DNA of 53,277 bases from an uncultured Rhodospirillales bacterium (GTDB lineage Bacteria > Pseudomonadota > Alphaproteobacteria > Acetobacterales > Acetobacteraceae), in NCBI GenBank assembly GCA_903865895.1, contig CAIPLM010000048.1, positions 1 through 53,277 of the forward strand, in the 5' to 3' direction. The position numbers and the translations under genes are program-made. Positions 1 to 53,277 of the stretch are shown here, piece by piece (the stretch's first letter is position 1; each line of letters opens with the position of its first letter). Below the pieces are notes generated by a model. It was not told the origin of the DNA. It saw nothing but the letters and a program-made list of their open reading frames with translations, and did not search any database.

Positions 1-930
1 CAGCATCCGGGTCAGGCTCGCCAGCCCGCCGGGGAGGAGGAACATGAAGGCGATGAGGATCAGCCCGTAGACCGCGCCCGGTGCCGCCTTCGAAATCTCA
101 TCGGCGATGTTGGGGATGAACTGGATGAACAGCGCCCCCATGATGGCGCCCGCGATCGAGGCGCCGCCGCCAACCACCATGCCGACGAAGAAGGTCAGCG
201 ACAGGCCGACCCCGAAGGCATCGGGCGCGACGAACTGGATGGTGATGGCGCCCAGCGAGCCGGAGATGCCGGTGAACATCGCCGAGGTGGCGAAGCTGCG
301 GGTCTTGAACATCGCGATATCGATGCCCATCGCCTCGGCGGCCGTCGGTTGATCGCGGATCGCCCGCATCGCCCGGCCAATGCGGCCTCGCACCATGTTG
401 GTGGCGGCCAGAAACGCCAGTCCGCCAATGCACAGGGTGAAAAGGTAGAGCCACTGGTCGGGGTTCAGCGGCAGGCCGAAGGGCGCATCGGGCTTGTTGA
501 TCACGATGCCCTGCACGCCGCCGGTATAGTTCTCGAACAGCTTGTATTTCAGCAGCTGCGGCGTCGCCACCGCGAGGGCGAAGGTGGTCAGCGCGAGATA
601 CATGCCACCGAGCCGCAGCGCCGGCAGGCCTATCAGGAAGCCGACGCCGGCGCAGATCGCCGCCGAGACCGGCAGCGTCGCCCAGTATGGCACGTCAAGC
701 TTGTCCATCAGGATCGCGGTGACATAGGCGCCGATCGCGTAGAAGGCGCCGTTGCCGAGCGAGACCTGGCCGTTATAGCCGGTCAGCAGGTTCAGCCCGA
801 GCACCGCGACCGCGTAGACCACGACCATGGTGAACTGGAACAGCTTGTAGTCGGAGGCGAACATCAGCGGCAGCACGGCAGCCGCGACGAACAGGATCCA
901 GGGCATGACCCGGGCGAGGGAAGGGCTCAT
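1..930 (-). CDS. livM: LivM-type branched-chain amino acid ABC permease (3' end cut by window edge)
   Basis: Inner-membrane permease of a high-affinity branched-chain amino acid (HAAT family) importer. The frame opens with MSPSLARVMPW at 930 and stays open to the left edge, about 310 codons without a stop, so the C-terminus is missing. Translation shows a series of hydrophobic helices and the LivM-typical stretch GLNLLTGYNGQVSLGNGAFYAIGAY near residues 45-70, followed by a loop with GRIGRAMRAIRDQPTAAEAMG, the LivM ATPase-coupling region. The start lies only 5 bases downstream of the livH stop, so the genes are co-transcribed. The family transports leucine, isoleucine, valine and sometimes amides or other small solutes; the actual substrate cannot be read from the permease. 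No substrate-binding gene is inside the window; it may lie to the left. Confidence 0.95.
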   Translation of the reverse strand, partial: MSPSLARVMPWILFVAAAVLPLMFASDYKLFQFTMVVVYAVAVLGLNLLTGYNGQVSLGNGAFYAIGAYVTAILMDKLDVPYWATLPVSAAICAGVGFLIGLPALRLGGMYLALTTFALAVATPQLLKYKLFENYTGGVQGIVINKPDAPFGLPLNPDQWLYLFTLCIGGLAFLAATNMVRGRIGRAMRAIRDQPTAAEAMGIDIAMFKTRSFATSAMFTGISGSLGAITIQFVAPDAFGVGLSLTFFVGMVVGGGASIAGAIMGALFIQFIPNIADEISKAAPGAVYGLILIAFMFLLPGGLASLTRML

Positions 931-935
931 GTGGC

Positions 936-1808
936 TCACACCCGGCTAACGAGCGTCTTGCCGAACAGCCCGGCGGGCTTGACGGTCAGCACGACGACGA
1001 TGATGAAAAGAGCAGTCGTGAGCTTCAGCTCGGTGCCCACCACGTAGGCGCCACCAAGGTTCTCGATGATGCCGACGATGAAGCCGCCAATCACCGCGCC
1101 GAGCGGGTTGGTGATGCCGCCGAGCAGGGCGCCGGCGAAGGCGTAGAGCAGCACGCCGGCCATCATGTTCGGATCAAGGAAGATCACCGGGGCGACCATC
1201 ATCCCGGCAATCGCGCCGATCGCGGCCGCCAGACCCCAGCCGAGCGCCAGCATCTTGTCGACCGGCACGCCGACCAGCCGGCTGGAGACCGGGTTGAAGG
1301 CGGCCGCCCGCATGGCGAGGCCGAGCTTGGTGAAGCGGAAGAACGCCCAGATCGACAGCAGCACCACCAGGGTGATCGACGTCGAGCCCAGCTCGTGGCG
1401 CGAGATGAAGCCGCCGAACAGCGGCTTGCCCTCGCCGAACGGGGTGGGGAAGGGCTTCAGCGTGTAGGTGAAGATCCAGCCCGCGACCGAGTTGAATGTC
1501 AGCAGCAGGCCGATGAACACGCCGACTGAGGCCAGCACCGGCGCCTTGGCCAGCGGCTCCATCAGCACGCGCTGGATCACCGCGCCGATGACGAAGGACA
1601 CCGGGACGGTGATGCAAAAGGCCACCCAATAGGGCACGCCGGCCTGGATCAGGGTGAGGGCAATATAGGTCGAGAACATCGCCATTTCGCCCTGGGCGAA
1701 ATTCACGTGATGTGTCGCCTGGTAGATCATCACGAGGGCAAGGGCCACGGAGGCATAGATGCCGCCCGAGGCGATGCCGGAGATGAGCTGGTGGATCAAT
1801 CCGTCCAT
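936..1808 (-). CDS. livH: LivH-type branched-chain amino acid ABC permease
   Basis: The second inner-membrane permease of the Liv importer, 290 residues, the usual LivH length. The N-terminus MDGLIHQLISGIASGGIYASVALALVMIYQ is a typical LivH first helix, followed by HHVNFAQGEMAMF. The coupling loop LAMRAAAFNPVSSRLVGVP, about residues 165-185, contacts the ATPases. The rest is strongly hydrophobic with about eight helices, ending GLFGKTLVSRV. The ATG at 1808 lies 14 bases after the end of livF, so gene order in transcription is livG-livF-livH-livM. No odd features. Identity rests on whole-length family resemblance plus the operon. Confidence 0.95.
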   Translation of the reverse strand: MDGLIHQLISGIASGGIYASVALALVMIYQATHHVNFAQGEMAMFSTYIALTLIQAGVPYWVAFCITVPVSFVIGAVIQRVLMEPLAKAPVLASVGVFIGLLLTFNSVAGWIFTYTLKPFPTPFGEGKPLFGGFISRHELGSTSITLVVLLSIWAFFRFTKLGLAMRAAAFNPVSSRLVGVPVDKMLALGWGLAAAIGAIAGMMVAPVIFLDPNMMAGVLLYAFAGALLGGITNPLGAVIGGFIVGIIENLGGAYVVGTELKLTTALFIIVVVLTVKPAGLFGKTLVSRV

Positions 1809-1822
1809 ACGCCGGGGTCTCC

Positions 1823-2536
1823 TCAGTAGCCGAGATAGGAACGGCGCAAGGTCTCGTCCTTGCGGATGTCATCGGCGGCGCCGGACATCACGAAGCGGCC
1901 GGTCTCGAGCAGATAGGCGCGGTCGGCGATCGCCAGCGCCAGGCTCGCGTTCTGCTCCACCACCAGGATGCTCAACTTGGTCTCCCGCACGATGCGCCCG
2001 AGAATGTCGAAGATTTCCCGCACGATGAGCGGCGCCAAGCCGAAAGAGGGCTCATCGAGCAGCAGCAGCTTGGGGTTAAGCAGCATGGCCCGGGCGATGG
2101 CGAGCATTTGCTGCTCGCCGCCCGAGAGTGTGCCGGCCTGCTGGAACAGCCGCTCCTTGAGGCGGGGGAACAGGTCGAACATCCGCGCCATGTCCCGCGC
2201 GACGCCGGCCTTGTCGTTGCGGGTATAGGTGCCGAGGCGGAGGTTCTCCTCCACCGTCAACTCCATGAAGGTGCCGCGCCCGTCCGGCACATGGGCGATG
2301 CCCAGGGCGGCGATGGATTCGGTCTTCATGCCCTGGATCGGCTTGCCGGCGAAGAGGATCTCCCCTTGCGTCTTCAGCATGCCGGAAATGGCGCGCAGCG
2401 TGGTGGTTTTGCCCGCCCCGTTGGCGCCCAGCAGCGTGGTGACGCCGCCTTCCTCGACGACGAAATCGAGCCCGTGCAGGACCTTAGATTCGCCGTAGGC
2501 GCCGTGCAGCGCCTTGACTTCAAGCAGCGTGGGCAT
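1823..2536 (-). CDS. livF: LivF-type ABC transporter ATPase
   Basis: ATP-binding subunit of the Liv importer, about 237 residues. It has Walker A GANGAGKTT (about residues 33-41), signature LSGGEQQMLAIARAM and Walker B LLLLDEPSFGL, with the C-terminal GRFVMSGAADDIRKDETLRRSYLGY typical of LivF. The frame also permits a GTG start 12 bases upstream at 2548; I prefer the ATG at 2536 (MPTLLEV) because it gives the normal family N-terminus. The start overlaps the end of livG (stop at 2520), indicating translational coupling. Works as a heterodimer with LivG on the cytoplasmic face of LivHM. Confidence 0.93.
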   Translation of the reverse strand: MPTLLEVKALHGAYGESKVLHGLDFVVEEGGVTTLLGANGAGKTTTLRAISGMLKTQGEILFAGKPIQGMKTESIAALGIAHVPDGRGTFMELTVEENLRLGTYTRNDKAGVARDMARMFDLFPRLKERLFQQAGTLSGGEQQMLAIARAMLLNPKLLLLDEPSFGLAPLIVREIFDILGRIVRETKLSILVVEQNASLALAIADRAYLLETGRFVMSGAADDIRKDETLRRSYLGY

Positions 2537-3317
2537 CGGCGGTATCACCCAAATAGGCGCGGATCACTTCCGGCTCGTTGCGAACTTGATCGGGCGTACC
2601 TTCGGCGATCTTCATGCCGAATTCGAGCGCAACCACCTTTTCCGACACGCTCATCACCAGCGCCATGTGATGCTCAACCAGCAGGATGCTGAGGTTGAAG
2701 CGGTCCCGCACCCGGCGGAACAGATCTCCGAGTTCGGCCACCTCGCCATGATTGAGGCCGCCGGCCGGCTCGTCGAGCAGCAGCAGTTTCGGGCGGCCGA
2801 TCAGGGCGCGCGCGAGCTCGATGCGTTTGCGGGTGCCGAAGGGCAGGCCGCCCGCCGGGAGATCGGCCACCGCGCGCAGGTTCAGCAGATCCAGCAGGTC
2901 ATCCATGCCCTCATAGGCGGCGCTGTCCTCGCGGCGCGTTTGCGGAAGGCGCAGCGCGTTGGCCAGAAAGCCCGAGGTGCCGCGGTGATGCGCGCCGACC
3001 AGCAGGTTGTCGCGCACCGACATGGAGTTGAAGAGCGCGACGTTCTGGAAGGTGCGCCCGATACCGAGGCCGGCCATCCGGTGGCGCGGCATCCCGTTGA
3101 TCGAGCTTCCCTCGAACGCGATATCGCCGCGCGAATGGCGGTAGATGCCGCTGATGCAGTTGAACATCGTCGTCTTGCCGGAGCCGTTAGGCCCGATTAG
3201 CCCGCAGATCTCGCCGGGTTTGACGTCGAATGACACGCCGTTCAGCGCGATGATGCCACCAAAGCGCATCACCACGTCGCTCACCTTCAGGAGCGGAGCC
3301 GTCGCGGTGCCGGACAT
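2520..3317 (-). CDS. livG: LivG-type ABC transporter ATPase, first gene of the liv operon
   Basis: ATP-binding subunit of the Liv importer, 265 residues. It has Walker A GPNGSGKTT, a LivG-style Q-loop region GIGRTFQNVALF, a signature-region LPFGTRKRIELARAL (the usual LSGGQ is degenerate, as is common in LivG) and Walker B LLLLDEPAGGL, and ends EVIRAYLGD. A longer open frame extends upstream to 4049, but that part has no LivG similarity and runs antisense through the flippase gene. The ATG at 3317 has a clear GGAGG six bases ahead (3324-3328 on the complementary strand). The promoter should lie in 3330-3570, shared divergently with the flippase. Confidence 0.94.
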   Translation of the reverse strand: MSGTATAPLLKVSDVVMRFGGIIALNGVSFDVKPGEICGLIGPNGSGKTTMFNCISGIYRHSRGDIAFEGSSINGMPRHRMAGLGIGRTFQNVALFNSMSVRDNLLVGAHHRGTSGFLANALRLPQTRREDSAAYEGMDDLLDLLNLRAVADLPAGGLPFGTRKRIELARALIGRPKLLLLDEPAGGLNHGEVAELGDLFRRVRDRFNLSILLVEHHMALVMSVSEKVVALEFGMKIAEGTPDQVRNEPEVIRAYLGDTADAHAA

Positions 3318-3402
3318 CACCGGCCTCCGCCGGTGCGGATGGTCAACACGCTCAGGCGGGTATGGCCGATTTGGCTCCCCACGTTGCACTCCCCAAACAT
3401 AT

Positions 3403-3427
3403 GCGGCAAGCCTCGCCGGCTTGCCGC
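3403..3427. repeat. Perfect 10-bp hairpin in the livG/flippase divergent spacer
   Basis: GCGGCAAGCC pairs exactly with GGCTTGCCGC around a 5-base loop. It sits in the 259-base spacer between the divergent livG and flippase genes, about 90 bases upstream of livG. No T-run follows on either side, so it is not a classical terminator. It could be an operator, an attenuator-like leader structure or a small repeat. Nothing else convincing was seen in 3318-3576. Confidence 0.5.
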
Positions 3428-3576
3428 TGATTATTATGGAACGGTCTTTACCACCGCATTCTGCGCTCAACCTAGCTGCCGACCGCAAGTGATTCAAGCA
3501 CCTAACGTCACCTTCTGCATTTGCCCCGTTGATTGTCGCATGGACACGATTCGGCGCGGCGTGATCCTCTCCGCCC

Positions 3577-5091
3577 ATGAGCGCTGGATCGCCGAGCGAT
3601 GAGGACACTGGCAGCCGCGGCCGGCTGACCGCCACACAGACCGTGGCGGCGGCAACGCTATGGAACCTGCTGGGGCGCCTCGGGCCGATGCTGGTGGCGA
3701 TTGCCGCGACTCCCTTTCTGATCATCGGCCTTGGCGATGCCCGCTTCGGGGTGTTTTCGCTCGCGCTCAGCTTGATCGGTATTTTCGGGGTGTTCGATTT
3801 CGGCTTTGGCCGTGCCATCACCCGGTTAATCGCCGAACGCCTGGCCGACGGACAGGAAGCGGAGGCGGCGCCCGCGGTGCTCACCGGGCTCGCGGCGATG
3901 ACGCTGCTGGGCGCGGCCGGCGGCCTGGTGCTCGCGGGGTTCGCACGGTGGTACGCGCTCTCCCTGCTGGATTTGCCGCCCGATCTTGCGCACGAGGTGA
4001 GCCATGCGCTGATGCTGCTGTGCGCCTCGGCGCCGCTGGTGGTGCTCAATGCGGCGTTGTGGGGGGTGCTGTCGGCCTATCAACGCTTCGGGGCAGCCAA
4101 TCTCGTGAACCTGCCGATCATGGCGCTTTACTATCTCGGCCCGCTCGCCGTGCTGCCGTTCGCCGATTCGCTGGTTGCGGTGATCGCCGTGCTGGTGTCG
4201 TGCCGGGCGATCATGACGGTCTGCTACGCCTGGATCGCCCTCGGCGCCATGCCTGCGCTGCGAACCGCAAGGCCGGACTGGGGGGCGCTCGGCGGCCTCG
4301 CCCGCTTCGGCGGCTGGCTCACCGTCTCCAACCTCGCCTGGCCGCTGCTGCTCTATATTGACCGGTTTGTGATCGCGGCTGCCATCTCGGCCGCCGCCTC
4401 GGCCTGGTATGCGACGCCGTTCGATCTCATCCTGCGCTTCTCGATCGTGCCGATCGCCATCATGCAATCGGGCTTCCCAGCCATGGCGGCGTCCTACCGG
4501 CAGGCGCCGGAGGTGGCCGTCCAGCTGTTCCGCCGCGGCAGCCTGGCGATCCTGGTGGCGGTGATCCTGCCGAGCCTGCTCACCACCGGCGCCGCGCTCC
4601 CGCTGCTGACCCTCTGGCTCGGCGCGCCCTTCGCGGCGCATGCGGCGCCGGTGCTGCAGATCCTCGGCCTCGGCGCGCTGTTCATGTGCCTGGATACCGT
4701 GCCGGCCGGGCTGCTTGACGCCATCGGGCGGCCGGACGTGAACGCCAAGCTCGCCGTGGCGAGCGTGCTGCCGGCCGTGCCGCTGCTGGCCCTGCTCGTG
4801 GCGCTGGCGGGGATCGAGGGGGCGGCGACGGCGTGGTCGTTGCGGGTGATCGCCAGTTTCGCCCTGCGCCTGTGGCTCTGCGCCCGGCTCTACCCGCCTG
4901 TGCGGGCGGAGATGCCCCGCCTGCTGCCGGCGCTCGTCGTCGCGTTGCTCGCTCTGGCCCTGGCGCCGATCTCCTGGCCGGCGGCCGGGGCGGCGCTGCT
5001 GTTAGGTGCTGTGGTGGTTTGGCGGCGCGGCCTCACCCATGCCGAGCGATCCTATCTCGCCGGGCGGCTCGCGCGCGCGCAAAAGCCGTAG
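3577..5091 (+). CDS. Polysaccharide flippase (Wzx/MOP superfamily)
   Basis: Multi-helix inner-membrane protein of 504 residues, the normal size for Wzx-like lipid-linked oligosaccharide flippases. It opens with the family-typical stretch LWNLLGRLGPMLVAIAATPFLI and continues GLGDARFGVFSLALSLIGIFGVFDFGFGRAITR, which matches the N-terminal MOP/polysaccharide-synthesis region; about 12 to 14 hydrophobic segments follow. Inferred role: moving undecaprenyl-linked repeat units across the inner membrane for the exopolysaccharide made by the adjacent genes. No good Shine-Dalgarno sequence precedes the ATG at 3577, so the start is moderately sure. Its 3' end overlaps the convergent glycosyltransferase gene by 40 bases. 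Confidence 0.85.
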   Translation: MSAGSPSDEDTGSRGRLTATQTVAAATLWNLLGRLGPMLVAIAATPFLIIGLGDARFGVFSLALSLIGIFGVFDFGFGRAITRLIAERLADGQEAEAAPAVLTGLAAMTLLGAAGGLVLAGFARWYALSLLDLPPDLAHEVSHALMLLCASAPLVVLNAALWGVLSAYQRFGAANLVNLPIMALYYLGPLAVLPFADSLVAVIAVLVSCRAIMTVCYAWIALGAMPALRTARPDWGALGGLARFGGWLTVSNLAWPLLLYIDRFVIAAAISAAASAWYATPFDLILRFSIVPIAIMQSGFPAMAASYRQAPEVAVQLFRRGSLAILVAVILPSLLTTGAALPLLTLWLGAPFAAHAAPVLQILGLGALFMCLDTVPAGLLDAIGRPDVNAKLAVASVLPAVPLLALLVALAGIEGAATAWSLRVIASFALRLWLCARLYPPVRAEMPRLLPALVVALLALALAPISWPAAGAALLLGAVVVWRRGLTHAERSYLAGRLARAQKP

Positions 5092-5921
5092 AGCCGGCCC
5101 CAGAAGGTGAGTGCGTAATAGCTCGCGGCCAGCGACCGCAGCCGCAACAGCGCGGCGAGGAAACCGCCGACCGGGCGGATCAGGAATGTGCCGACCACGC
5201 TGACGGGAAAGCGGTGCTTGCGGAGCACGCGGCCGAAACCGGCGCCATAGCGGAAGGCGCGGTCGCGCGCCGCCGGGGTGAGGCGCTTGTCGGGATGCAC
5301 GATGCGCAGCGAGGGATCGTAACGCGCAGGGAAATTCGCCTGCACGGCGCGCATCACCAGGTCATTCTCCTCGCAGGAGCCGAATTCGGCGCCCACGCCC
5401 AATGTCTCGTCGAAGCCACCGGTGGCCGCCAGCACATCCCTGCGGAGGAACATGTTGAAGCAGATCACCGTGGTGAACACGTTGTGCCGCCCGATCGGCG
5501 TGCGCGCCGGTGCCCAACGGCCGGAGCCCAGCCCGCCATCCGGCGACTGGGCAGGCCCGGTCAGGGCCCCCAGCATTGGCTCGGCACGGAAGGATTCGAC
5601 GACCCTTGCCAGCGTGTCCGGCAGATAGACGCAGTCATCATCGGGAAAGCCGACGATCTCGCCCCGGCAGTGCGGCAGCCCGGCATTGCGTGCCACCGAG
5701 GAGTTGCGGCGCGGCGTGCGCAGATGGGTGATGGCGAAGCGGTGCTCGAAATCGGCGACCAGCCCGGCCAGCCGGTCATCGACATTCTGGTCGACCAGGA
5801 TGACCTCGAAGTCATCCTCCTCCTGCATCGCCAGCGACTCGAACAACGCCACCAGCGGCTCCACCCGATCGGCGGTGGCCACCACCAGCGAGACCTGCGG
5901 GGTGCCGGAATTAGCGGGCAT
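5052..5921 (-). CDS. Family 2 glycosyltransferase (GT-A fold)
   Basis: 289-residue glycosyltransferase. The N-terminus PQVSLVVATADRVEPLVALFESL is the nucleotide-binding start of GT2 enzymes; then come VILVDQNVDD, NSSVARNAGL and the metal/sugar-nucleotide motif FPDDDCVYLPD near residue 95, and an acceptor-side FNMFLRRDVLAATGGFDE. The open frame extends upstream to 6221 but that part lies inside the previous gene; the ATG at 5921 overlaps the upstream gene's stop by 11 bases, consistent with coupling. Likely adds one sugar of the exopolysaccharide repeat unit at the cytoplasmic face. Donor and acceptor cannot be deduced. Confidence 0.88.
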   Translation of the reverse strand: MPANSGTPQVSLVVATADRVEPLVALFESLAMQEEDDFEVILVDQNVDDRLAGLVADFEHRFAITHLRTPRRNSSVARNAGLPHCRGEIVGFPDDDCVYLPDTLARVVESFRAEPMLGALTGPAQSPDGGLGSGRWAPARTPIGRHNVFTTVICFNMFLRRDVLAATGGFDETLGVGAEFGSCEENDLVMRAVQANFPARYDPSLRIVHPDKRLTPAARDRAFRYGAGFGRVLRKHRFPVSVVGTFLIRPVGGFLAALLRLRSLAASYYALTFWGRLYGFCARASRPAR

Positions 5922-7038
5922 CGCGGGCCGCCATGGCGCGATCGACCAGTCCGGTGATGCGGTCGCGGAAGGTCTCGCGCGAGAAGCGCACCGAGTTGGC
6001 GCGGCAGGCGGCCGGGGCAAAATCCGTCTCGCGCGCCTCGAAATCCTCGACCGCGGTGATGATCGCCTCCGGCGTCTGCTCGGCGAAGAACAGGCCGGTG
6101 GGGGCGGGTCCGTCATCGAGAATGTCGCGCGCACCGCCGCGGCCAAAGGCGAGCACCGGGGTGCCGCTCGCCTGCGCCTCCACCAGCATGATGCCGAAAT
6201 CCTCCTCGCCGGCGAAAACATAGGCGCGCGCCTCGCGCATCAGCCGGATCATCCCGGCGTCGTCGACCGCGCCGGGGAAGGAGATATTGGGCGCTCCCTG
6301 CGCCGCCGCCTCGATGCGGGCGCGCTCCGGCCCGTCGCCGGCGATGATCAGGCGGCGATTTGGCATGCGGGCGAAGGCGGCGGCGATAAGGTCCATACGC
6401 TTGTATGGCACCATTCGCGACGCGGCGAGATAGGCATCCGAGCGCTGCCCGCTGGGTTGGAAGCCGGAAATATCGACCGGCGGCGGGATCACCTCGGCAT
6501 CGCGCCGGTAGCATTTGAGGATCCGGCGGGCCACATAGGTGGAATTGGCGACGAAAATGTCCACGCCGTTGGCTGCGCGCACATCCCATTGCCGCAGCTT
6601 GGAAAGCTGCCAGCGCGCGTACCACCCCTTCAGCCCGCGATCGAGTCCGGTCTGCCGGAGATATTGGTGTTGCAGGTCCCAGGCGTAGCGCATGGGGGAA
6701 TGGACGTAGCTGACATGCAGCGTGTCCGGCCCGGTGATCGCCCCCTTGGCGACGGCGTGATTGCTGGAGATCACCAGGTCGTAGCCCGAGAGGTCATGCT
6801 GTTCGACGGCGAGCGGCATGAGGCCGAGATAGGCGCGAAACTTCCGCCGCGCGAAGGGCAGGCGCTGGATGAAGCTGGTGTGGACCGGCCGCCCGCCGAG
6901 GAAGCCGCGCTCCGCATCGGGCAGGAAATCGACGGTGCAGAACAGGTCGGCCTGCGGGTAGCAGGCGAGCAACTGCTCCAGCACCCGCTCGCCGCCGGCC
7001 ACGGTGTGGAGCCATTCATGCACGATCGCCACTCTCAC
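5911..7038 (-). CDS. Family 4 (GT-B) glycosyltransferase
   Basis: 375 residues from a GTG start (VRVAIVHEWL) that overlaps the upstream stop in a GTGA arrangement, which decides the start over the longer frame. The N-terminal Rossmann domain includes the typical AGGERVLEQLL segment. The C-terminal GT1/GT4 domain has LAASRMVPYKRMDLIAAAF, LIIAGDGPERARIE and the donor-binding EX7E motif in EDFGIMLVEAQASG. Retaining GT4 enzymes use nucleotide sugars to extend lipid-linked oligosaccharides. It sits mid-operon between two other transferases; the specific sugar is unknown. Confidence 0.9.
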   Translation of the reverse strand: MRVAIVHEWLHTVAGGERVLEQLLACYPQADLFCTVDFLPDAERGFLGGRPVHTSFIQRLPFARRKFRAYLGLMPLAVEQHDLSGYDLVISSNHAVAKGAITGPDTLHVSYVHSPMRYAWDLQHQYLRQTGLDRGLKGWYARWQLSKLRQWDVRAANGVDIFVANSTYVARRILKCYRRDAEVIPPPVDISGFQPSGQRSDAYLAASRMVPYKRMDLIAAAFARMPNRRLIIAGDGPERARIEAAAQGAPNISFPGAVDDAGMIRLMREARAYVFAGEEDFGIMLVEAQASGTPVLAFGRGGARDILDDGPAPTGLFFAEQTPEAIITAVEDFEARETDFAPAACRANSVRFSRETFRDRITGLVDRAMAARDAR

Positions 7039-8066
7039 CGGCAGGCCTCCACTTCGAGGATGACGTCGCGCAACCGCTCCGCGGCCCGCCGCCAGGTCGT
7101 CTCCGCCACTCTGGCCCGGCCGCGTTCGCGCAACTCCGCGGCGCGCCCCGGCGAGTCGAGCACTAATGCGACGACGCGGGCGATGTCGCCGGGGTCGGCG
7201 GGGTCGCAAAAGGCGGCGGCATCGCCGCACACCTCGGGCAGTGAGGCGGCGCGGCTGGCGACCACCGGGCAGCCGCAGGCCATCGCCTCGACCGCAGGCA
7301 GCCCGAACCCTTCGTAGCGGGAGGGAAACACGAAGCAGGCGGCCGCCGCATAGAGGGCGCGCAACTCGCCGTCATCCACCCGGCCGATGTAGCGGGCGGG
7401 GGAGGGCAGGGGGGCGCCGCCGCTGAACACGTTGGCGGCCAGCCCGCCGGTAATCACCAATGCGATTCCCCGCGCCGCCAGCATCCGTGCGGTGGCGCCG
7501 AGCGCGGGCAGGTTCTTGTGCGCGGCGAGGCTGCCCACCACCAGCACGAACCGTCCGGCTTCCAGTCCGTGGGCGGCGATGATGCCGGGGACGGGTGCCG
7601 GGCGCAGGATATGCTCCGCCCCCTCACCGAGCACCGCGATACTGGCGGGCGCCACCCCGTGCAGCCGCGCCAATTCGTCCCGCGCGAAGGCTGAGACGGT
7701 AACGATGCGCGACCGCCCCGCGAACAGGGCGCCCTGCATCAGGCGGTACCACTGGCGGAATTTCCAGCCATAGGCCTCCGGCTGGGCCGCCGGTCCGGCA
7801 TCATGGATCACCACCACCTGCCGCCCGCGCAGCATCGGCGCGGTATTGCCGAGATTGACCAGAACCCCGTCACCGGCCGCGATCGGCAGCGCGATCTGTT
7901 CCCAGAGTTGCCCGCGCACTCCGCCGCCGCTGGGCTTCAGCAGCCGCAGCTTCTCCCGGTCTTCCGGCCAGATTGCCGTCAGCGCCGCGGTGATCTCGGT
8001 GGCGAAGCGCTGCACGCCGGTCAGCGCCTGCACCTGGAAGCGCGCATTTATGCACACGGCGCTCAT
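7035..8066 (-). CDS. Family 4 (GT-B) glycosyltransferase
   Basis: 343 residues. The start at 8066 (MSAVCINARF) overlaps the upstream membrane-protein stop as ATGA. The N-terminus INARFQVQALTGVQRFATEI is a frequent opening of GT4 enzymes in exopolysaccharide loci; later come FVLVVGSLAAHKNL (hinge to the second Rossmann domain) and the EX7E donor motif in SRYEGFGLPAVEAMACGCPVVAS. Probably adds a sugar to the undecaprenyl-linked repeat. Acceptor and donor unknown. Confidence 0.9.
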   Translation of the reverse strand: MSAVCINARFQVQALTGVQRFATEITAALTAIWPEDREKLRLLKPSGGGVRGQLWEQIALPIAAGDGVLVNLGNTAPMLRGRQVVVIHDAGPAAQPEAYGWKFRQWYRLMQGALFAGRSRIVTVSAFARDELARLHGVAPASIAVLGEGAEHILRPAPVPGIIAAHGLEAGRFVLVVGSLAAHKNLPALGATARMLAARGIALVITGGLAANVFSGGAPLPSPARYIGRVDDGELRALYAAAACFVFPSRYEGFGLPAVEAMACGCPVVASRAASLPEVCGDAAAFCDPADPGDIARVVALVLDSPGRAAELRERGRARVAETTWRRAAERLRDVILEVEACR

Positions 8067-9484
8067 GCCGCCCGCCATCCAACGGCGGCGCGTGGCCGAG
8101 GCGCGAGCCGCCGCACCGCCACCTCCATGCGCGCCAGCGAGCCGACCAGCAGCGCCAGCACGAGGTAGAAATCGACGTTGGAGATCGTCGGTGCCGAAAT
8201 CACCGCCGCCACCAGCGTGCCAACGATTGCGCCGGACGTGGCATCGACCACCAGCAGATCATCGCCATCCCCACCCATGCGGCGGACCCTTCCGACGGTG
8301 GCGAAAATCCGCCACGCGAACCACAGCACCAGGGCGATGCCGGGGATGCCGATATTGGCGATCAGCCCCGGCACCAGGCTCGAGGAGCGAACGCTGCCAT
8401 AGCCGGCCCCGAGCCCGGCGGTCGGCCATAGCAGCGCGATGCAATCGGCATCGAGCGAGGTGCGGTCCTCGTAGGAGGACGCCTTGCTCTTGGAGAGCGT
8501 CTGCGTCACCACCTCATCGACCGACTTGGCGAAGCTGCTGTCCAGGCTGGCTGCCGCCAGCACGCCTACCACCAGCAAAACGCCGAAGGGCACGCCGTAT
8601 TTGAGAATCCGCGCCGCTTCCGCCTTCGGCGCCACGGTCAGCGCGTAGACCAGCAGGAATGCCGCACCCGCGCCGAGCACGGCGTAGCCGGTGGTGGAGG
8701 TCGAGAGTGACAGCGTGCCGATCGAGACCGGCAGGAGCAGCATCGCCATCCGGCTGACATGGCCGCGCAGCAGCACCCAGGCGGCGGAATAGATCATGCC
8801 GGATTCGTAGAACGCCAGCGACGCGGGCTCGCTGAAGGGGCCGTTGGTGCGTAGCACGCTGCCGAACTCCTGGCCCTCGAAAATCACCCAGCCAGGGTTG
8901 GAGTAGAAGAACGCCGTCGGGAAGAAAACGCCGCCGAGCCGGCTTGCCACCTGCCACACGCTGACGAACGCCACGATGGCCGCTCCGGCCCAATAGGTGT
9001 GCATCAGCGCCCGCGGCGAGACGTCGGAGCGGGTGATGAACAAGGCGCCGAAAATCGCGACGCAGGCATTGGAGAGCAGATAGAGGTCCTGCGTGTAGTT
9101 GCTGGGCGTCGGGCCGATGGTGATGGGGAAGGGGAAGGCGCCATCGACCTTCTGCGGCCAGACCTCGAATTTCCCGGCGAAGGCGCGCGGCAGCACCACG
9201 GAGGTCAGTAGGGCGTAGACCACCAGGATGATCAGCGGCTCCAACAGCCGCAGCACTGCCGCCTCGCCGGCGAAGCGGGCGCCCAGCGCGTATTGCAGGG
9301 CGACGAAGCCCAGGAACAGCACCGCCGGCGGCAGGCCGGGCGGCAGGCCGAGCCCGCCGATCACCGCTGCGGCGGCGGCGCCGAAGGTGGAGAATATCAG
9401 GGCAAGCTGCAGCATGCGCACCGGCGCGAACAAGTACCATGCGCAGAGCGGGAACAGCACAACGCTGAGCTGGGTCAGTTCCAT
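8063..9484 (-). CDS. Polytopic membrane protein, probable Wzy-type polysaccharide polymerase
   Basis: 473 residues, almost entirely hydrophobic segments separated by short loops, about 10 to 12 predicted helices. There is a large periplasmic-type loop in the middle containing FPFPITIGPTPSNYTQDLYLL and FSEPASLAFYESG. Position between glycosyltransferases and the Wzz/BY-kinase gene, plus topology, argue for the Wzy polymerase or an O-antigen-ligase-like relative that joins repeat units. Sequence motifs of these families are weak, so the call rests on topology and context. Coupled to the next gene by an ATGA overlap; it starts 12 bases after the kinase stop. Confidence 0.72.
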   Translation of the reverse strand: MELTQLSVVLFPLCAWYLFAPVRMLQLALIFSTFGAAAAAVIGGLGLPPGLPPAVLFLGFVALQYALGARFAGEAAVLRLLEPLIILVVYALLTSVVLPRAFAGKFEVWPQKVDGAFPFPITIGPTPSNYTQDLYLLSNACVAIFGALFITRSDVSPRALMHTYWAGAAIVAFVSVWQVASRLGGVFFPTAFFYSNPGWVIFEGQEFGSVLRTNGPFSEPASLAFYESGMIYSAAWVLLRGHVSRMAMLLLPVSIGTLSLSTSTTGYAVLGAGAAFLLVYALTVAPKAEAARILKYGVPFGVLLVVGVLAAASLDSSFAKSVDEVVTQTLSKSKASSYEDRTSLDADCIALLWPTAGLGAGYGSVRSSSLVPGLIANIGIPGIALVLWFAWRIFATVGRVRRMGGDGDDLLVVDATSGAIVGTLVAAVISAPTISNVDFYLVLALLVGSLARMEVAVRRLAPRPRAAVGWRAA

Positions 9485-9496
9485 CGCGCCGGCCGC

Positions 9497-11755
9497 TCAG
9501 CGCACGTAGGTGCCGTATTGGCGCAGCGTCTCCGCCTGGTTGCCCTCGGTGGCACCGGCGGCATCGAGGTCGACCTGGGTGAGCACGGTGCCGGCGATGC
9601 GGGCGCCGTAGAGCCGCAGCGCCTTGATCGCCGACAGCACCAAGGCGCGCTGCGTCTTGCGCCAGCGCACCACCAGCACGGTGCGGTCGGCGATGCGCGA
9701 CAGCACGCGGGCATCGACGAAGGCGAGCGCCGGGGGGGCGTCGATGATCACGAGGTCATAGCGTGCCCGGGCCTCGGTCACGATCACCCGCAGCCGCTCG
9801 GAGGCGACCAGAATGGAGGCATCGCTTGGCGCGTCGGCGGCGGTGATGATGTCGAGGTCGGAGATCGCGTCGCGCCGCACCAATACGTCGATTGCGCTTC
9901 CGGTGGGCACCAGGTCCTGGCCGGGGGCGGTATGGCCGAGATTGGCCGGCCCCAGCCCCGGTTCGGCGGCGATGCCCAGCACTGCGGCGACCGAGGGGCG
10001 GCGCAGATCGCAATCCACCAGCAGGCAGCGCATCCCGGTCTGCGCCACGCTGCGGGCGAGGGAGACAGCGAAGAAGGTCTTGCCCTCCTGGGGCACCGCC
10101 GAGGTCACTAGGATCACCCGCGCCTGGGTCGGCCCCCCGGCGATTTGCAGCACGCCGCGCACCTGGCTCACTGCTTCGATGAATGAGGCCTCGCGCGGGT
10201 CGAGCGCCAAGGCCCGCTTGCGCCGGCGCACATGGGGCACCACGCCGAGCGCGATCAGACCGGTCTCGCCCTCCACTTGTTCGGCAGTGCGGAAGCCCGG
10301 CTCAAGCCGCTCGCGGATGAGGGCGGCGAGCCCGCCGGCGATCAGCGCGCCGAGGAAGGCGAGGATGAGGAATTGCCGCTTGGTGGGCGGCGCCGCCACG
10401 AAGGGCACGTTGGCGAGCGAAATCAGCTCGGCATCGGGCTGCTGGATGTCCCGCTCATTGGCGGTGCGTTCGGAGCGGTTGAGGTAATCGGTATAGACCG
10501 CCCGCGCCGCCGCCGCCTCGCCCTCAAGCTCGCGCAGGCGGATCTCCGATTTGTTCTGCCCGGCCACCTGCGATTGCAACTCCACCAGCGCCGCCTTCAG
10601 CGCGGCTTCGCGGGCGCGGGCGGCGTTCACCTCGCTGTCGAGCGCGCCGGCGATGCGGCTCATCTCCTGCTGGGCGCGCGCCCGCACCTCGCGCCGCTCG
10701 GCCCGCACGGCGAGCAGGATCGGCGAGGCGTCGGACTGGTTGAGCGCGAGGCTCGCTTCGCGGACGGAGAGCTCGGCTTCCTGCCCGCGCAGCCGCTGGA
10801 TCAGCGGCGAGGCGACCACCAGCGGCACGGCGGAGAGGTCGCCGGGATTGCGGCGGATTTCCTCGAGCGCCGCTTCGCGCTGCACCCGATCGGAGGTGGC
10901 GGCGACCAGCTGGGTGTTGAGCTGCACGAGTTGTTGCGACGCCACCGTGCCGCGCCGTGCGCCGGTCGAATCCAGACCATGGTCCTCCACCAGCCCGGCC
11001 TGTTCGCGGAAGGCGGCCACCGCGCGCTCGGCATTGCGCAGCTTGGCCTGCATGGGAGCGAGGCGCTCATCGAGCCAGGCATTGGCGCGAGTCACCGCGC
11101 GGTCCTTCAGCTCGCGGTTGAAGTCGAGATAGGTGCGGGCATAGGTGTTGGCGATGCGGGCGGAGAGCTCCGGATCATCGGTGCGCACCGCGACGCCGAT
11201 GACGTAGGAGCGGCCGTCATTATTGATGATCAGTTTCTCGCCGAGCAGCGCGGCGGTCACCAGACGGATCTTCTCGTCCTCGCTATAGGCCGGGCGGGCC
11301 GGGGTGCCGAGGCCGAAGAAATCGAGCGCCTGGTTCAGCGCCGCCTGCCATTCCGGCGGCGCCTGGTTCAGCACCGGGGCGAATTCGCGCTCATGCATCA
11401 GATCGAGCCGCGTCACCACCTGCTCGGCGAGCGCGGGAGAGCGTAGGATATCGACCTGGGTGCGCACCTCGATCACCTCGGACTGCGAGCCGGTGACGAA
11501 GGCCTGGAGATCCGAGAGCTTGTTCTTGCGGGTATCGACCAGCACCAGCGACACCGCCTCGTAGCGCGAGGGGAGCGTGAGGATGCGCGGCACGGCGGCG
11601 AGCAGCACGGCCGCCATCACCAGCAGCATGGTCACCCGGCGCCGCCAAATGACGTCGAACAGCTTGAAGGGGGAGACGAACTCCGGCGCCCTGGTATCGG
11701 CCGCCGGGCGGGTAGCATCGAGCAGCAACGGGTCGTCGGGATGGGTGAGCGACAT
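9497..11755 (-). CDS. Wzz-type co-polymerase fused to a bacterial tyrosine kinase (BY-kinase)
   Basis: 752 residues, the full-length proteobacterial ExoP/Wzc type. It has an N-terminal Wzz chain-length domain with TM1 at about 41-57, a long heptad-rich periplasmic region, TM2 near 455-475, then a cytoplasmic kinase with Walker A SAVPQEGKTF (about 550-560), Walker A' CLLVDCDLRRP (about 580) and Walker B DLVIIDAPP (about 668). The C-terminal tyrosine cluster is very short: only two tyrosines, in RQYGTYVR. The family controls chain length and export by autophosphorylation cycles with a Wza partner. A GGGGGA ribosome site precedes the ATG. It follows the initiating transferase by 9 bases. Confidence 0.93.
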   Translation of the reverse strand: MSLTHPDDPLLLDATRPAADTRAPEFVSPFKLFDVIWRRRVTMLLVMAAVLLAAVPRILTLPSRYEAVSLVLVDTRKNKLSDLQAFVTGSQSEVIEVRTQVDILRSPALAEQVVTRLDLMHEREFAPVLNQAPPEWQAALNQALDFFGLGTPARPAYSEDEKIRLVTAALLGEKLIINNDGRSYVIGVAVRTDDPELSARIANTYARTYLDFNRELKDRAVTRANAWLDERLAPMQAKLRNAERAVAAFREQAGLVEDHGLDSTGARRGTVASQQLVQLNTQLVAATSDRVQREAALEEIRRNPGDLSAVPLVVASPLIQRLRGQEAELSVREASLALNQSDASPILLAVRAERREVRARAQQEMSRIAGALDSEVNAARAREAALKAALVELQSQVAGQNKSEIRLRELEGEAAAARAVYTDYLNRSERTANERDIQQPDAELISLANVPFVAAPPTKRQFLILAFLGALIAGGLAALIRERLEPGFRTAEQVEGETGLIALGVVPHVRRRKRALALDPREASFIEAVSQVRGVLQIAGGPTQARVILVTSAVPQEGKTFFAVSLARSVAQTGMRCLLVDCDLRRPSVAAVLGIAAEPGLGPANLGHTAPGQDLVPTGSAIDVLVRRDAISDLDIITAADAPSDASILVASERLRVIVTEARARYDLVIIDAPPALAFVDARVLSRIADRTVLVVRWRKTQRALVLSAIKALRLYGARIAGTVLTQVDLDAAGATEGNQAETLRQYGTYVR

Positions 11756-11764
11756 GGCTTCCCC

Positions 11765-13219
11765 CTACATCGCGCCGCGGCGCAGCAGCACGGTCGGCAC
11801 GGTTTTCAGGAGGATCACAATGTCCTGCCACAGCGACCAGTTGCGCACGTACCAGGCGTCGAGATGCACCTTGCGGGCGTAGGAGGTGTCGCTGCGGCCG
11901 CTCACCTGCCACAGCCCGGTGAGGCCGGGGCGGACGGCGATGTAGTAGGAAATCTCGTCGCGATAGCGCGGGATCTCCTTCTCGATGATCGGGCGCGGGC
12001 CGACGAGGCTCATATCCATGCGGAAGACGTTGATGAGCTGCGGCAGCTCGTCGAGGCTGGTGGCGCGCAGGAAGCGGCCCACCGCGGTGACGCGCGGGTC
12101 CCGCCGCAGCTTCTGCGAGGCGGCCCATTCGGCGGCGGCCCTGGGGTCGCGCGCCAGGGTTTCGCGCAGCACCTGGTCGCCGTTCATCACCATGCTGCGG
12201 AATTTGAGGCAGCCGAACATCCGCCCGCCGAGGCCGACGCGGGGCTGGGCGTAGAACACCGGCCCGCCATCTCGGCGGATCAGCGCGGCGATCGCCAGGA
12301 ACACCGGGGCGAGGATCAGCAGCAGCAAAGCCGAACCGCCGACATCCATCGCCACCTTGGCGGCGCGCGCGACTGGCCAACTGGCATTGCTGCGGTAGGA
12401 GAGCAGCACCACGTCGAAATTGACAAAATACTGGGCGTGGTAACCCGGTGTCGGCAGGCCCTCGAGGCTCGGCATCACCGCGAAATCCACCTGCTCGCGC
12501 ACCAGGGCGGCGACCTTGCGGCGCGGCATCTGGAATGGCTCGTCGCCGGGCGCGCAGACCAGGAACCCGGCATCGAAGCGGGCGAGCATGGCGGCGTAGG
12601 AGGTGCTGTCGGGCGCCTCGACCACGTCATCGAGTGGGATGCGCCCGGCGATCTCGTAACCCATCGAGCGGTCCGACAGCAGGGCGGCCTGGGCGAGGCG
12701 GGCGGCGCCGACATCGCCGGCGATCAGCACCCGGCGCTGCCACAGGCCGAGCGCGTGCAGAATTTCGCGGGTCAGCAGGCGCATCAGGATGAAGCAGACC
12801 GGCATAAGCACCCAGATCCACACGAACCAGGAGCGCGAGATCGTCTGCTTCAGCAGGAATTGCAGGAATGTATCGAGCAGCATGCCGGCGAGGCAGACCT
12901 TCAGCACGTCGGCCGTCGCGGTCCAGAACAGCAGGCGGCGCACGTAGTGGCCGCGCTGATAGAGCCAGCCCAGCATGAGGGTGGCGATCGCGGTGAAGTC
13001 GTAGATGCGCAGGGTCGCTTCCTCGGGGGTGACCAGCCACCAGCGGCCGAACACCACCTGGTTGGACATCCCCGCCGTGTAGAAGCCGGCGACGAAGGCA
13101 GCGATGATGGCGGCGAGGTCGGAGAACAGGATCGCGTAGCTCCACGACATCGACTGCGCGAGACGCACCGGGCGCGCACCGGAGGCGACATCCTGGAGCT
13201 CCAGGATACCGGCCGCCAT
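11765..13219 (-). CDS. Initiating undecaprenyl-phosphate sugar-1-phosphate transferase (WbaP/GumD type)
   Basis: Starts polysaccharide assembly by transferring a sugar-1-phosphate from a nucleotide sugar to undecaprenyl phosphate. It has the WbaP-like layout: four to five N-terminal helices, a central nucleotide-fold region (RRVLIAGDVGAARLAQ), a fifth membrane segment (GGSALLLLILAPVFLAIAALI), then the catalytic domain with LKFRSM, LDELPQLINVF, SLVGPRP and RPGLTGLWQVSGRSD. The frame is open up to a TTG at 13348; the ATG at 13219 is the first ATG and gives 484 residues, but an intermediate GTG/TTG start is possible because no strong ribosome site marks the ATG. First gene of the minus-strand exopolysaccharide operon. 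Confidence 0.9.
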   Translation of the reverse strand: MAAGILELQDVASGARPVRLAQSMSWSYAILFSDLAAIIAAFVAGFYTAGMSNQVVFGRWWLVTPEEATLRIYDFTAIATLMLGWLYQRGHYVRRLLFWTATADVLKVCLAGMLLDTFLQFLLKQTISRSWFVWIWVLMPVCFILMRLLTREILHALGLWQRRVLIAGDVGAARLAQAALLSDRSMGYEIAGRIPLDDVVEAPDSTSYAAMLARFDAGFLVCAPGDEPFQMPRRKVAALVREQVDFAVMPSLEGLPTPGYHAQYFVNFDVVLLSYRSNASWPVARAAKVAMDVGGSALLLLILAPVFLAIAALIRRDGGPVFYAQPRVGLGGRMFGCLKFRSMVMNGDQVLRETLARDPRAAAEWAASQKLRRDPRVTAVGRFLRATSLDELPQLINVFRMDMSLVGPRPIIEKEIPRYRDEISYYIAVRPGLTGLWQVSGRSDTSYARKVHLDAWYVRNWSLWQDIVILLKTVPTVLLRRGAM

Positions 13220-13417
13220 GGCGCCGCCGGCCAATGCCTCTGCTCCCCAAATTCGTCGAAACACGTTCAACACGCGCAACCCGCCCGGATTTTCTACCTG
13301 GGATTGCAACACACGACAAAGAGTCGCGGCAACACCGCATTTGCACAAATTAGGGCTCGAAACGGCGATTCGATCTGCTATGCCATGTGAAGTGAGGCAT
13401 CCAGCGCATAGAGATCA

Positions 13418-14713
13418 TTGACTCATTTTTTTGGCAAACCGCGCACCTGGCGCCGACTGGCCATCCCCCTCGCCGCGCTCGGCGTGGCGGCGACCGGTGG
13501 AATTGCGTCTGCCGACCTGGTCGACGCGTTTTTTCCGCCCGGCATTATCGGCGGGGACGCCAATGTCGGCATTACCGTCTATAGCCGCGAGCACAAGGCG
13601 ACCGACCCGGTCGGCGTGCATGTCGGGGCCTTCACCATTCGGCCGCAGGTGGCCGTTGGCGGCGGCTATGACAGCAACCCGCTGTTCAGCCACAAGCCGA
13701 AGGGCGCGGAACTGTTCCAGACCACCGGCTCGGTCTCGGCGACCTCGGATTGGTCGACCGACAAGCTGAGCGCGTTGATCACCTTCGACGACACGCGCTA
13801 CCCCTCGCTGTCCAACCAGTCCGCCACCAACTGGTCGGCCTCGCTCGGGCAGGTGTTCGATTTCAGCACTGACCGCCTCGCGCTCACCGCGACCCATCTC
13901 GCGCTGCATCAGACCGCACGTGACCTCAATTCGGCGGCGCTCGATGCCCCCGGCGCCTATGGCGTCAATAATCTGCGCGCCACCTATGCCGCCACGCGCG
14001 GGCAGGTGACCTTCACGCCGCAGGTGCAGTACACCGGCTATCGCTACGATGACGTCGCCATCGCCGGGACGCGGGTTTCTCAGGGCTATCGCGACCGCGA
14101 CATCGTTGACGGCGAACTCGCGACCAAGTTCAGCTTCGCCCTGCTGCGGGACGTCGCGGTGGTGCTGCGCGGGGCCTCGATCCAGTATCGCGAGGCACGG
14201 CCGGGCCAGCCGAAACCGGATGCCACCGCCGTCTCGGCGCTGATCGGGCTCGATCATGCGACCTCGGCGGTGTGGCGCTATCGCATCCTCGCCGGCGTGC
14301 AGAGCCGCCAGTCCGCCAGCCCCGCGGTGAAGGCGCGTACGGCGCCGGTGGTGGAGGCCAATCTCATCTATATGCCCTCGGGCCTCACCACGCTGGGCCT
14401 TACCGTCACCCGTGCGGTGCAGGATGCCGCGGGCGAGTTCGCCGCCGCCTTCACCTATACCGAGGCACGGTTCTCGGTGGATCATGAGCTGACGCGGGAC
14501 CTGCTGCTGCATGGCCATGTCCGCGTGCAGCGCGCCGAATATGACCAGACGGGCACTGCCGAGACCGCCGCCAATGCCGAGGCCTCGGCGACCTGGCTGA
14601 TGAACCGCAACATGCGTCTCGTCGGCAGCTACGCCTATATCTCGAAACAACCCGCCGCCGGAGGCACCATCACGGAGAGCCTCGCGATGGTGCGGCTCCA
14701 ACTCGGGCTGTAG
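13418..14713 (+). CDS. Outer-membrane beta-barrel protein of the exopolysaccharide locus
   Basis: 431 residues beginning at TTG (13418); no in-frame ATG precedes the signal peptide. Residues 1-31 form a Sec signal (RR-rich start, hydrophobic LAIPLAALGVAATGG, cut after IASA). The mature part is rich in alternating polar/hydrophobic strands with aromatic girdles, e.g. FTIRPQVAVGGGYDSNPLF, and ends in repeated strand-like segments (RLVGSYAYISKQ, SLAMVRLQLGL). This resembles the BBP2-type barrels often encoded beside Wza/Wzc in exopolysaccharide clusters, where a secretion role is suspected. Divergent from the initiating transferase and 38 bases upstream of the export lipoprotein. Confidence 0.75.
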   Translation: MTHFFGKPRTWRRLAIPLAALGVAATGGIASADLVDAFFPPGIIGGDANVGITVYSREHKATDPVGVHVGAFTIRPQVAVGGGYDSNPLFSHKPKGAELFQTTGSVSATSDWSTDKLSALITFDDTRYPSLSNQSATNWSASLGQVFDFSTDRLALTATHLALHQTARDLNSAALDAPGAYGVNNLRATYAATRGQVTFTPQVQYTGYRYDDVAIAGTRVSQGYRDRDIVDGELATKFSFALLRDVAVVLRGASIQYREARPGQPKPDATAVSALIGLDHATSAVWRYRILAGVQSRQSASPAVKARTAPVVEANLIYMPSGLTTLGLTVTRAVQDAAGEFAAAFTYTEARFSVDHELTRDLLLHGHVRVQRAEYDQTGTAETAANAEASATWLMNRNMRLVGSYAYISKQPAAGGTITESLAMVRLQLGL

Positions 14714-14751
14714 ATGTGTCATCCTGAGGTCACGAACCCGGTCCGGAGACG

Positions 14752-15330
14752 ATGATGCCATCCAACCTGCGCCTTGGCCGACGCGCGCTGCTGGCCGCCG
14801 CCGCTCTGCCGCTCGCCGGCTGCGGCGGGCGCGGGCGCGACCTGCCGAAGCTGCCGCCGCTGGCGAGCCAGGCCTATAAGCTGGGCCCGGGCGACCAGAT
14901 CCGTATGATCACCTTTGGCGAGGATGCGCTCTCCGAGATTTTCCGGGTGTCCGATACCGGCAGCCTCGCCTTGCCGCTGCTCGGTGCGGTGCCAGCCCAG
15001 GGGCTGACCACGGATGAGCTCGGCGCGCGCATCGCTGGGCTATTGAAAAGCCGCAATATCCTGCGCAATCCCAGCGTTTCCATCGAGGTGACGGAGTATC
15101 GCCCGGTGTTCGTGCTGGGGGAGGTGACGCGGCCGGGGCAGGTGATCTACCAGCCCGGCATGAGCGCGCTCTCCGCCATCGCGGTCGCCGGCGGCTACAC
15201 TTATCGCGCGGTGGAGGATTTCGTCGGCATCACTCGGGTGATCGACGGCAAGCCCTTCCAGGGCCGCGCGCCCGCCGCCGAGCCGCTGGCGCCGGGGGAT
15301 ATCGTGACGATCTTCGAGCGCTACTTCTGA
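14752..15330 (+). CDS. Wza-like polysaccharide export lipoprotein
   Basis: 192-residue lipoprotein: signal with lipobox LPLAGC and acylated Cys at about residue 24. It has a polysaccharide export (PES) domain beginning YKLGPGDQIRMITFGED and one SLBB-type domain beginning VFVLGEVTRPGQVIYQPGMSALSAIAVAGGYT. It is half the length of E. coli Wza (about 380 residues) and lacks the second SLBB and the outer-membrane helix region, as in small ExoF/GumB-type exporters. Two tandem ATGs (14752 and 14755) follow GGAGACG; spacing favours the second. Inferred to form the periplasmic/outer-membrane conduit, perhaps with the barrel encoded just upstream. Confidence 0.92.
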   Translation: MMPSNLRLGRRALLAAAALPLAGCGGRGRDLPKLPPLASQAYKLGPGDQIRMITFGEDALSEIFRVSDTGSLALPLLGAVPAQGLTTDELGARIAGLLKSRNILRNPSVSIEVTEYRPVFVLGEVTRPGQVIYQPGMSALSAIAVAGGYTYRAVEDFVGITRVIDGKPFQGRAPAAEPLAPGDIVTIFERYF

Positions 15331-15337
15331 ACCCCCG

Positions 15338-16489
15338 TCACGGCGCGCAGTTCGTCACCCCCATGTCGGCCAGCGCCTCGCGGATCGCCCCCAGCGCCCC
15401 GTTCATCTCGGCCGCGCCGAGCCGGCCGATGCAGCCGATGCGGAAGCTCTCGGCCACCGTCAGCTTGCCCGGGTAGATCACGTAGCCCGCCGCCGCCAGC
15501 CGGTCATAGAAAGCCGGGAAGTCGAATTTCGGGTCGGATGGCATGCGCACGGTGACGATGATCGGCGCCTGCAACGCGTCCGGCAGCAGGGTCTCGAAGC
15601 CCATCTCGCGCAGCCCCTTGACCAGGATATCGCAGTTCGCCCGGTAGCGCCCGCTGCGCCCGGCCACGCCGCCTTCATCCAGGAACTCGGTGATTGCCTG
15701 GTCAAGCGCGAGGATGCAGTGCACTGGCGGGGTGAAGCGCCACTGGCCGGTTTTCTCCATCGCCACCCACTGGTCATGCAGGTCGAGGCTCAGCGAGGGG
15801 GCGTTGCCCTGGCACTCCGCCAGCGCGGATGTGCGGGCGAGGCAGAAGCCCATGCCCGGCGCGCCTTCCAGGCATTTGTTGGAGGAGGCGACCACTGCGT
15901 CGAACATGATCTCCCGCGCGTCGACTTCGAGCGCCCCGAAGGCGCTCATCGAATCGATCAGCAGCCGCCGCTTGTGGCGTGCGACCACGGCGCCGATCGC
16001 GGCGATCGGGTTCAATACGCCCGAGGTGGTCTCGCAATGCACCACCGCGACATGGGTGATCGCGGGGTCGGCGGCGAGGCGCGCATCGAGCGCCGCGGGG
16101 TCACAGGGCACGTCTTCCGCGGTTTCCTGCGCCTCGGCGTCGCGGCCGTAATAGGCGCACATCTTGAGCATGCGCGTGCCATAGGCGCCGTTGACCAGCA
16201 CCAGCAGCTTGCCGCCTGGGGGTACGAAGGTGCCGATCATCGCCTCGACCACGAAGGTGCCGCTGCCCTGCAGTGGCACGCAGACGAAGTCATCGCCGCC
16301 ATGAATGATATCCACCAGCCGGGCGCGCATTTGGGCGTTGATGGCGATGAAGCGCTTGTCGCGCGAGCCGAGGTCATGAAGCATCGCCTGCTTCACCGTG
16401 GCCGAGGTGGTGAGCGGGCCGGGGGTGAGGAGGAACGGGTCGCCGGTTGGCGATAGCGCGCGGTTGGCGTGAGGCTGCGTGGTGTCCAT
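15338..16489 (-). CDS. phnW: 2-aminoethylphosphonate--pyruvate transaminase-like PLP enzyme (PhnW family)
   Basis: 383-residue fold-type I aminotransferase. PhnW hallmarks are visible: LLTPGPLTTSATVKQAMLHDLGSRD at the N-terminus, CVPLQGSGTFVVEAM, VNGAYGTRM, HCETTSGVLNPI, DSMSAFGALEVD, the PLP lysine in SSNKCLEGAPGMGF and SLSLDLHDQW. PhnW converts 2-aminoethylphosphonate and pyruvate to phosphonoacetaldehyde and alanine. The ATG at 16489 has GGAGAG five bases ahead, so the longer frame to 16573 is rejected. Divergent from a LysR gene, its probable regulator. No phosphonatase (PhnX), PhnA or PhnY is in the window, so it could act on a related amine; confidence is high for family, moderate for substrate. 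Confidence 0.85.
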   Translation of the reverse strand: MDTTQPHANRALSPTGDPFLLTPGPLTTSATVKQAMLHDLGSRDKRFIAINAQMRARLVDIIHGGDDFVCVPLQGSGTFVVEAMIGTFVPPGGKLLVLVNGAYGTRMLKMCAYYGRDAEAQETAEDVPCDPAALDARLAADPAITHVAVVHCETTSGVLNPIAAIGAVVARHKRRLLIDSMSAFGALEVDAREIMFDAVVASSNKCLEGAPGMGFCLARTSALAECQGNAPSLSLDLHDQWVAMEKTGQWRFTPPVHCILALDQAITEFLDEGGVAGRSGRYRANCDILVKGLREMGFETLLPDALQAPIIVTVRMPSDPKFDFPAFYDRLAAAGYVIYPGKLTVAESFRIGCIGRLGAAEMNGALGAIREALADMGVTNCAP

Positions 16490-16538
16490 CTGCTCTCTCC
16501 GATCGATCCTGCTTGCGCGGTGATTGCGCCGGGCCCTA

Positions 16539-16575
16539 CCATAAATCAAATCGATATTGGCTATGGAATTCATAG
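16539..16575. promoter_or_regulatory. Candidate LysR operator in the phnW/lysR divergent promoter
   Basis: In the 89-base spacer, an AT-rich patch unlike the surroundings holds CTATG-GAATT-CATAG (16561-16575, perfect 5-base arms) and an interlocking CCATA ... TATGG pair (16539-16543 and 16562-16566). LysR regulators usually bind T-N11-A-centred interrupted palindromes between divergent genes. It lies next to the lysR start, suiting both autoregulation and phnW activation. Visible as sequence; function is inferred. Confidence 0.5.
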
Positions 16576-16578
16576 GCC

Positions 16579-17445
16579 GTGCCCATTAATCACGCCCAGC
16601 TCCGCGCCTTCCACGCCGTCGCCGCCGAGGGTGGCTTCACCCGTGCCGCCGCGGCCCTGCACGTCACCCAACCCACCCTCTCCGCCCAGGTGAAGGAGCT
16701 GGAGGCGACCTACGGCATTCGCCTGTTCGAGCGGGTGGGCAGGGGCGTCGAGGTCTCCGAACTCGGTCGCGCGCTGTTCGCCATCACCTCGCGCCTCGCC
16801 AGCCTCGAGAGCGAGGCCGAGCAACTATTGGCCTCCGCACGTGGCCTGCTGCGCGGCAATCTGCGGGTGATGGCCGATGCGCCGCACCATATCATCCCGC
16901 TGCTCAAACCCTTCGCCGCCCGCTACCCCGCCATCCGCTTCAGCCTGACCTTCGGCAACACCAGCGAGGCGATCGCCGCCATCCATGACCGCAGCTGCGA
17001 CGTGGCCGTGCTGCCAGACCTCGCGCCCGATCCGCGCATCCACCAGGTGCCCCTGCGGCGGGACCGGCTGGTGCTGAGCGTGGCACGTGGCCACCGCTGG
17101 GCGCGGCGCAAATCGGTCGGGCTCGCGGAGCTTGCCGGTGAGCGGATGGTGCTGCGCGAGCCGGGCTCCGCCACGCGGGCGCTGCTGGAATCCGCATGTG
17201 CCGCCGCCGGCATCGTGCTCGGCGAAACGCTCGATATCGGCAGCCGCGAGGCGGTGCGCGAGGCCGTGGCGGCCGAGCTCGGCGCCGGCGTGGTGCTGGC
17301 CAGCGAATTCGGCCACGACACCCGGCTGGTCCGCATCGCCCTCGGCGGCAAGCCGATCGAAAGCACCGAATTTGCCGCCTGCCTGCGCGACCGCCTCTCC
17401 GTCCGCGCGGTCGCCGCCTTTTTCGACCTGCTGCCCCCGGCTTGA
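16579..17445 (+). CDS. LysR-type transcriptional regulator
   Basis: 288 residues, normal LysR length, from a GTG at 16579 (VPINHAQLRAF). The N-terminal winged helix-turn-helix is textbook: FHAVAAEGGFTRAAAALHVTQPTLSAQVKELEATYGIRLFER. The rest is a periplasmic-binding-like effector domain beginning GNLRVMADAPHHIIPLLKPF. Divergent from the phnW-type gene with a palindromic spacer, so it most likely controls that gene in response to its substrate. An aminophosphonate effector would fit but is not demonstrable. A serine hydrolase gene follows in the same direction. Confidence 0.92.
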   Translation: MPINHAQLRAFHAVAAEGGFTRAAAALHVTQPTLSAQVKELEATYGIRLFERVGRGVEVSELGRALFAITSRLASLESEAEQLLASARGLLRGNLRVMADAPHHIIPLLKPFAARYPAIRFSLTFGNTSEAIAAIHDRSCDVAVLPDLAPDPRIHQVPLRRDRLVLSVARGHRWARRKSVGLAELAGERMVLREPGSATRALLESACAAAGIVLGETLDIGSREAVREAVAAELGAGVVLASEFGHDTRLVRIALGGKPIESTEFAACLRDRLSVRAVAAFFDLLPPA

Positions 17446-17498
17446 TTGCCGCGACACTTCTGGCTCTGATGCAACGATGACTCGATGGAAGCCCTGAC

Positions 17499-18863
17499 AT
17501 GACCTGGCTCAAGCCCGCGCTCGCCTATCTGCCGCAATGGTTCGACTACCGCGTCGCCCAGCTCGGGCTGCCCGGCGCCTCGCTGGCGGTGGCACAGGGC
17601 GGCAAGGTCGCTTTGGCCCATGCGACTGGGGTGGCGAACCTGAGCACCTCGGAGAAACTCACCCCCTCGCACCGCTACCGCTTCGCCTCGCACTCCAAGA
17701 CCTTCACGGCGACGGGGGTGATGAAGCTGGTGGAGCAAGGCCGATTGCGCCTCGACGACAAGGTGGGCCAGCATGTCGAGGGCCTGCACCGCGACGTCGC
17801 CGCCGCCACCATCGCCCAGCTGCTCTCCCACACCTCCGGCATCACCCGGGATGGCGAGGATACCGGCCAGTGGTCGGACCGGCGGCCCTTCCTCGATGAG
17901 GCGGACCTCCGCGCGGCGCTGGCCGAGGCGCAGCCGATCCCCGCCAATACCCGCATGAAATACTCCAACCACGCCTTCGGCCTCGCCGGGCTGGTGATCG
18001 CGGCGGTCACCGGCGAACCCTACAACACCTGGATCGCCCGCGAGATCGTCGCCAAGTCCGGCCTCGGGCACACCTATCCCGACGCGCCGCTGCCCAAGGG
18101 CATTCCCTTCGCCCGCGGCCACTCCAGCCCCGCGCTGCTCGGCAGCCGCTTCGTCATCCCCTCCGACAACTGCACCAACGCGCTCGCCGCCGCGACTGGC
18201 TTCGTCTCCACCCCCTCCGACCTCGCCCGCTTCTACGGCAGCCTGGACCCGGAGGCGAAACTCTCCGTCATCAGCGTCGCCAGCCGCCGCGAGATGATCC
18301 GCGCGCACTGGCCGATCATCGGCTCCCACCCGCCCCGCCAATACGGGCTCGGCACCGCGCGCGTCGATATCGGCGATTGGACCCTCATTGGCCATGGCGG
18401 CGGCTTCCAGGGCGTGCGCACCAAGACCGCCTTCGTGATGGGCGAAAACCTCAGCCTCTCCGTCGCGATCCACGCCGCCGATGGCGAGCCGCAGGGGATG
18501 CTCGAAAGCGCCGCCCGCATCCTGCAAACCTTCAAGCGCCTCGGCCCAGCCGGCAAACGCACCGCCGACTGGTCCGGCCGTTACTGGTCCCTCTGGGGTG
18601 CGGCCGACATCGTGCCCTTCGCCAACCGCGTGATGGTCGCCCAACCCGGCATGGCCGACCCCTTCGCCGATGCCAGCGAACTCACCCTCACCGGCCCCGA
18701 CGAAGCCCGGATCACCGCCGCCGGCGGCTACGGCAGCTACGGACAAGGCGCCCGCCTGGTGCGCGATCGCAAAGGCAAAGTCACCGAAGTCATCGTCGCC
18801 GGCGGCCGCCTGATCTCCCAAGCCGCCGCCGCCAAGGAGGCGAAAGAACGCTACGGGGCGTAG
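17499..18863 (+). CDS. Class C beta-lactamase-related serine hydrolase
   Basis: 454 residues with the penicillin-binding/class C fold: catalytic SxxK as SHSK at residues 64-67 (RYRFASHSKTFTA), the second motif YSN in MKYSNHAFGLAG near residue 155, and an HGG motif replacing KTG in IGHGGGFQGVRT near residue 299. The HGG variant is usual for esterases and D-amino-acid-specific peptidases rather than true beta-lactamases. There is a C-terminal extra domain of about 100 residues. No signal peptide is evident, so it is probably cytoplasmic. It follows lysR by 53 bases and could be in the same unit. Substrate unknown. Confidence 0.85.
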   Translation: MTWLKPALAYLPQWFDYRVAQLGLPGASLAVAQGGKVALAHATGVANLSTSEKLTPSHRYRFASHSKTFTATGVMKLVEQGRLRLDDKVGQHVEGLHRDVAAATIAQLLSHTSGITRDGEDTGQWSDRRPFLDEADLRAALAEAQPIPANTRMKYSNHAFGLAGLVIAAVTGEPYNTWIAREIVAKSGLGHTYPDAPLPKGIPFARGHSSPALLGSRFVIPSDNCTNALAAATGFVSTPSDLARFYGSLDPEAKLSVISVASRREMIRAHWPIIGSHPPRQYGLGTARVDIGDWTLIGHGGGFQGVRTKTAFVMGENLSLSVAIHAADGEPQGMLESAARILQTFKRLGPAGKRTADWSGRYWSLWGAADIVPFANRVMVAQPGMADPFADASELTLTGPDEARITAAGGYGSYGQGARLVRDRKGKVTEVIVAGGRLISQAAAAKEAKERYGA

Positions 18864-18898
18864 TGCCGCCACCCGGCCGAGGCGGCGAGACAAAATAG

Positions 18899-19111
18899 TT
18901 GGACCGCCAGACGCTGCGTGACTGGGCGAACTGCTTGAAAGAAGGCCGAATTGATGCGCTGGTTTCGCGGATTGGCCCTTACTCCGCGCCGATCCAGAAT
19001 GCGGATCGGATCGTCCGATACCGCGAGATCGTTCTCGTTGGCCATATCCGCTGGTAATTGCGTCGTTCGCTGGATATTTGTCGATCTTCGCAACGAATTT
19101 CGCGCGGCTAC
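18899..19111 (+). pseudogene. Decayed IS630-family transposase fragment
   Basis: Between two genes, frame 18899-19054 reads LDRQTLRDWANCLKEGRID followed by ALVSRIGP and ends at a TAA (19055-19057). This matches the DRxTLRDWxxRxxxxGxxGL helix-turn-helix end of IS630 transposases. After a +1 shift, 19053-19100 reads GNCVVRWIFVDLRNEFRA, matching the next conserved block (GVVRWRxxDLxxxIxxRF). No catalytic DDE part, start codon or terminal inverted repeats remain. It is a dead relic of an insertion at the boundary between the phnW/hydrolase block and the acid-sugar operon. The 248-base space holds nothing else that I can see. Confidence 0.7.
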
Positions 19112-20113
19112 TCAGCCCCCGGCGGCGAGCATGAGGGCGTAGTCGATGGCTTCGAGCATGGAGTCGGCGTTGGCGATGCCGCGGCCGGCGATATCGAAGG
19201 CGGTGCCGTGGTCGACGGAGGTGCGGATGACGGGGAGGCCGAGGGTGATGTTGACGCCGGAGAGGGCTTCGAAGGTGCCGGTATCAGGGTTGATGTTGAA
19301 GCCGAGAAGTTTGACCGGGATGTGGCCTTGGTCATGGTACATGGCGATCACGGCGTCGTAGTGTCCGGCGCGGAGTTTGACGAAGACGGTATCGCCGGGG
19401 ATCGGGCCGGAGACGCGGAGCCCGTCGGCGTTGCAGCGGGCGATGGCGGGGGTGGTGATGTCGATGTCTTCGCGTCCGAACAACCCGCCTTCGCCGGCGT
19501 GGGGGTTGAGGGCGGCCACCGCGATGTGCGGGCGGGCGATGCCGAGGCGAAGCAGGGCGGCCTGCGTGAGATCAATGGTGCGGCGCAGCCGGGCTTCGGT
19601 GAGCAGCGCCGGGACTTTCTCGAGCGCGACATGGGTGGTGACGTGGCTGACCCGCATATTGCCGTGGGCGAGCATCATGACGGAGGATTTGGTGCCGGTG
19701 AGTGACGCCAGCATGTCGGTATGCCCGGCGAAATGGTGGCCGGCGAGGTTGAGCGCCTCCTTGTTGAGTGGCGCGGTGACGATGGCTTGGATGGCGCCGG
19801 ATTGTGCGAGCTGCACCGCGCGTTCCACGGCAAGATAGGCAAAGCGGCCAGCTTCGGCGCTGACCTGACCGAGTGGGATGGGCGCCCGTTCCTCGCCAGC
19901 GGCGATGAGGCTGAGGGGGCCTGTGTCATCCTCGGGGATCGGCGGTATGCCGAGCAGGGCCTCGGCGGCGCGCAGCGCGGAGCGGTGGCCGATGATGCGC
20001 AGGCGGAGTTCCCCGGCGGCGAGGCGCGGGGCGAGACGTGCGGCGGCCTTGGCGATAATTTCGGCGGAGATCCCGGCGGGGTCGCCCATGGTGACGGCGA
20101 GGCATGGTGGCAT
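19112..20113 (-). CDS. pdxA: PdxA-family 4-phospho-hydroxyacid dehydrogenase (PdxA2-type)
   Basis: 333 residues. PdxA family marks: MGDPAGISAEIIAKAA at the start, metal-binding histidines in GHHFAGHTDMLA, LNPHAGEGGLFG and YHDQGHIPVKLLGF, and the NAD-binding C-terminus. True PdxA oxidises and decarboxylates 4-phosphohydroxy-L-threonine in vitamin B6 synthesis. Next to a DUF1537 kinase, the paralogue (PdxA2) is known to oxidise D-threonate or D-erythronate 4-phosphate to dihydroxyacetone phosphate plus CO2. Here it follows a DUF1537 kinase gene by 15 bases, so the catabolic role is much more likely than B6 synthesis. Last gene of a five-gene minus-strand operon. Confidence 0.9.
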   Translation of the reverse strand: MPPCLAVTMGDPAGISAEIIAKAAARLAPRLAAGELRLRIIGHRSALRAAEALLGIPPIPEDDTGPLSLIAAGEERAPIPLGQVSAEAGRFAYLAVERAVQLAQSGAIQAIVTAPLNKEALNLAGHHFAGHTDMLASLTGTKSSVMMLAHGNMRVSHVTTHVALEKVPALLTEARLRRTIDLTQAALLRLGIARPHIAVAALNPHAGEGGLFGREDIDITTPAIARCNADGLRVSGPIPGDTVFVKLRAGHYDAVIAMYHDQGHIPVKLLGFNINPDTGTFEALSGVNITLGLPVIRTSVDHGTAFDIAGRGIANADSMLEAIDYALMLAAGG

Positions 20114-20128
20114 GGGTGTCTCCCGGTT

Positions 20129-21163
20129 TCAGGCGAGCAGGCGGGCGAGAAAGTCGGGCCGGCCAAAGGCGCCGGATTTCGATACCACCATGGCGCCGTC
20201 CCAGATGCCACCCTCCATGGAGGAGATCGGCACCCCGGGCTGAAGTTCCCCGATGACGGTGAGGTGGCTGGTGCCAAGCGCGTCGCACAGGCGGCGGAGG
20301 GTTTCGCCGCCGGTGACCGCGAGCGTGCCGGGCGTTGGGATGGAAAAGGCGAGCGCGCTGAAGGTGGCGGCGATGGCGGTGGCGGCGGCCTCGCGGGAGG
20401 CGCCTTCCGGCACCTCGGCGGTGACGGCGACGGAGCGGCGGGCGATCATGCGGGCCATGGCGCGGGCGCCTTCGGGGCCGAGCAGGGTGTAAGTATCGCG
20501 GCATTCGGCGAATTGCGCGCGGCTGGCCGGGTGGTCGGAGCCGACGACGGCCAGGATTGGCGGGCGCAGCGCGGGGCAGGGCACCGGCCGCCGCTCGGCG
20601 AGTGCGGCGGCCAGCCCGCCGGTGCCGCACCACAGGATGGGGCCGTTGAGGTTGCGGCCCCCTTCGACGATGGCGTCGAGATCACCCTCGTCCACCGCGT
20701 CCCACAGGCTGATGCCGGGGGAGGGGGCGTCACCGGGGCGGCAATGGCTCAGCAGCACGCCGTGGCGGGCGAAATCGAGCGAGAGATCGACGCCGACATC
20801 CGCCCCATGCGCGTATTGCCGCCCGCCGCTGGTGATGCGGCCCTGGAAGGGAAAGGCCGGGGCGATGATCGCGTGGGCGAAGCGGCCGAGGCGCATGCAG
20901 GCGACAATCTCGCTGGCGACGTGGCCGCGCAACAGGCTGTCGATCTTCTTGAACGCGAGGTCGGCGCCCCGCACATAGGGCGCCCAGCGCTCCATGGCGG
21001 GCGCCGGGTCCGCGGCATCGCGGCTTTCGCTGGAATAGGCCGCCGCCGCGGTTTCGGTGGAACGCCGCCAGGAGACCGGGATCGGCCCGAAGCGCGGCAC
21101 GAAGCGGGCGGCGCTGTCGAGCGCGCCGGTGAGGTCGTCCGCCAGGAGGCGGAAGGCGGTCAT
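20129..21163 (-). CDS. Four-carbon acid-sugar kinase (DUF1537 family)
   Basis: 344 residues, somewhat short for the family (about 400-430). N-terminal domain LLADDLTGALDSAARF is the DUF1537 signature; the C-terminal ATP-binding domain shows VTGGETLRRLCDALG and ends GAMVVSKSGAFGRPDFLARLL, the K-SG-FG motif of the family. These kinases phosphorylate the terminal hydroxyl of acid sugars such as D-threonate, D-erythronate or 2-oxo-tetronate. The start at 21163 overlaps the upstream stop as ATGA and lies 15 bases before pdxA. The pair kinase plus PdxA2 predicts conversion of a C4 acid to a triose phosphate. Exact stereochemistry cannot be told. Confidence 0.9.
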   Translation of the reverse strand: MTAFRLLADDLTGALDSAARFVPRFGPIPVSWRRSTETAAAAYSSESRDAADPAPAMERWAPYVRGADLAFKKIDSLLRGHVASEIVACMRLGRFAHAIIAPAFPFQGRITSGGRQYAHGADVGVDLSLDFARHGVLLSHCRPGDAPSPGISLWDAVDEGDLDAIVEGGRNLNGPILWCGTGGLAAALAERRPVPCPALRPPILAVVGSDHPASRAQFAECRDTYTLLGPEGARAMARMIARRSVAVTAEVPEGASREAAATAIAATFSALAFSIPTPGTLAVTGGETLRRLCDALGTSHLTVIGELQPGVPISSMEGGIWDGAMVVSKSGAFGRPDFLARLLA

Positions 21164-22092
21164 GCCACCCGGTTCAGCAGGGGTTCCCCCGCGGCGAGGC
21201 GGCGGCAATTCTCGGCGGCCGTGGCGAAGCTGCGATCGAAGGTGCCGGTGGTGACCCAGGCGACATGCGGCGCGACGACGACGTTGTCGAGCGCGAAGAG
21301 CGGGTCGGCGGGGTCGGCCGGTTCGTGCACGAAGACATCGAGCCCGGCGGCGGCGAGGTGGCCGGCGGCGAGCGCGGCGGTGAGGGCGGCCTGGTCGACG
21401 AGGCCGCCGCGGGCGGTGTTGACGAGGATGGCGCCCGGTTTCATCCGCGCGATGGCGGCGGCGTCGATGCAGCGATCGGTCTCGGGGGTGAGGGGGATGT
21501 GGAGCGAGACGATGTCGGACCGGGCCAGCAGCGTGTCACGGTCCGCATAGGTCGCGAGCGCACCGGGCTTCGGCGAGCGGGCGGTGTAGAGCACCTTGCA
21601 GCCCATGGCCGTGAGGATGGGCGCGAGATGCTGCGGGATGGCGCCATAGCCGATCAGTCCGACGGTGCGGCCATGCAGTTCACCGAGCGAATCCTGGATC
21701 AGCGGCGGCGTCGCCCAATGGCCGGCACGCAGCCTGGCGTCGAACATCGGCAGGCGGCGCAGGGTTGCGAGCATCAGCAGCAGCGCCATCTCGGCCACCG
21801 CCGGCGCGTTGCTGCCGGGTAGGTTGCAGACGGCGATGCCGCGGGCGCGGGCGGCGTCGAGATCGATGGTGTTGACGCCGATGCCGATCTTCTGGATCAG
21901 CCGCAGCTTCGGCGCGCCCGCGATCACTTCAGCCGTGCAGGGTTTCAACGCGTGCCACAGCACCTCGGCATCACGCATTTCGTGCATGAAGGCGTCATCG
22001 TCCGGCTCGGGGCAGAAGGCGATGTCGAGGCCGGGGAAGGCGAGGTGGGATTTGAGGCCGGGGCCTGCGTCGTAGTGCAGGACAACCTTCAT
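21160..22092 (-). CDS. D-2-hydroxyacid dehydrogenase
   Basis: 310 residues. NAD(P)-dependent reductase/oxidase of 2-oxo/2-hydroxy acids (glyoxylate/hydroxypyruvate reductase group). Catalytic Arg in VNTARGGLVDQ, Glu in DVFVHEPADP and His in VVAPHVAW are present. The nucleotide-binding loop reads GLIGYGAIPQHL, so the third glycine of GxGxxG is proline. Coupled by ATGA overlaps both to the enolase-like gene upstream (22089-22092) and the kinase downstream (21160-21163). In the operon it would interconvert a hydroxy acid and a keto acid before or after phosphorylation; substrate unknown. Confidence 0.88.
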   Translation of the reverse strand: MKVVLHYDAGPGLKSHLAFPGLDIAFCPEPDDDAFMHEMRDAEVLWHALKPCTAEVIAGAPKLRLIQKIGIGVNTIDLDAARARGIAVCNLPGSNAPAVAEMALLLMLATLRRLPMFDARLRAGHWATPPLIQDSLGELHGRTVGLIGYGAIPQHLAPILTAMGCKVLYTARSPKPGALATYADRDTLLARSDIVSLHIPLTPETDRCIDAAAIARMKPGAILVNTARGGLVDQAALTAALAAGHLAAAGLDVFVHEPADPADPLFALDNVVVAPHVAWVTTGTFDRSFATAAENCRRLAAGEPLLNRVA

Positions 22093-23378
22093 CGCTTGGA
22101 GCGTCCGAAGCAGGAATCGCCGGCAAAACGGGCGGTGTGGCCCATCGCCTCCTCGATGCGGATCGCCTCGTTCCACTTCGCCATGCGCTCGGAGCGCGCG
22201 AAACTGCCGACCTTGAGCTGCCCGACGCCCCAGCCGATGGCGAGATGCACGATGGTGACGTCCTCGGTCTCGCCGGAGCGGGCGGACACGATGCCGGCAT
22301 AGCCGACCTCTTTCGCCGCCTCCCAGGCCGCCAGCGTCTCGGTCAGCGTGCCCCGCTGATTGGGCTTGATGAGCACGGTATTGGCCGCACCCTGCTTGGC
22401 CGCGGCGTGGATGCGGGCGGCCTCGGTGACCAGGAAATCATCGCCGACCACCTGGATGCGATCGCCCACCGCGGCGGTGAACGCGGCAAACCCGGCGGCG
22501 TCATCCTCGGCCAGCGGGTCCTCAATGGAGATGATGGGGTAGCGGCCGATCCAGCCGGTCAGCATGTCGATCATGCCCTGGCTGTCGAGCTTCTTGCCTT
22601 CGAGGCCGAGGGTATAGACGCCGTCGCGGCCGAACTCGGAGGCGGCGATATCGAGCGCGATCGCCACCTGCTCGCCCGGGCGGAACCCGGCGCGCTCGAT
22701 CGCGCGCACCAGCATTTCCAGCGCCTGCTCATTGGCGGTGAAGGCCGGCCACCAGCCGCCCTCATCGGCGACGCCCTGGAGGGTTCCCGCCTCCTTCATC
22801 AGAATGCCGGCATGGCGGTAGACCTCGGCCGTCCAGTCCAGCGCCTGGGCGAAGCTGTTGGCGGCGGGGCAGACGATCAGGAAATCCTGGATATCGACGC
22901 GCCGCCCGGCATGGGCGCCGCCGCCGAAGATCTGGATTTGCGGCAGCGGCAGCAGGTTGGCGCCATCGCCGCCGAGATGGCGGTAGAGCGGCTTGCCGGC
23001 CGCCGCGGCGGCGGCATGGGCGGTGGCCATGGAGACGGCGAGGATGGCGTTGCCGCCAAGCTTGGTCTTGGCCGGCGTGCCGTCGAGCGCGATCATGATG
23101 CCGTCGATATCGGCCTGGTTGGCACCATCGCGCCCGATCACCGCATCGGCGATGGGGTCAACCACGTTCTCGACCGCCTTGGTGACGTCATAACCGCCGA
23201 AGGCCGTGCCGCCGTCCCGCAGATCCAGCGCCTCGCCGGAGCCGGTGGAGGCGCCGGCCGGGGCAATGGCACGGCCGACGGCGCCGCCGGCCAGCATCAC
23301 CTCGGCCTCCACGGTCGGGCGGCCGCGGCTGTCCCACACCCGGCGGCCATGGACATAGACGATCTCGGTTTCGCTCAT
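22089..23378 (-). CDS. Divergent enolase paralogue (phosphopyruvate-hydratase family)
   Basis: 429 residues, full enolase length. Kept: GASTGSGEALDLRDG loop, metal ligands in IALDIAASEFG, IISIEDPLAEDD and VVGDDFLVT, the GGGAHAG histidine, the Glu of VADEGGW, the base Lys in LIKPNQRGTLTET, and the late Lys in LKVGS. Changed: the catalytic Glu of VDIQEF is Asp (VDIQDF, yeast E168) and the active-site His of the SHRSGETED loop is Ala (SARSGETED, yeast H373). A housekeeping enolase would not tolerate these, so this is probably a specialised dehydratase acting on another phosphorylated acid. It is coupled by ATGA overlaps to a kinase upstream and a dehydrogenase downstream. Substrate is unknown. 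Confidence 0.88.
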   Translation of the reverse strand: MSETEIVYVHGRRVWDSRGRPTVEAEVMLAGGAVGRAIAPAGASTGSGEALDLRDGGTAFGGYDVTKAVENVVDPIADAVIGRDGANQADIDGIMIALDGTPAKTKLGGNAILAVSMATAHAAAAAAGKPLYRHLGGDGANLLPLPQIQIFGGGAHAGRRVDIQDFLIVCPAANSFAQALDWTAEVYRHAGILMKEAGTLQGVADEGGWWPAFTANEQALEMLVRAIERAGFRPGEQVAIALDIAASEFGRDGVYTLGLEGKKLDSQGMIDMLTGWIGRYPIISIEDPLAEDDAAGFAAFTAAVGDRIQVVGDDFLVTEAARIHAAAKQGAANTVLIKPNQRGTLTETLAAWEAAKEVGYAGIVSARSGETEDVTIVHLAIGWGVGQLKVGSFARSERMAKWNEAIRIEEAMGHTARFAGDSCFGRSKR

Positions 23379-24379
23379 CGGGCGAGTTCCTCTCTCCAGG
23401 CCGCGGCAATGGCGGCGAGGCGGTCGACGGGGGAGGCCAGCAGCGCCCGCGCCGCACTGCGGACATGGGCACGCTGGTTGTCGGTGGTGATGTATTCGGC
23501 TGGCGACTTGCCGTCGACCCTCGCCAGCAGCAATCCGGGCAGGAGATGGGCGACGCGGGCCTCGATGGCGTTGCGGTGCTCCCAGGTGACGCCGGCGAGA
23601 TAGGCCTCCGTCATGGCAGCGAAGCAGGCGAGGAAGGCGGGGGTGGCGGCCGGCGTCCACAGGCATTTCAGCAGAAGATGATTGAGGCAGAAGGCGAGAT
23701 CGAAGGCCGGATCGCCCCACCAGGCGCATTCGGCGTCGAGGAAGACGGGGCCATCGAGACCGATGAGGATGTTCTTCGGGCTGACATCGCCATGCACCAA
23801 GGCGCGCTTGTTGGCTTGGGTGGTGGCGATCAAAGCCTCGAGCACCGCGGCGCGATCGGGGTGGGCACGGGCCGTGGCGGCGAGATAGGGCTCGAGGCGG
23901 ATATCGAAGAAAATCGCATCGGTGGGGAAATCGGTGGCGACGGTGGGATCGGCGGCGGTGGCGGCGTGAATACGCACCAGCGTGGCGCCGACGGCGGCGG
24001 CGAAAGCAGGGTCCGCACGGCCGTCGCGCAATTCGCTCTTCCACAGGAGATATCGCTCGGGCGGCAGGAATGCCATGGCGAGCGCCCCAGCCTCCTCGTC
24101 CTGCCCCAGCAGCTGCGGCACGCAGCCGGGCGCGGCGGCGGCGGCGCGTTGCATCCAGCGTGCCTCGTAGCGGTTGCGCGACACCGGCGCCCGCCAATCC
24201 GCGGCGACGCGCAGTTTCCCCAATGCCCGCTTCACACAGATGGGGCCTGAAGCGGTCTCGATGCGCCAGATATCGGAGGAGACGCCGCCGGTCAGCGGCG
24301 CGCCGGTGATCGACGCATCGGCGATTCCCATGCGGCGCAGGGCGGCGATGATCTCGGGAGGTGGCAATATCGCGGTCAT
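23375..24379 (-). CDS. APH-family small-molecule kinase
   Basis: 334 residues, first gene of the five-gene operon. Phosphotransferase (APH/choline-kinase fold): N-lobe PLTGGVSSDIWRIETASGPICVKRAL with the ATP lysine, catalytic loop LVHGDVSPKNILIG, and metal-binding FLDAECAWWGDPAFDLAF. This is the same subfamily style as methylthioribose/homoserine-type kinases rather than resistance enzymes. The ATG at 24379 has AGGA at good distance, and its stop overlaps the enolase-like start (ATGA). Inferred to phosphorylate the substrate that the enolase-like protein then dehydrates; no resistance role is suggested by context. Confidence 0.85.
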   Translation of the reverse strand: MTAILPPPEIIAALRRMGIADASITGAPLTGGVSSDIWRIETASGPICVKRALGKLRVAADWRAPVSRNRYEARWMQRAAAAAPGCVPQLLGQDEEAGALAMAFLPPERYLLWKSELRDGRADPAFAAAVGATLVRIHAATAADPTVATDFPTDAIFFDIRLEPYLAATARAHPDRAAVLEALIATTQANKRALVHGDVSPKNILIGLDGPVFLDAECAWWGDPAFDLAFCLNHLLLKCLWTPAATPAFLACFAAMTEAYLAGVTWEHRNAIEARVAHLLPGLLLARVDGKSPAEYITTDNQRAHVRSAARALLASPVDRLAAIAAAWREELAR

Positions 24380-24446
24380 CGGGGCATCCTGTCGGCGAAG
24401 CGTCGCGCGGGCAACCTGTGGCGACAAGCGGGTGGGGGAGGATCGG
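24380..24446. promoter_or_regulatory. 67-base divergent promoter between the enolase-like operon and the SelA-like operon
   Basis: Two long operons start back to back within 67 bases, so both promoters and any operator must overlap here or extend into the genes. I see an imperfect repeated element (TGTCGGCGAAGCG and TGTGGCGACAAGCG) but no clear -35/-10 pair. The tight divergence implies joint control; no regulator gene is adjacent. Confidence 0.4.
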
Positions 24447-25601
24447 ATGATCTACGATGAGCTCGGCGTCAAACCGCTGATCAACGCGGCCGGCACGGTG
24501 ACGCGCCTCTCCGGCGGCATCATGGCGCCAGAGGTGGCGGAGGCGATGCGACAGGCCTCGCTCGCCTGCGTCGACATGGTGCAGATGCAGGCCGCCGCCT
24601 GCCGGGCTATCCGCGCCGCGACGGGGGCGGAGGCCGGCATTGTCACCTCCGGCGCCTCGGCCGCCGTCCTGCTCGGCGCCGGCGCCTGCCTCGCCGGGCT
24701 CGATCCCGGCAGGATGAACCGCCTGCCCGAGGTCGCCGACGGGCGGCGGGAGTTCATCGTCGTGCGCAGCCAGCGCAACATGTACGACCGCGCCATCGTC
24801 GTGGCGGGCGGCAAGCTGGTCGAGGTCGGCATCCCCGACCGCTACTCCGGCCCCGGCGTGCGCGATGCCGCTGCCTGGGAGATCGAGGAGGCGATCGGGC
24901 CGAACACCGCCGGCATCTATTATTTGGCGCAGACCCAGTCCAAACCCACCCTGCGTGAGGTCGCGTCGGTGGCACGGCGGCACGGGCTGCCGGTGCTGGT
25001 GGATGCCGCGGCGCAACTGCCGCCCGCGAGCAACCTGCGCGACTATCTGGAAGAGGGGGCGGACCTGGTCTGCTTCAGCGGCGGCAAGGCGCTGGGCGGG
25101 CCGCAATCGTCGGGCATCCTCGCCGGGCGCGCCGATTTGGTCGGCTCGGCGCTGTTGCAGATGCTGGACCTCGACGTCGACGTCGAGACCTGGGCGCCGC
25201 CGCGCGAGTTCGCCATGCTCGGCCAGCTGCGCGGCCTGCCGCATCACGGCATCGGGCGCTCCTGCAAGGTGGGCAAGGAGGAGATCGCCGGGCTGATCAC
25301 GGCGCTCAACCGCTTCGTCGCCGAACTGCCCGCGGCACGCCATGCCAGGCTGCTCGGCCGCGCCACGCGGATGCTGGGGGCGGGCGGGGAGGGGCTGTCG
25401 CTCACGTCAGGTCCGGTGCCAATGCTGGCCTGGAAAGTCGGCGAGGGCGTGCGGGCCATGGCGGCGAAGCTGCTCGCCGGTGTGCCGTCCATCGCTTGCG
25501 GCATGGGCCGTGCCGATGAGGGCGTGCTGCTGTTCAACCCGATGGCGATCACCGACGTTCAGGCAGACGCCATCGCCCGCGCCATTGCGGCATTGCGATA
25601 A
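24447..25601 (+). CDS. SelA/DgaE-like PLP-dependent enzyme
   Basis: 384 residues, fold-type I, related to L-seryl-tRNA(Sec) selenium transferase and D-glucosaminate-6-phosphate ammonia-lyase (DgaE). Typical marks: ELGVKPLINAAGTVTRLSGGIM at the start, EAGIVTSGASAAVLLGAGACL, VDAAAQLPP, and the PLP lysine in CFSGGKALGGPQSSG near residue 214. There is a GGGGGAG ribosome site ahead of the ATG. No selenocysteine system is nearby, so a catabolic ammonia-lyase or racemase-like reaction on an amino or aminosugar acid is more likely. Divergent from the enolase-like operon; first of a plus-strand run of catabolic genes. Confidence 0.85.
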   Translation: MIYDELGVKPLINAAGTVTRLSGGIMAPEVAEAMRQASLACVDMVQMQAAACRAIRAATGAEAGIVTSGASAAVLLGAGACLAGLDPGRMNRLPEVADGRREFIVVRSQRNMYDRAIVVAGGKLVEVGIPDRYSGPGVRDAAAWEIEEAIGPNTAGIYYLAQTQSKPTLREVASVARRHGLPVLVDAAAQLPPASNLRDYLEEGADLVCFSGGKALGGPQSSGILAGRADLVGSALLQMLDLDVDVETWAPPREFAMLGQLRGLPHHGIGRSCKVGKEEIAGLITALNRFVAELPAARHARLLGRATRMLGAGGEGLSLTSGPVPMLAWKVGEGVRAMAAKLLAGVPSIACGMGRADEGVLLFNPMAITDVQADAIARAIAALR

Positions 25602-25618
25602 GCAGGAAGAAAGATGAA

Positions 25619-25694
25619 CCACAGAGACAGTAAGGCAGTGAGGAGAGTGTGCCGGATGCCGCGACCTCGTCTCCCTGTCTTACTATCTCTGTGG
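25619..25694. repeat. Long imperfect inverted repeat (CCACAGAGACAG type)
   Basis: The left arm 25619-25638 (CCACAGAGACAGTAAGGCAG) pairs with the right arm 25675-25694 at 18 of 20 positions, with a 36-base intervening segment. It fills most of the 142-base gap between the SelA-like gene and the DSD1-like gene. It looks like a small palindromic intergenic element (REP/MITE-like); similar CCACAGAGAC palindromes are widespread in bacterial intergenic DNA. There is no T-run, so it is not a normal terminator. Confidence 0.6.
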
Positions 25695-25743
25695 CGAACC
25701 TGCTTCCTTGCTGAAGAACACGGATTTTAAGCGGAGAAACACA

Positions 25744-27030
25744 ATGAACCTCGACGCCATTGCCGCCAGCCCGCTCGATGATCGCAGCAAGGGCGTTCCC
25801 GGTGGCACCGCGCCGTTCCGCCTCGATGCGATCGCCGCCAAAGGCTGGAACGTGCTGCGCGAGGACCTCAACATGCCTGTCGCGGTGCTGAAGGAGAGCG
25901 CGCTCACCCATAACAGCGCCTGGATGCGCAATTTTCTCACCCGCGCCCACGCGGTGATTGCGCCGCACGGCAAGACGACGATGGCGCCGCAGTTGTTCCA
26001 GCGCCAGCTCGATGACGGCGCCTGGGCCATCACGCTCGCGACCCCTCAGCAAGTGCAGGTGGCCCGCGCGCATGGCGTGCAGCGCATCGTGCTGGCCAAC
26101 CAGCTGATCGGCCGCCACGCGATCGACTGGGTGCTAAGCGAGTTGAAGCGCGATCCTGGCTTCGATTTTTACTGCCTGGTCGATTCCGAAGTGGGCGTGC
26201 GCATGCTCGCCGATGCCGCCCGGGCCGCCGATATCGGCCGGCCGATCCAGGTGTTCCTGGAAGGCGGCGCGCTCGGCGGCCGCACCGGAGTGCGCGATCG
26301 CGCGAAGGGTCTCGCGGTGGCCCGCGCGGTGAAGGCGGCCTCGCCTTTTCTCGCGCTGCGCGGCGTTGAAGGCTTCGAGGGATTGTTCGGCGGCACCCGC
26401 GAGGAGATCGAGGGCAAAGTGCGGGACTTCCTCGAACTCCTCGTGACGCTCGCAAAGGACTGCGAGGCCGAGGGTCTGTTCGGGCCGGGCGAGGTGATCC
26501 TAACTGCCGGCGGCTCGGCCTATTATGACATGGTGATGGCTCGGTTCCGTCACGCCGGGCTCGCATCGCCGGTGAAGATTGTCATCCGCAGCGGCTGCTA
26601 CCTCAGCCATGATTCCGGCCGCTACCGGCGTGGCTTCACCGAGATCGTCGAGCGCACACCTGATGCTGCGCAGGGCGGCGGATTGGTCTCGGCCATCGAG
26701 GTCTGGGCCTACGTGCAATCCCGCCCCGAGCCCGGCAAGGTGTTGCTGACCATGGGCGCGCGGGACACCCAGTCCGACGTGATGCCGCTGCCCGAGACCT
26801 GGTTTCGCGCGGGGATGAACGCACCGGCCCGGGTGCCGCCCGGCCATGTCTGCACCGGGATGAACGACCAGCACACCCACATGACAATTCCGCATGACTC
26901 GCCGTTCGCGGTGGGCGATCTCGTCTCCTTCGGCGTTTCGCACCCCTGCCTCACGTTCGACAAGTGGAACGTGCTCTACGTCGTCGATGATGCCTACAAT
27001 GTGGTGTCCGCCGTGCGGACGTTCTTCTGA
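25744..27030 (+). CDS. DSD1-like PLP enzyme (D-serine/D-threonine dehydratase or aldolase family)
   Basis: 428 residues. Fold-type III (alanine-racemase-like) barrel with the PLP lysine in IAPHGKTTMAPQ near residue 77, and the C-terminal D-serine-dehydratase-like domain carrying the metal pair H-x-C in SHPC near residues 400-402. This family cleaves or deaminates D-hydroxy amino acids using PLP and a divalent metal. The start ATG at 25744 follows GGAG; a longer frame from 25708 is less likely. It precedes the M81 gene by 5 bases. Substrate could be D-serine, D-threonine or a 3-hydroxy-D-amino acid. Confidence 0.87.
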   Translation: MNLDAIAASPLDDRSKGVPGGTAPFRLDAIAAKGWNVLREDLNMPVAVLKESALTHNSAWMRNFLTRAHAVIAPHGKTTMAPQLFQRQLDDGAWAITLATPQQVQVARAHGVQRIVLANQLIGRHAIDWVLSELKRDPGFDFYCLVDSEVGVRMLADAARAADIGRPIQVFLEGGALGGRTGVRDRAKGLAVARAVKAASPFLALRGVEGFEGLFGGTREEIEGKVRDFLELLVTLAKDCEAEGLFGPGEVILTAGGSAYYDMVMARFRHAGLASPVKIVIRSGCYLSHDSGRYRRGFTEIVERTPDAAQGGGLVSAIEVWAYVQSRPEPGKVLLTMGARDTQSDVMPLPETWFRAGMNAPARVPPGHVCTGMNDQHTHMTIPHDSPFAVGDLVSFGVSHPCLTFDKWNVLYVVDDAYNVVSAVRTFF

Positions 27031-27035
27031 GAGAC

Positions 27036-28511
27036 ATGACCATGCGCATTTTCGCCTGCACACTGGCCACCGAGACCAACACCTTCTCCCCGCTGCCGAC
27101 CGCGATGGACGGCTATCGCGACACCGTGTTCCTGCGCCCCGGCGAGCACCCGGAGGAGACGCCGCTGATGTGCACCGCGCCGCTCTGGGTGGCGCGGCGG
27201 CGCGCGGCGGCGGAGGGGTTCACGCTGATCGAAGGCAGCTGCTTCGCCGCCTCGCCGGCCGGCTACACCAACCGCGCGGACTACGAGACGATGCGCGACG
27301 AAATCCTCGCCCAGGTGAAGGCCGCCATGCCGCTCGATGGCGTGCTGCTCGGCCTGCATGGCGCCATGGTGGCGCATGGCTATGACGACGTGGAGGGCGA
27401 CATCGCCGAGCGGGTGCGCGCCATCGTCGGGCCGGATTGCGTGATCGGCATGGAGCTCGATCCGCACTGCCACCTCACGCTGAAGCGCGTCAGCCTGTGC
27501 GACATCATCATCCTCTACAAGGAATTCCCCCATACCGACGTGGTGGACCGCGCCGAGGAACTCCTCACCCACGTGCTCGCCACCATCCGCAAGCAGATCA
27601 AGCCTGTCATGTCGATGTACGACTGCCGGCAGATCGGCTCCTACCCCACCACGCTGCCGCTGATGCGCGCCTTCGTGGACCGCATGATCGGCCTGGAGGG
27701 CAAGGACGGCATTCTCTCGATCTCCATTGGCCATTGCTTCCCCTATGCCGACGTGGCTGAACTCGGCGGGCGCATCCTCGTCGTCACCGACGGCGACAAG
27801 GCGCAGGCGGACCGGCTGGCCACCGCGATCGGCGAGGAATTCGTCTCCATGCGCGGCAAGACGGCGCCCGACTACTACGAGGTGGCCGATGGCGTGAGCA
27901 CCGCAATCGCCGCCAACGTCTCCCCGGTGGTGATGGCCGATCCCGCGGATAACGCAGGAGGCGGCGCGCCGTCGGACAACACGACCATCTTGCGTGACCT
28001 CATCGCCCGCGATGCCCAGGGCGCCGCGCTCGGCCCGATCTGGGACCCGATTGCCGTGCGCCTGTGCTTCGATGCCGGCATCGGTGCCACCTTCCCACTG
28101 CGCTTCGGCGGTAAGATCGGCCCGGCCTCCGGCGCCCCGGTGGACGCCATGGTGACGGTGACCGGATTGGCGCGGGACTGTTCGCAGTCCTTCGGCCCGA
28201 CCCAATCGCCGCTCGGCGATTGCGCGGCGATCAAGATCGGTGGCGTCGAGGTGGTGCTGATCACCAACCGCACCCAGGCGCTGGGGCTCGAGCTGTTCCG
28301 CAATGTCGGCATCGAGCCGACCGAGCGGAAAATGCTGGTGGTGAAATCCACCAACCATTTCATGGCCGCCTTCGGGCCGATCGCCAAGAAGGTGATCTAT
28401 ATCGACGCTGACGGGCCGATCCCCCGCGACTACCGCAAAATCCCCTACACCAAGATCAACCGCCCGATCTGGCCGCTCGATGCCGAGACCAGCCCCGGCC
28501 TTATTTTCTGA
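27036..28511 (+). CDS. M81-family metallopeptidase (MlrC / microcystinase C-like)
   Basis: 491 residues. Whole-length resemblance to MlrC: start RIFACTLATETNTFSP, LHGAMVAHGYDDVEGD, the metal-site style motifs ELDPHCH and EFPHTDVVDRAEE, then the C-terminal domain ending in VKSTNHFMAAFGPIAKKVIYIDADGP. MlrC completes degradation of the cyclic peptide microcystin in sphingomonads, but most M81 genes occur in amino-acid or small-amide catabolic clusters and their substrates are unknown. Here the gene lies between the DSD1-like enzyme (5-base gap) and the aldolase (10-base gap), so a small N-substituted or D-amino-acid compound is a better guess than microcystin. Confidence 0.9.
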   Translation: MTMRIFACTLATETNTFSPLPTAMDGYRDTVFLRPGEHPEETPLMCTAPLWVARRRAAAEGFTLIEGSCFAASPAGYTNRADYETMRDEILAQVKAAMPLDGVLLGLHGAMVAHGYDDVEGDIAERVRAIVGPDCVIGMELDPHCHLTLKRVSLCDIIILYKEFPHTDVVDRAEELLTHVLATIRKQIKPVMSMYDCRQIGSYPTTLPLMRAFVDRMIGLEGKDGILSISIGHCFPYADVAELGGRILVVTDGDKAQADRLATAIGEEFVSMRGKTAPDYYEVADGVSTAIAANVSPVVMADPADNAGGGAPSDNTTILRDLIARDAQGAALGPIWDPIAVRLCFDAGIGATFPLRFGGKIGPASGAPVDAMVTVTGLARDCSQSFGPTQSPLGDCAAIKIGGVEVVLITNRTQALGLELFRNVGIEPTERKMLVVKSTNHFMAAFGPIAKKVIYIDADGPIPRDYRKIPYTKINRPIWPLDAETSPGLIF

Positions 28512-28521
28512 GGACGCCGCC

Positions 28522-29289
28522 ATGATCGACAACCCCGTCCGCCGCAAACTCCTCGCCGGCGGCAGTGCCCTCGGCGTGATGGCCTTCGAATTCTTCACCC
28601 CCGGCCTCGCCCGCGTGCTGAAGGCCGGCGGTGCGGAGTTCGTCATCCTCGATACCGAACACAGCGGCGCGGGGATGGACACGCTGAAGGCCGCCATCGC
28701 CTTCGCCCGCGGCGCCGGCATCGTGCCGATGGTGCGCGTGCCGGGCCTCGCGCGGCATTTGGTCTCCCCAGTGCTCGATGCCGGGGCGATGGGGATCATG
28801 GTGCCGATGCTGGAAACCGCGGATCAGGCGCGCGAACTCGTCTCCTACTGCCGCTACCGGCCGGAGGGTACGCGCGGCCTCGCTTTCGGCATGGCGCATG
28901 ACGATTACGAGGGCGGCCCGGTCGGTCCGGCGATCCGCGCCGCCAATGCGGCGGTGATGACCATCGCGCTGATCGAGACGGCGGCGGGGCTGGCCAATGC
29001 GCGGGAGATCATGGCCGTGCCCGGGCTCGATCTCGGCTGGGTCGGCCATTTCGATCTCACGGACAGCCTGGGTTTCACCGGCCAGATGGACGACCCGCGC
29101 TACGCCGCGGCCGAGGCGGCGTTGCTCGCGGCGGCCAAGGCGGAAGGCAAGCCGTTTGGCTGGCTCGCGGGCGATGGCGCCCAGGCCAAGGCGGCGCTGG
29201 AGCGCGGCTTCCGCTGCCTTTGCATCAACACCGATATCGGCCTGCTGCGCGGCGCCATGCTGCGTGAATTCGCTGCCGCCAAGGCCTGA
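28522..29289 (+). CDS. HpcH/HpaI-family class II 2-oxo-acid aldolase
   Basis: 255 residues. Metal-dependent aldolase for 2-keto-3-deoxy or 4-hydroxy-2-oxo acids, giving pyruvate plus an aldehyde. The active-site set is visible: His in VILDTEHSG, Arg in PMVRVPG, metal Glu in ALIETAAGL and Asp in WVGHFDLTDSLG. The start at 28522 follows GAGGA; the longer upstream frame lies inside the M81 gene. Part of the plus-strand catabolic run between M81 and a hydroxyacid dehydrogenase (12-base gap), suggesting release of a pyruvate/aldehyde pair from the pathway substrate. Confidence 0.9.
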   Translation: MIDNPVRRKLLAGGSALGVMAFEFFTPGLARVLKAGGAEFVILDTEHSGAGMDTLKAAIAFARGAGIVPMVRVPGLARHLVSPVLDAGAMGIMVPMLETADQARELVSYCRYRPEGTRGLAFGMAHDDYEGGPVGPAIRAANAAVMTIALIETAAGLANAREIMAVPGLDLGWVGHFDLTDSLGFTGQMDDPRYAAAEAALLAAAKAEGKPFGWLAGDGAQAKAALERGFRCLCINTDIGLLRGAMLREFAAAKA

Positions 29290-29301
29290 GAGGACGCACA
29301 C

Positions 29302-30255
29302 ATGACCAATCGCACCCATGTCCTGCTCTGGACCGACACCCCCGCCGCCTATGCGGCCGCCATCGCCGATGCCGGGCTCGGCGATCGCGTGATCGTAGAG
29401 ACGCTGAAGCGCAGCGAAATGCCGTCGCCAGCGCAATGCGCCAACGTCGAGGCGATGCTGGCCTGGGGCGCGCCGGCCGGCGTGCTGCCGGGGATGGCGA
29501 AGCTGCGCTGGGCGCAGTCGCTCACCGCCGGCGTCGAGGGCTGGTTCGCACTGCCGGACCTGCCGGCGGGGCTTACGCTGACCTGCGCCCGCGGCACGCA
29601 TCGGGAGTCGATGCCGGAGAACATCCTTGGCGCGCTGTTCCACATCGCCAAGCCCTACGCCGCCATCGCGCAGACGCCGCCGGGCCAATGGGTGCGGCGG
29701 ATGGCGATGCCGCTCGCCGGCAAGACGCTCGGCATTCTCGGCCTCGGCGCCATCGGGCAGGACCTCGCGCGCATGGCCTCCGCCATCGGGATGCGCGTCA
29801 TCGGCACACGGCGCGGCAAGGCCGCGGTTGATCATGCCGAGGTCTATCCGCCCGAGCGCACCGACGAGGTGCTGGCGCAGTCGGACTTCGTGGTGCTGCT
29901 GCTCCCCGCCACGCCCGAGACCGACAATTTCATCAACGCCGAACGCCTCGCCAAAATGAAGCCCTCCGCCTGGCTGCTGAATTTCGGTCGTGGTCACCTC
30001 ATCAAGGATGAAGATCTCATCGCCGCCTGCAAGGGCAAGACGATCGCGGGCGCCATCCTCGACGTCTTCCGCACCGAGCCGCTGCCGGCCGAGCATCCGT
30101 TCTGGCGCGCCGAGGGCATCATGGTGCTGCCCCATATCGGCGGCGGGCATCCCGCGCGTGACAGTGTTGTGGCACGGCTGTTCGTTGACAATCTTTCCCG
30201 ATTCCTCGATGGCCGGCCTTTGCGGGAACTGGTAGATCGCAACGCAGGTTATTGA
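29302..30255 (+). CDS. D-2-hydroxyacid dehydrogenase (GhrA/phosphoglycerate dehydrogenase group)
   Basis: 317 residues. The NAD(P)-binding fold has an intact GILGLGAIGQDLA, catalytic Arg in LNFGRGHLI, Glu in DVFRTEPLP and His in LPHIGGGHP. It probably reduces glyoxylate, hydroxypyruvate or a related keto acid. Distinct from the other hydroxyacid dehydrogenase at 21160-22092, which has a non-canonical nucleotide loop. It sits 12 bases after the aldolase gene and 13 before the LLM gene, so all are one transcript. Confidence 0.9.
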   Translation: MTNRTHVLLWTDTPAAYAAAIADAGLGDRVIVETLKRSEMPSPAQCANVEAMLAWGAPAGVLPGMAKLRWAQSLTAGVEGWFALPDLPAGLTLTCARGTHRESMPENILGALFHIAKPYAAIAQTPPGQWVRRMAMPLAGKTLGILGLGAIGQDLARMASAIGMRVIGTRRGKAAVDHAEVYPPERTDEVLAQSDFVVLLLPATPETDNFINAERLAKMKPSAWLLNFGRGHLIKDEDLIAACKGKTIAGAILDVFRTEPLPAEHPFWRAEGIMVLPHIGGGHPARDSVVARLFVDNLSRFLDGRPLRELVDRNAGY

Positions 30256-30268
30256 TCGGAGCACGGCG

Positions 30269-31198
30269 ATGAAATTCGGTATCCACAACCCGTCCTGGAA
30301 ATTCGGCACCGCGCCCGCCGACATCTTCCCCGGCGTCGCGGCCAAGGTGCGCTGGGCGGAGGATAACGGGTTCGACTGGTTCTCGGTGATGGACCACCTG
30401 ATCCAGATCCCCATCGCCGGCGCACAGACCGAGCCGTTCATGGAGGGATGGACGGTGCTCGCCGCGCTTGCCGCTGTCACCAGCCGTATCCGCCTCGCCA
30501 CGTTGGTCACCTCGGTGCATTACCGCAACCCCGCGCTGCTCGCGAAAATCGCCGCCGGCGTCGACCAGATTAGCCAGGGCCGCCTCACCTTCGGCTATGG
30601 CGCCGGCTGGTTCGAGAGCGAATACAAGCAGTACGGCTATGATTTCCCGCCTGAGCCGGCCATGCGCATTCGCCAGATGGTCGAGGGGCTGCGCCTCATC
30701 AAGGCGATGTGGACGCAGGAGCGCACGACCTTCCACGGCCAATGGTTCCACGCCGAAGACGCCATCCTGGAGCCCAAGCCGATCCAGCAGCCGCATCCGC
30801 CCATCATGATCGGCGGCAGCGGCGAGCAGATGACGCTCCGCGCCGTCGCGCGCCACGCCAACGCCTGCAACCTGTTCGGCGACCCCGGCACCATCCGGGC
30901 GAAACTCGCCATCCTGCGCAAGCATTGCGACGAGAACGGCCGCAACTACGACGATATCGAGCGCACCAACACCATCGCGCTCCTGCTCGCCCCCACCGAG
31001 GCGGCAGCCAAGGCCAAGGCCGAACGCCTCAATGCCGCCCCCTATTTCCGCGGCCTGCTCGGCACCCCTGCCATGGTCGCCGACCTCGTCGGCCAATACC
31101 AGGATGCCGGCATCCAACTCGTCATCAGCAGCGCCTTCGCCAACGACGCCGAAACCCTGGAACTCCTCGCCGCCGACGTCATTCCGGCGTTCAGGTGA
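30269..31198 (+). CDS. LLM-class (luciferase-like) flavin/F420-dependent oxidoreductase
   Basis: 309 residues. Bacterial luciferase-like TIM barrel: FPGVAAKVRWAEDNGFDWFSVMDH, TSRIRLATLVTSVHYRNPALLAKIAAGVDQISQGRL, FGYGAGWFESEY and PHPPIMIGGSGEQMTLR are all typical, closest in style to the group usually labelled F420-dependent. Whether it uses FMN or F420 cannot be told, and no F420 synthesis genes are seen here. Last gene of the plus-strand run, ending just before a REP-like cruciform. It could oxygenate or oxidise the pathway substrate. Confidence 0.87.
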   Translation: MKFGIHNPSWKFGTAPADIFPGVAAKVRWAEDNGFDWFSVMDHLIQIPIAGAQTEPFMEGWTVLAALAAVTSRIRLATLVTSVHYRNPALLAKIAAGVDQISQGRLTFGYGAGWFESEYKQYGYDFPPEPAMRIRQMVEGLRLIKAMWTQERTTFHGQWFHAEDAILEPKPIQQPHPPIMIGGSGEQMTLRAVARHANACNLFGDPGTIRAKLAILRKHCDENGRNYDDIERTNTIALLLAPTEAAAKAKAERLNAAPYFRGLLGTPAMVADLVGQYQDAGIQLVISSAFANDAETLELLAADVIPAFR

Positions 31199-31220
31199 GG
31201 CAGATCGGTGCTTGAGTGAA

Positions 31221-31279
31221 GGAAGGCGAGGGGGCGCTGCCCCCTCGACCCCCGCCAGGGGCCGAGCCCCTGGCCTTCC
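31221..31279. repeat. Three-stem cruciform repeat between convergent genes
   Basis: Outer stem GGAAGGC (31221-31227) pairs with GCCTTCC (31273-31279) and encloses two perfect 8-base hairpins: 31228-31246 (GAGGGGGC/GCCCCCTC, loop GCT) and 31255-31273 (CCAGGGGC/GCCCCTGG, loop CGA). G73 could pair in either stem. It lies between the convergent ends of the LLM gene and the GtaA-like gene. It may act as a bidirectional terminator or be a mobile REP-type element; similar GGGGGCGCTGCCCCC hairpins are frequent in alphaproteobacterial genomes. Confidence 0.7.
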
Positions 31280-31296
31280 CTTCGCTCCGGCGCCCG

Positions 31297-33306
31297 TCAG
31301 CCCGACTGCGCTGGCATCAGGCCGACGAACAGGCCGCCGAGGACGGAGCGGGCTTGGAAGCCGATTTTGCGGCCGGTGTCGGTGAAGTAGAGGTCGGACA
31401 GGGGCACGCGGTTGGGCGTTTCGTTGGCGTAGCGGAGGATGCGGTCGACGAAGTCGGCGAACAGGGCAGGGTCCTCGGCGAGGCTGGCGGCCCAGAGCAT
31501 CCATTCGGGCTTTGTGAGGGTTGAGCGGTTGTCGAGCGGGCAGCCATAGAGTTCGACGCGGTTGCGGTAGGCGGCGAGTTCGCGGCGGCGTTCGGCTTCG
31601 CTCCACAGGCCGAGGCCGAGCAGGCGGTCCCACACCATGTTGTATTTCACGCTCCAGCTGCCGGGCTGGTTGAAGGCGAGGCGGGTGGCGTCGCCGTCTT
31701 TGGCGCGCGCCAGCAGGCTGTCGGCGAAGGCCTTTGCGATGCCGCCGAAGCGCGCGGCTGCGTCGTCTTTTCCGATCTGCGTGGCCAGCCGGGCGTAGCT
31801 GGCGAGGCCGCAGGCGGCCTTGGCGGCGAGGTTGACGTTGTGGCCGAGCACGCCCGAGAAATCATCGGTGCAGAGCTGCTCGCCCGGGTCCTCGCCGTGC
31901 TCGGCGAGATATTCCGCCCATTGCGTCAGTAGGGGCCAATGGGTGCGGGCATCGCCGAGGTCGCCGGTGACCTGGGCGAGAGCGGCGATGAGGATGAGCA
32001 TGTTGCCGCATTCCTCGACCGGCATTTGGGTTTCGAGGATGGGCTGCCCTGGGTCCTTGTCGAAGTTGCGGTAGGTCTGGCCGTTGGCTTTGGGATAGGT
32101 GCCGAGATCATGCGCGGCGAAGGGGAAGGGCCAGGCCGGGCTCGCGCAGTAGCTGTAATAGGGCACGATCATCGCGCGCAGCAGGGCGGGGTTGAACAGC
32201 AGGAACAGCGGCGCGGAGGGGTAGGTGACGTCGATGGTGGCGATGCAGCCGTTGGAGAAATTCTCCTTGGAGAAATAAAGCGGCTCGCCACTGGGCCCGG
32301 CGGCGAGCTTGTGGGCGGCCAGCGTGTGGCGCCAGGCGAGCGCCAGCAGATCGGCATAGGCCTCGCCCGCCACCGCGCGGGCCTGCGCCGCCAGCGACTC
32401 GTCGAACGCCGTGGCGCGGGCCATCACCTGATCCTGTTCGCGGAAGGCGTCGGCGAGCAGGCTGAGCGGGCCGGAATTGTCGAAGCGGCGCCACCAAGCG
32501 CGCAGCTTCTGGCCGAAATACTCGATGGCCCATTCGTCGTCATAGGCGACCACCAGGGTCTCGCTGGTGGCGTTGTCCGGCGTCACCGAGAGATCGAAGG
32601 TCAGCGCCAGCACGGCGTCGGAGTTGTAGTCGGTCTTGCGCGGGGCGGGCTTCAACCCGCGCTCGGAGGCCGAGCCGGTGGTGAGGAAGGCGTCGCGGCA
32701 GATGTCGATATCGCCGATGCTGCCCTGAACCCGGCCGCTGCGCCCGGCGAACAGCGCGGTGCCCCACTCGATGCGCCGATGGTCGCCGGCGGTCTCCAGC
32801 ACGCGCTGGTCCTCGCCGCGGAAGCTGAGTGTCAGGATTCCGTCCCCCTCCGTGCGGTCCCAGAAGACTCGCTGATGCGGCAGGTTGACGGCGATTTCGC
32901 CGGTCATGTCGGCATAGGCCGCGATCGCGTGTGGCTTGCCATCGAGGCTGCGGGCGGTGAAGCGCATGTAGGTGGCGGGGCGGGAGAGCAGGTCGAGGTC
33001 ATCGGCGAGCAGCGGGGTGATGAAGTCGAGCGCTACTTCCACCGGGCCGCAGCGGAACACGTAGGTGCTGGTGGTGGCGCGCACACTGAGCGAGACCTGC
33101 TCAGCGGCGCGGGGGCACCATTCGGCCCCGCCCATCAGCCGGTAGCCCACGCCATCGACGCGGACCACCGCGTAGAGCGCCATTTTCGTGCCGGTCCAAT
33201 GGCGCGGCCAGTCATCGGTCAGGCGATCGGCCATGCTCCAGATGCTGGTGTGCGGGTCGAAAGTCACTAGCGGCACGGCGGGTGGGCGGCGCAGACGTTC
33301 GTTCAT
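31297..33306 (-). CDS. GtaA-like protein (DUF4964/DUF5127/DUF4965/DUF1793 family)
   Basis: 669 residues. The N-terminus PPAVPLVTFDPHTSIWSMADRLTDDWPRHWTG is the signature of the glutaminase-A-like family first named from fungal GtaA. A beta-rich N-terminal half is followed by an (alpha/alpha)-barrel-like half with ECGNMLILIAALAQ, DDFSGVLGHNVNLAAKAACGL and YNMVWDRLLGLGLW. No signal peptide is visible, so a cytoplasmic location is likely. Despite the glutaminase label, the barrel resembles glycoside hydrolases, and neighbours are sugar importers and an arabinofuranosidase, so glycan cleavage is at least as likely. Transcribed alone, divergent from the importer operon. Confidence 0.82.
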   Translation of the reverse strand: MNERLRRPPAVPLVTFDPHTSIWSMADRLTDDWPRHWTGTKMALYAVVRVDGVGYRLMGGAEWCPRAAEQVSLSVRATTSTYVFRCGPVEVALDFITPLLADDLDLLSRPATYMRFTARSLDGKPHAIAAYADMTGEIAVNLPHQRVFWDRTEGDGILTLSFRGEDQRVLETAGDHRRIEWGTALFAGRSGRVQGSIGDIDICRDAFLTTGSASERGLKPAPRKTDYNSDAVLALTFDLSVTPDNATSETLVVAYDDEWAIEYFGQKLRAWWRRFDNSGPLSLLADAFREQDQVMARATAFDESLAAQARAVAGEAYADLLALAWRHTLAAHKLAAGPSGEPLYFSKENFSNGCIATIDVTYPSAPLFLLFNPALLRAMIVPYYSYCASPAWPFPFAAHDLGTYPKANGQTYRNFDKDPGQPILETQMPVEECGNMLILIAALAQVTGDLGDARTHWPLLTQWAEYLAEHGEDPGEQLCTDDFSGVLGHNVNLAAKAACGLASYARLATQIGKDDAAARFGGIAKAFADSLLARAKDGDATRLAFNQPGSWSVKYNMVWDRLLGLGLWSEAERRRELAAYRNRVELYGCPLDNRSTLTKPEWMLWAASLAEDPALFADFVDRILRYANETPNRVPLSDLYFTDTGRKIGFQARSVLGGLFVGLMPAQSG

Positions 33307-33339
33307 TCCTGGAGTTCCCTTGCGTCACCGTACGGGCGC

Positions 33340-33375
33340 TTGACGACGCTAGGTGGCGACCTAGAGTGTCGTCAA
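33340..33375. promoter_or_regulatory. Large nested palindrome, candidate operator for the GtaA-like gene and the sugar importer
   Basis: TTGACGAC (33340-33347) pairs exactly with GTCGTCAA (33368-33375), and inside it CTAGGT (33349-33354) pairs exactly with ACCTAG (33359-33364). The axis is near 33357, in the 141-base spacer between the divergent GtaA-like gene and the importer ATPase gene. The TTGACG ends also resemble -35 boxes pointing both ways. Best read as a dimeric-repressor site; no regulator gene is adjacent. Confidence 0.55.
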
Positions 33376-33435
33376 CCACACTGGTGGCGGCGCTGCCGGC
33401 AATCCGATACCATAACAATTTCCTGATGCCTTCCC

Positions 33436-33450
33436 GGGAGGAAGCGCTTG
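33436..33450 (+). promoter_or_regulatory. Strong ribosome site selecting a TTG start
   Basis: GGGAGGA (33436-33442) lies five bases before TTG at 33448. No in-frame ATG exists near the expected N-terminus (AELSLRNVSKRFG), so this site fixes the TTG as start of the importer ATPase. Confidence 0.75.
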
Positions 33451-34521
33451 GCCGAACTCAGTCTGCGCAACGTGTCGAAGCGATTCGGTGCGGTCGAAGT
33501 GATCCGGGATTTGTCGCTCGACATCCCCTCCGGCGAATTCGCGGTTTTTCTCGGCCCCTCCGGTTGTGGCAAATCCACCCTGCTGCGCATGATCGCGGGG
33601 CTGGAGGCGGTGGGGAGCGGCGAGATCCATCTCGGCGGCGCCCGCATCGACACCATGGCGCCCGGCGATCGTGGCATCGCGATGGTGTTCCAGCACTACG
33701 CGCTCTATCCGCATATGACGGTGCGCGAGAACATGGCTTTCGGCCTGCGCAACATCGGAACGCCCCCGGCCGAGATCGAGCGCAAGATCGCCGATGCCGC
33801 CGAGATGCTGGAGATCGGCGAGTTGCTCGCCCGCAAGCCCACCCAGCTCAGCGGGGGCCAGCGCCAGCGTGTTGCGATCGGGCGGGCCATAGTGAAGCAG
33901 CCGCGCGCCTTCCTGTTCGACGAGCCGCTCTCCAACCTCGATGCCGCCCTGCGCAGCCGCACCCGCATCGAGCTTGCCCGGCTGCACCAGCGCGTCAGCT
34001 CGACGATGATTTTCGTCACCCACGACCAGGTCGAGGCGATGACGATGGCGACGCGAATCGTGGTGATGAACCAGGGGCGGATCGAGCAGGTCGGCACCCC
34101 CATGGAGATCTACCAGCGCCCGCGCACCCGGTTCGTCGCCGGGTTTATCGGCGCGCCGGCGATGAATTTTCTGCCCGTCACCGGCGTTACCGGGCGTGGC
34201 GGCATGGCGGTGGCGCGGCTGCCCGATGGCAGCGAGGTGGCGACCGAGGTTCCGATCGGCGCGGTCAAAGCAGGCGCGACCCTGACCCTCGGCGTGCGCG
34301 CCGAGCATGTGCTGCCGGGCAATGGGGCGGCGGCCAAGGTGGATGTGATCGAGCGGCTGGGCGAGCGGACGCTGGTCTACGCCAATCTCAGCGACGGCAG
34401 CGCCGTGGTCTATGACGAGCCGGGCGACGTGCAATTGTCGGTCGGCGAGAGCGTGGCGCTCACCATTGATGGTGCGGCTGCGCATCTCTTCGGGCCGGAC
34501 GGGCTCGCACTACATGGCTGA
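33448..34521 (+). CDS. Sugar ABC importer ATPase (MalK/UgpC type)
   Basis: 357 residues. Nucleotide-binding domain with Walker A GPSGCGKST, Q-loop FQHYALYPHMTV, signature LSGGQRQRVAIGRAI and Walker B FLFDEPLSNLD. It is followed by the C-terminal OB-fold (TOBE) regulatory domain of the CUT1 sugar transporter family (LGVRAEHVLPG). It energises the permease pair encoded next; its stop overlaps the first permease start by 8 bases. The family often serves several importers, and the second sugar importer at 39290-42286 has no ATPase gene, so this protein may serve both. Confidence 0.93.
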   Translation: MAELSLRNVSKRFGAVEVIRDLSLDIPSGEFAVFLGPSGCGKSTLLRMIAGLEAVGSGEIHLGGARIDTMAPGDRGIAMVFQHYALYPHMTVRENMAFGLRNIGTPPAEIERKIADAAEMLEIGELLARKPTQLSGGQRQRVAIGRAIVKQPRAFLFDEPLSNLDAALRSRTRIELARLHQRVSSTMIFVTHDQVEAMTMATRIVVMNQGRIEQVGTPMEIYQRPRTRFVAGFIGAPAMNFLPVTGVTGRGGMAVARLPDGSEVATEVPIGAVKAGATLTLGVRAEHVLPGNGAAAKVDVIERLGERTLVYANLSDGSAVVYDEPGDVQLSVGESVALTIDGAAAHLFGPDGLALHG

Positions 34522-35401
34522 GCGCGCCGCCTCCGGCATCGGGCTGTCGCGGCTGTCGAACGGGCTGTTCGTCGCGCCCTACATGTTGCTGGTGTTCGGG
34601 CTGCTGTTCGCGCCGCTGGTGTTGGGCATCTGGCTCGCTTTCCAGGACTACGACATGCTGGGCGGCTGGGCGGGCGGCGTGGGGCTCGAGAATTTCGAGA
34701 ACCTGTTGGACGACAAGATTTTCCGCGGCACGGTGCGCAACACCATCAAGTTCGTGCTGATGACCACGCCGGCTTTCGTCGCGCTTGGTCTTTTCCTCGC
34801 CCTCGCGCTGAACAACAGCCTGCGCCGCAGCGCCATCCTGCGGGCGATCTTCTTCGGCTCCTCGGTGCTGTCGGTCACCATCGTCACGTTGATCTGGCGG
34901 CTGGTCTATCTGCCCGATCGCGGCCTGCTCGCTGATATCCTCTCGCTGGTGAGCCTGCCAAGCGTGGATCTCATCACCAGCCAGACCTGGGCGCTGCCGG
35001 CGATTGCTATCGTGACGGTGTGGTGGATCATCGGCCTGCCGATGACGCTGTTTCTTGCTGGCCTCCAGCAGATCCCGCCCGAGCTTTACGAGGCCGCGGC
35101 GCTCGACAATGCCAGCCGGTGGCGGACGCTGACTTCCATCACCCTGCCCTCGATCCGCCGCACCATCATCGTCGTCGCGGTGATCGAGGTGATCCTGCAA
35201 TTCCAGCTGTTCGGCCAGGCGTTGCTGATCACCGGCGGCGGGCCGGACAACACGACGCGGCCGATGGTGCAGTTCATCTACGAGGCCGGCTTCCGCGACC
35301 TGCAGCTCGGCTTCGCCGCGGCGGCCTCGCAGGTGCTGTTCGCCCTCATGCTGATCGCGGCACTGGCCCAGATGTGGGCCGGCCGCCGGCGGGAGGGCTA
35401 G
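34514..35401 (+). CDS. Sugar ABC importer permease (MalF/UgpA type)
   Basis: 295 residues, six predicted helices, first FVAPYMLLVFGLLFAPLVLGIWLAF. The ATPase-docking EAA loop reads YEAAALDNASRWRTLTSITLPSI near residues 195-217. The ATG at 34514 overlaps the ATPase stop (ATGGCTGA), so the two are coupled. Carbohydrate uptake transporter-1 family by layout; substrate not readable but context suggests plant-derived oligosaccharide. Confidence 0.93.
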   Translation: MAERAASGIGLSRLSNGLFVAPYMLLVFGLLFAPLVLGIWLAFQDYDMLGGWAGGVGLENFENLLDDKIFRGTVRNTIKFVLMTTPAFVALGLFLALALNNSLRRSAILRAIFFGSSVLSVTIVTLIWRLVYLPDRGLLADILSLVSLPSVDLITSQTWALPAIAIVTVWWIIGLPMTLFLAGLQQIPPELYEAAALDNASRWRTLTSITLPSIRRTIIVVAVIEVILQFQLFGQALLITGGGPDNTTRPMVQFIYEAGFRDLQLGFAAAASQVLFALMLIAALAQMWAGRRREG

Positions 35402-35404
35402 GTT

Positions 35405-36244
35405 ATGGCGACGTATCGGCGGGGCAGGGGGCTCGGCGATCGGCTGCTGCTGCTCGCGGTGGTGGCACTGGCGATCGTCTGGATCGCCCCCATCGTCTGG
35501 GTGATCGGCCTGTCCTTCAAGCCGAATGACGTGCTGATGCGCAGCACTGGCGGCATTCATTTGCCGCCGTTCACGCTGAAGAACTACGTCGACATCATCG
35601 CCTCCTCGCAGGTGTTTGCCTGGATGCTCAACAGCTTCATCGTCGCCATCGGCCAGACGGTGCTGACCCTGGTGATTGCCTCGCTCGCCGGATACGGCTT
35701 CGCGCGCACCAATTTCCCCGGCCGGAACGTGCTGTTCGTGCTGGTGCTGGCAGCGCTCGCGGTGCCGGAGCAGGCGATCATCGTGCCGCTGCACACGATG
35801 TTCGCGGCCGTCGATCTGCATAACACCTACGCCGCGCTGATCGCGCCGCGCCTCGCTTTTCCCTTCGGTGTGCTGCTGATGACGCAGTATTTCCGCGCCA
35901 TCCCCGCGGAGATCGAGGAGGCGGCGCTGCTCGATCGGGCATCGCGGCTGAAGGTGTTCTGGCGCATCGTGCTGCCGCTCTCCATCCCCGCCCAGGCGAC
36001 GCTCGGCATCTATACGTTCCTGCACGCATGGAATGAGTATTTCTGGCCGCTGGTCTCGGCCACCAAGCCGGCGATGTACACCCTCACCGTCGGCCTGGCC
36101 TCGATGCAGACCAATTTCGCGCAGACCGAGGGGATCGGCTTCCTGATGGCCCAGGCGGTGTTCGCCGGGCTGCCGGTGCTGATCCTCTACCTCTTCTTCC
36201 AGCGGCACATCGTCTCGGCGGTGGCCGGCGGCGGGAATAAATGA
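35405..36244 (+). CDS. Sugar ABC importer permease (MalG/UgpE type)
   Basis: 279 residues, six predicted helices, with the EAA loop EEAALLDRASRLKVFWRIVLPLS near residue 180 and the usual MalG N-terminus ending in WIAPIVWVIGLSFKP. It starts 3 bases after the first permease and is followed 22 bases later by the binding-protein gene. Pairs with the preceding permease in the inner membrane. Confidence 0.93.
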   Translation: MATYRRGRGLGDRLLLLAVVALAIVWIAPIVWVIGLSFKPNDVLMRSTGGIHLPPFTLKNYVDIIASSQVFAWMLNSFIVAIGQTVLTLVIASLAGYGFARTNFPGRNVLFVLVLAALAVPEQAIIVPLHTMFAAVDLHNTYAALIAPRLAFPFGVLLMTQYFRAIPAEIEEAALLDRASRLKVFWRIVLPLSIPAQATLGIYTFLHAWNEYFWPLVSATKPAMYTLTVGLASMQTNFAQTEGIGFLMAQAVFAGLPVLILYLFFQRHIVSAVAGGGNK

Positions 36245-36266
36245 ACCAACAAAATCGGAGGACACC

Positions 36267-37583
36267 ATGCTGAGACGCACGCTCGCCGGGGCAGTGCTGG
36301 GGGCTTTGCTTGCCACCCAGGCGATGGCCCAGGCAAAGACCGAAATCACCTTCGCCCGCTTCTTCGGCGCCTGCGAGGGCGATTACGGCACCTCGCAGGA
36401 TGTCGCCAAGGCGCGCGGGGAATGCGGCGTGATGACCTCGCTGGTCAACCTGTTCAACGCCACTAACAAGGACAACATCGTTGTCAAGCCGCAGATCATC
36501 GAGTGGGGGCCGTATTACCAGCAGCTCAACGCCCGCATCGCGGCCAAGGACATCCCGGCCATCGCGGTGATGCACGCCGCCCAGCTCGGTGATTACACGC
36601 GCTATGTTGAGGAACTCGACGGCGTGCTGAAGGAAGCCGGGATCGATGCCGGGGACTTCACGCCCAATGCGCGCACGGCGGTGACGGTCGGCGGCAAGAT
36701 TTACGCTATGCCTTGGGACACGCATTCCTGGCTGTGGCACTTCAATATCGGGCTGTTCAAGCAGGCCGGGCTGGTGGATGCGCAGGGCCAGCCGCTGGTG
36801 CCCAAGTCGGTCGAGGAGATGCTGGCGCACGCCAAGCAGATGAAGGAGAAGACCGGCAAGCCCTACATCATCATGGCCACCGCCGGCGCGGGGGACTTCG
36901 CCAATGGTGCGCGGGGCTACTACTCCTGGCTCTATGACCAGGGCGGCTCGATCTTCCCTGACGGTTACGAGAAGGCGAATTTCCATACCCCGGCTTCGCT
37001 GGCGTCTTTCGGCGTGTTCGAGGCGCTGGCCAAGGGCGGGTACATCACCAAGGGGCTCGATGGATCGGGCGTTCTCGGCGGCTTCATGAACGGCATCGGC
37101 GCCGTCTATATGACCGGCACCTGGCGCATCGATGACTTCCTCGCCGCCTCCGCCAAGCCCGGCGGCGCCCTGTCGGAAGGCTACACCACGCGGGCCTTCC
37201 CTAATTTGTTCAAGACCCAGTCGGTGTGGACGGATAACCACTCCTGGGTGTTGCCCAAGGGCGGCACGACGCCGGCCACCCGCAAGGCCGCGCTGACGTT
37301 CCTGAAGTTCCTCTGGGACCATAACTTTGACTGGGCGCGCGGTGGCGGCCACCTTCCGGCCCGCCAGTCGCTGATGGCCGATTACGCCAAGCTGCCGCTG
37401 CGGCAGTTCGTGGTGGACATCCCCTCGTTCGGCAAGGCTCTGCCGCACGAGGTGCGTCGCCAGTTCGGCTTCCAGAACATGATCGGCGAGGAAATCGCCA
37501 ATATCGTCAATTCCGGCAAGACGGCCGCCCAGGCCGCCGATGCCGCCCAGGAACGCAGCGTGGCGTTGCTGCGTGGGCGATAA
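36267..37583 (+). CDS. Extracellular sugar-binding protein of ABC importer (family 1)
   Basis: 438 residues. Signal peptide MLRRTLAGAVLGALLATQAMAQA (cut after AMA or AQA), then a family 1 solute-binding fold: ITFARFF, YYQQLNARIAAKDIPAIAVMH, VTVGGKIYAMPWDTHSWLWHFNIGLFKQAGL, and MNGIGAVYMTGTWRIDDF. Aromatic residues around the cleft fit carbohydrate binding. Last gene of the importer operon, followed by a triple-hairpin element that may stabilise or terminate the mRNA. It delivers ligand to the two permeases upstream. Confidence 0.92.
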   Translation: MLRRTLAGAVLGALLATQAMAQAKTEITFARFFGACEGDYGTSQDVAKARGECGVMTSLVNLFNATNKDNIVVKPQIIEWGPYYQQLNARIAAKDIPAIAVMHAAQLGDYTRYVEELDGVLKEAGIDAGDFTPNARTAVTVGGKIYAMPWDTHSWLWHFNIGLFKQAGLVDAQGQPLVPKSVEEMLAHAKQMKEKTGKPYIIMATAGAGDFANGARGYYSWLYDQGGSIFPDGYEKANFHTPASLASFGVFEALAKGGYITKGLDGSGVLGGFMNGIGAVYMTGTWRIDDFLAASAKPGGALSEGYTTRAFPNLFKTQSVWTDNHSWVLPKGGTTPATRKAALTFLKFLWDHNFDWARGGGHLPARQSLMADYAKLPLRQFVVDIPSFGKALPHEVRRQFGFQNMIGEEIANIVNSGKTAAQAADAAQERSVALLRGR

Positions 37584-37593
37584 GGAAGGAAGC

Positions 37594-37708
37594 GCTTCTT
37601 TTTGAAAAAAGAAGCAAAAACTTTCTGCTCCGTTTGCTTCGCACTCTTTGCGGAGAGTGCGAAGCCAAACGGATAAAAGTTTTTTGGTTCTTTTTTTCAA
37701 AAAAGAAC
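37594..37708. repeat. Composite triple-hairpin intergenic element
   Basis: Three hairpins in 115 bases: GCTTCTTTTT/AAAAAGAAGC (37594-37615), a large central hairpin 37630-37672 (CCGTTT+GCTTCGCACTC pairing with GAGTGCGAAGC, one bulged C, AAACGG), and GTTCTTTTTT/AAAAAAGAAC (37687-37708). Between them CAAAAACTTT (37615-37624) can pair with AAAGTTTTTTG (37676-37686), closing the central hairpin on a longer stem. The AT-rich composition contrasts with the GC-rich genes. It lies between the binding-protein gene and the GH51 gene. It could be a terminator/mRNA-processing element or a family of dispersed repeats. Confidence 0.75.
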
Positions 37709-37746
37709 GGCTTCGCTTTGATATTTTGCTTACCTGGAGCCTTCGC

Positions 37747-39297
37747 ATGCGCACATCCACCGTCCTGCTCGACCGTGACTTCACCATCGGCCATACCGAC
37801 AAACGCCTGTTCGGTGGCTTCATCGAGCATCTCGGGCGATGCGTTTACGGCGGGATTTATGAGCCGGGCCACCCCACCGCCGACGAAAAGGGCTTCCGCC
37901 AGGACGTGATGGACCTCGTGCGCGAGATCGGCCCGACCATCATGCGCTATCCCGGCGGCAACTTCGTCTCCGGCTATAACTGGGAGGATGGCGTCGGCCC
38001 CGTCGAGGATCGCCCGGCCCGGCTGGATTACGCCTGGTTCTCCACCGAGCCGAACACGTTCGGCACCAACGAGTTCATCGACTGGTGCAAGATGTCCGGC
38101 ATCGAGCCGATGCTCGCGGTCAATCTCGGCACGCGTGGGCCGCAGGATGCCGGCTACTTCGTGGAATATTGCAACCATCCCGGCGGCACCTACTACTCCG
38201 ACCTCCGCAAGACCCACGGCTACGAGGAGCCGCACGGCATCAAGTTCTGGTGCCTCGGCAACGAGATGGACGGGCCCTGGCAGACTTGCGCCAAGACCGC
38301 CGAGGAATACGGCCGCATCGCCCATGAGGCGGCGAAAATCATGCGCTGGGTGGATGGTTCGATCGAGCTTGCCGCCTGCGGTTCATCCGGCCGCAAAATG
38401 GCGACTTTCGGCGCCTGGGAAGACACGGTGCTTGACCATACCTTCGAGCATGTCGAATGGATCAGTCTGCACACCTATCTCAACAACTATGCCTCCGACA
38501 CGCCGGCCTTCCTCGCCAGCCCCGATGTGATGGATGCTTTCATCGAGGAGGTGGTCGCCATCGCCGATAGCGTCGCGGCCCGCCGGCGTTCCAAGAAGCG
38601 GATCATGCTGAGCTTCGATGAGTGGAACGTGTGGTACCGCACGCGGCGCCCGCGTGAGGCGCGCATCAAGCCGGGCTGGCCGGTGGCACCGCCGATCCTT
38701 GAGGAGATCTACAACATGCAGGATGCGCTGGCCTTCGGCGGCGCCGCCATCTCGCTGCTGAACCACGCCGATCGCGTGCGCTCCGCCTGCATCGCCCAAC
38801 TTGTCAACGTGATCGCACCGATCATGACGGAGACCGGCGGGCCGGCGTGGCGGCAGACCATCTTCTGGCCCTTCGCCGACTTCACCAACCACGGGCACGG
38901 CGAAGTGCTGCGCGCCCGCGTCAAATCCGACACTTATGACACCTACTACTTCGACCCTGCGGGGATGGATGACGAGGTGCGCACCAAGGTGGATGACGTT
39001 CCCTACCTCAAGCTCGCCGCGGTGGCGCGGGATGGTGGCCTCACCCTGTTCCTGCTGAATCGCGATCTTGCGGGGCCGATGCAGGCGAGCATCGACGCAC
39101 GCAGCTTCGGCCCCCTCGCCGTCGTCGCCGCCACAACGCTACACGATGCCGACCTCGATGCGATCAACACCAAGGAGGCACCGGACCGCATCGCGCCGAA
39201 TAAGCTCGATGGCATCACCATCGACGGCAGCCATATCTCTGTCACCCTGCCGGCCGCTTCCTGGTCGGTGATCCGTCTCGGCCCGGCCTCTATTTGA
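37747..39297 (+). CDS. abfA: Alpha-L-arabinofuranosidase (GH51)
   Basis: 516 residues, no signal peptide, so intracellular, the usual case for bacterial GH51. Family motifs: LFGGFIEHLGRCVYGGIYEPGHP, RYPGGNFVSGYNWEDGVG, acid/base Glu in WCLGNEMDGPW (about residue 174) and nucleophile Glu in MLSFDEWNVWY (about residue 294); C-terminal beta domain ends SWSVIRLGP. It removes arabinofuranosyl units from imported arabinan or arabinoxylan oligosaccharides. The start ATG at 37747 follows TGGAGCC; the longer frame runs through the hairpin element and is rejected. Its last 8 bases overlap the convergent permease gene. Confidence 0.95.
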   Translation: MRTSTVLLDRDFTIGHTDKRLFGGFIEHLGRCVYGGIYEPGHPTADEKGFRQDVMDLVREIGPTIMRYPGGNFVSGYNWEDGVGPVEDRPARLDYAWFSTEPNTFGTNEFIDWCKMSGIEPMLAVNLGTRGPQDAGYFVEYCNHPGGTYYSDLRKTHGYEEPHGIKFWCLGNEMDGPWQTCAKTAEEYGRIAHEAAKIMRWVDGSIELAACGSSGRKMATFGAWEDTVLDHTFEHVEWISLHTYLNNYASDTPAFLASPDVMDAFIEEVVAIADSVAARRRSKKRIMLSFDEWNVWYRTRRPREARIKPGWPVAPPILEEIYNMQDALAFGGAAISLLNHADRVRSACIAQLVNVIAPIMTETGGPAWRQTIFWPFADFTNHGHGEVLRARVKSDTYDTYYFDPAGMDDEVRTKVDDVPYLKLAAVARDGGLTLFLLNRDLAGPMQASIDARSFGPLAVVAATTLHDADLDAINTKEAPDRIAPNKLDGITIDGSHISVTLPAASWSVIRLGPASI

Positions 39298-40123
39298 GGC
39301 CGGTGGTGGCGATGCCCTGGATCAGGGTGCGCTGGAAGAACAGGAAGAAGGCGAGGACGGGGAGCAGCGTCAGCACCGCCATGGCGAACATGGCGCCCCA
39401 GTCCGACGTGCCAGAGGAATCGAGGAAGCCGCGCAGGCCGAGCTGCACGGTGAAGGTCTCGATGTCGTTGAGGTAGACCAGCGGGCCGAAAAAATCGTCC
39501 CAGGTGAATATGAAGGTGAAGATGGCGGCCGTGCCGAGGGCGGGCAGTGCGAGGGGCAGCGCGATGTTCCAATAGATCCGCCAAGCGCTGCACCCGTCCA
39601 TCACGGCCGCTTCGTCCAGTTCGCGAGGGATGCCACGGAAGAACTGGGCGAGCAGGAAGATGAAGAACGCATCCACCGCGAGGAATTTCGGCACCACCAA
39701 CGGCAGCGCGGTGTTCACCCAGTCGAGATGCAGGAACAGGATGTATTGCGGGATCAGCGTCACCTGGTAGGGCACCATCATGGTGCCGAGCATCAGCGCG
39801 AAGAACACATCCCGCCCGCGGAAGCGCAGCCTGGTGACGGCAAATGCGGTGAGGGAGCAGGTGGTGACGTTGCCGATCACCGCGAGCACCGCGATCACCA
39901 GCGAGTTGTTGAAGAACGTGCCGAAGCTGACTTGCAATCCGCTCCAGCCGCGCCGGTAGGCGCCCGGCGCGAAAGGGTCGGGCCACAGCGAAATGCTGGT
40001 GAAGATGTCGCTGTTCGGCCGGAACGAGCTCGCGAGCATCCACAGCAACGGATAGAGCATCACCAGCGAGGCCGCGCAGAGCACGGCATGGGCCAGCAGC
40101 GAGCGCGGCCAGCTAGGCTTCAT
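39290..40123 (-). CDS. Sugar ABC importer permease (MalG type), second system
   Basis: 277 residues, six predicted helices. The N-terminus has MLYPLLWMLASSFRP typical of MalG-like subunits; the EAA loop is DEAAVMDGCSAWRIYWNIALPLALP near residue 190. The start overlaps the stop of the partner permease by 11 bases (40113-40123). Tail-to-tail overlap with the arabinofuranosidase gene. Third and last gene of a binding protein-permease-permease operon lacking an ATPase. Confidence 0.93.
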   Translation of the reverse strand: MKPSWPRSLLAHAVLCAASLVMLYPLLWMLASSFRPNSDIFTSISLWPDPFAPGAYRRGWSGLQVSFGTFFNNSLVIAVLAVIGNVTTCSLTAFAVTRLRFRGRDVFFALMLGTMMVPYQVTLIPQYILFLHLDWVNTALPLVVPKFLAVDAFFIFLLAQFFRGIPRELDEAAVMDGCSAWRIYWNIALPLALPALGTAAIFTFIFTWDDFFGPLVYLNDIETFTVQLGLRGFLDSSGTSDWGAMFAMAVLTLLPVLAFFLFFQRTLIQGIATTGLK

Positions 40124-41009
40124 AATGCACCCAGCGCCGCGCGGAGAGGAAGGCGAGCGCCGTCACCCCCGCGATTGCGATCACCAGCAGCCAAGCCAGC
40201 GCCGCCGCATAGCCCATGCGCAAATAACCGAACGCCTCCTGGTAGAGATACAGGGTGTAAAACAGCGTCGCGTTGATCGGCCCGCCCGTGCCGCCGCTGA
40301 TAATGAAGGCGGGGGTGAAGGCCTTGAAGGCGTCTATGGTCTGCACAACAAGGTTGAAGAATATCACCGGCGTCAGCAGCGGGGTGGTGATGCGCCAGAA
40401 CTGATACCACGGCGTCGCACCATCCAGGCTCGCCGCCTCATAGATGTCGCGCGGCAATTGCCGCAAACCGGCGAGAAAGATGATCATCGGCGAGCCGAAC
40501 TGCCACACGCTCAGCGCCACCAGCGTGTAGATCGCGGTATCCGGGTCCGACACCCAGGAGGGGCCGTGGATGCCGAATTGCAGCAGCACCTTGTTCAGCA
40601 GCCCATCGCCCGAAAACACCGTGCGCCACAACGTCGCGATCGCGACACTCGCGCCGAGCAATGACGGCAGATAGAACAGCGCCCGATACAGCGGCAGCCC
40701 GGCAATGCCGCGGTTCAGGATCATCGCAATCGCCAGCGCGAAGCCGAGCTTGAACGGCACTGACAGCGCGACATACAGCAACGTCACCCGCACCGATTCC
40801 GCCACCTTGCTGTCGGCGGTGAGAATGCGCACGTAGTTCGCTAGCCCCACCCAGCCAGGCGTGCCGATCAGGTCATAGTTCGTAAACGACAGCGCGAGCG
40901 AGGCCAGCGCCGGGCCCAATGTGAGCCCGAAGAAGCCCAAGAACCACGGCAGCAGGAAGATGTAGCCGGCCGGTATCCCCCGCCTTCGCGCTGTCGGCCG
41001 TCCTGCCAT
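40113..41009 (-). CDS. Sugar ABC importer permease (MalF/LacF type), second system
   Basis: 298 residues. The N-terminus RRRGIPAGYIFLLPWFLGFFGLTLGPALASLALSFTNYD and EAA loop YEAASLDGATPWYQFWRITTPLLTP are standard for MalF-like CUT1 permeases. The start at 41009 overlaps the binding-protein stop by one base (TAATG), so the two are coupled. The longer open frame to 41729 is antisense-like shadow inside the binding-protein gene. Confidence 0.93.
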   Translation of the reverse strand: MAGRPTARRRGIPAGYIFLLPWFLGFFGLTLGPALASLALSFTNYDLIGTPGWVGLANYVRILTADSKVAESVRVTLLYVALSVPFKLGFALAIAMILNRGIAGLPLYRALFYLPSLLGASVAIATLWRTVFSGDGLLNKVLLQFGIHGPSWVSDPDTAIYTLVALSVWQFGSPMIIFLAGLRQLPRDIYEAASLDGATPWYQFWRITTPLLTPVIFFNLVVQTIDAFKAFTPAFIISGGTGGPINATLFYTLYLYQEAFGYLRMGYAAALAWLLVIAIAGVTALAFLSARRWVHYEA

Positions 41010-42286
41010 TAGCCGCGGGAGATGATGTCGGTGGCGTCCTTCAGGAACTGCGACCCTGCCGCAGCCGGGGTGGCTTTCTTGAAGCCGACGGTTTCGTTGG
41101 TGCGCAGCAGCAGGGTCAGCACTTCGCCGGCGCCCTTCGGCGGGGGCGGGGGCAGCGGCGAGACCACTGGGGCGATTTCCGCGATGTAGCTGGACATGCG
41201 GGTCGCCATGGCATCGAGCGAGGGGGCGATCACCTCGCGGACTTTCTTGGAGGCGGGGATGCCGCGCTCCACGCCGAGCAGCTTGCCCGCCTCGGTATCG
41301 GCGATGAAGAAGCTCATAAGCTTTACGGCCTCTTCCTTGTTGCGGGTGGTGGCGGCGATCGAGAGCATTTGCGAGGGCTTGAGATACTGGCCCGATTTCG
41401 GATTGCCCTTGGTGGCGGGATACATCGCGAGATCGAGCTTCTTCTTGTTGACGGCCTGGTAGCCGACGAGCTGATTGGAGTTGGCGAAGCCGACGAGGGC
41501 CTTGCCGAGGGTGAGCACGGAGGTATCGACATCGAGCTTGTCGAGCGCCTGCACCTCGGGCGGCACGCAGGCACCGATGGCGCGCATTTCGGCCCAATAG
41601 GCGAACCAGTCCGCCATGTCGGCGGCTGACGCACCGAACTTGCCTTCGGCGGTGTACATCTCCTTGCCGCGCCCGCGCAGCCAGACTTCGAGCGCGGGGC
41701 CGGAGCCGCCGGCGTCTGTGCTGCCCCACACGCCGTCCTTCTTCAGCGCCTTAGTGGCGGCCGCCATGCGGGTGGCGAAATCCTCCCAGGTGACCGGCCA
41801 GGCCAGCGGCGCGAGGCCGAGCGCGTCGAAGCTCTCGCGGTCATAGACGATGGAGGTGGAGTTGAGGCCGAGCGAGACGCCATAGATCTTGCCATCCACC
41901 TTGCCGCCATCGATCGAGGCGGCATCGAAGCCCGATAGGTCGAGCTCCTTGCCGACATAGGAGTCGAGCGCCAGCAGGCCGCCGCGGCGGGCGTATTCGA
42001 AGATGTAGCCGTAATCCATCTGCACCACGTCGGGCATGTTGCGCCCGGCGGCCTGGGTGGCGAGGCGCGTCCAGTAATCGCCCCAGCCGACGGTTTCACC
42101 GGCCACCGCGATGCTGGGGTGGGTCTTGGTATAGAGTTCGGCGGTCTTGTTGGTGCGCTCGGCGCGCTCCACGCCGCCCCACCAGTACAGCCGAAGCCGG
42201 GTCGCGGCCTGAGCCTGGGCGCGCGCGGCGATCAGTGCGGCGGTGGTGCCCAGCAGCGCGCGCCGGCCGATCTCAATCGTTCCCAT
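41009..42286 (-). CDS. Sugar-binding protein of the second ABC importer (family 1)
   Basis: 425 residues. The N-terminus IEIGRRALLGTTAALIAARAQAQA contains a twin-arginine pair before the hydrophobic stretch, so Tat or Sec export is possible, cut after AQA. The mature start LRLYWWGGVERAERTNKTAELYTKTHPSIAVAGE is a typical family 1 sugar-binding opening; then MPDVVQMDYGYIFEYARRGGLLALDSYV. A PLPPPPPKGAGE proline run occurs near the C-terminus. Of two ATGs, 42286 is preferred because GGGGGA lies six bases ahead. First gene of the operon, divergent from a dehydrogenase gene. Confidence 0.92.
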   Translation of the reverse strand: MGTIEIGRRALLGTTAALIAARAQAQAATRLRLYWWGGVERAERTNKTAELYTKTHPSIAVAGETVGWGDYWTRLATQAAGRNMPDVVQMDYGYIFEYARRGGLLALDSYVGKELDLSGFDAASIDGGKVDGKIYGVSLGLNSTSIVYDRESFDALGLAPLAWPVTWEDFATRMAAATKALKKDGVWGSTDAGGSGPALEVWLRGRGKEMYTAEGKFGASAADMADWFAYWAEMRAIGACVPPEVQALDKLDVDTSVLTLGKALVGFANSNQLVGYQAVNKKKLDLAMYPATKGNPKSGQYLKPSQMLSIAATTRNKEEAVKLMSFFIADTEAGKLLGVERGIPASKKVREVIAPSLDAMATRMSSYIAEIAPVVSPLPPPPPKGAGEVLTLLLRTNETVGFKKATPAAAGSQFLKDATDIISRG

Positions 42287-42390
42287 GGGCATTCCCCCTT
42301 TGCTGTATTGCCGCCTGTGACGGCTGTTCTGAGTGACGTATAGGACGACCCGGCAGCGCCGCGCCATCCCTTCGATGCCGGTGCGAACAC

Positions 42391-42407
42391 AAAGGAGGCC
42401 GGATTTG
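42391..42407 (+). promoter_or_regulatory. Strong ribosome site selecting a TTG start
   Basis: AAAGGAGG (42391-42398) stands six bases before TTG at 42405, which begins LEQVKRSYAIVGLG. The Rossmann loop follows at once, so earlier in-frame starts give an unnatural extension. The rest of the 118-base divergent spacer (42287-42404) shows no clear promoter or operator to me. Confidence 0.7.
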
Positions 42408-43793
42408 GAGCAGGTGAAACGCAGCTACGCGATCGTCGGCCTCGGGCATCGATCCTACATGTATCTCGGCGCCCTGCTCGGCGCCCATGCGGCGGATGGA
42501 AGCCTCGTCGGCCTGTGCGACAGCAACCAGGGCCGTCTCGCAACCGCGATCCGCACGGCGGCCGATGCCGGCGTCAGCGTGCCGGGCTATGATGCCGCGG
42601 GGTTCGATCGCATGCTGGCCGAAACACGGCCGGACCGGGTGATCGTCACCGTGCCCGATCTGCTGCACGCCGATTACATCGTGCGTGCGCTGGAGGCCGG
42701 CTGCGACGTGATCACCGAGAAGCCGCTCACCACCGATCCCGCGATGACCGCGCGGATCCTCGCGGCCAAGCAGGCCAGCGGGCGGGCGGTGGTCGTCGGC
42801 TTCAACTACCGCTTCTCCCCGGTGCGCACGCTGCTGAAACAGGTGCTGATGAGCGGCATCATCGGCCACGTGAAGAATGTCACCTTCGAGTGGCTGCTCG
42901 ATACCCACCATGGCACCGATTACTTCCGCCGCTGGCACCGCACAAAGGCGAACTCCGGCGGCCTGTTCGTGCACAAGGCGACCCATCATTTCGATCTCCT
43001 GAACTGGTGGCTCGGCACCGTGCCGAAGCGCGTCACCGCCGTAGGGCGGCGTGTATTCTACCGCCCGGAGATGGGCGACGCGCTGGGCCTCACCGATCGC
43101 GGGCCGCGCTGCACTGGCTGCCCCGCATTCAACCGCTGCGGCTTCCGCCTCGATGTGGCGGCCAGCGATCATCTGCGCACACTCTACGCCGAGGCGGAGC
43201 AGCATGACGGCTATCTGCGCGATGCCTGCGTGTTCAGCCCCGATATCGACATCGAGGATTCGATGAACGCCGTCATCGAATACGAGGGCGATATCGTCGC
43301 CAACTACGCGCTCACGGCCTACAACCCCTGCGAGGGCTACCGCGTCACCTTCGATGGCACGCGGGGGCGGGCGGAGTTGCACAATGTCGAGCGCCCCGCG
43401 GTGAACCCGGATGGTTCGCTGCCGCGCCCGGCGGTGCCCGAGGAGAACCGCATCACGGTGCAGCCGCATTTCGCGCGGCCCTATGTGCTGGCGCTGCCCA
43501 GCGCCGGCGGCCTGCATGGCGGGGGGGATGCGGTGATGCTGAAGCGGCTGTTCGGTACGCCGAGCAATGACCAGTACGGCCATGTCGCAGATGAGCGGGC
43601 AGGGGCCTGGTCGGCCATGGTGGGCATGGCGGCCAATGCCTCGCTCGCCAGTGGCGCGGCGGTGCTGCTCACCGATCTCGTCGCCGATGCGCCGCGGCCC
43701 GACCACGCGCCGGCGCCATTCGGCCCGCAGGCGGTGTGGCAGCACTTCGATGCGGCGCGCTATCCCTTCCTCGAGGGCGCCACAATCCTTTGA
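42405..43793 (+). CDS. Gfo/Idh/MocA-family oxidoreductase with a cysteine-rich insert
   Basis: 462 residues. NAD(P)-dependent dehydrogenase: Rossmann loop YAIVGLGHRSYMYLG, the EKP motif VITEKPLTTD near residue 103, VVVGFNYRFSPV and HKATHHFDLLNWWLG with likely catalytic His residues. An insert near residues 234-246 has C-x2-C-x5-C (PRCTGCPAFNRCGF), a metal-site-like element seen in one branch of the family. Such enzymes oxidise sugars or inositols, or act as redox glycosidases. It starts at TTG with a strong ribosome site. It is followed 87 bases later by the family-5 importer, suggesting it handles the imported compound. Confidence 0.88.
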   Translation: MEQVKRSYAIVGLGHRSYMYLGALLGAHAADGSLVGLCDSNQGRLATAIRTAADAGVSVPGYDAAGFDRMLAETRPDRVIVTVPDLLHADYIVRALEAGCDVITEKPLTTDPAMTARILAAKQASGRAVVVGFNYRFSPVRTLLKQVLMSGIIGHVKNVTFEWLLDTHHGTDYFRRWHRTKANSGGLFVHKATHHFDLLNWWLGTVPKRVTAVGRRVFYRPEMGDALGLTDRGPRCTGCPAFNRCGFRLDVAASDHLRTLYAEAEQHDGYLRDACVFSPDIDIEDSMNAVIEYEGDIVANYALTAYNPCEGYRVTFDGTRGRAELHNVERPAVNPDGSLPRPAVPEENRITVQPHFARPYVLALPSAGGLHGGGDAVMLKRLFGTPSNDQYGHVADERAGAWSAMVGMAANASLASGAAVLLTDLVADAPRPDHAPAPFGPQAVWQHFDAARYPFLEGATIL

Positions 43794-43880
43794 ACGGCGC
43801 ATCGAATGGTTGACGGCACCGGGGCGGGGCGTCACTTTCCCGGCCAAGAAAATTCCACACAATCGCATTGGGAGGCTCAG

Positions 43881-45836
43881 ATGACCGACACTTCGCCGGC
43901 CGATCGGCTCGATACCGCGGCCACCAGCCGCCGCTCCGTTCTCGCTGGCTTCGCCGGCGCCGCCGCCATGGGCGTGCCTGGCGTCGCCTTGGCGCAGGAG
44001 GCCAAGGAGGCTCCGGCGCTGGCCAAGCTGGTCGCCGATGGCAAACTGCCCAAGCTCGCCGACCGCCTGCCGGCCAAGCCGTTGGTGGTCACCCCGATCG
44101 AGACCTCCGGCACCTATGGCGGCCAGCTCCGCCGCGGCCTGCGCGGCAGTGCCGACCATAACGGCATCCTGCGCATGGTCGGCAACCAGGGCCTGGTGCG
44201 CTGGAACATGGAATTCACCCAGGTGCTGCCCAATGTGGTGGAGAGCTGGGAGGTCAACGAGGCCTCCACCGTCTTCACTTTCAAGCTGCGCGCGGGCATG
44301 CGCTGGTCCGACGGGCATCCGTTCACCGCGGATGACATCGTGTTTTCCATCGAGGATTGCTGCAAGAATTCCGAGCTTTACCGCTCCGTGCCCTCGCCGC
44401 TGGTGATCGCCAACAAGCCGGGCACCGCGACCAAGATTGACGACACCACGGTGCGCATCGCCTTCGAGGCGCCCTATGCGCTGTTCCTCGAAATCATGGC
44501 GACCCCGCTCGGCCAGCACCCCACGCTGTTCCCCAAGCACTACGCGAGCCGCTTCCACCCCAAGTACAACGCGGGGGTGGCCGATCTCGTGAAGGCCGCC
44601 AACGTGGCGGATTGGGGCGCCCTGTTCCGCGCCAAACTCGGCGACATTGAAATCCCGGCGCGCTGGGGCAACCCGGAGAAGCCGACGCTCGACCCCTGGG
44701 TGGTCGAAGAGCCCTATACAGGCGGCGCGACGCGGGTGCTGATGCGGCGCAACCCGTATTTCTGGCAGGTCGATCCGCAGGGGCGGCAGCTGCCCTATAT
44801 CGACGCGATCAATTTTGGCATCTCGCAGGACGTCGAATCCCTGATGCTCGACGCGATCTCCGGCAAGCTCGACATCCAGGACCGCCATATCGACACGCTG
44901 CAGAACAAGCCCACGCTGAGCCAGAACATGGCCAAGGGCGGCTACCGGCTGATCGAGCTGGTCAATTCCGGTTCGCAGCAGTGCCAGATCTACTTCAACA
45001 TGACGCACAAGGACCCGAAAATGCGGGCCATGTTCGCCAATAAGGAGTTCCGTCAGGCGCTCTCGCTCGGCATCGATCGCGCCGAGATCATCGAGCTGGT
45101 TTATCTCGGCCAGTCCGAGCCCTATCAGGCCGGCCCCCGGCCCGGCCACCCCTGGCATCACGCCGCTCTCGCCAAGCAGTTCACCGATCACGATACCGCC
45201 AAGGCCAACGCGATGCTGGACCGCATCGGCTACGGCAAGAAGAACGCGCAGGGCCAGCGCCTGCACCCCGATGGCAGCAAGATCTTCTTCGCGATTGACG
45301 TCATCCCCACGCTCTACCCTGATCTGGTCGATACGCTGGAGTTGGTGAAGCGCCACTGGGCGGAGATCGGTATTGACTGCAAGGTCAACACCATCGAGCG
45401 CGCGCTCTACTACACGCGCGGCGATAACAACGAGCATGATGTTGCGGTGTGGCCGGGTTCGGGCGGGCTCGACCCGATGCTCGATCCGCGCGATTTCTTC
45501 GCCCAGCACCCTCAGGGCTCCCGCTACGCGATCCCCTGGACGCAGTGGTACGTCTCCAACGGCAAGGAAGGCGAGGCGCCGCCGGACGGCCAGAAGCAGC
45601 GCATGAAGTTGTTCGACGAGGCCCGTGGCACCGCCGATCTCGCCAAGCGCGGCGCTGCGATGAAGCAGTTGTTCGACCTCACGGCCGAGGCCTTCGAGAC
45701 GGTCGGCGTCTGCCTCGCGGTCAATGCCTTCGGCATCGCCAACACCAAGCTGCGCAACGTGCCCAAGAAGATGCCGGCCTCCTGGAGCTGGCCGAATCCT
45801 GGCCCGGCGATGCCGCAACAATTCTTCTTCGGCTGA
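43881..45836 (+). CDS. Family 5 solute-binding protein (peptide/oligosaccharide ABC importer)
   Basis: 651 residues. Twin-arginine-type signal SRRSVLAGFAGAAAMGVPGVALAQ, unusual but not rare for this family. Mature protein with the family 5 pattern: TYGGQLRRGLRG, NVVESWEVNEASTVFTFKLRAGMRWSDGHPFTADDIVFSIED and DKFRQAL-like NKEFRQALSLGIDRAEIIEL. It starts at ATG 43881 after GGGAGG. Family 5 proteins bind di/oligopeptides, nickel or, in many plant-associated bacteria, oligosaccharides; neighbours (dehydrogenase before, glycan genes upstream) favour a sugar-type ligand. Confidence 0.93.
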   Translation: MTDTSPADRLDTAATSRRSVLAGFAGAAAMGVPGVALAQEAKEAPALAKLVADGKLPKLADRLPAKPLVVTPIETSGTYGGQLRRGLRGSADHNGILRMVGNQGLVRWNMEFTQVLPNVVESWEVNEASTVFTFKLRAGMRWSDGHPFTADDIVFSIEDCCKNSELYRSVPSPLVIANKPGTATKIDDTTVRIAFEAPYALFLEIMATPLGQHPTLFPKHYASRFHPKYNAGVADLVKAANVADWGALFRAKLGDIEIPARWGNPEKPTLDPWVVEEPYTGGATRVLMRRNPYFWQVDPQGRQLPYIDAINFGISQDVESLMLDAISGKLDIQDRHIDTLQNKPTLSQNMAKGGYRLIELVNSGSQQCQIYFNMTHKDPKMRAMFANKEFRQALSLGIDRAEIIELVYLGQSEPYQAGPRPGHPWHHAALAKQFTDHDTAKANAMLDRIGYGKKNAQGQRLHPDGSKIFFAIDVIPTLYPDLVDTLELVKRHWAEIGIDCKVNTIERALYYTRGDNNEHDVAVWPGSGGLDPMLDPRDFFAQHPQGSRYAIPWTQWYVSNGKEGEAPPDGQKQRMKLFDEARGTADLAKRGAAMKQLFDLTAEAFETVGVCLAVNAFGIANTKLRNVPKKMPASWSWPNPGPAMPQQFFFG

Positions 45837-45857
45837 GACCAGGGTAGGCGCCGGGCC

Positions 45858-46844
45858 ATGTTGCTCTTCATCGCCCGGCGCCTGCTGTGGATGATCCCGT
45901 CGCTCGCGGTGATCAGCGTGCTCGCCTTCGTGCTGATCCGTCTGCCGCCAGGCGATTTCGTCACCAACTACATCGCCACGCTCGCCGCATCGAACGAGGT
46001 GGTGGACCAGAACACCGCGGCCGAACTGCGCGCCCGCTTCGGGCTCGATCAGCCGATGATCGTGCAGTACTGGAAATGGATCAGCGGCATCGTCTTCCGC
46101 GGCGATTTCGGCTTCAGCTTCGAATGGCAGCAGCCTGTGGGTGACCTCATCTGGGAGCGCATGGGCCTCACCTTGCTGCTGACCTTCTCCACCCTGCTGG
46201 TCACCTGGGCGATCGCGCTGCCGATCGGCGTCTATTCGGCGGTGAAGAAATACTCCTTCGGCGATTACTTCGCGACCTTCTTCAGCTTCCTTGGCCTCGC
46301 CATCCCCTCCTTCCTCCTCGCGCTCGTGCTGATGTACGTGGCCGCGATGTATTTCGGCCAGGACGTCGGCGGCCTGTTCTCCGAGCAATATCTCACCGCG
46401 CCCTGGAGCCTCGCCAAGGTGTGGGACCTGATGAGCCATATCTGGATCGCCGTGGTGATCCTCGCGGTCTCCGGCACGGCGAGCCTGATCCGCATCATGC
46501 GCGCCAACATGCTCGATGAGCTCGGCAAACCCTACGTCACCACCGCCCGCGCCAAGGGCCTGTCCGAATTCCGCCTGCTGGTGAAATACCCCGTGCGGCT
46601 CGCGCTCAACCCGTTCATCTCCACCATCGCCTGGCTGCTGCCCAACCTCGTCTCGGGCTCCATCATCGTCGCCATCGTGCTCAACCTGCCCACCGCCGGG
46701 CCGCTGCTGCTGCAATCGCTGATGAGCCAGGACATGTATCTCGCCGGCGCCTTCGTGCTGCTGATCTGCGCCCTCACCCTGGTCGGCACCCTCATCAGCG
46801 ACGTGCTGCTGGCGCTCGCCGATCCGCGCATCCGGCTGGAATAG
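45858..46844 (+). CDS. Dpp/Opp-type ABC permease (DppB-like)
   Basis: 328 residues, six helices, starting LFIARRLLWMIPSLAVISVLAFVLIRLPPGDF, the fingerprint of DppB/OppB. A periplasmic loop follows, then the EAA-like region MRANMLDELGKPYVTTARAKGLSEFRLLVKYPVRLALNP. It starts 21 bases after the binding-protein stop. Partner of the next gene in the inner membrane. Confidence 0.94.
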   Translation: MLLFIARRLLWMIPSLAVISVLAFVLIRLPPGDFVTNYIATLAASNEVVDQNTAAELRARFGLDQPMIVQYWKWISGIVFRGDFGFSFEWQQPVGDLIWERMGLTLLLTFSTLLVTWAIALPIGVYSAVKKYSFGDYFATFFSFLGLAIPSFLLALVLMYVAAMYFGQDVGGLFSEQYLTAPWSLAKVWDLMSHIWIAVVILAVSGTASLIRIMRANMLDELGKPYVTTARAKGLSEFRLLVKYPVRLALNPFISTIAWLLPNLVSGSIIVAIVLNLPTAGPLLLQSLMSQDMYLAGAFVLLICALTLVGTLISDVLLALADPRIRLE

Positions 46845-46847
46845 ACG

Positions 46848-47968
46848 ATGTCCGACACCGCGCTTGCCGCCCCGCCCGCCCGCTTCGTCGTCGCCTCGCA
46901 ATGGCTGCTGATGTGGTGGGCCTTCCGCCGCCACAAGCTCGCCATGGCCGGGCTGATCGTCACCGCTGCGCTCTACATCATCGCCGCCGTGCCCGGCTTC
47001 TTCGCGGTCAACGACCCGGCGAAGCAGAACGCCCGCACCGCCTTCCACCCCCCCCAGGCCATCCATTTTCTGGAATGGACCGATAGCGCGCTCCCCTCGC
47101 TCCGCCCCTACATCCACCCCTACGTGCTGAAGCGGGATCCGGTGAGCCTCGCCTCGATCTACGCCGAGGATCGCGGCCGCAAAATCTATCTGAGCCTGTT
47201 CGCCGAGGGCTACGAATACAGCGTTTTCGGCCTGTTCACCACACGCACGCATCTCTTCGCCTCCCAGGATGCCCGCCAGCCCCTCTTCCCCTTCGGGGCG
47301 GACCGGCTCGGCCGCTGCGTTTTCAGCCGCATCATGCAGGGCGCGCAGATTTCGCTGACGGTGGGGCTGATCGGCGTGTTCCTCTCGCTGCTGATCGGCG
47401 TCGTCATCGGCGGCATTTCCGGCTATTACGGAGGCAGGCTCGATTTCGCCCTCCAGCGCGTGGTGGAATTCGTGCTCGCCTTGCCGACCATCCCGATCTG
47501 GCTCGCCATGGCCGCGGCCCTGCCGCATGACTGGCCGGCGGCGCTGAACTATTTCTGCATCACCCTGATCCTTTCCCTCACCGGCTGGGCCCAACTCGCC
47601 CGCGTGGTGCGCGGCCGCTTCCTCAGCCTGCGCACCGAGGAATTCGTCACCGCCGCCCGGCTCGATGGCGCCTCCGAGGCACGGGTGATTTTCCGCCACA
47701 TGCTGCCGAGCTTCGCCTCCCACATCATCGCCTCGATGACGCTCGCCATCCCCGCGATGATCCTGGCGGAAACCTCGCTTTCCTTCCTCGGCCTCGGCCT
47801 GCAACCGCCGACGATCTCCTGGGGCGTGCTGCTGCGCGAGGCGCAGAACATCCGCTCCATCGCCACCGCCCCCTGGCTCTTCGCGCCCGGCGTCGCCGTG
47901 GTGATCGCGGTGATCGCGCTGAACTTCCTCGGCGACGGGCTGCGTGACGCGGCGGACCCGTACAACAA

Positions 47969-47972
<4 letters not shown>
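46848..47972 (+). CDS. Dpp/Opp-type ABC permease (DppC-like), with enlarged N-terminal loop
   Basis: 374 residues, about 70 longer than typical DppC. After the first helix (KLAMAGLIVTAALYIIAAVPGFFAV) there is a large loop with HPPQAIHFLEWTD and GYEYSVFGLFTTRTHLF, as in the long OppC-like subgroup that pairs with 650-residue binding proteins. The core has FPFGADRLGRCVFSRIMQGAQISLTVGLIG and the EAA region EEFVTAARLDGASEARVIFRHMLPS. Its stop overlaps the ATPase GTG start by 4 bases. Confidence 0.93.
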
Positions 47973-49655
<1,683 letters not shown>

Positions 49656-49666
<11 letters not shown>

Positions 49667-50149
49667 CAACAAAATAGGCGTGCAAAATCCCGCCACCCCA
49701 GAGCCGATTTTTTCGTGCGGCGCCGTCTCGCGGATCACCACGCGCGGGAAGCCGGTATCGTCAGACCGCGCGGGACGCGGCCACGTCATGACGCGCCTTC
49801 GCCGGCATGCAAGCACCTGATCGTCGCGGACCACCGCGCGCACCCGGCGCCGCTGCGCCGGCTGAGCCGTGCGGGCGTGCGGGGTGGCGGATGCAGTACG
49901 GCGCGGCTCCGCCACCGGTGGAATCGGTGCATCGGGCGCGACCGTGGCAAAGCCCCCTTCGGCCAGCTTCTCCAGTACATCGAGCAGCCCGCACAGCGCG
50001 GTGAGTTGCGTCAGCCACGCCGGCACGGCCCGCGGCAGCCACCGCTGCAACTGGGCAGCCAGCAGCAGCAGCGGGCCGAGCAGCACCCGCCGATGCCGCA
50101 CAAAGGCGACAAGGCAGGCGTGGGCCGGGGAGAGGGACGTCATGTTCAT
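49656..50149 (-). pseudogene. Possible small orphan gene, apparently frameshifted
   Basis: The 556-base space 49667-50222 has no obvious gene, but the minus strand opens at ATG 50149 (MNMTSLSPAHACLVAFV) with a hydrophobic helix (VLLGPLLLLAAQL) and a leucine-rich LTQLTALCGLLDVLEKLAEGG, then an Arg/Pro/Ala-rich tail. That frame never stops sensibly, running on antisense through the ATPase gene. A different frame ends ARKNRLWGGGILHAYFVANS with a stop at 49656-49658, which has the look of a natural C-terminus. One frameshift near 49700-49760 would join them. The upstream AT-rich patch 50140-50225 could hold its promoter. Function unknown; reality uncertain. Confidence 0.35.
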
Positions 50150-50222
50150 GGTTTGTTTATGCCGCATCGTCCCAAATGCGGCAAAGGAATTGATCGCTAT
50201 TTTCCGTTAATTCCACATATGT

Positions 50223-52091
50223 TCACGCGGCGAACCTCGCCCTCAGCCGCGCGGCCACGCGGGCGAGAATGGGCCCATGGGTGATCTGCGGCGCACAGGC
50301 CTCGGCCTCCCAGATGCGCTGGGCGAAGTCGGGATGCGCCGCCACCACCGCCCCAGCATTGGCGAAGGCGGCGCGATTGCCGGTATCGAGATAGCTCTCC
50401 ACTGCCAACCCATCGGCGAAAATCACGTCATGTGTGGGCAACTCGACATGGAAATACGTCACCTCGGCCACCGCTTCCTGCCGAATGCTCATGCCGTTCA
50501 CCAAATGCCGCACGGGGATCAGCACGTCCTCCACATGCACGGCGTGATCGGGGGAGAGCAGCAGATCGCGGACGGGCTGTCCGTTGCCGAAGGCACCGGC
50601 CTGCACGCGGATCGGCCAGACGTCACGCGGCCGCGGATGACGGCGGCAATCGACGCGCCGCCAGCCGATCCACACCACCGGCACGAGCCCGCCGAAGGCC
50701 GAGCGCACGCATTGGCCGACCCGCAACGCCTCAACCGGGACCTCACCCAAATCGGCATCAATCCGCGTCCCCCGCGCGAAACAGGCCACGGGCGCGTATG
50801 CCAGCGCGTAGACGTCGCTGCGCCCCACCGCCGCGTCCCCATGCAACCGCACGCTGAGATCGTAGCGCCCGTCGTGATCCGGCGTCACTGCGATCTGCTG
50901 CACATTGCTGATCCCGCTTGTACTGGCGGCCAGTTGTGCGCCACTCACGCCGTCGAACAGGAGCAGGTCGAGATGGTCGATCGTGTTGTTACCATCCGCC
51001 GCCCAGGTCAGCGTCGCGACATAGGTTGTTCCGGCGGTCAGCGAGAGCACGTAGTCATGCACCGCATCCTGCCCGGCGGCGGCGCTTGCGGTCGCGAGGC
51101 TCCAGCCGGATGCAGGCATCGCGATGCCCGGCACCGGCGCGAAATCCTGGCTGCCGATCGGCACAGCGCGCATCGCCGTGGGGGCCCGTTCGCCGGCATA
51201 GAGCGTCTCCACGCTCGCCAATACATTCACCACCCCGGCGCCGTAGACCGCGTTGAGCGGCTGCTCCACGGTGGGGGCGGCCGCGGTGGTGTAGTAGTCG
51301 GCGGGCTTGCTCGCACCGTTCAGCAGCAGCGCCTTGAGGGTGCGGAAATCCACCGCATCCGCCAGATTCGCCGCCGTTGCACCCGCCTGCACCAGCAGCG
51401 TCGCAGCGCCCGAGACGATGGCGGTGCTGCGGCTGGTGACGGTCTGCGGCGCTGAGATATCTGGCTTCGGCACCCCATCCGGGGCCGGCCCGATCGCCTG
51501 CACGCCGGGCCAGGTATCCACGCTGATCACGTTATAGGCGGAGGACGGCATACCCGGCGTGCCGCCATTCCCGGCGGCGGCGACGAAGACGGTATTGCCG
51601 AGCAGCGCCGCGGCGTCGAAAGCCGGGTCCACATCGGCGCCGAGATAGATCACGCTGAGGTTCACCACCTTATCGGGCAGCTTTCCGGCGGCGAGATTAT
51701 CGAGGAAGCCGGCGGCGCTGTAGTTATCGACATGCGCCACCCCCGGCGCCACACCCTGGGGCGGGCCAAGATAGGGCGTCGGGTTGTAGAAAAAGCCGGC
51801 CTGCACGGTGGCGTGGTTGGAAAAGCTGCCGAGCACGCCGTCATTATAGGTGAACGTGCGAAAGAGGCCGTTGTAATACGTGATGAAGCGGTCGGCGTTG
51901 TTGGCGGGATGACCGAGCGAGGCCGGATTTACTTCGAAATCGATGCCGCCATCGGTGCCGCTGCTGCTGCTCTCCACCTGGCCGACGCGCACACCCGCAC
52001 CGGTCAGCGCGGGATAGCGGGCGCGCAGCGTGGTGAGGCCGATGATATCGGCAATCGCCGCGTAGTCCGGCCCGCCGAGCGTGAAACTCAT
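50223..52091 (-). CDS. Subtilase-like (S8) protein fused to a Hint autoprocessing domain
   Basis: 622 residues. Residues about 1-300 resemble a subtilisin fold: GAGVRVGQVESSSSG (Asp position is Glu40), NHATVQAGF (His93), AAAGNGGTPG (oxyanion Asn175), PDISAPQ, and VTSRSTAIVSGAATLL in place of GTSMATPHVAGAA (Ser220; Gly changed to Val, Pro to Ala). Residues about 325-435 look like a PPC-type beta domain. From Cys437 (CFARGTRIDADLGEVPVEALRVGQ) a Hint domain of the alphaproteobacterial Hint_2 kind follows, with the block-B-like SPDHAVHV (His516). No Sec signal is visible. The start overlaps the mutarotase stop as ATGA. Confidence 0.82.
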   Translation of the reverse strand: MSFTLGGPDYAAIADIIGLTTLRARYPALTGAGVRVGQVESSSSGTDGGIDFEVNPASLGHPANNADRFITYYNGLFRTFTYNDGVLGSFSNHATVQAGFFYNPTPYLGPPQGVAPGVAHVDNYSAAGFLDNLAAGKLPDKVVNLSVIYLGADVDPAFDAAALLGNTVFVAAAGNGGTPGMPSSAYNVISVDTWPGVQAIGPAPDGVPKPDISAPQTVTSRSTAIVSGAATLLVQAGATAANLADAVDFRTLKALLLNGASKPADYYTTAAAPTVEQPLNAVYGAGVVNVLASVETLYAGERAPTAMRAVPIGSQDFAPVPGIAMPASGWSLATASAAAGQDAVHDYVLSLTAGTTYVATLTWAADGNNTIDHLDLLLFDGVSGAQLAASTSGISNVQQIAVTPDHDGRYDLSVRLHGDAAVGRSDVYALAYAPVACFARGTRIDADLGEVPVEALRVGQCVRSAFGGLVPVVWIGWRRVDCRRHPRPRDVWPIRVQAGAFGNGQPVRDLLLSPDHAVHVEDVLIPVRHLVNGMSIRQEAVAEVTYFHVELPTHDVIFADGLAVESYLDTGNRAAFANAGAVVAAHPDFAQRIWEAEACAPQITHGPILARVAARLRARFAA

Positions 52092-52429
52092 GAAGCGGCT
52101 TGGTCCTCCGCCGAAAGCACGAACATCCGCTCAAGCGGCACGCGCAACAGCCCATCCGTGCGGACGAGAATATCGGCCATATGCGCCTGCCAACGCTGGA
52201 ACACCTCGGTCTCCGGCAGCCGGTCCATCCTGTGGTCCCGGCGGCGCAGGATGAAGGCGAAGAGCATCCCATCGGCCGGATTGAGATGGATTTCGTACTG
52301 CAGGATGCCGGCGCCGAGCAGCGCATCCCGCATCTCCGGCCAGATCGCGTCATGCCGGCGCTTATACTCGGCCTCGCTGCCCGGGCGCAGGCGCAGGCCG
52401 AAGGCGATGAACTCGCTGCCGGCGATCAT
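52088..52429 (-). CDS. rhaM: L-rhamnose mutarotase family protein (RhaM/RhaU)
   Basis: 113 residues, near the family length of about 104. RhaM marks: FIAFGLRLRPGSEAEYKRRHDAIWPEMRDALLGAGILQYEIHLNPADGMLFAFI and VFQRWQAHMADIL. The family interconverts alpha and beta anomers of L-rhamnose (or related 6-deoxy sugars such as fucose in sister groups). Overlaps both neighbours by ATGA (52426-52429 with the dehydrogenase, 52088-52091 with the Hint protein), so all three are translationally coupled. Suggests the operon handles a 6-deoxyhexose; no RhaABD genes are in view. Confidence 0.9.
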   Translation of the reverse strand: MIAGSEFIAFGLRLRPGSEAEYKRRHDAIWPEMRDALLGAGILQYEIHLNPADGMLFAFILRRRDHRMDRLPETEVFQRWQAHMADILVRTDGLLRVPLERMFVLSAEDQAAS

Positions 52430-53277
52430 ACCACCACCTGCACCGCCCCACCCGCCCGCGCCGAGGCCTGCATCCCCGCCAGCACCGCCACGGTGGCGGC
52501 GCCCACCTCGCCAGGGCTGCGGTTCTCCCCGCGCCCCTGGGCCAGTTCCACCAGCGCGTCGATCGGCCCGATGCAGTTGTACACCCAGTCGCCCGGCGCG
52601 ATCGGCAGGCGCTCCACCCCCGCCACGGTATGGATCGCCGCCTCGTCGCGGTCGAACTCCAGCGTCATCACCCCCGCCGAGCCCGCGATGATCAGCCGCA
52701 GCAACGCCCGCTGCCCCTCCGGCATCCCCGCCGCCCCGCCGAGCGCCGCCGTGGCGCCGCCGGCAAATCCCACGGTCGCCGCATCCGCGAGATCAACCGC
52801 CCCGGTCCCGGTGCTTTGGGCCGCCACCGTCTCGGGCGCCAGCCCGGTCAGCCACAGCATTAGCGCGATGGAGTGGGACATCTGGCCATACGCGAACCCG
52901 CCGCCGCCGGCCGGGTCCTGCCAGGTCATGCTATCCGGGCGAAACATCGTGGTCTGCCAGCGCGCAAAGCCGACGCTGCCCTCGAACACCGGGCGGGTGG
53001 CGGAGACGAAGGTGCAGGTGATGTGCTCGATCCGCCCAATCACCCCCGCGGCGAGGCGGGCGCGGATACCGTCGAGATGCGGCAGATACTGGTAGCCATT
53101 GGCGATCAGCAAATGCCGTCCTACCCGCCGCGCATGCTCAACCAAATCGCGCGCCTCGGCGGGATCGACCGTCATCGGCTTTTCGCACAACACATGGGCA
53201 CCGGCATCGAGCGCATCGCGCACATGCGCGTGGTGCAGAATATGCGGCGAGGCCACCACCACCACATCCGGCCGCCG
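52426..53277 (-). CDS. Gfo/Idh/MocA-family oxidoreductase (N-terminus beyond window edge)
   Basis: About 283 residues visible, with the frame open at the right edge, so the Rossmann GxGxxG segment is missing. Visible parts: RRPDVVVVASPHILHHAHVRDALDAGAHVLCEKPMTVDPAEA with the EKP motif, ANGYQYLPHLDGIRARLAAGVIGRIEHITC and GGGFAYGQMSHSIALMLWLTG. Such enzymes oxidise or reduce sugars or their derivatives with NAD(P). First visible gene of a coupled minus-strand trio with the mutarotase and the Hint protein; more genes may lie to the right. Confidence 0.9.
   Translation of the reverse strand, partial: RRPDVVVVASPHILHHAHVRDALDAGAHVLCEKPMTVDPAEARDLVEHARRVGRHLLIANGYQYLPHLDGIRARLAAGVIGRIEHITCTFVSATRPVFEGSVGFARWQTTMFRPDSMTWQDPAGGGGFAYGQMSHSIALMLWLTGLAPETVAAQSTGTGAVDLADAATVGFAGGATAALGGAAGMPEGQRALLRLIIAGSAGVMTLEFDRDEAAIHTVAGVERLPIAPGDWVYNCIGPIDALVELAQGRGENRSPGEVGAATVAVLAGMQASARAGGAVQVVV

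Follow-up and report, generated by a model that had tools for sequence, protein, structure and literature searches.

An enolase paralogue with two catalytic residues replaced, linked to an APH-type kinase, in an uncultured Rhodospirillales bacterium

Enolase (EC 4.2.1.11, TIGR01060) is a textbook example of a conserved housekeeping enzyme. Its chemistry needs a carboxylate held on two metal ions, a proton and a phosphate at C2, and a leaving group at C3, and the histidine of its SHRSGETED motif is important in ordinary enolases. Enolase also belongs to serine-cycle style sets, which combine hydroxypyruvate reductase, glycerate 2-kinase, enolase, and PEP carboxylase. Another reaction is carried out by an enolase homologue of phosphinothricin biosynthesis, carboxyphosphonoenolpyruvate synthase. 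Here we describe an enolase with an altered catalytic centre and compare it, its relatives, and their gene neighbourhoods with these systems.

The window, a 53,277-nt stretch of DNA from an uncultured Rhodospirillales bacterium of the family Acetobacteraceae (contig CAIPLM010000048.1), contains an enolase gene whose product we call Eno* (Table 1). The reading frame is intact and its product has the length of an enolase. Eno* has the enolase fold and scored above the cut-off of TIGR01060, while it reached 23 bits with MR_MLE_C (cut-off 29.4) and had no match to MR_MLE_N. A sequence-only reading of this DNA had claimed that the catalytic Glu of VDIQE is changed to Asp and the His of SHRSGETED to Ala, with the rest of the catalytic frame intact. 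Alignment with ordinary enolases confirmed both substitutions, at Asp165 and Ala366, as well as the retention of the metal ligands, the base Lys338, Glu206 of the DEGG motif, and the phosphate loop. The metal ligands, base Lys, DEGG Glu, and phosphate-binding Arg and Ser were invariant among 38 variants and one canonical enolase. Eno* keeps all residues serving the metal-bound carboxylate, the C2 proton, and the C2 phosphate, and the two changed positions, judging from structural knowledge, presumably sit around the C3 hydroxyl. In Mycobacterium tuberculosis enolase, replacing the VDIQE Glu, equivalent to position 165, with Ala made the enzyme non-functional, which indicates that this position matters for the normal reaction (PMC10619443). 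The AlphaFold model of Eno* was weakest at the active-site loops (pLDDT < 50 at residues 43–45, 48–63, and 155–159), so the argument about the active-site cavity made below rests on sequence.

Table 1 Features of the window, with positions counted from its first nucleotide
Feature	Position	Strand	Model match or motifs
PhnW, 2-aminoethylphosphonate--pyruvate transaminase	15338-16489	-	469.3 bits, cut-off 400.8
PdxA family	19112..20113	-	TIGR00557 349.6 bits, cut-off 290.35
Short DUF1537-type acid-sugar kinase	20129..21163	-	PF07005 positions 4-130 of 230; PF17042 positions 61-168 of 168
D-isomer 2-hydroxyacid dehydrogenase (PGDH/glyoxylate-reductase-like)	21160..22092	-	PF02826 188.6 bits; PF00389 90.8 bits
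D/A enolase (Eno*), 429 aa	22089..23378	-	Asp165, Ala366, ADEGGWW, GGGAHAGRRVD, KPNQRG
APH-type small-molecule kinase	23375..24379	-	PF01636 74.8 bits, cut-off 23.2; HGDxxxxN and LDAE
DgaE/SelA-like PLP ammonia lyase, divergent, accessory	24447..25601 (start inferred from beginning of model match)	+	TIGR01437 144.9 bits, below cut-off 385.3
PLP enzyme, D-threonine/3-hydroxyaspartate aldolase type, accessory	25708..27030	+	NF045642 39 bits, below cut-off
M81/MlrC-family metallopeptidase-like gene	27036-28511	+	414 bits, cut-off 999
HpaI/GarL-type 2-keto-3-deoxy-acid aldolase, accessory	28522..29289	+	NF007849 115 bits, below cut-off 393

A second, canonical enolase was looked for in the host genome and was present: one further copy, of the SHRSGETED type, lies at C284:12832-14100 and shares 47% identity with Eno*. 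Eno* was thus not classed as the glycolytic copy of the cell, since the canonical enolase occurs in the same genome. Glu and His were found in all 18 canonical enolases compared, in agreement with the claim that a housekeeping enolase keeps both, and the Asp and Ala substitutions were absent from these 18 sequences. Within the host family, 142 of 150 genomes had an enolase match, and 31 of the 150 contained a close relative of Eno* (best E < 1e-160). All of these 31 genomes had at least two enolase matches; the matches listed included some, not all, of the second copies. The canonical His-type motif was identified in 57 of 60 host-family genomes that were at least 90% complete. The three without it were G010 and G019, both with no enolase match, and G026, with a weak one (1.2e-83). 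Eno* is a second enolase with a rebuilt catalytic centre, distinct from the glycolytic enzyme.

Relatives of Eno* were searched with a 76-residue segment, and 80 of at least 516 relatives were kept. Because the segment contained the Asp and not the Ala, the Ala provided an independent test of the signature. The variant set comprised 115 entries, of which 104 were distinct and 11 were genes fetched twice; four distinct variants end at a contig edge before the second motif, and L108, without a start codon, was dropped. Asp occupied the VDIQE Glu position in 104 of 104 distinct variants, and Ala occupied the SHRSGETED His position in all 100 that reach the motif, so the search for other members with the pair found it fixed. 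Fourteen sites were fixed differently between the D/A enolases and the 18 canonical enolases, G204, N149, and N152 among them. In the phylogenetic tree, the 122 D/A enolases grouped with one degenerate copy in a single clade of 123 leaves with a support of 1.0, and none of the 18 canonical enolases fell inside it.

The deepest D/A members, L138 (the same gene as in L153) and L156, showed ~51% identity to Eno* and have the Asp, the Ala, and in addition an Ala preceding DEGG. We had considered whether the Arg pair of loop 2 (GRRVD) signals a second carboxylate in the substrate and dropped it as a core feature, since L153 (RS) and L156 (GA) lack it, yet are D/A enolases linked to a kinase, and since Gly replaced the first Arg in 3 of 36 variants. 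These deep branches (L153, 10840-13091; L156, 8951-11193), still kinase-adjacent, may encode enzymes that use other substrates. The degenerate copy, L120 (1991-3271, minus strand), has Ser for the DEGG Glu and ATRSGETED for SHRSGETED. Its genome has four enolase matches. In the tree it groups with the D/A enolases, and from its sequence it is possibly a pseudoenzyme.

The kinase gene of the window overlaps the enolase start by 4 nt. Its product is of the APH family, with PF01636 above the cut-off and HGDxxxxN followed by D-x-E, and both motifs were present in 89 of 90 kinase homologues of at least 250 aa (L070 was the exception; two short homologues were excluded). Neighbours were counted in 72 of 94 mapped loci, namely those flanked by 1.2 kb or more on each side, excluding L120 and L143. 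Counting was by tblastn with chosen seeds and bit-score cut-offs, and absences are therefore soft. The home-made gene calling applied to unannotated loci misses some genes, including the window kinase, which was added as a seed. An APH-type kinase was found within 9 kb of the D/A enolase in 70 of the 72 loci, and in 54 it was the gene immediately upstream, in the same orientation; by tblastn, none was found within 9 kb at L110 and L115. We also scanned 398 genomes of the host phylum with the neighbour-blind pattern A-R-S-G-E-[ST]-E-D, which matched in eight genomes, a lower bound since AGR arginine codons are missed. One match, reading A-R-T-G-E-R-E-D, was set aside and another was the window enolase. 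The remaining six were all D/A enolases, each with a kinase within ~5 kb. Pairwise distances of the enolases correlated with those of the kinases (r = 0.905, 85 loci) and of the dehydrogenases (r = 0.776, 56 loci), with 0 of 1000 permutations as high in either case; shared genome descent accounts for part of these correlations. The counts and the distances make the link to the kinase stronger than the sequence-only reading could tell, and a small-molecule kinase of its own accompanies the D/A enolase at almost every locus.

Kinase, enolase, D-2-hydroxyacid dehydrogenase, short DUF1537 kinase, and PdxA genes form a five-gene run in the window. Adjacent genes overlap by 4 nt at each of the first three junctions, one of them between the dehydrogenase and the enolase stop. 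The sequence-only reading had named a hydroxyacid dehydrogenase as the downstream partner, which was correct for the window but did not hold throughout the clade. A 2-hydroxyacid dehydrogenase or CtBP-like protein was encoded within 9 kb in 44 of the 72 loci, and a ketopantoate-reductase-like protein (PF02558/PF08546) in 12 others. Either family was present in 56/72 and both together in 0/72, while in 16/72 tblastn recovered neither type within 9 kb. The occurrence of two 2-keto-acid reductase families in one place suggests that the kinase acts on a 2-hydroxy acid derived from a 2-keto acid.

The DUF1537 protein of the window leaves the middle of the usual two-domain model unmatched, and a fuller match was found elsewhere in the genome (C189). 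It scored 96.8 bits with the D-threonate kinase model NF047819, below the cut-off of 450. The PdxA-family product is probably PdxA2-like, an acid-sugar 4-phosphate oxidative decarboxylase, and scored 298.4 bits with the D-threonate 4-phosphate dehydrogenase model NF002891, below the cut-off of 583; a second PdxA is encoded elsewhere in the host genome. The M81/MlrC-like gene adjoins the genes for the PLP enzymes and the aldolase and was seen in a few relatives too. The phnW gene lies four genes away, behind a LysR gene and a beta-lactamase-fold gene. The LysR regulator beside it (16579-17445) is divergent, and no phosphonatase was recognised among the scanned neighbours of PhnW.

Neighbourhoods differed between lineages. 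DUF1537 (8 of 87 mapped entries) and PdxA (7 of 87) belong to the Acetobacteraceae setting. In L046, a co-directional run consists of genes for DgaE/SelA-like, PLP aldolase-like, and M81 proteins, HpaI aldolase, kinase, enolase, dehydrogenase, DUF1537, and PdxA; the HpaI aldolase immediately precedes the kinase there. Paracoccus and Roseibium have an array of LacI, kinase, enolase, FAH hydrolase, SDR, and sugar ABC transporter genes, and the FAH protein matched the 2,4-didehydro-3-deoxy-rhamnonate-hydrolase model with 352 bits, below its cut-off. Rhizobium, Paraburkholderia, Bradyrhizobium, and Streptomyces showed cupin, enolase, VOC dioxygenase-like, CMD, ADH, and FAH genes, and CtBP and kinase genes lay nearby. 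A genuine PEP carboxylase (1113.7 bits, cut-off 815) occurred in rhizobial loci only (5 of 87 mapped entries, plus L142 and L157). In Burkholderiales the order was ketopantoate-reductase-like, kinase, enolase. Transport genes were of varied kinds (TRAP, tripartite tricarboxylate, sugar ABC, and branched-chain ABC), and a D-galactonate-type transporter model was matched near L156 with 107 bits, below cut-off. Among the genes of the D/A enolase clusters, neither a pyruvate kinase nor a phosphatase could be recognised; the host genome had one pyruvate kinase and three IlvD/EDD matches.

An Azospirillum locus, L139 (5953-15278), contains genes for a PEP-mutase-family protein, Fe-ADH, a TRAP binding protein, a PhyH dioxygenase, GntR, the kinase, and a D/A enolase. 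All its phosphonate-flavoured model matches were below cut-off. A phosphonate role, considered from L139 and the window PhnW, was kept only within one of the alternatives below, as it came from a single locus with scores below cut-off. In L154, an MR/MLE-type protein, possibly an ordinary sugar-acid dehydratase, is encoded a few genes from the enolase, and because of it we dropped the claim that the marine-type clusters contain no other dehydratase.

Eno* probably dehydrates a phosphorylated acid other than the glycolytic one. The reading that we prefer, with a probability of about 50%, is that the kinase and Eno* make up a dehydration module that spends ATP, passes through the 2-phosphate, and serves 2,3-dihydroxy (sugar) acids with a longer chain than glycerate. 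We infer its substrate, phosphorylation site, product, order of steps, and side group R as follows. A 2-keto-acid reductase, either the 2-hydroxyacid dehydrogenase or the ketopantoate-reductase-like protein, would supply the 2,3-dihydroxy acid from R-CHOH-CO-COOH, and in other clusters a sugar dehydrogenase would do so. The APH-type kinase would then use ATP to form the 2-phosphate, R-CHOH-CH(OP)-COOH. In Eno*, Lys338 would remove the C2 proton with the assistance of Mg, and Glu206 would assist the loss of the C3 hydroxyl. The product would be R-CH=C(OP)-COOH, the enol phosphate of a 2-keto-3-deoxy acid and a homologue of PEP. Depending on the cluster, the keto acid would be cut by the HpaI-type aldolase, or oxidised and cut by the FAH-type hydrolase; HpaI-type aldolases and FAH-type diketo-acid hydrolases act on 2-keto-3-deoxy-type acids. 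With Asp for Glu and Ala for His, two side chains near the C3 hydroxyl are shorter, which would make room for a C3 substituent, and the joint fixation of both changes over the clade suggests that the substrate is bulkier at C3. Given the DUF1537/PdxA pair, our first guess for the window is a C4 acid (tetronate), with R = CH2OH.

The dehydration module is favoured by the sugar-acid genes around the enolases (DUF1537, PdxA, FAH, the sugar ABC transporter, and the D-galactonate-type transporter match) and by a catalytic frame that is kept while second-shell residues are changed and fixed. The single clade, the kinase linkage with its intact kinase motifs, the two reductase families that never co-occur, and the published effect of the Glu replacement also favour it. 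Several observations speak against it. The extradiol-dioxygenase-like VOC, cupin, and CMD genes of Rhizobium, Paraburkholderia, and Streptomyces would be superfluous for a plain sugar-acid route, and the rhizobial PEP carboxylase would fit PEP itself as the product. The MR/MLE protein near L154 and the three IlvD/EDD matches of the host genome would make a second dehydration route redundant. By tblastn, neither reductase was recovered in 16/72 loci and no kinase in 2/72, and the lack of a recognised pyruvate kinase or phosphatase in the clusters also counts against the module. Moreover, Glu to Asp is a milder change than the published Glu to Ala (PMC10619443).

An alternative that we regard as unlikely is that the module provides a parallel way of converting hydroxypyruvate to PEP. 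D-glycerate would come from the dehydrogenase and 2-phosphoglycerate from the APH kinase, and Eno* would still dehydrate 2-phosphoglycerate, though with different kinetics or regulation. The order reductase, kinase, enolase equals that of hydroxypyruvate assimilation in the serine cycle, PEP carboxylase lies beside the enolase in Rhizobium, and the models that gave the window dehydrogenase its highest scores were those for phosphoglycerate dehydrogenase and glyoxylate reductase. However, the same genomes already have a canonical enolase, PEP carboxylase is restricted to the rhizobial loci, and an unchanged substrate gives no obvious reason why two positions of the catalytic centre, together with G204, N149, and N152, should be fixed differently.

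Somewhat less likely still, Eno* might convert a 3-substituted 2-phospholactate to PEP itself, with a leaving group larger than hydroxide (an amine, sulfonate, ether, or similar). The shortened side chains are those surrounding the leaving group, and both the PEP carboxylase of the rhizobial loci and the PEP-mutase-family, PhyH dioxygenase, and Fe-ADH genes before the kinase and enolase in Azospirillum would suit such a reaction, but the Azospirillum set is one locus with scores below cut-off, no sulfite, amine, or phosphonate genes recur, and Glu206, the acid that assists hydroxide loss, is retained. That Eno* is catalytically dead and serves the kinase as a regulator or scaffold is very improbable, since all first-shell residues are invariant and purifying selection is strong, even though both replaced residues matter in ordinary enolases (the Glu according to PMC10619443) and a clearly degenerate copy exists in L120, which, unlike Eno*, has Ser for Glu206.

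The enolase fold and family are already known, and the kinase-linked D/A branch is a new variant. We call it new because none of the NCBIfam and Pfam models scanned with the window separates it from other enolases, because annotated plasmid copies are labelled eno, phosphopyruvate hydratase, and because the wordings searched in the open-access literature returned no description of a kinase-linked or D/A enolase. A monophyletic D/A branch tied to a kinase would mean that the glycolytic enolase itself, and not only distant relatives in its superfamily, has been recruited to new chemistry. Since at least some D/A genes are publicly annotated as eno, phosphopyruvate hydratase, metabolic models may be mistaken in treating them as glycolytic. 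Extending the dehydration module, we suggest tentatively, and with somewhat more doubt than belief, that bacteria own a 'phosphorylative' route of sugar-acid dehydration. In this route an APH-family 2-kinase and a re-tooled enolase would mimic late glycolysis on longer acids, and yield PEP homologues whose high-energy enol phosphate can return the ATP. The kinase-enolase pair would be a portable cassette, masked by the name eno, that has reached Streptomyces as well as Acetobacteraceae, Burkholderiales, Rhizobiales, and Rhodobacterales.

Among known systems, the MR/MLE and IlvD/EDD dehydratases achieve the net reaction proposed for Eno*, from a 2,3-dihydroxy acid to a 2-keto-3-deoxy acid, whereas Eno* is a true enolase and would proceed via a 2-phosphate at the cost of ATP. 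The DUF1537 kinase and PdxA2 of the D-threonate route have counterparts of both gene types following Eno* in the window, but their low counts among the mapped entries place them outside the Eno* core. Carboxyphosphonoenolpyruvate synthase resembles Eno* by description only, as an enolase-family protein with a different reaction. The serine-cycle set shares with the Eno* clusters the order of reductase, kinase, and enolase, and in rhizobial loci also PEP carboxylase, but in the Eno* clusters the kinase is of the APH family and the active site of the enolase is changed. Glycolytic enolase shares with Eno* the fold, length, metal ligands, base Lys, DEGG Glu, and phosphate loop, and Eno* differs from it by the Asp, the Ala, and 14 fixed differences in all, by its linkage to a kinase, and by its occurrence beside a canonical copy.
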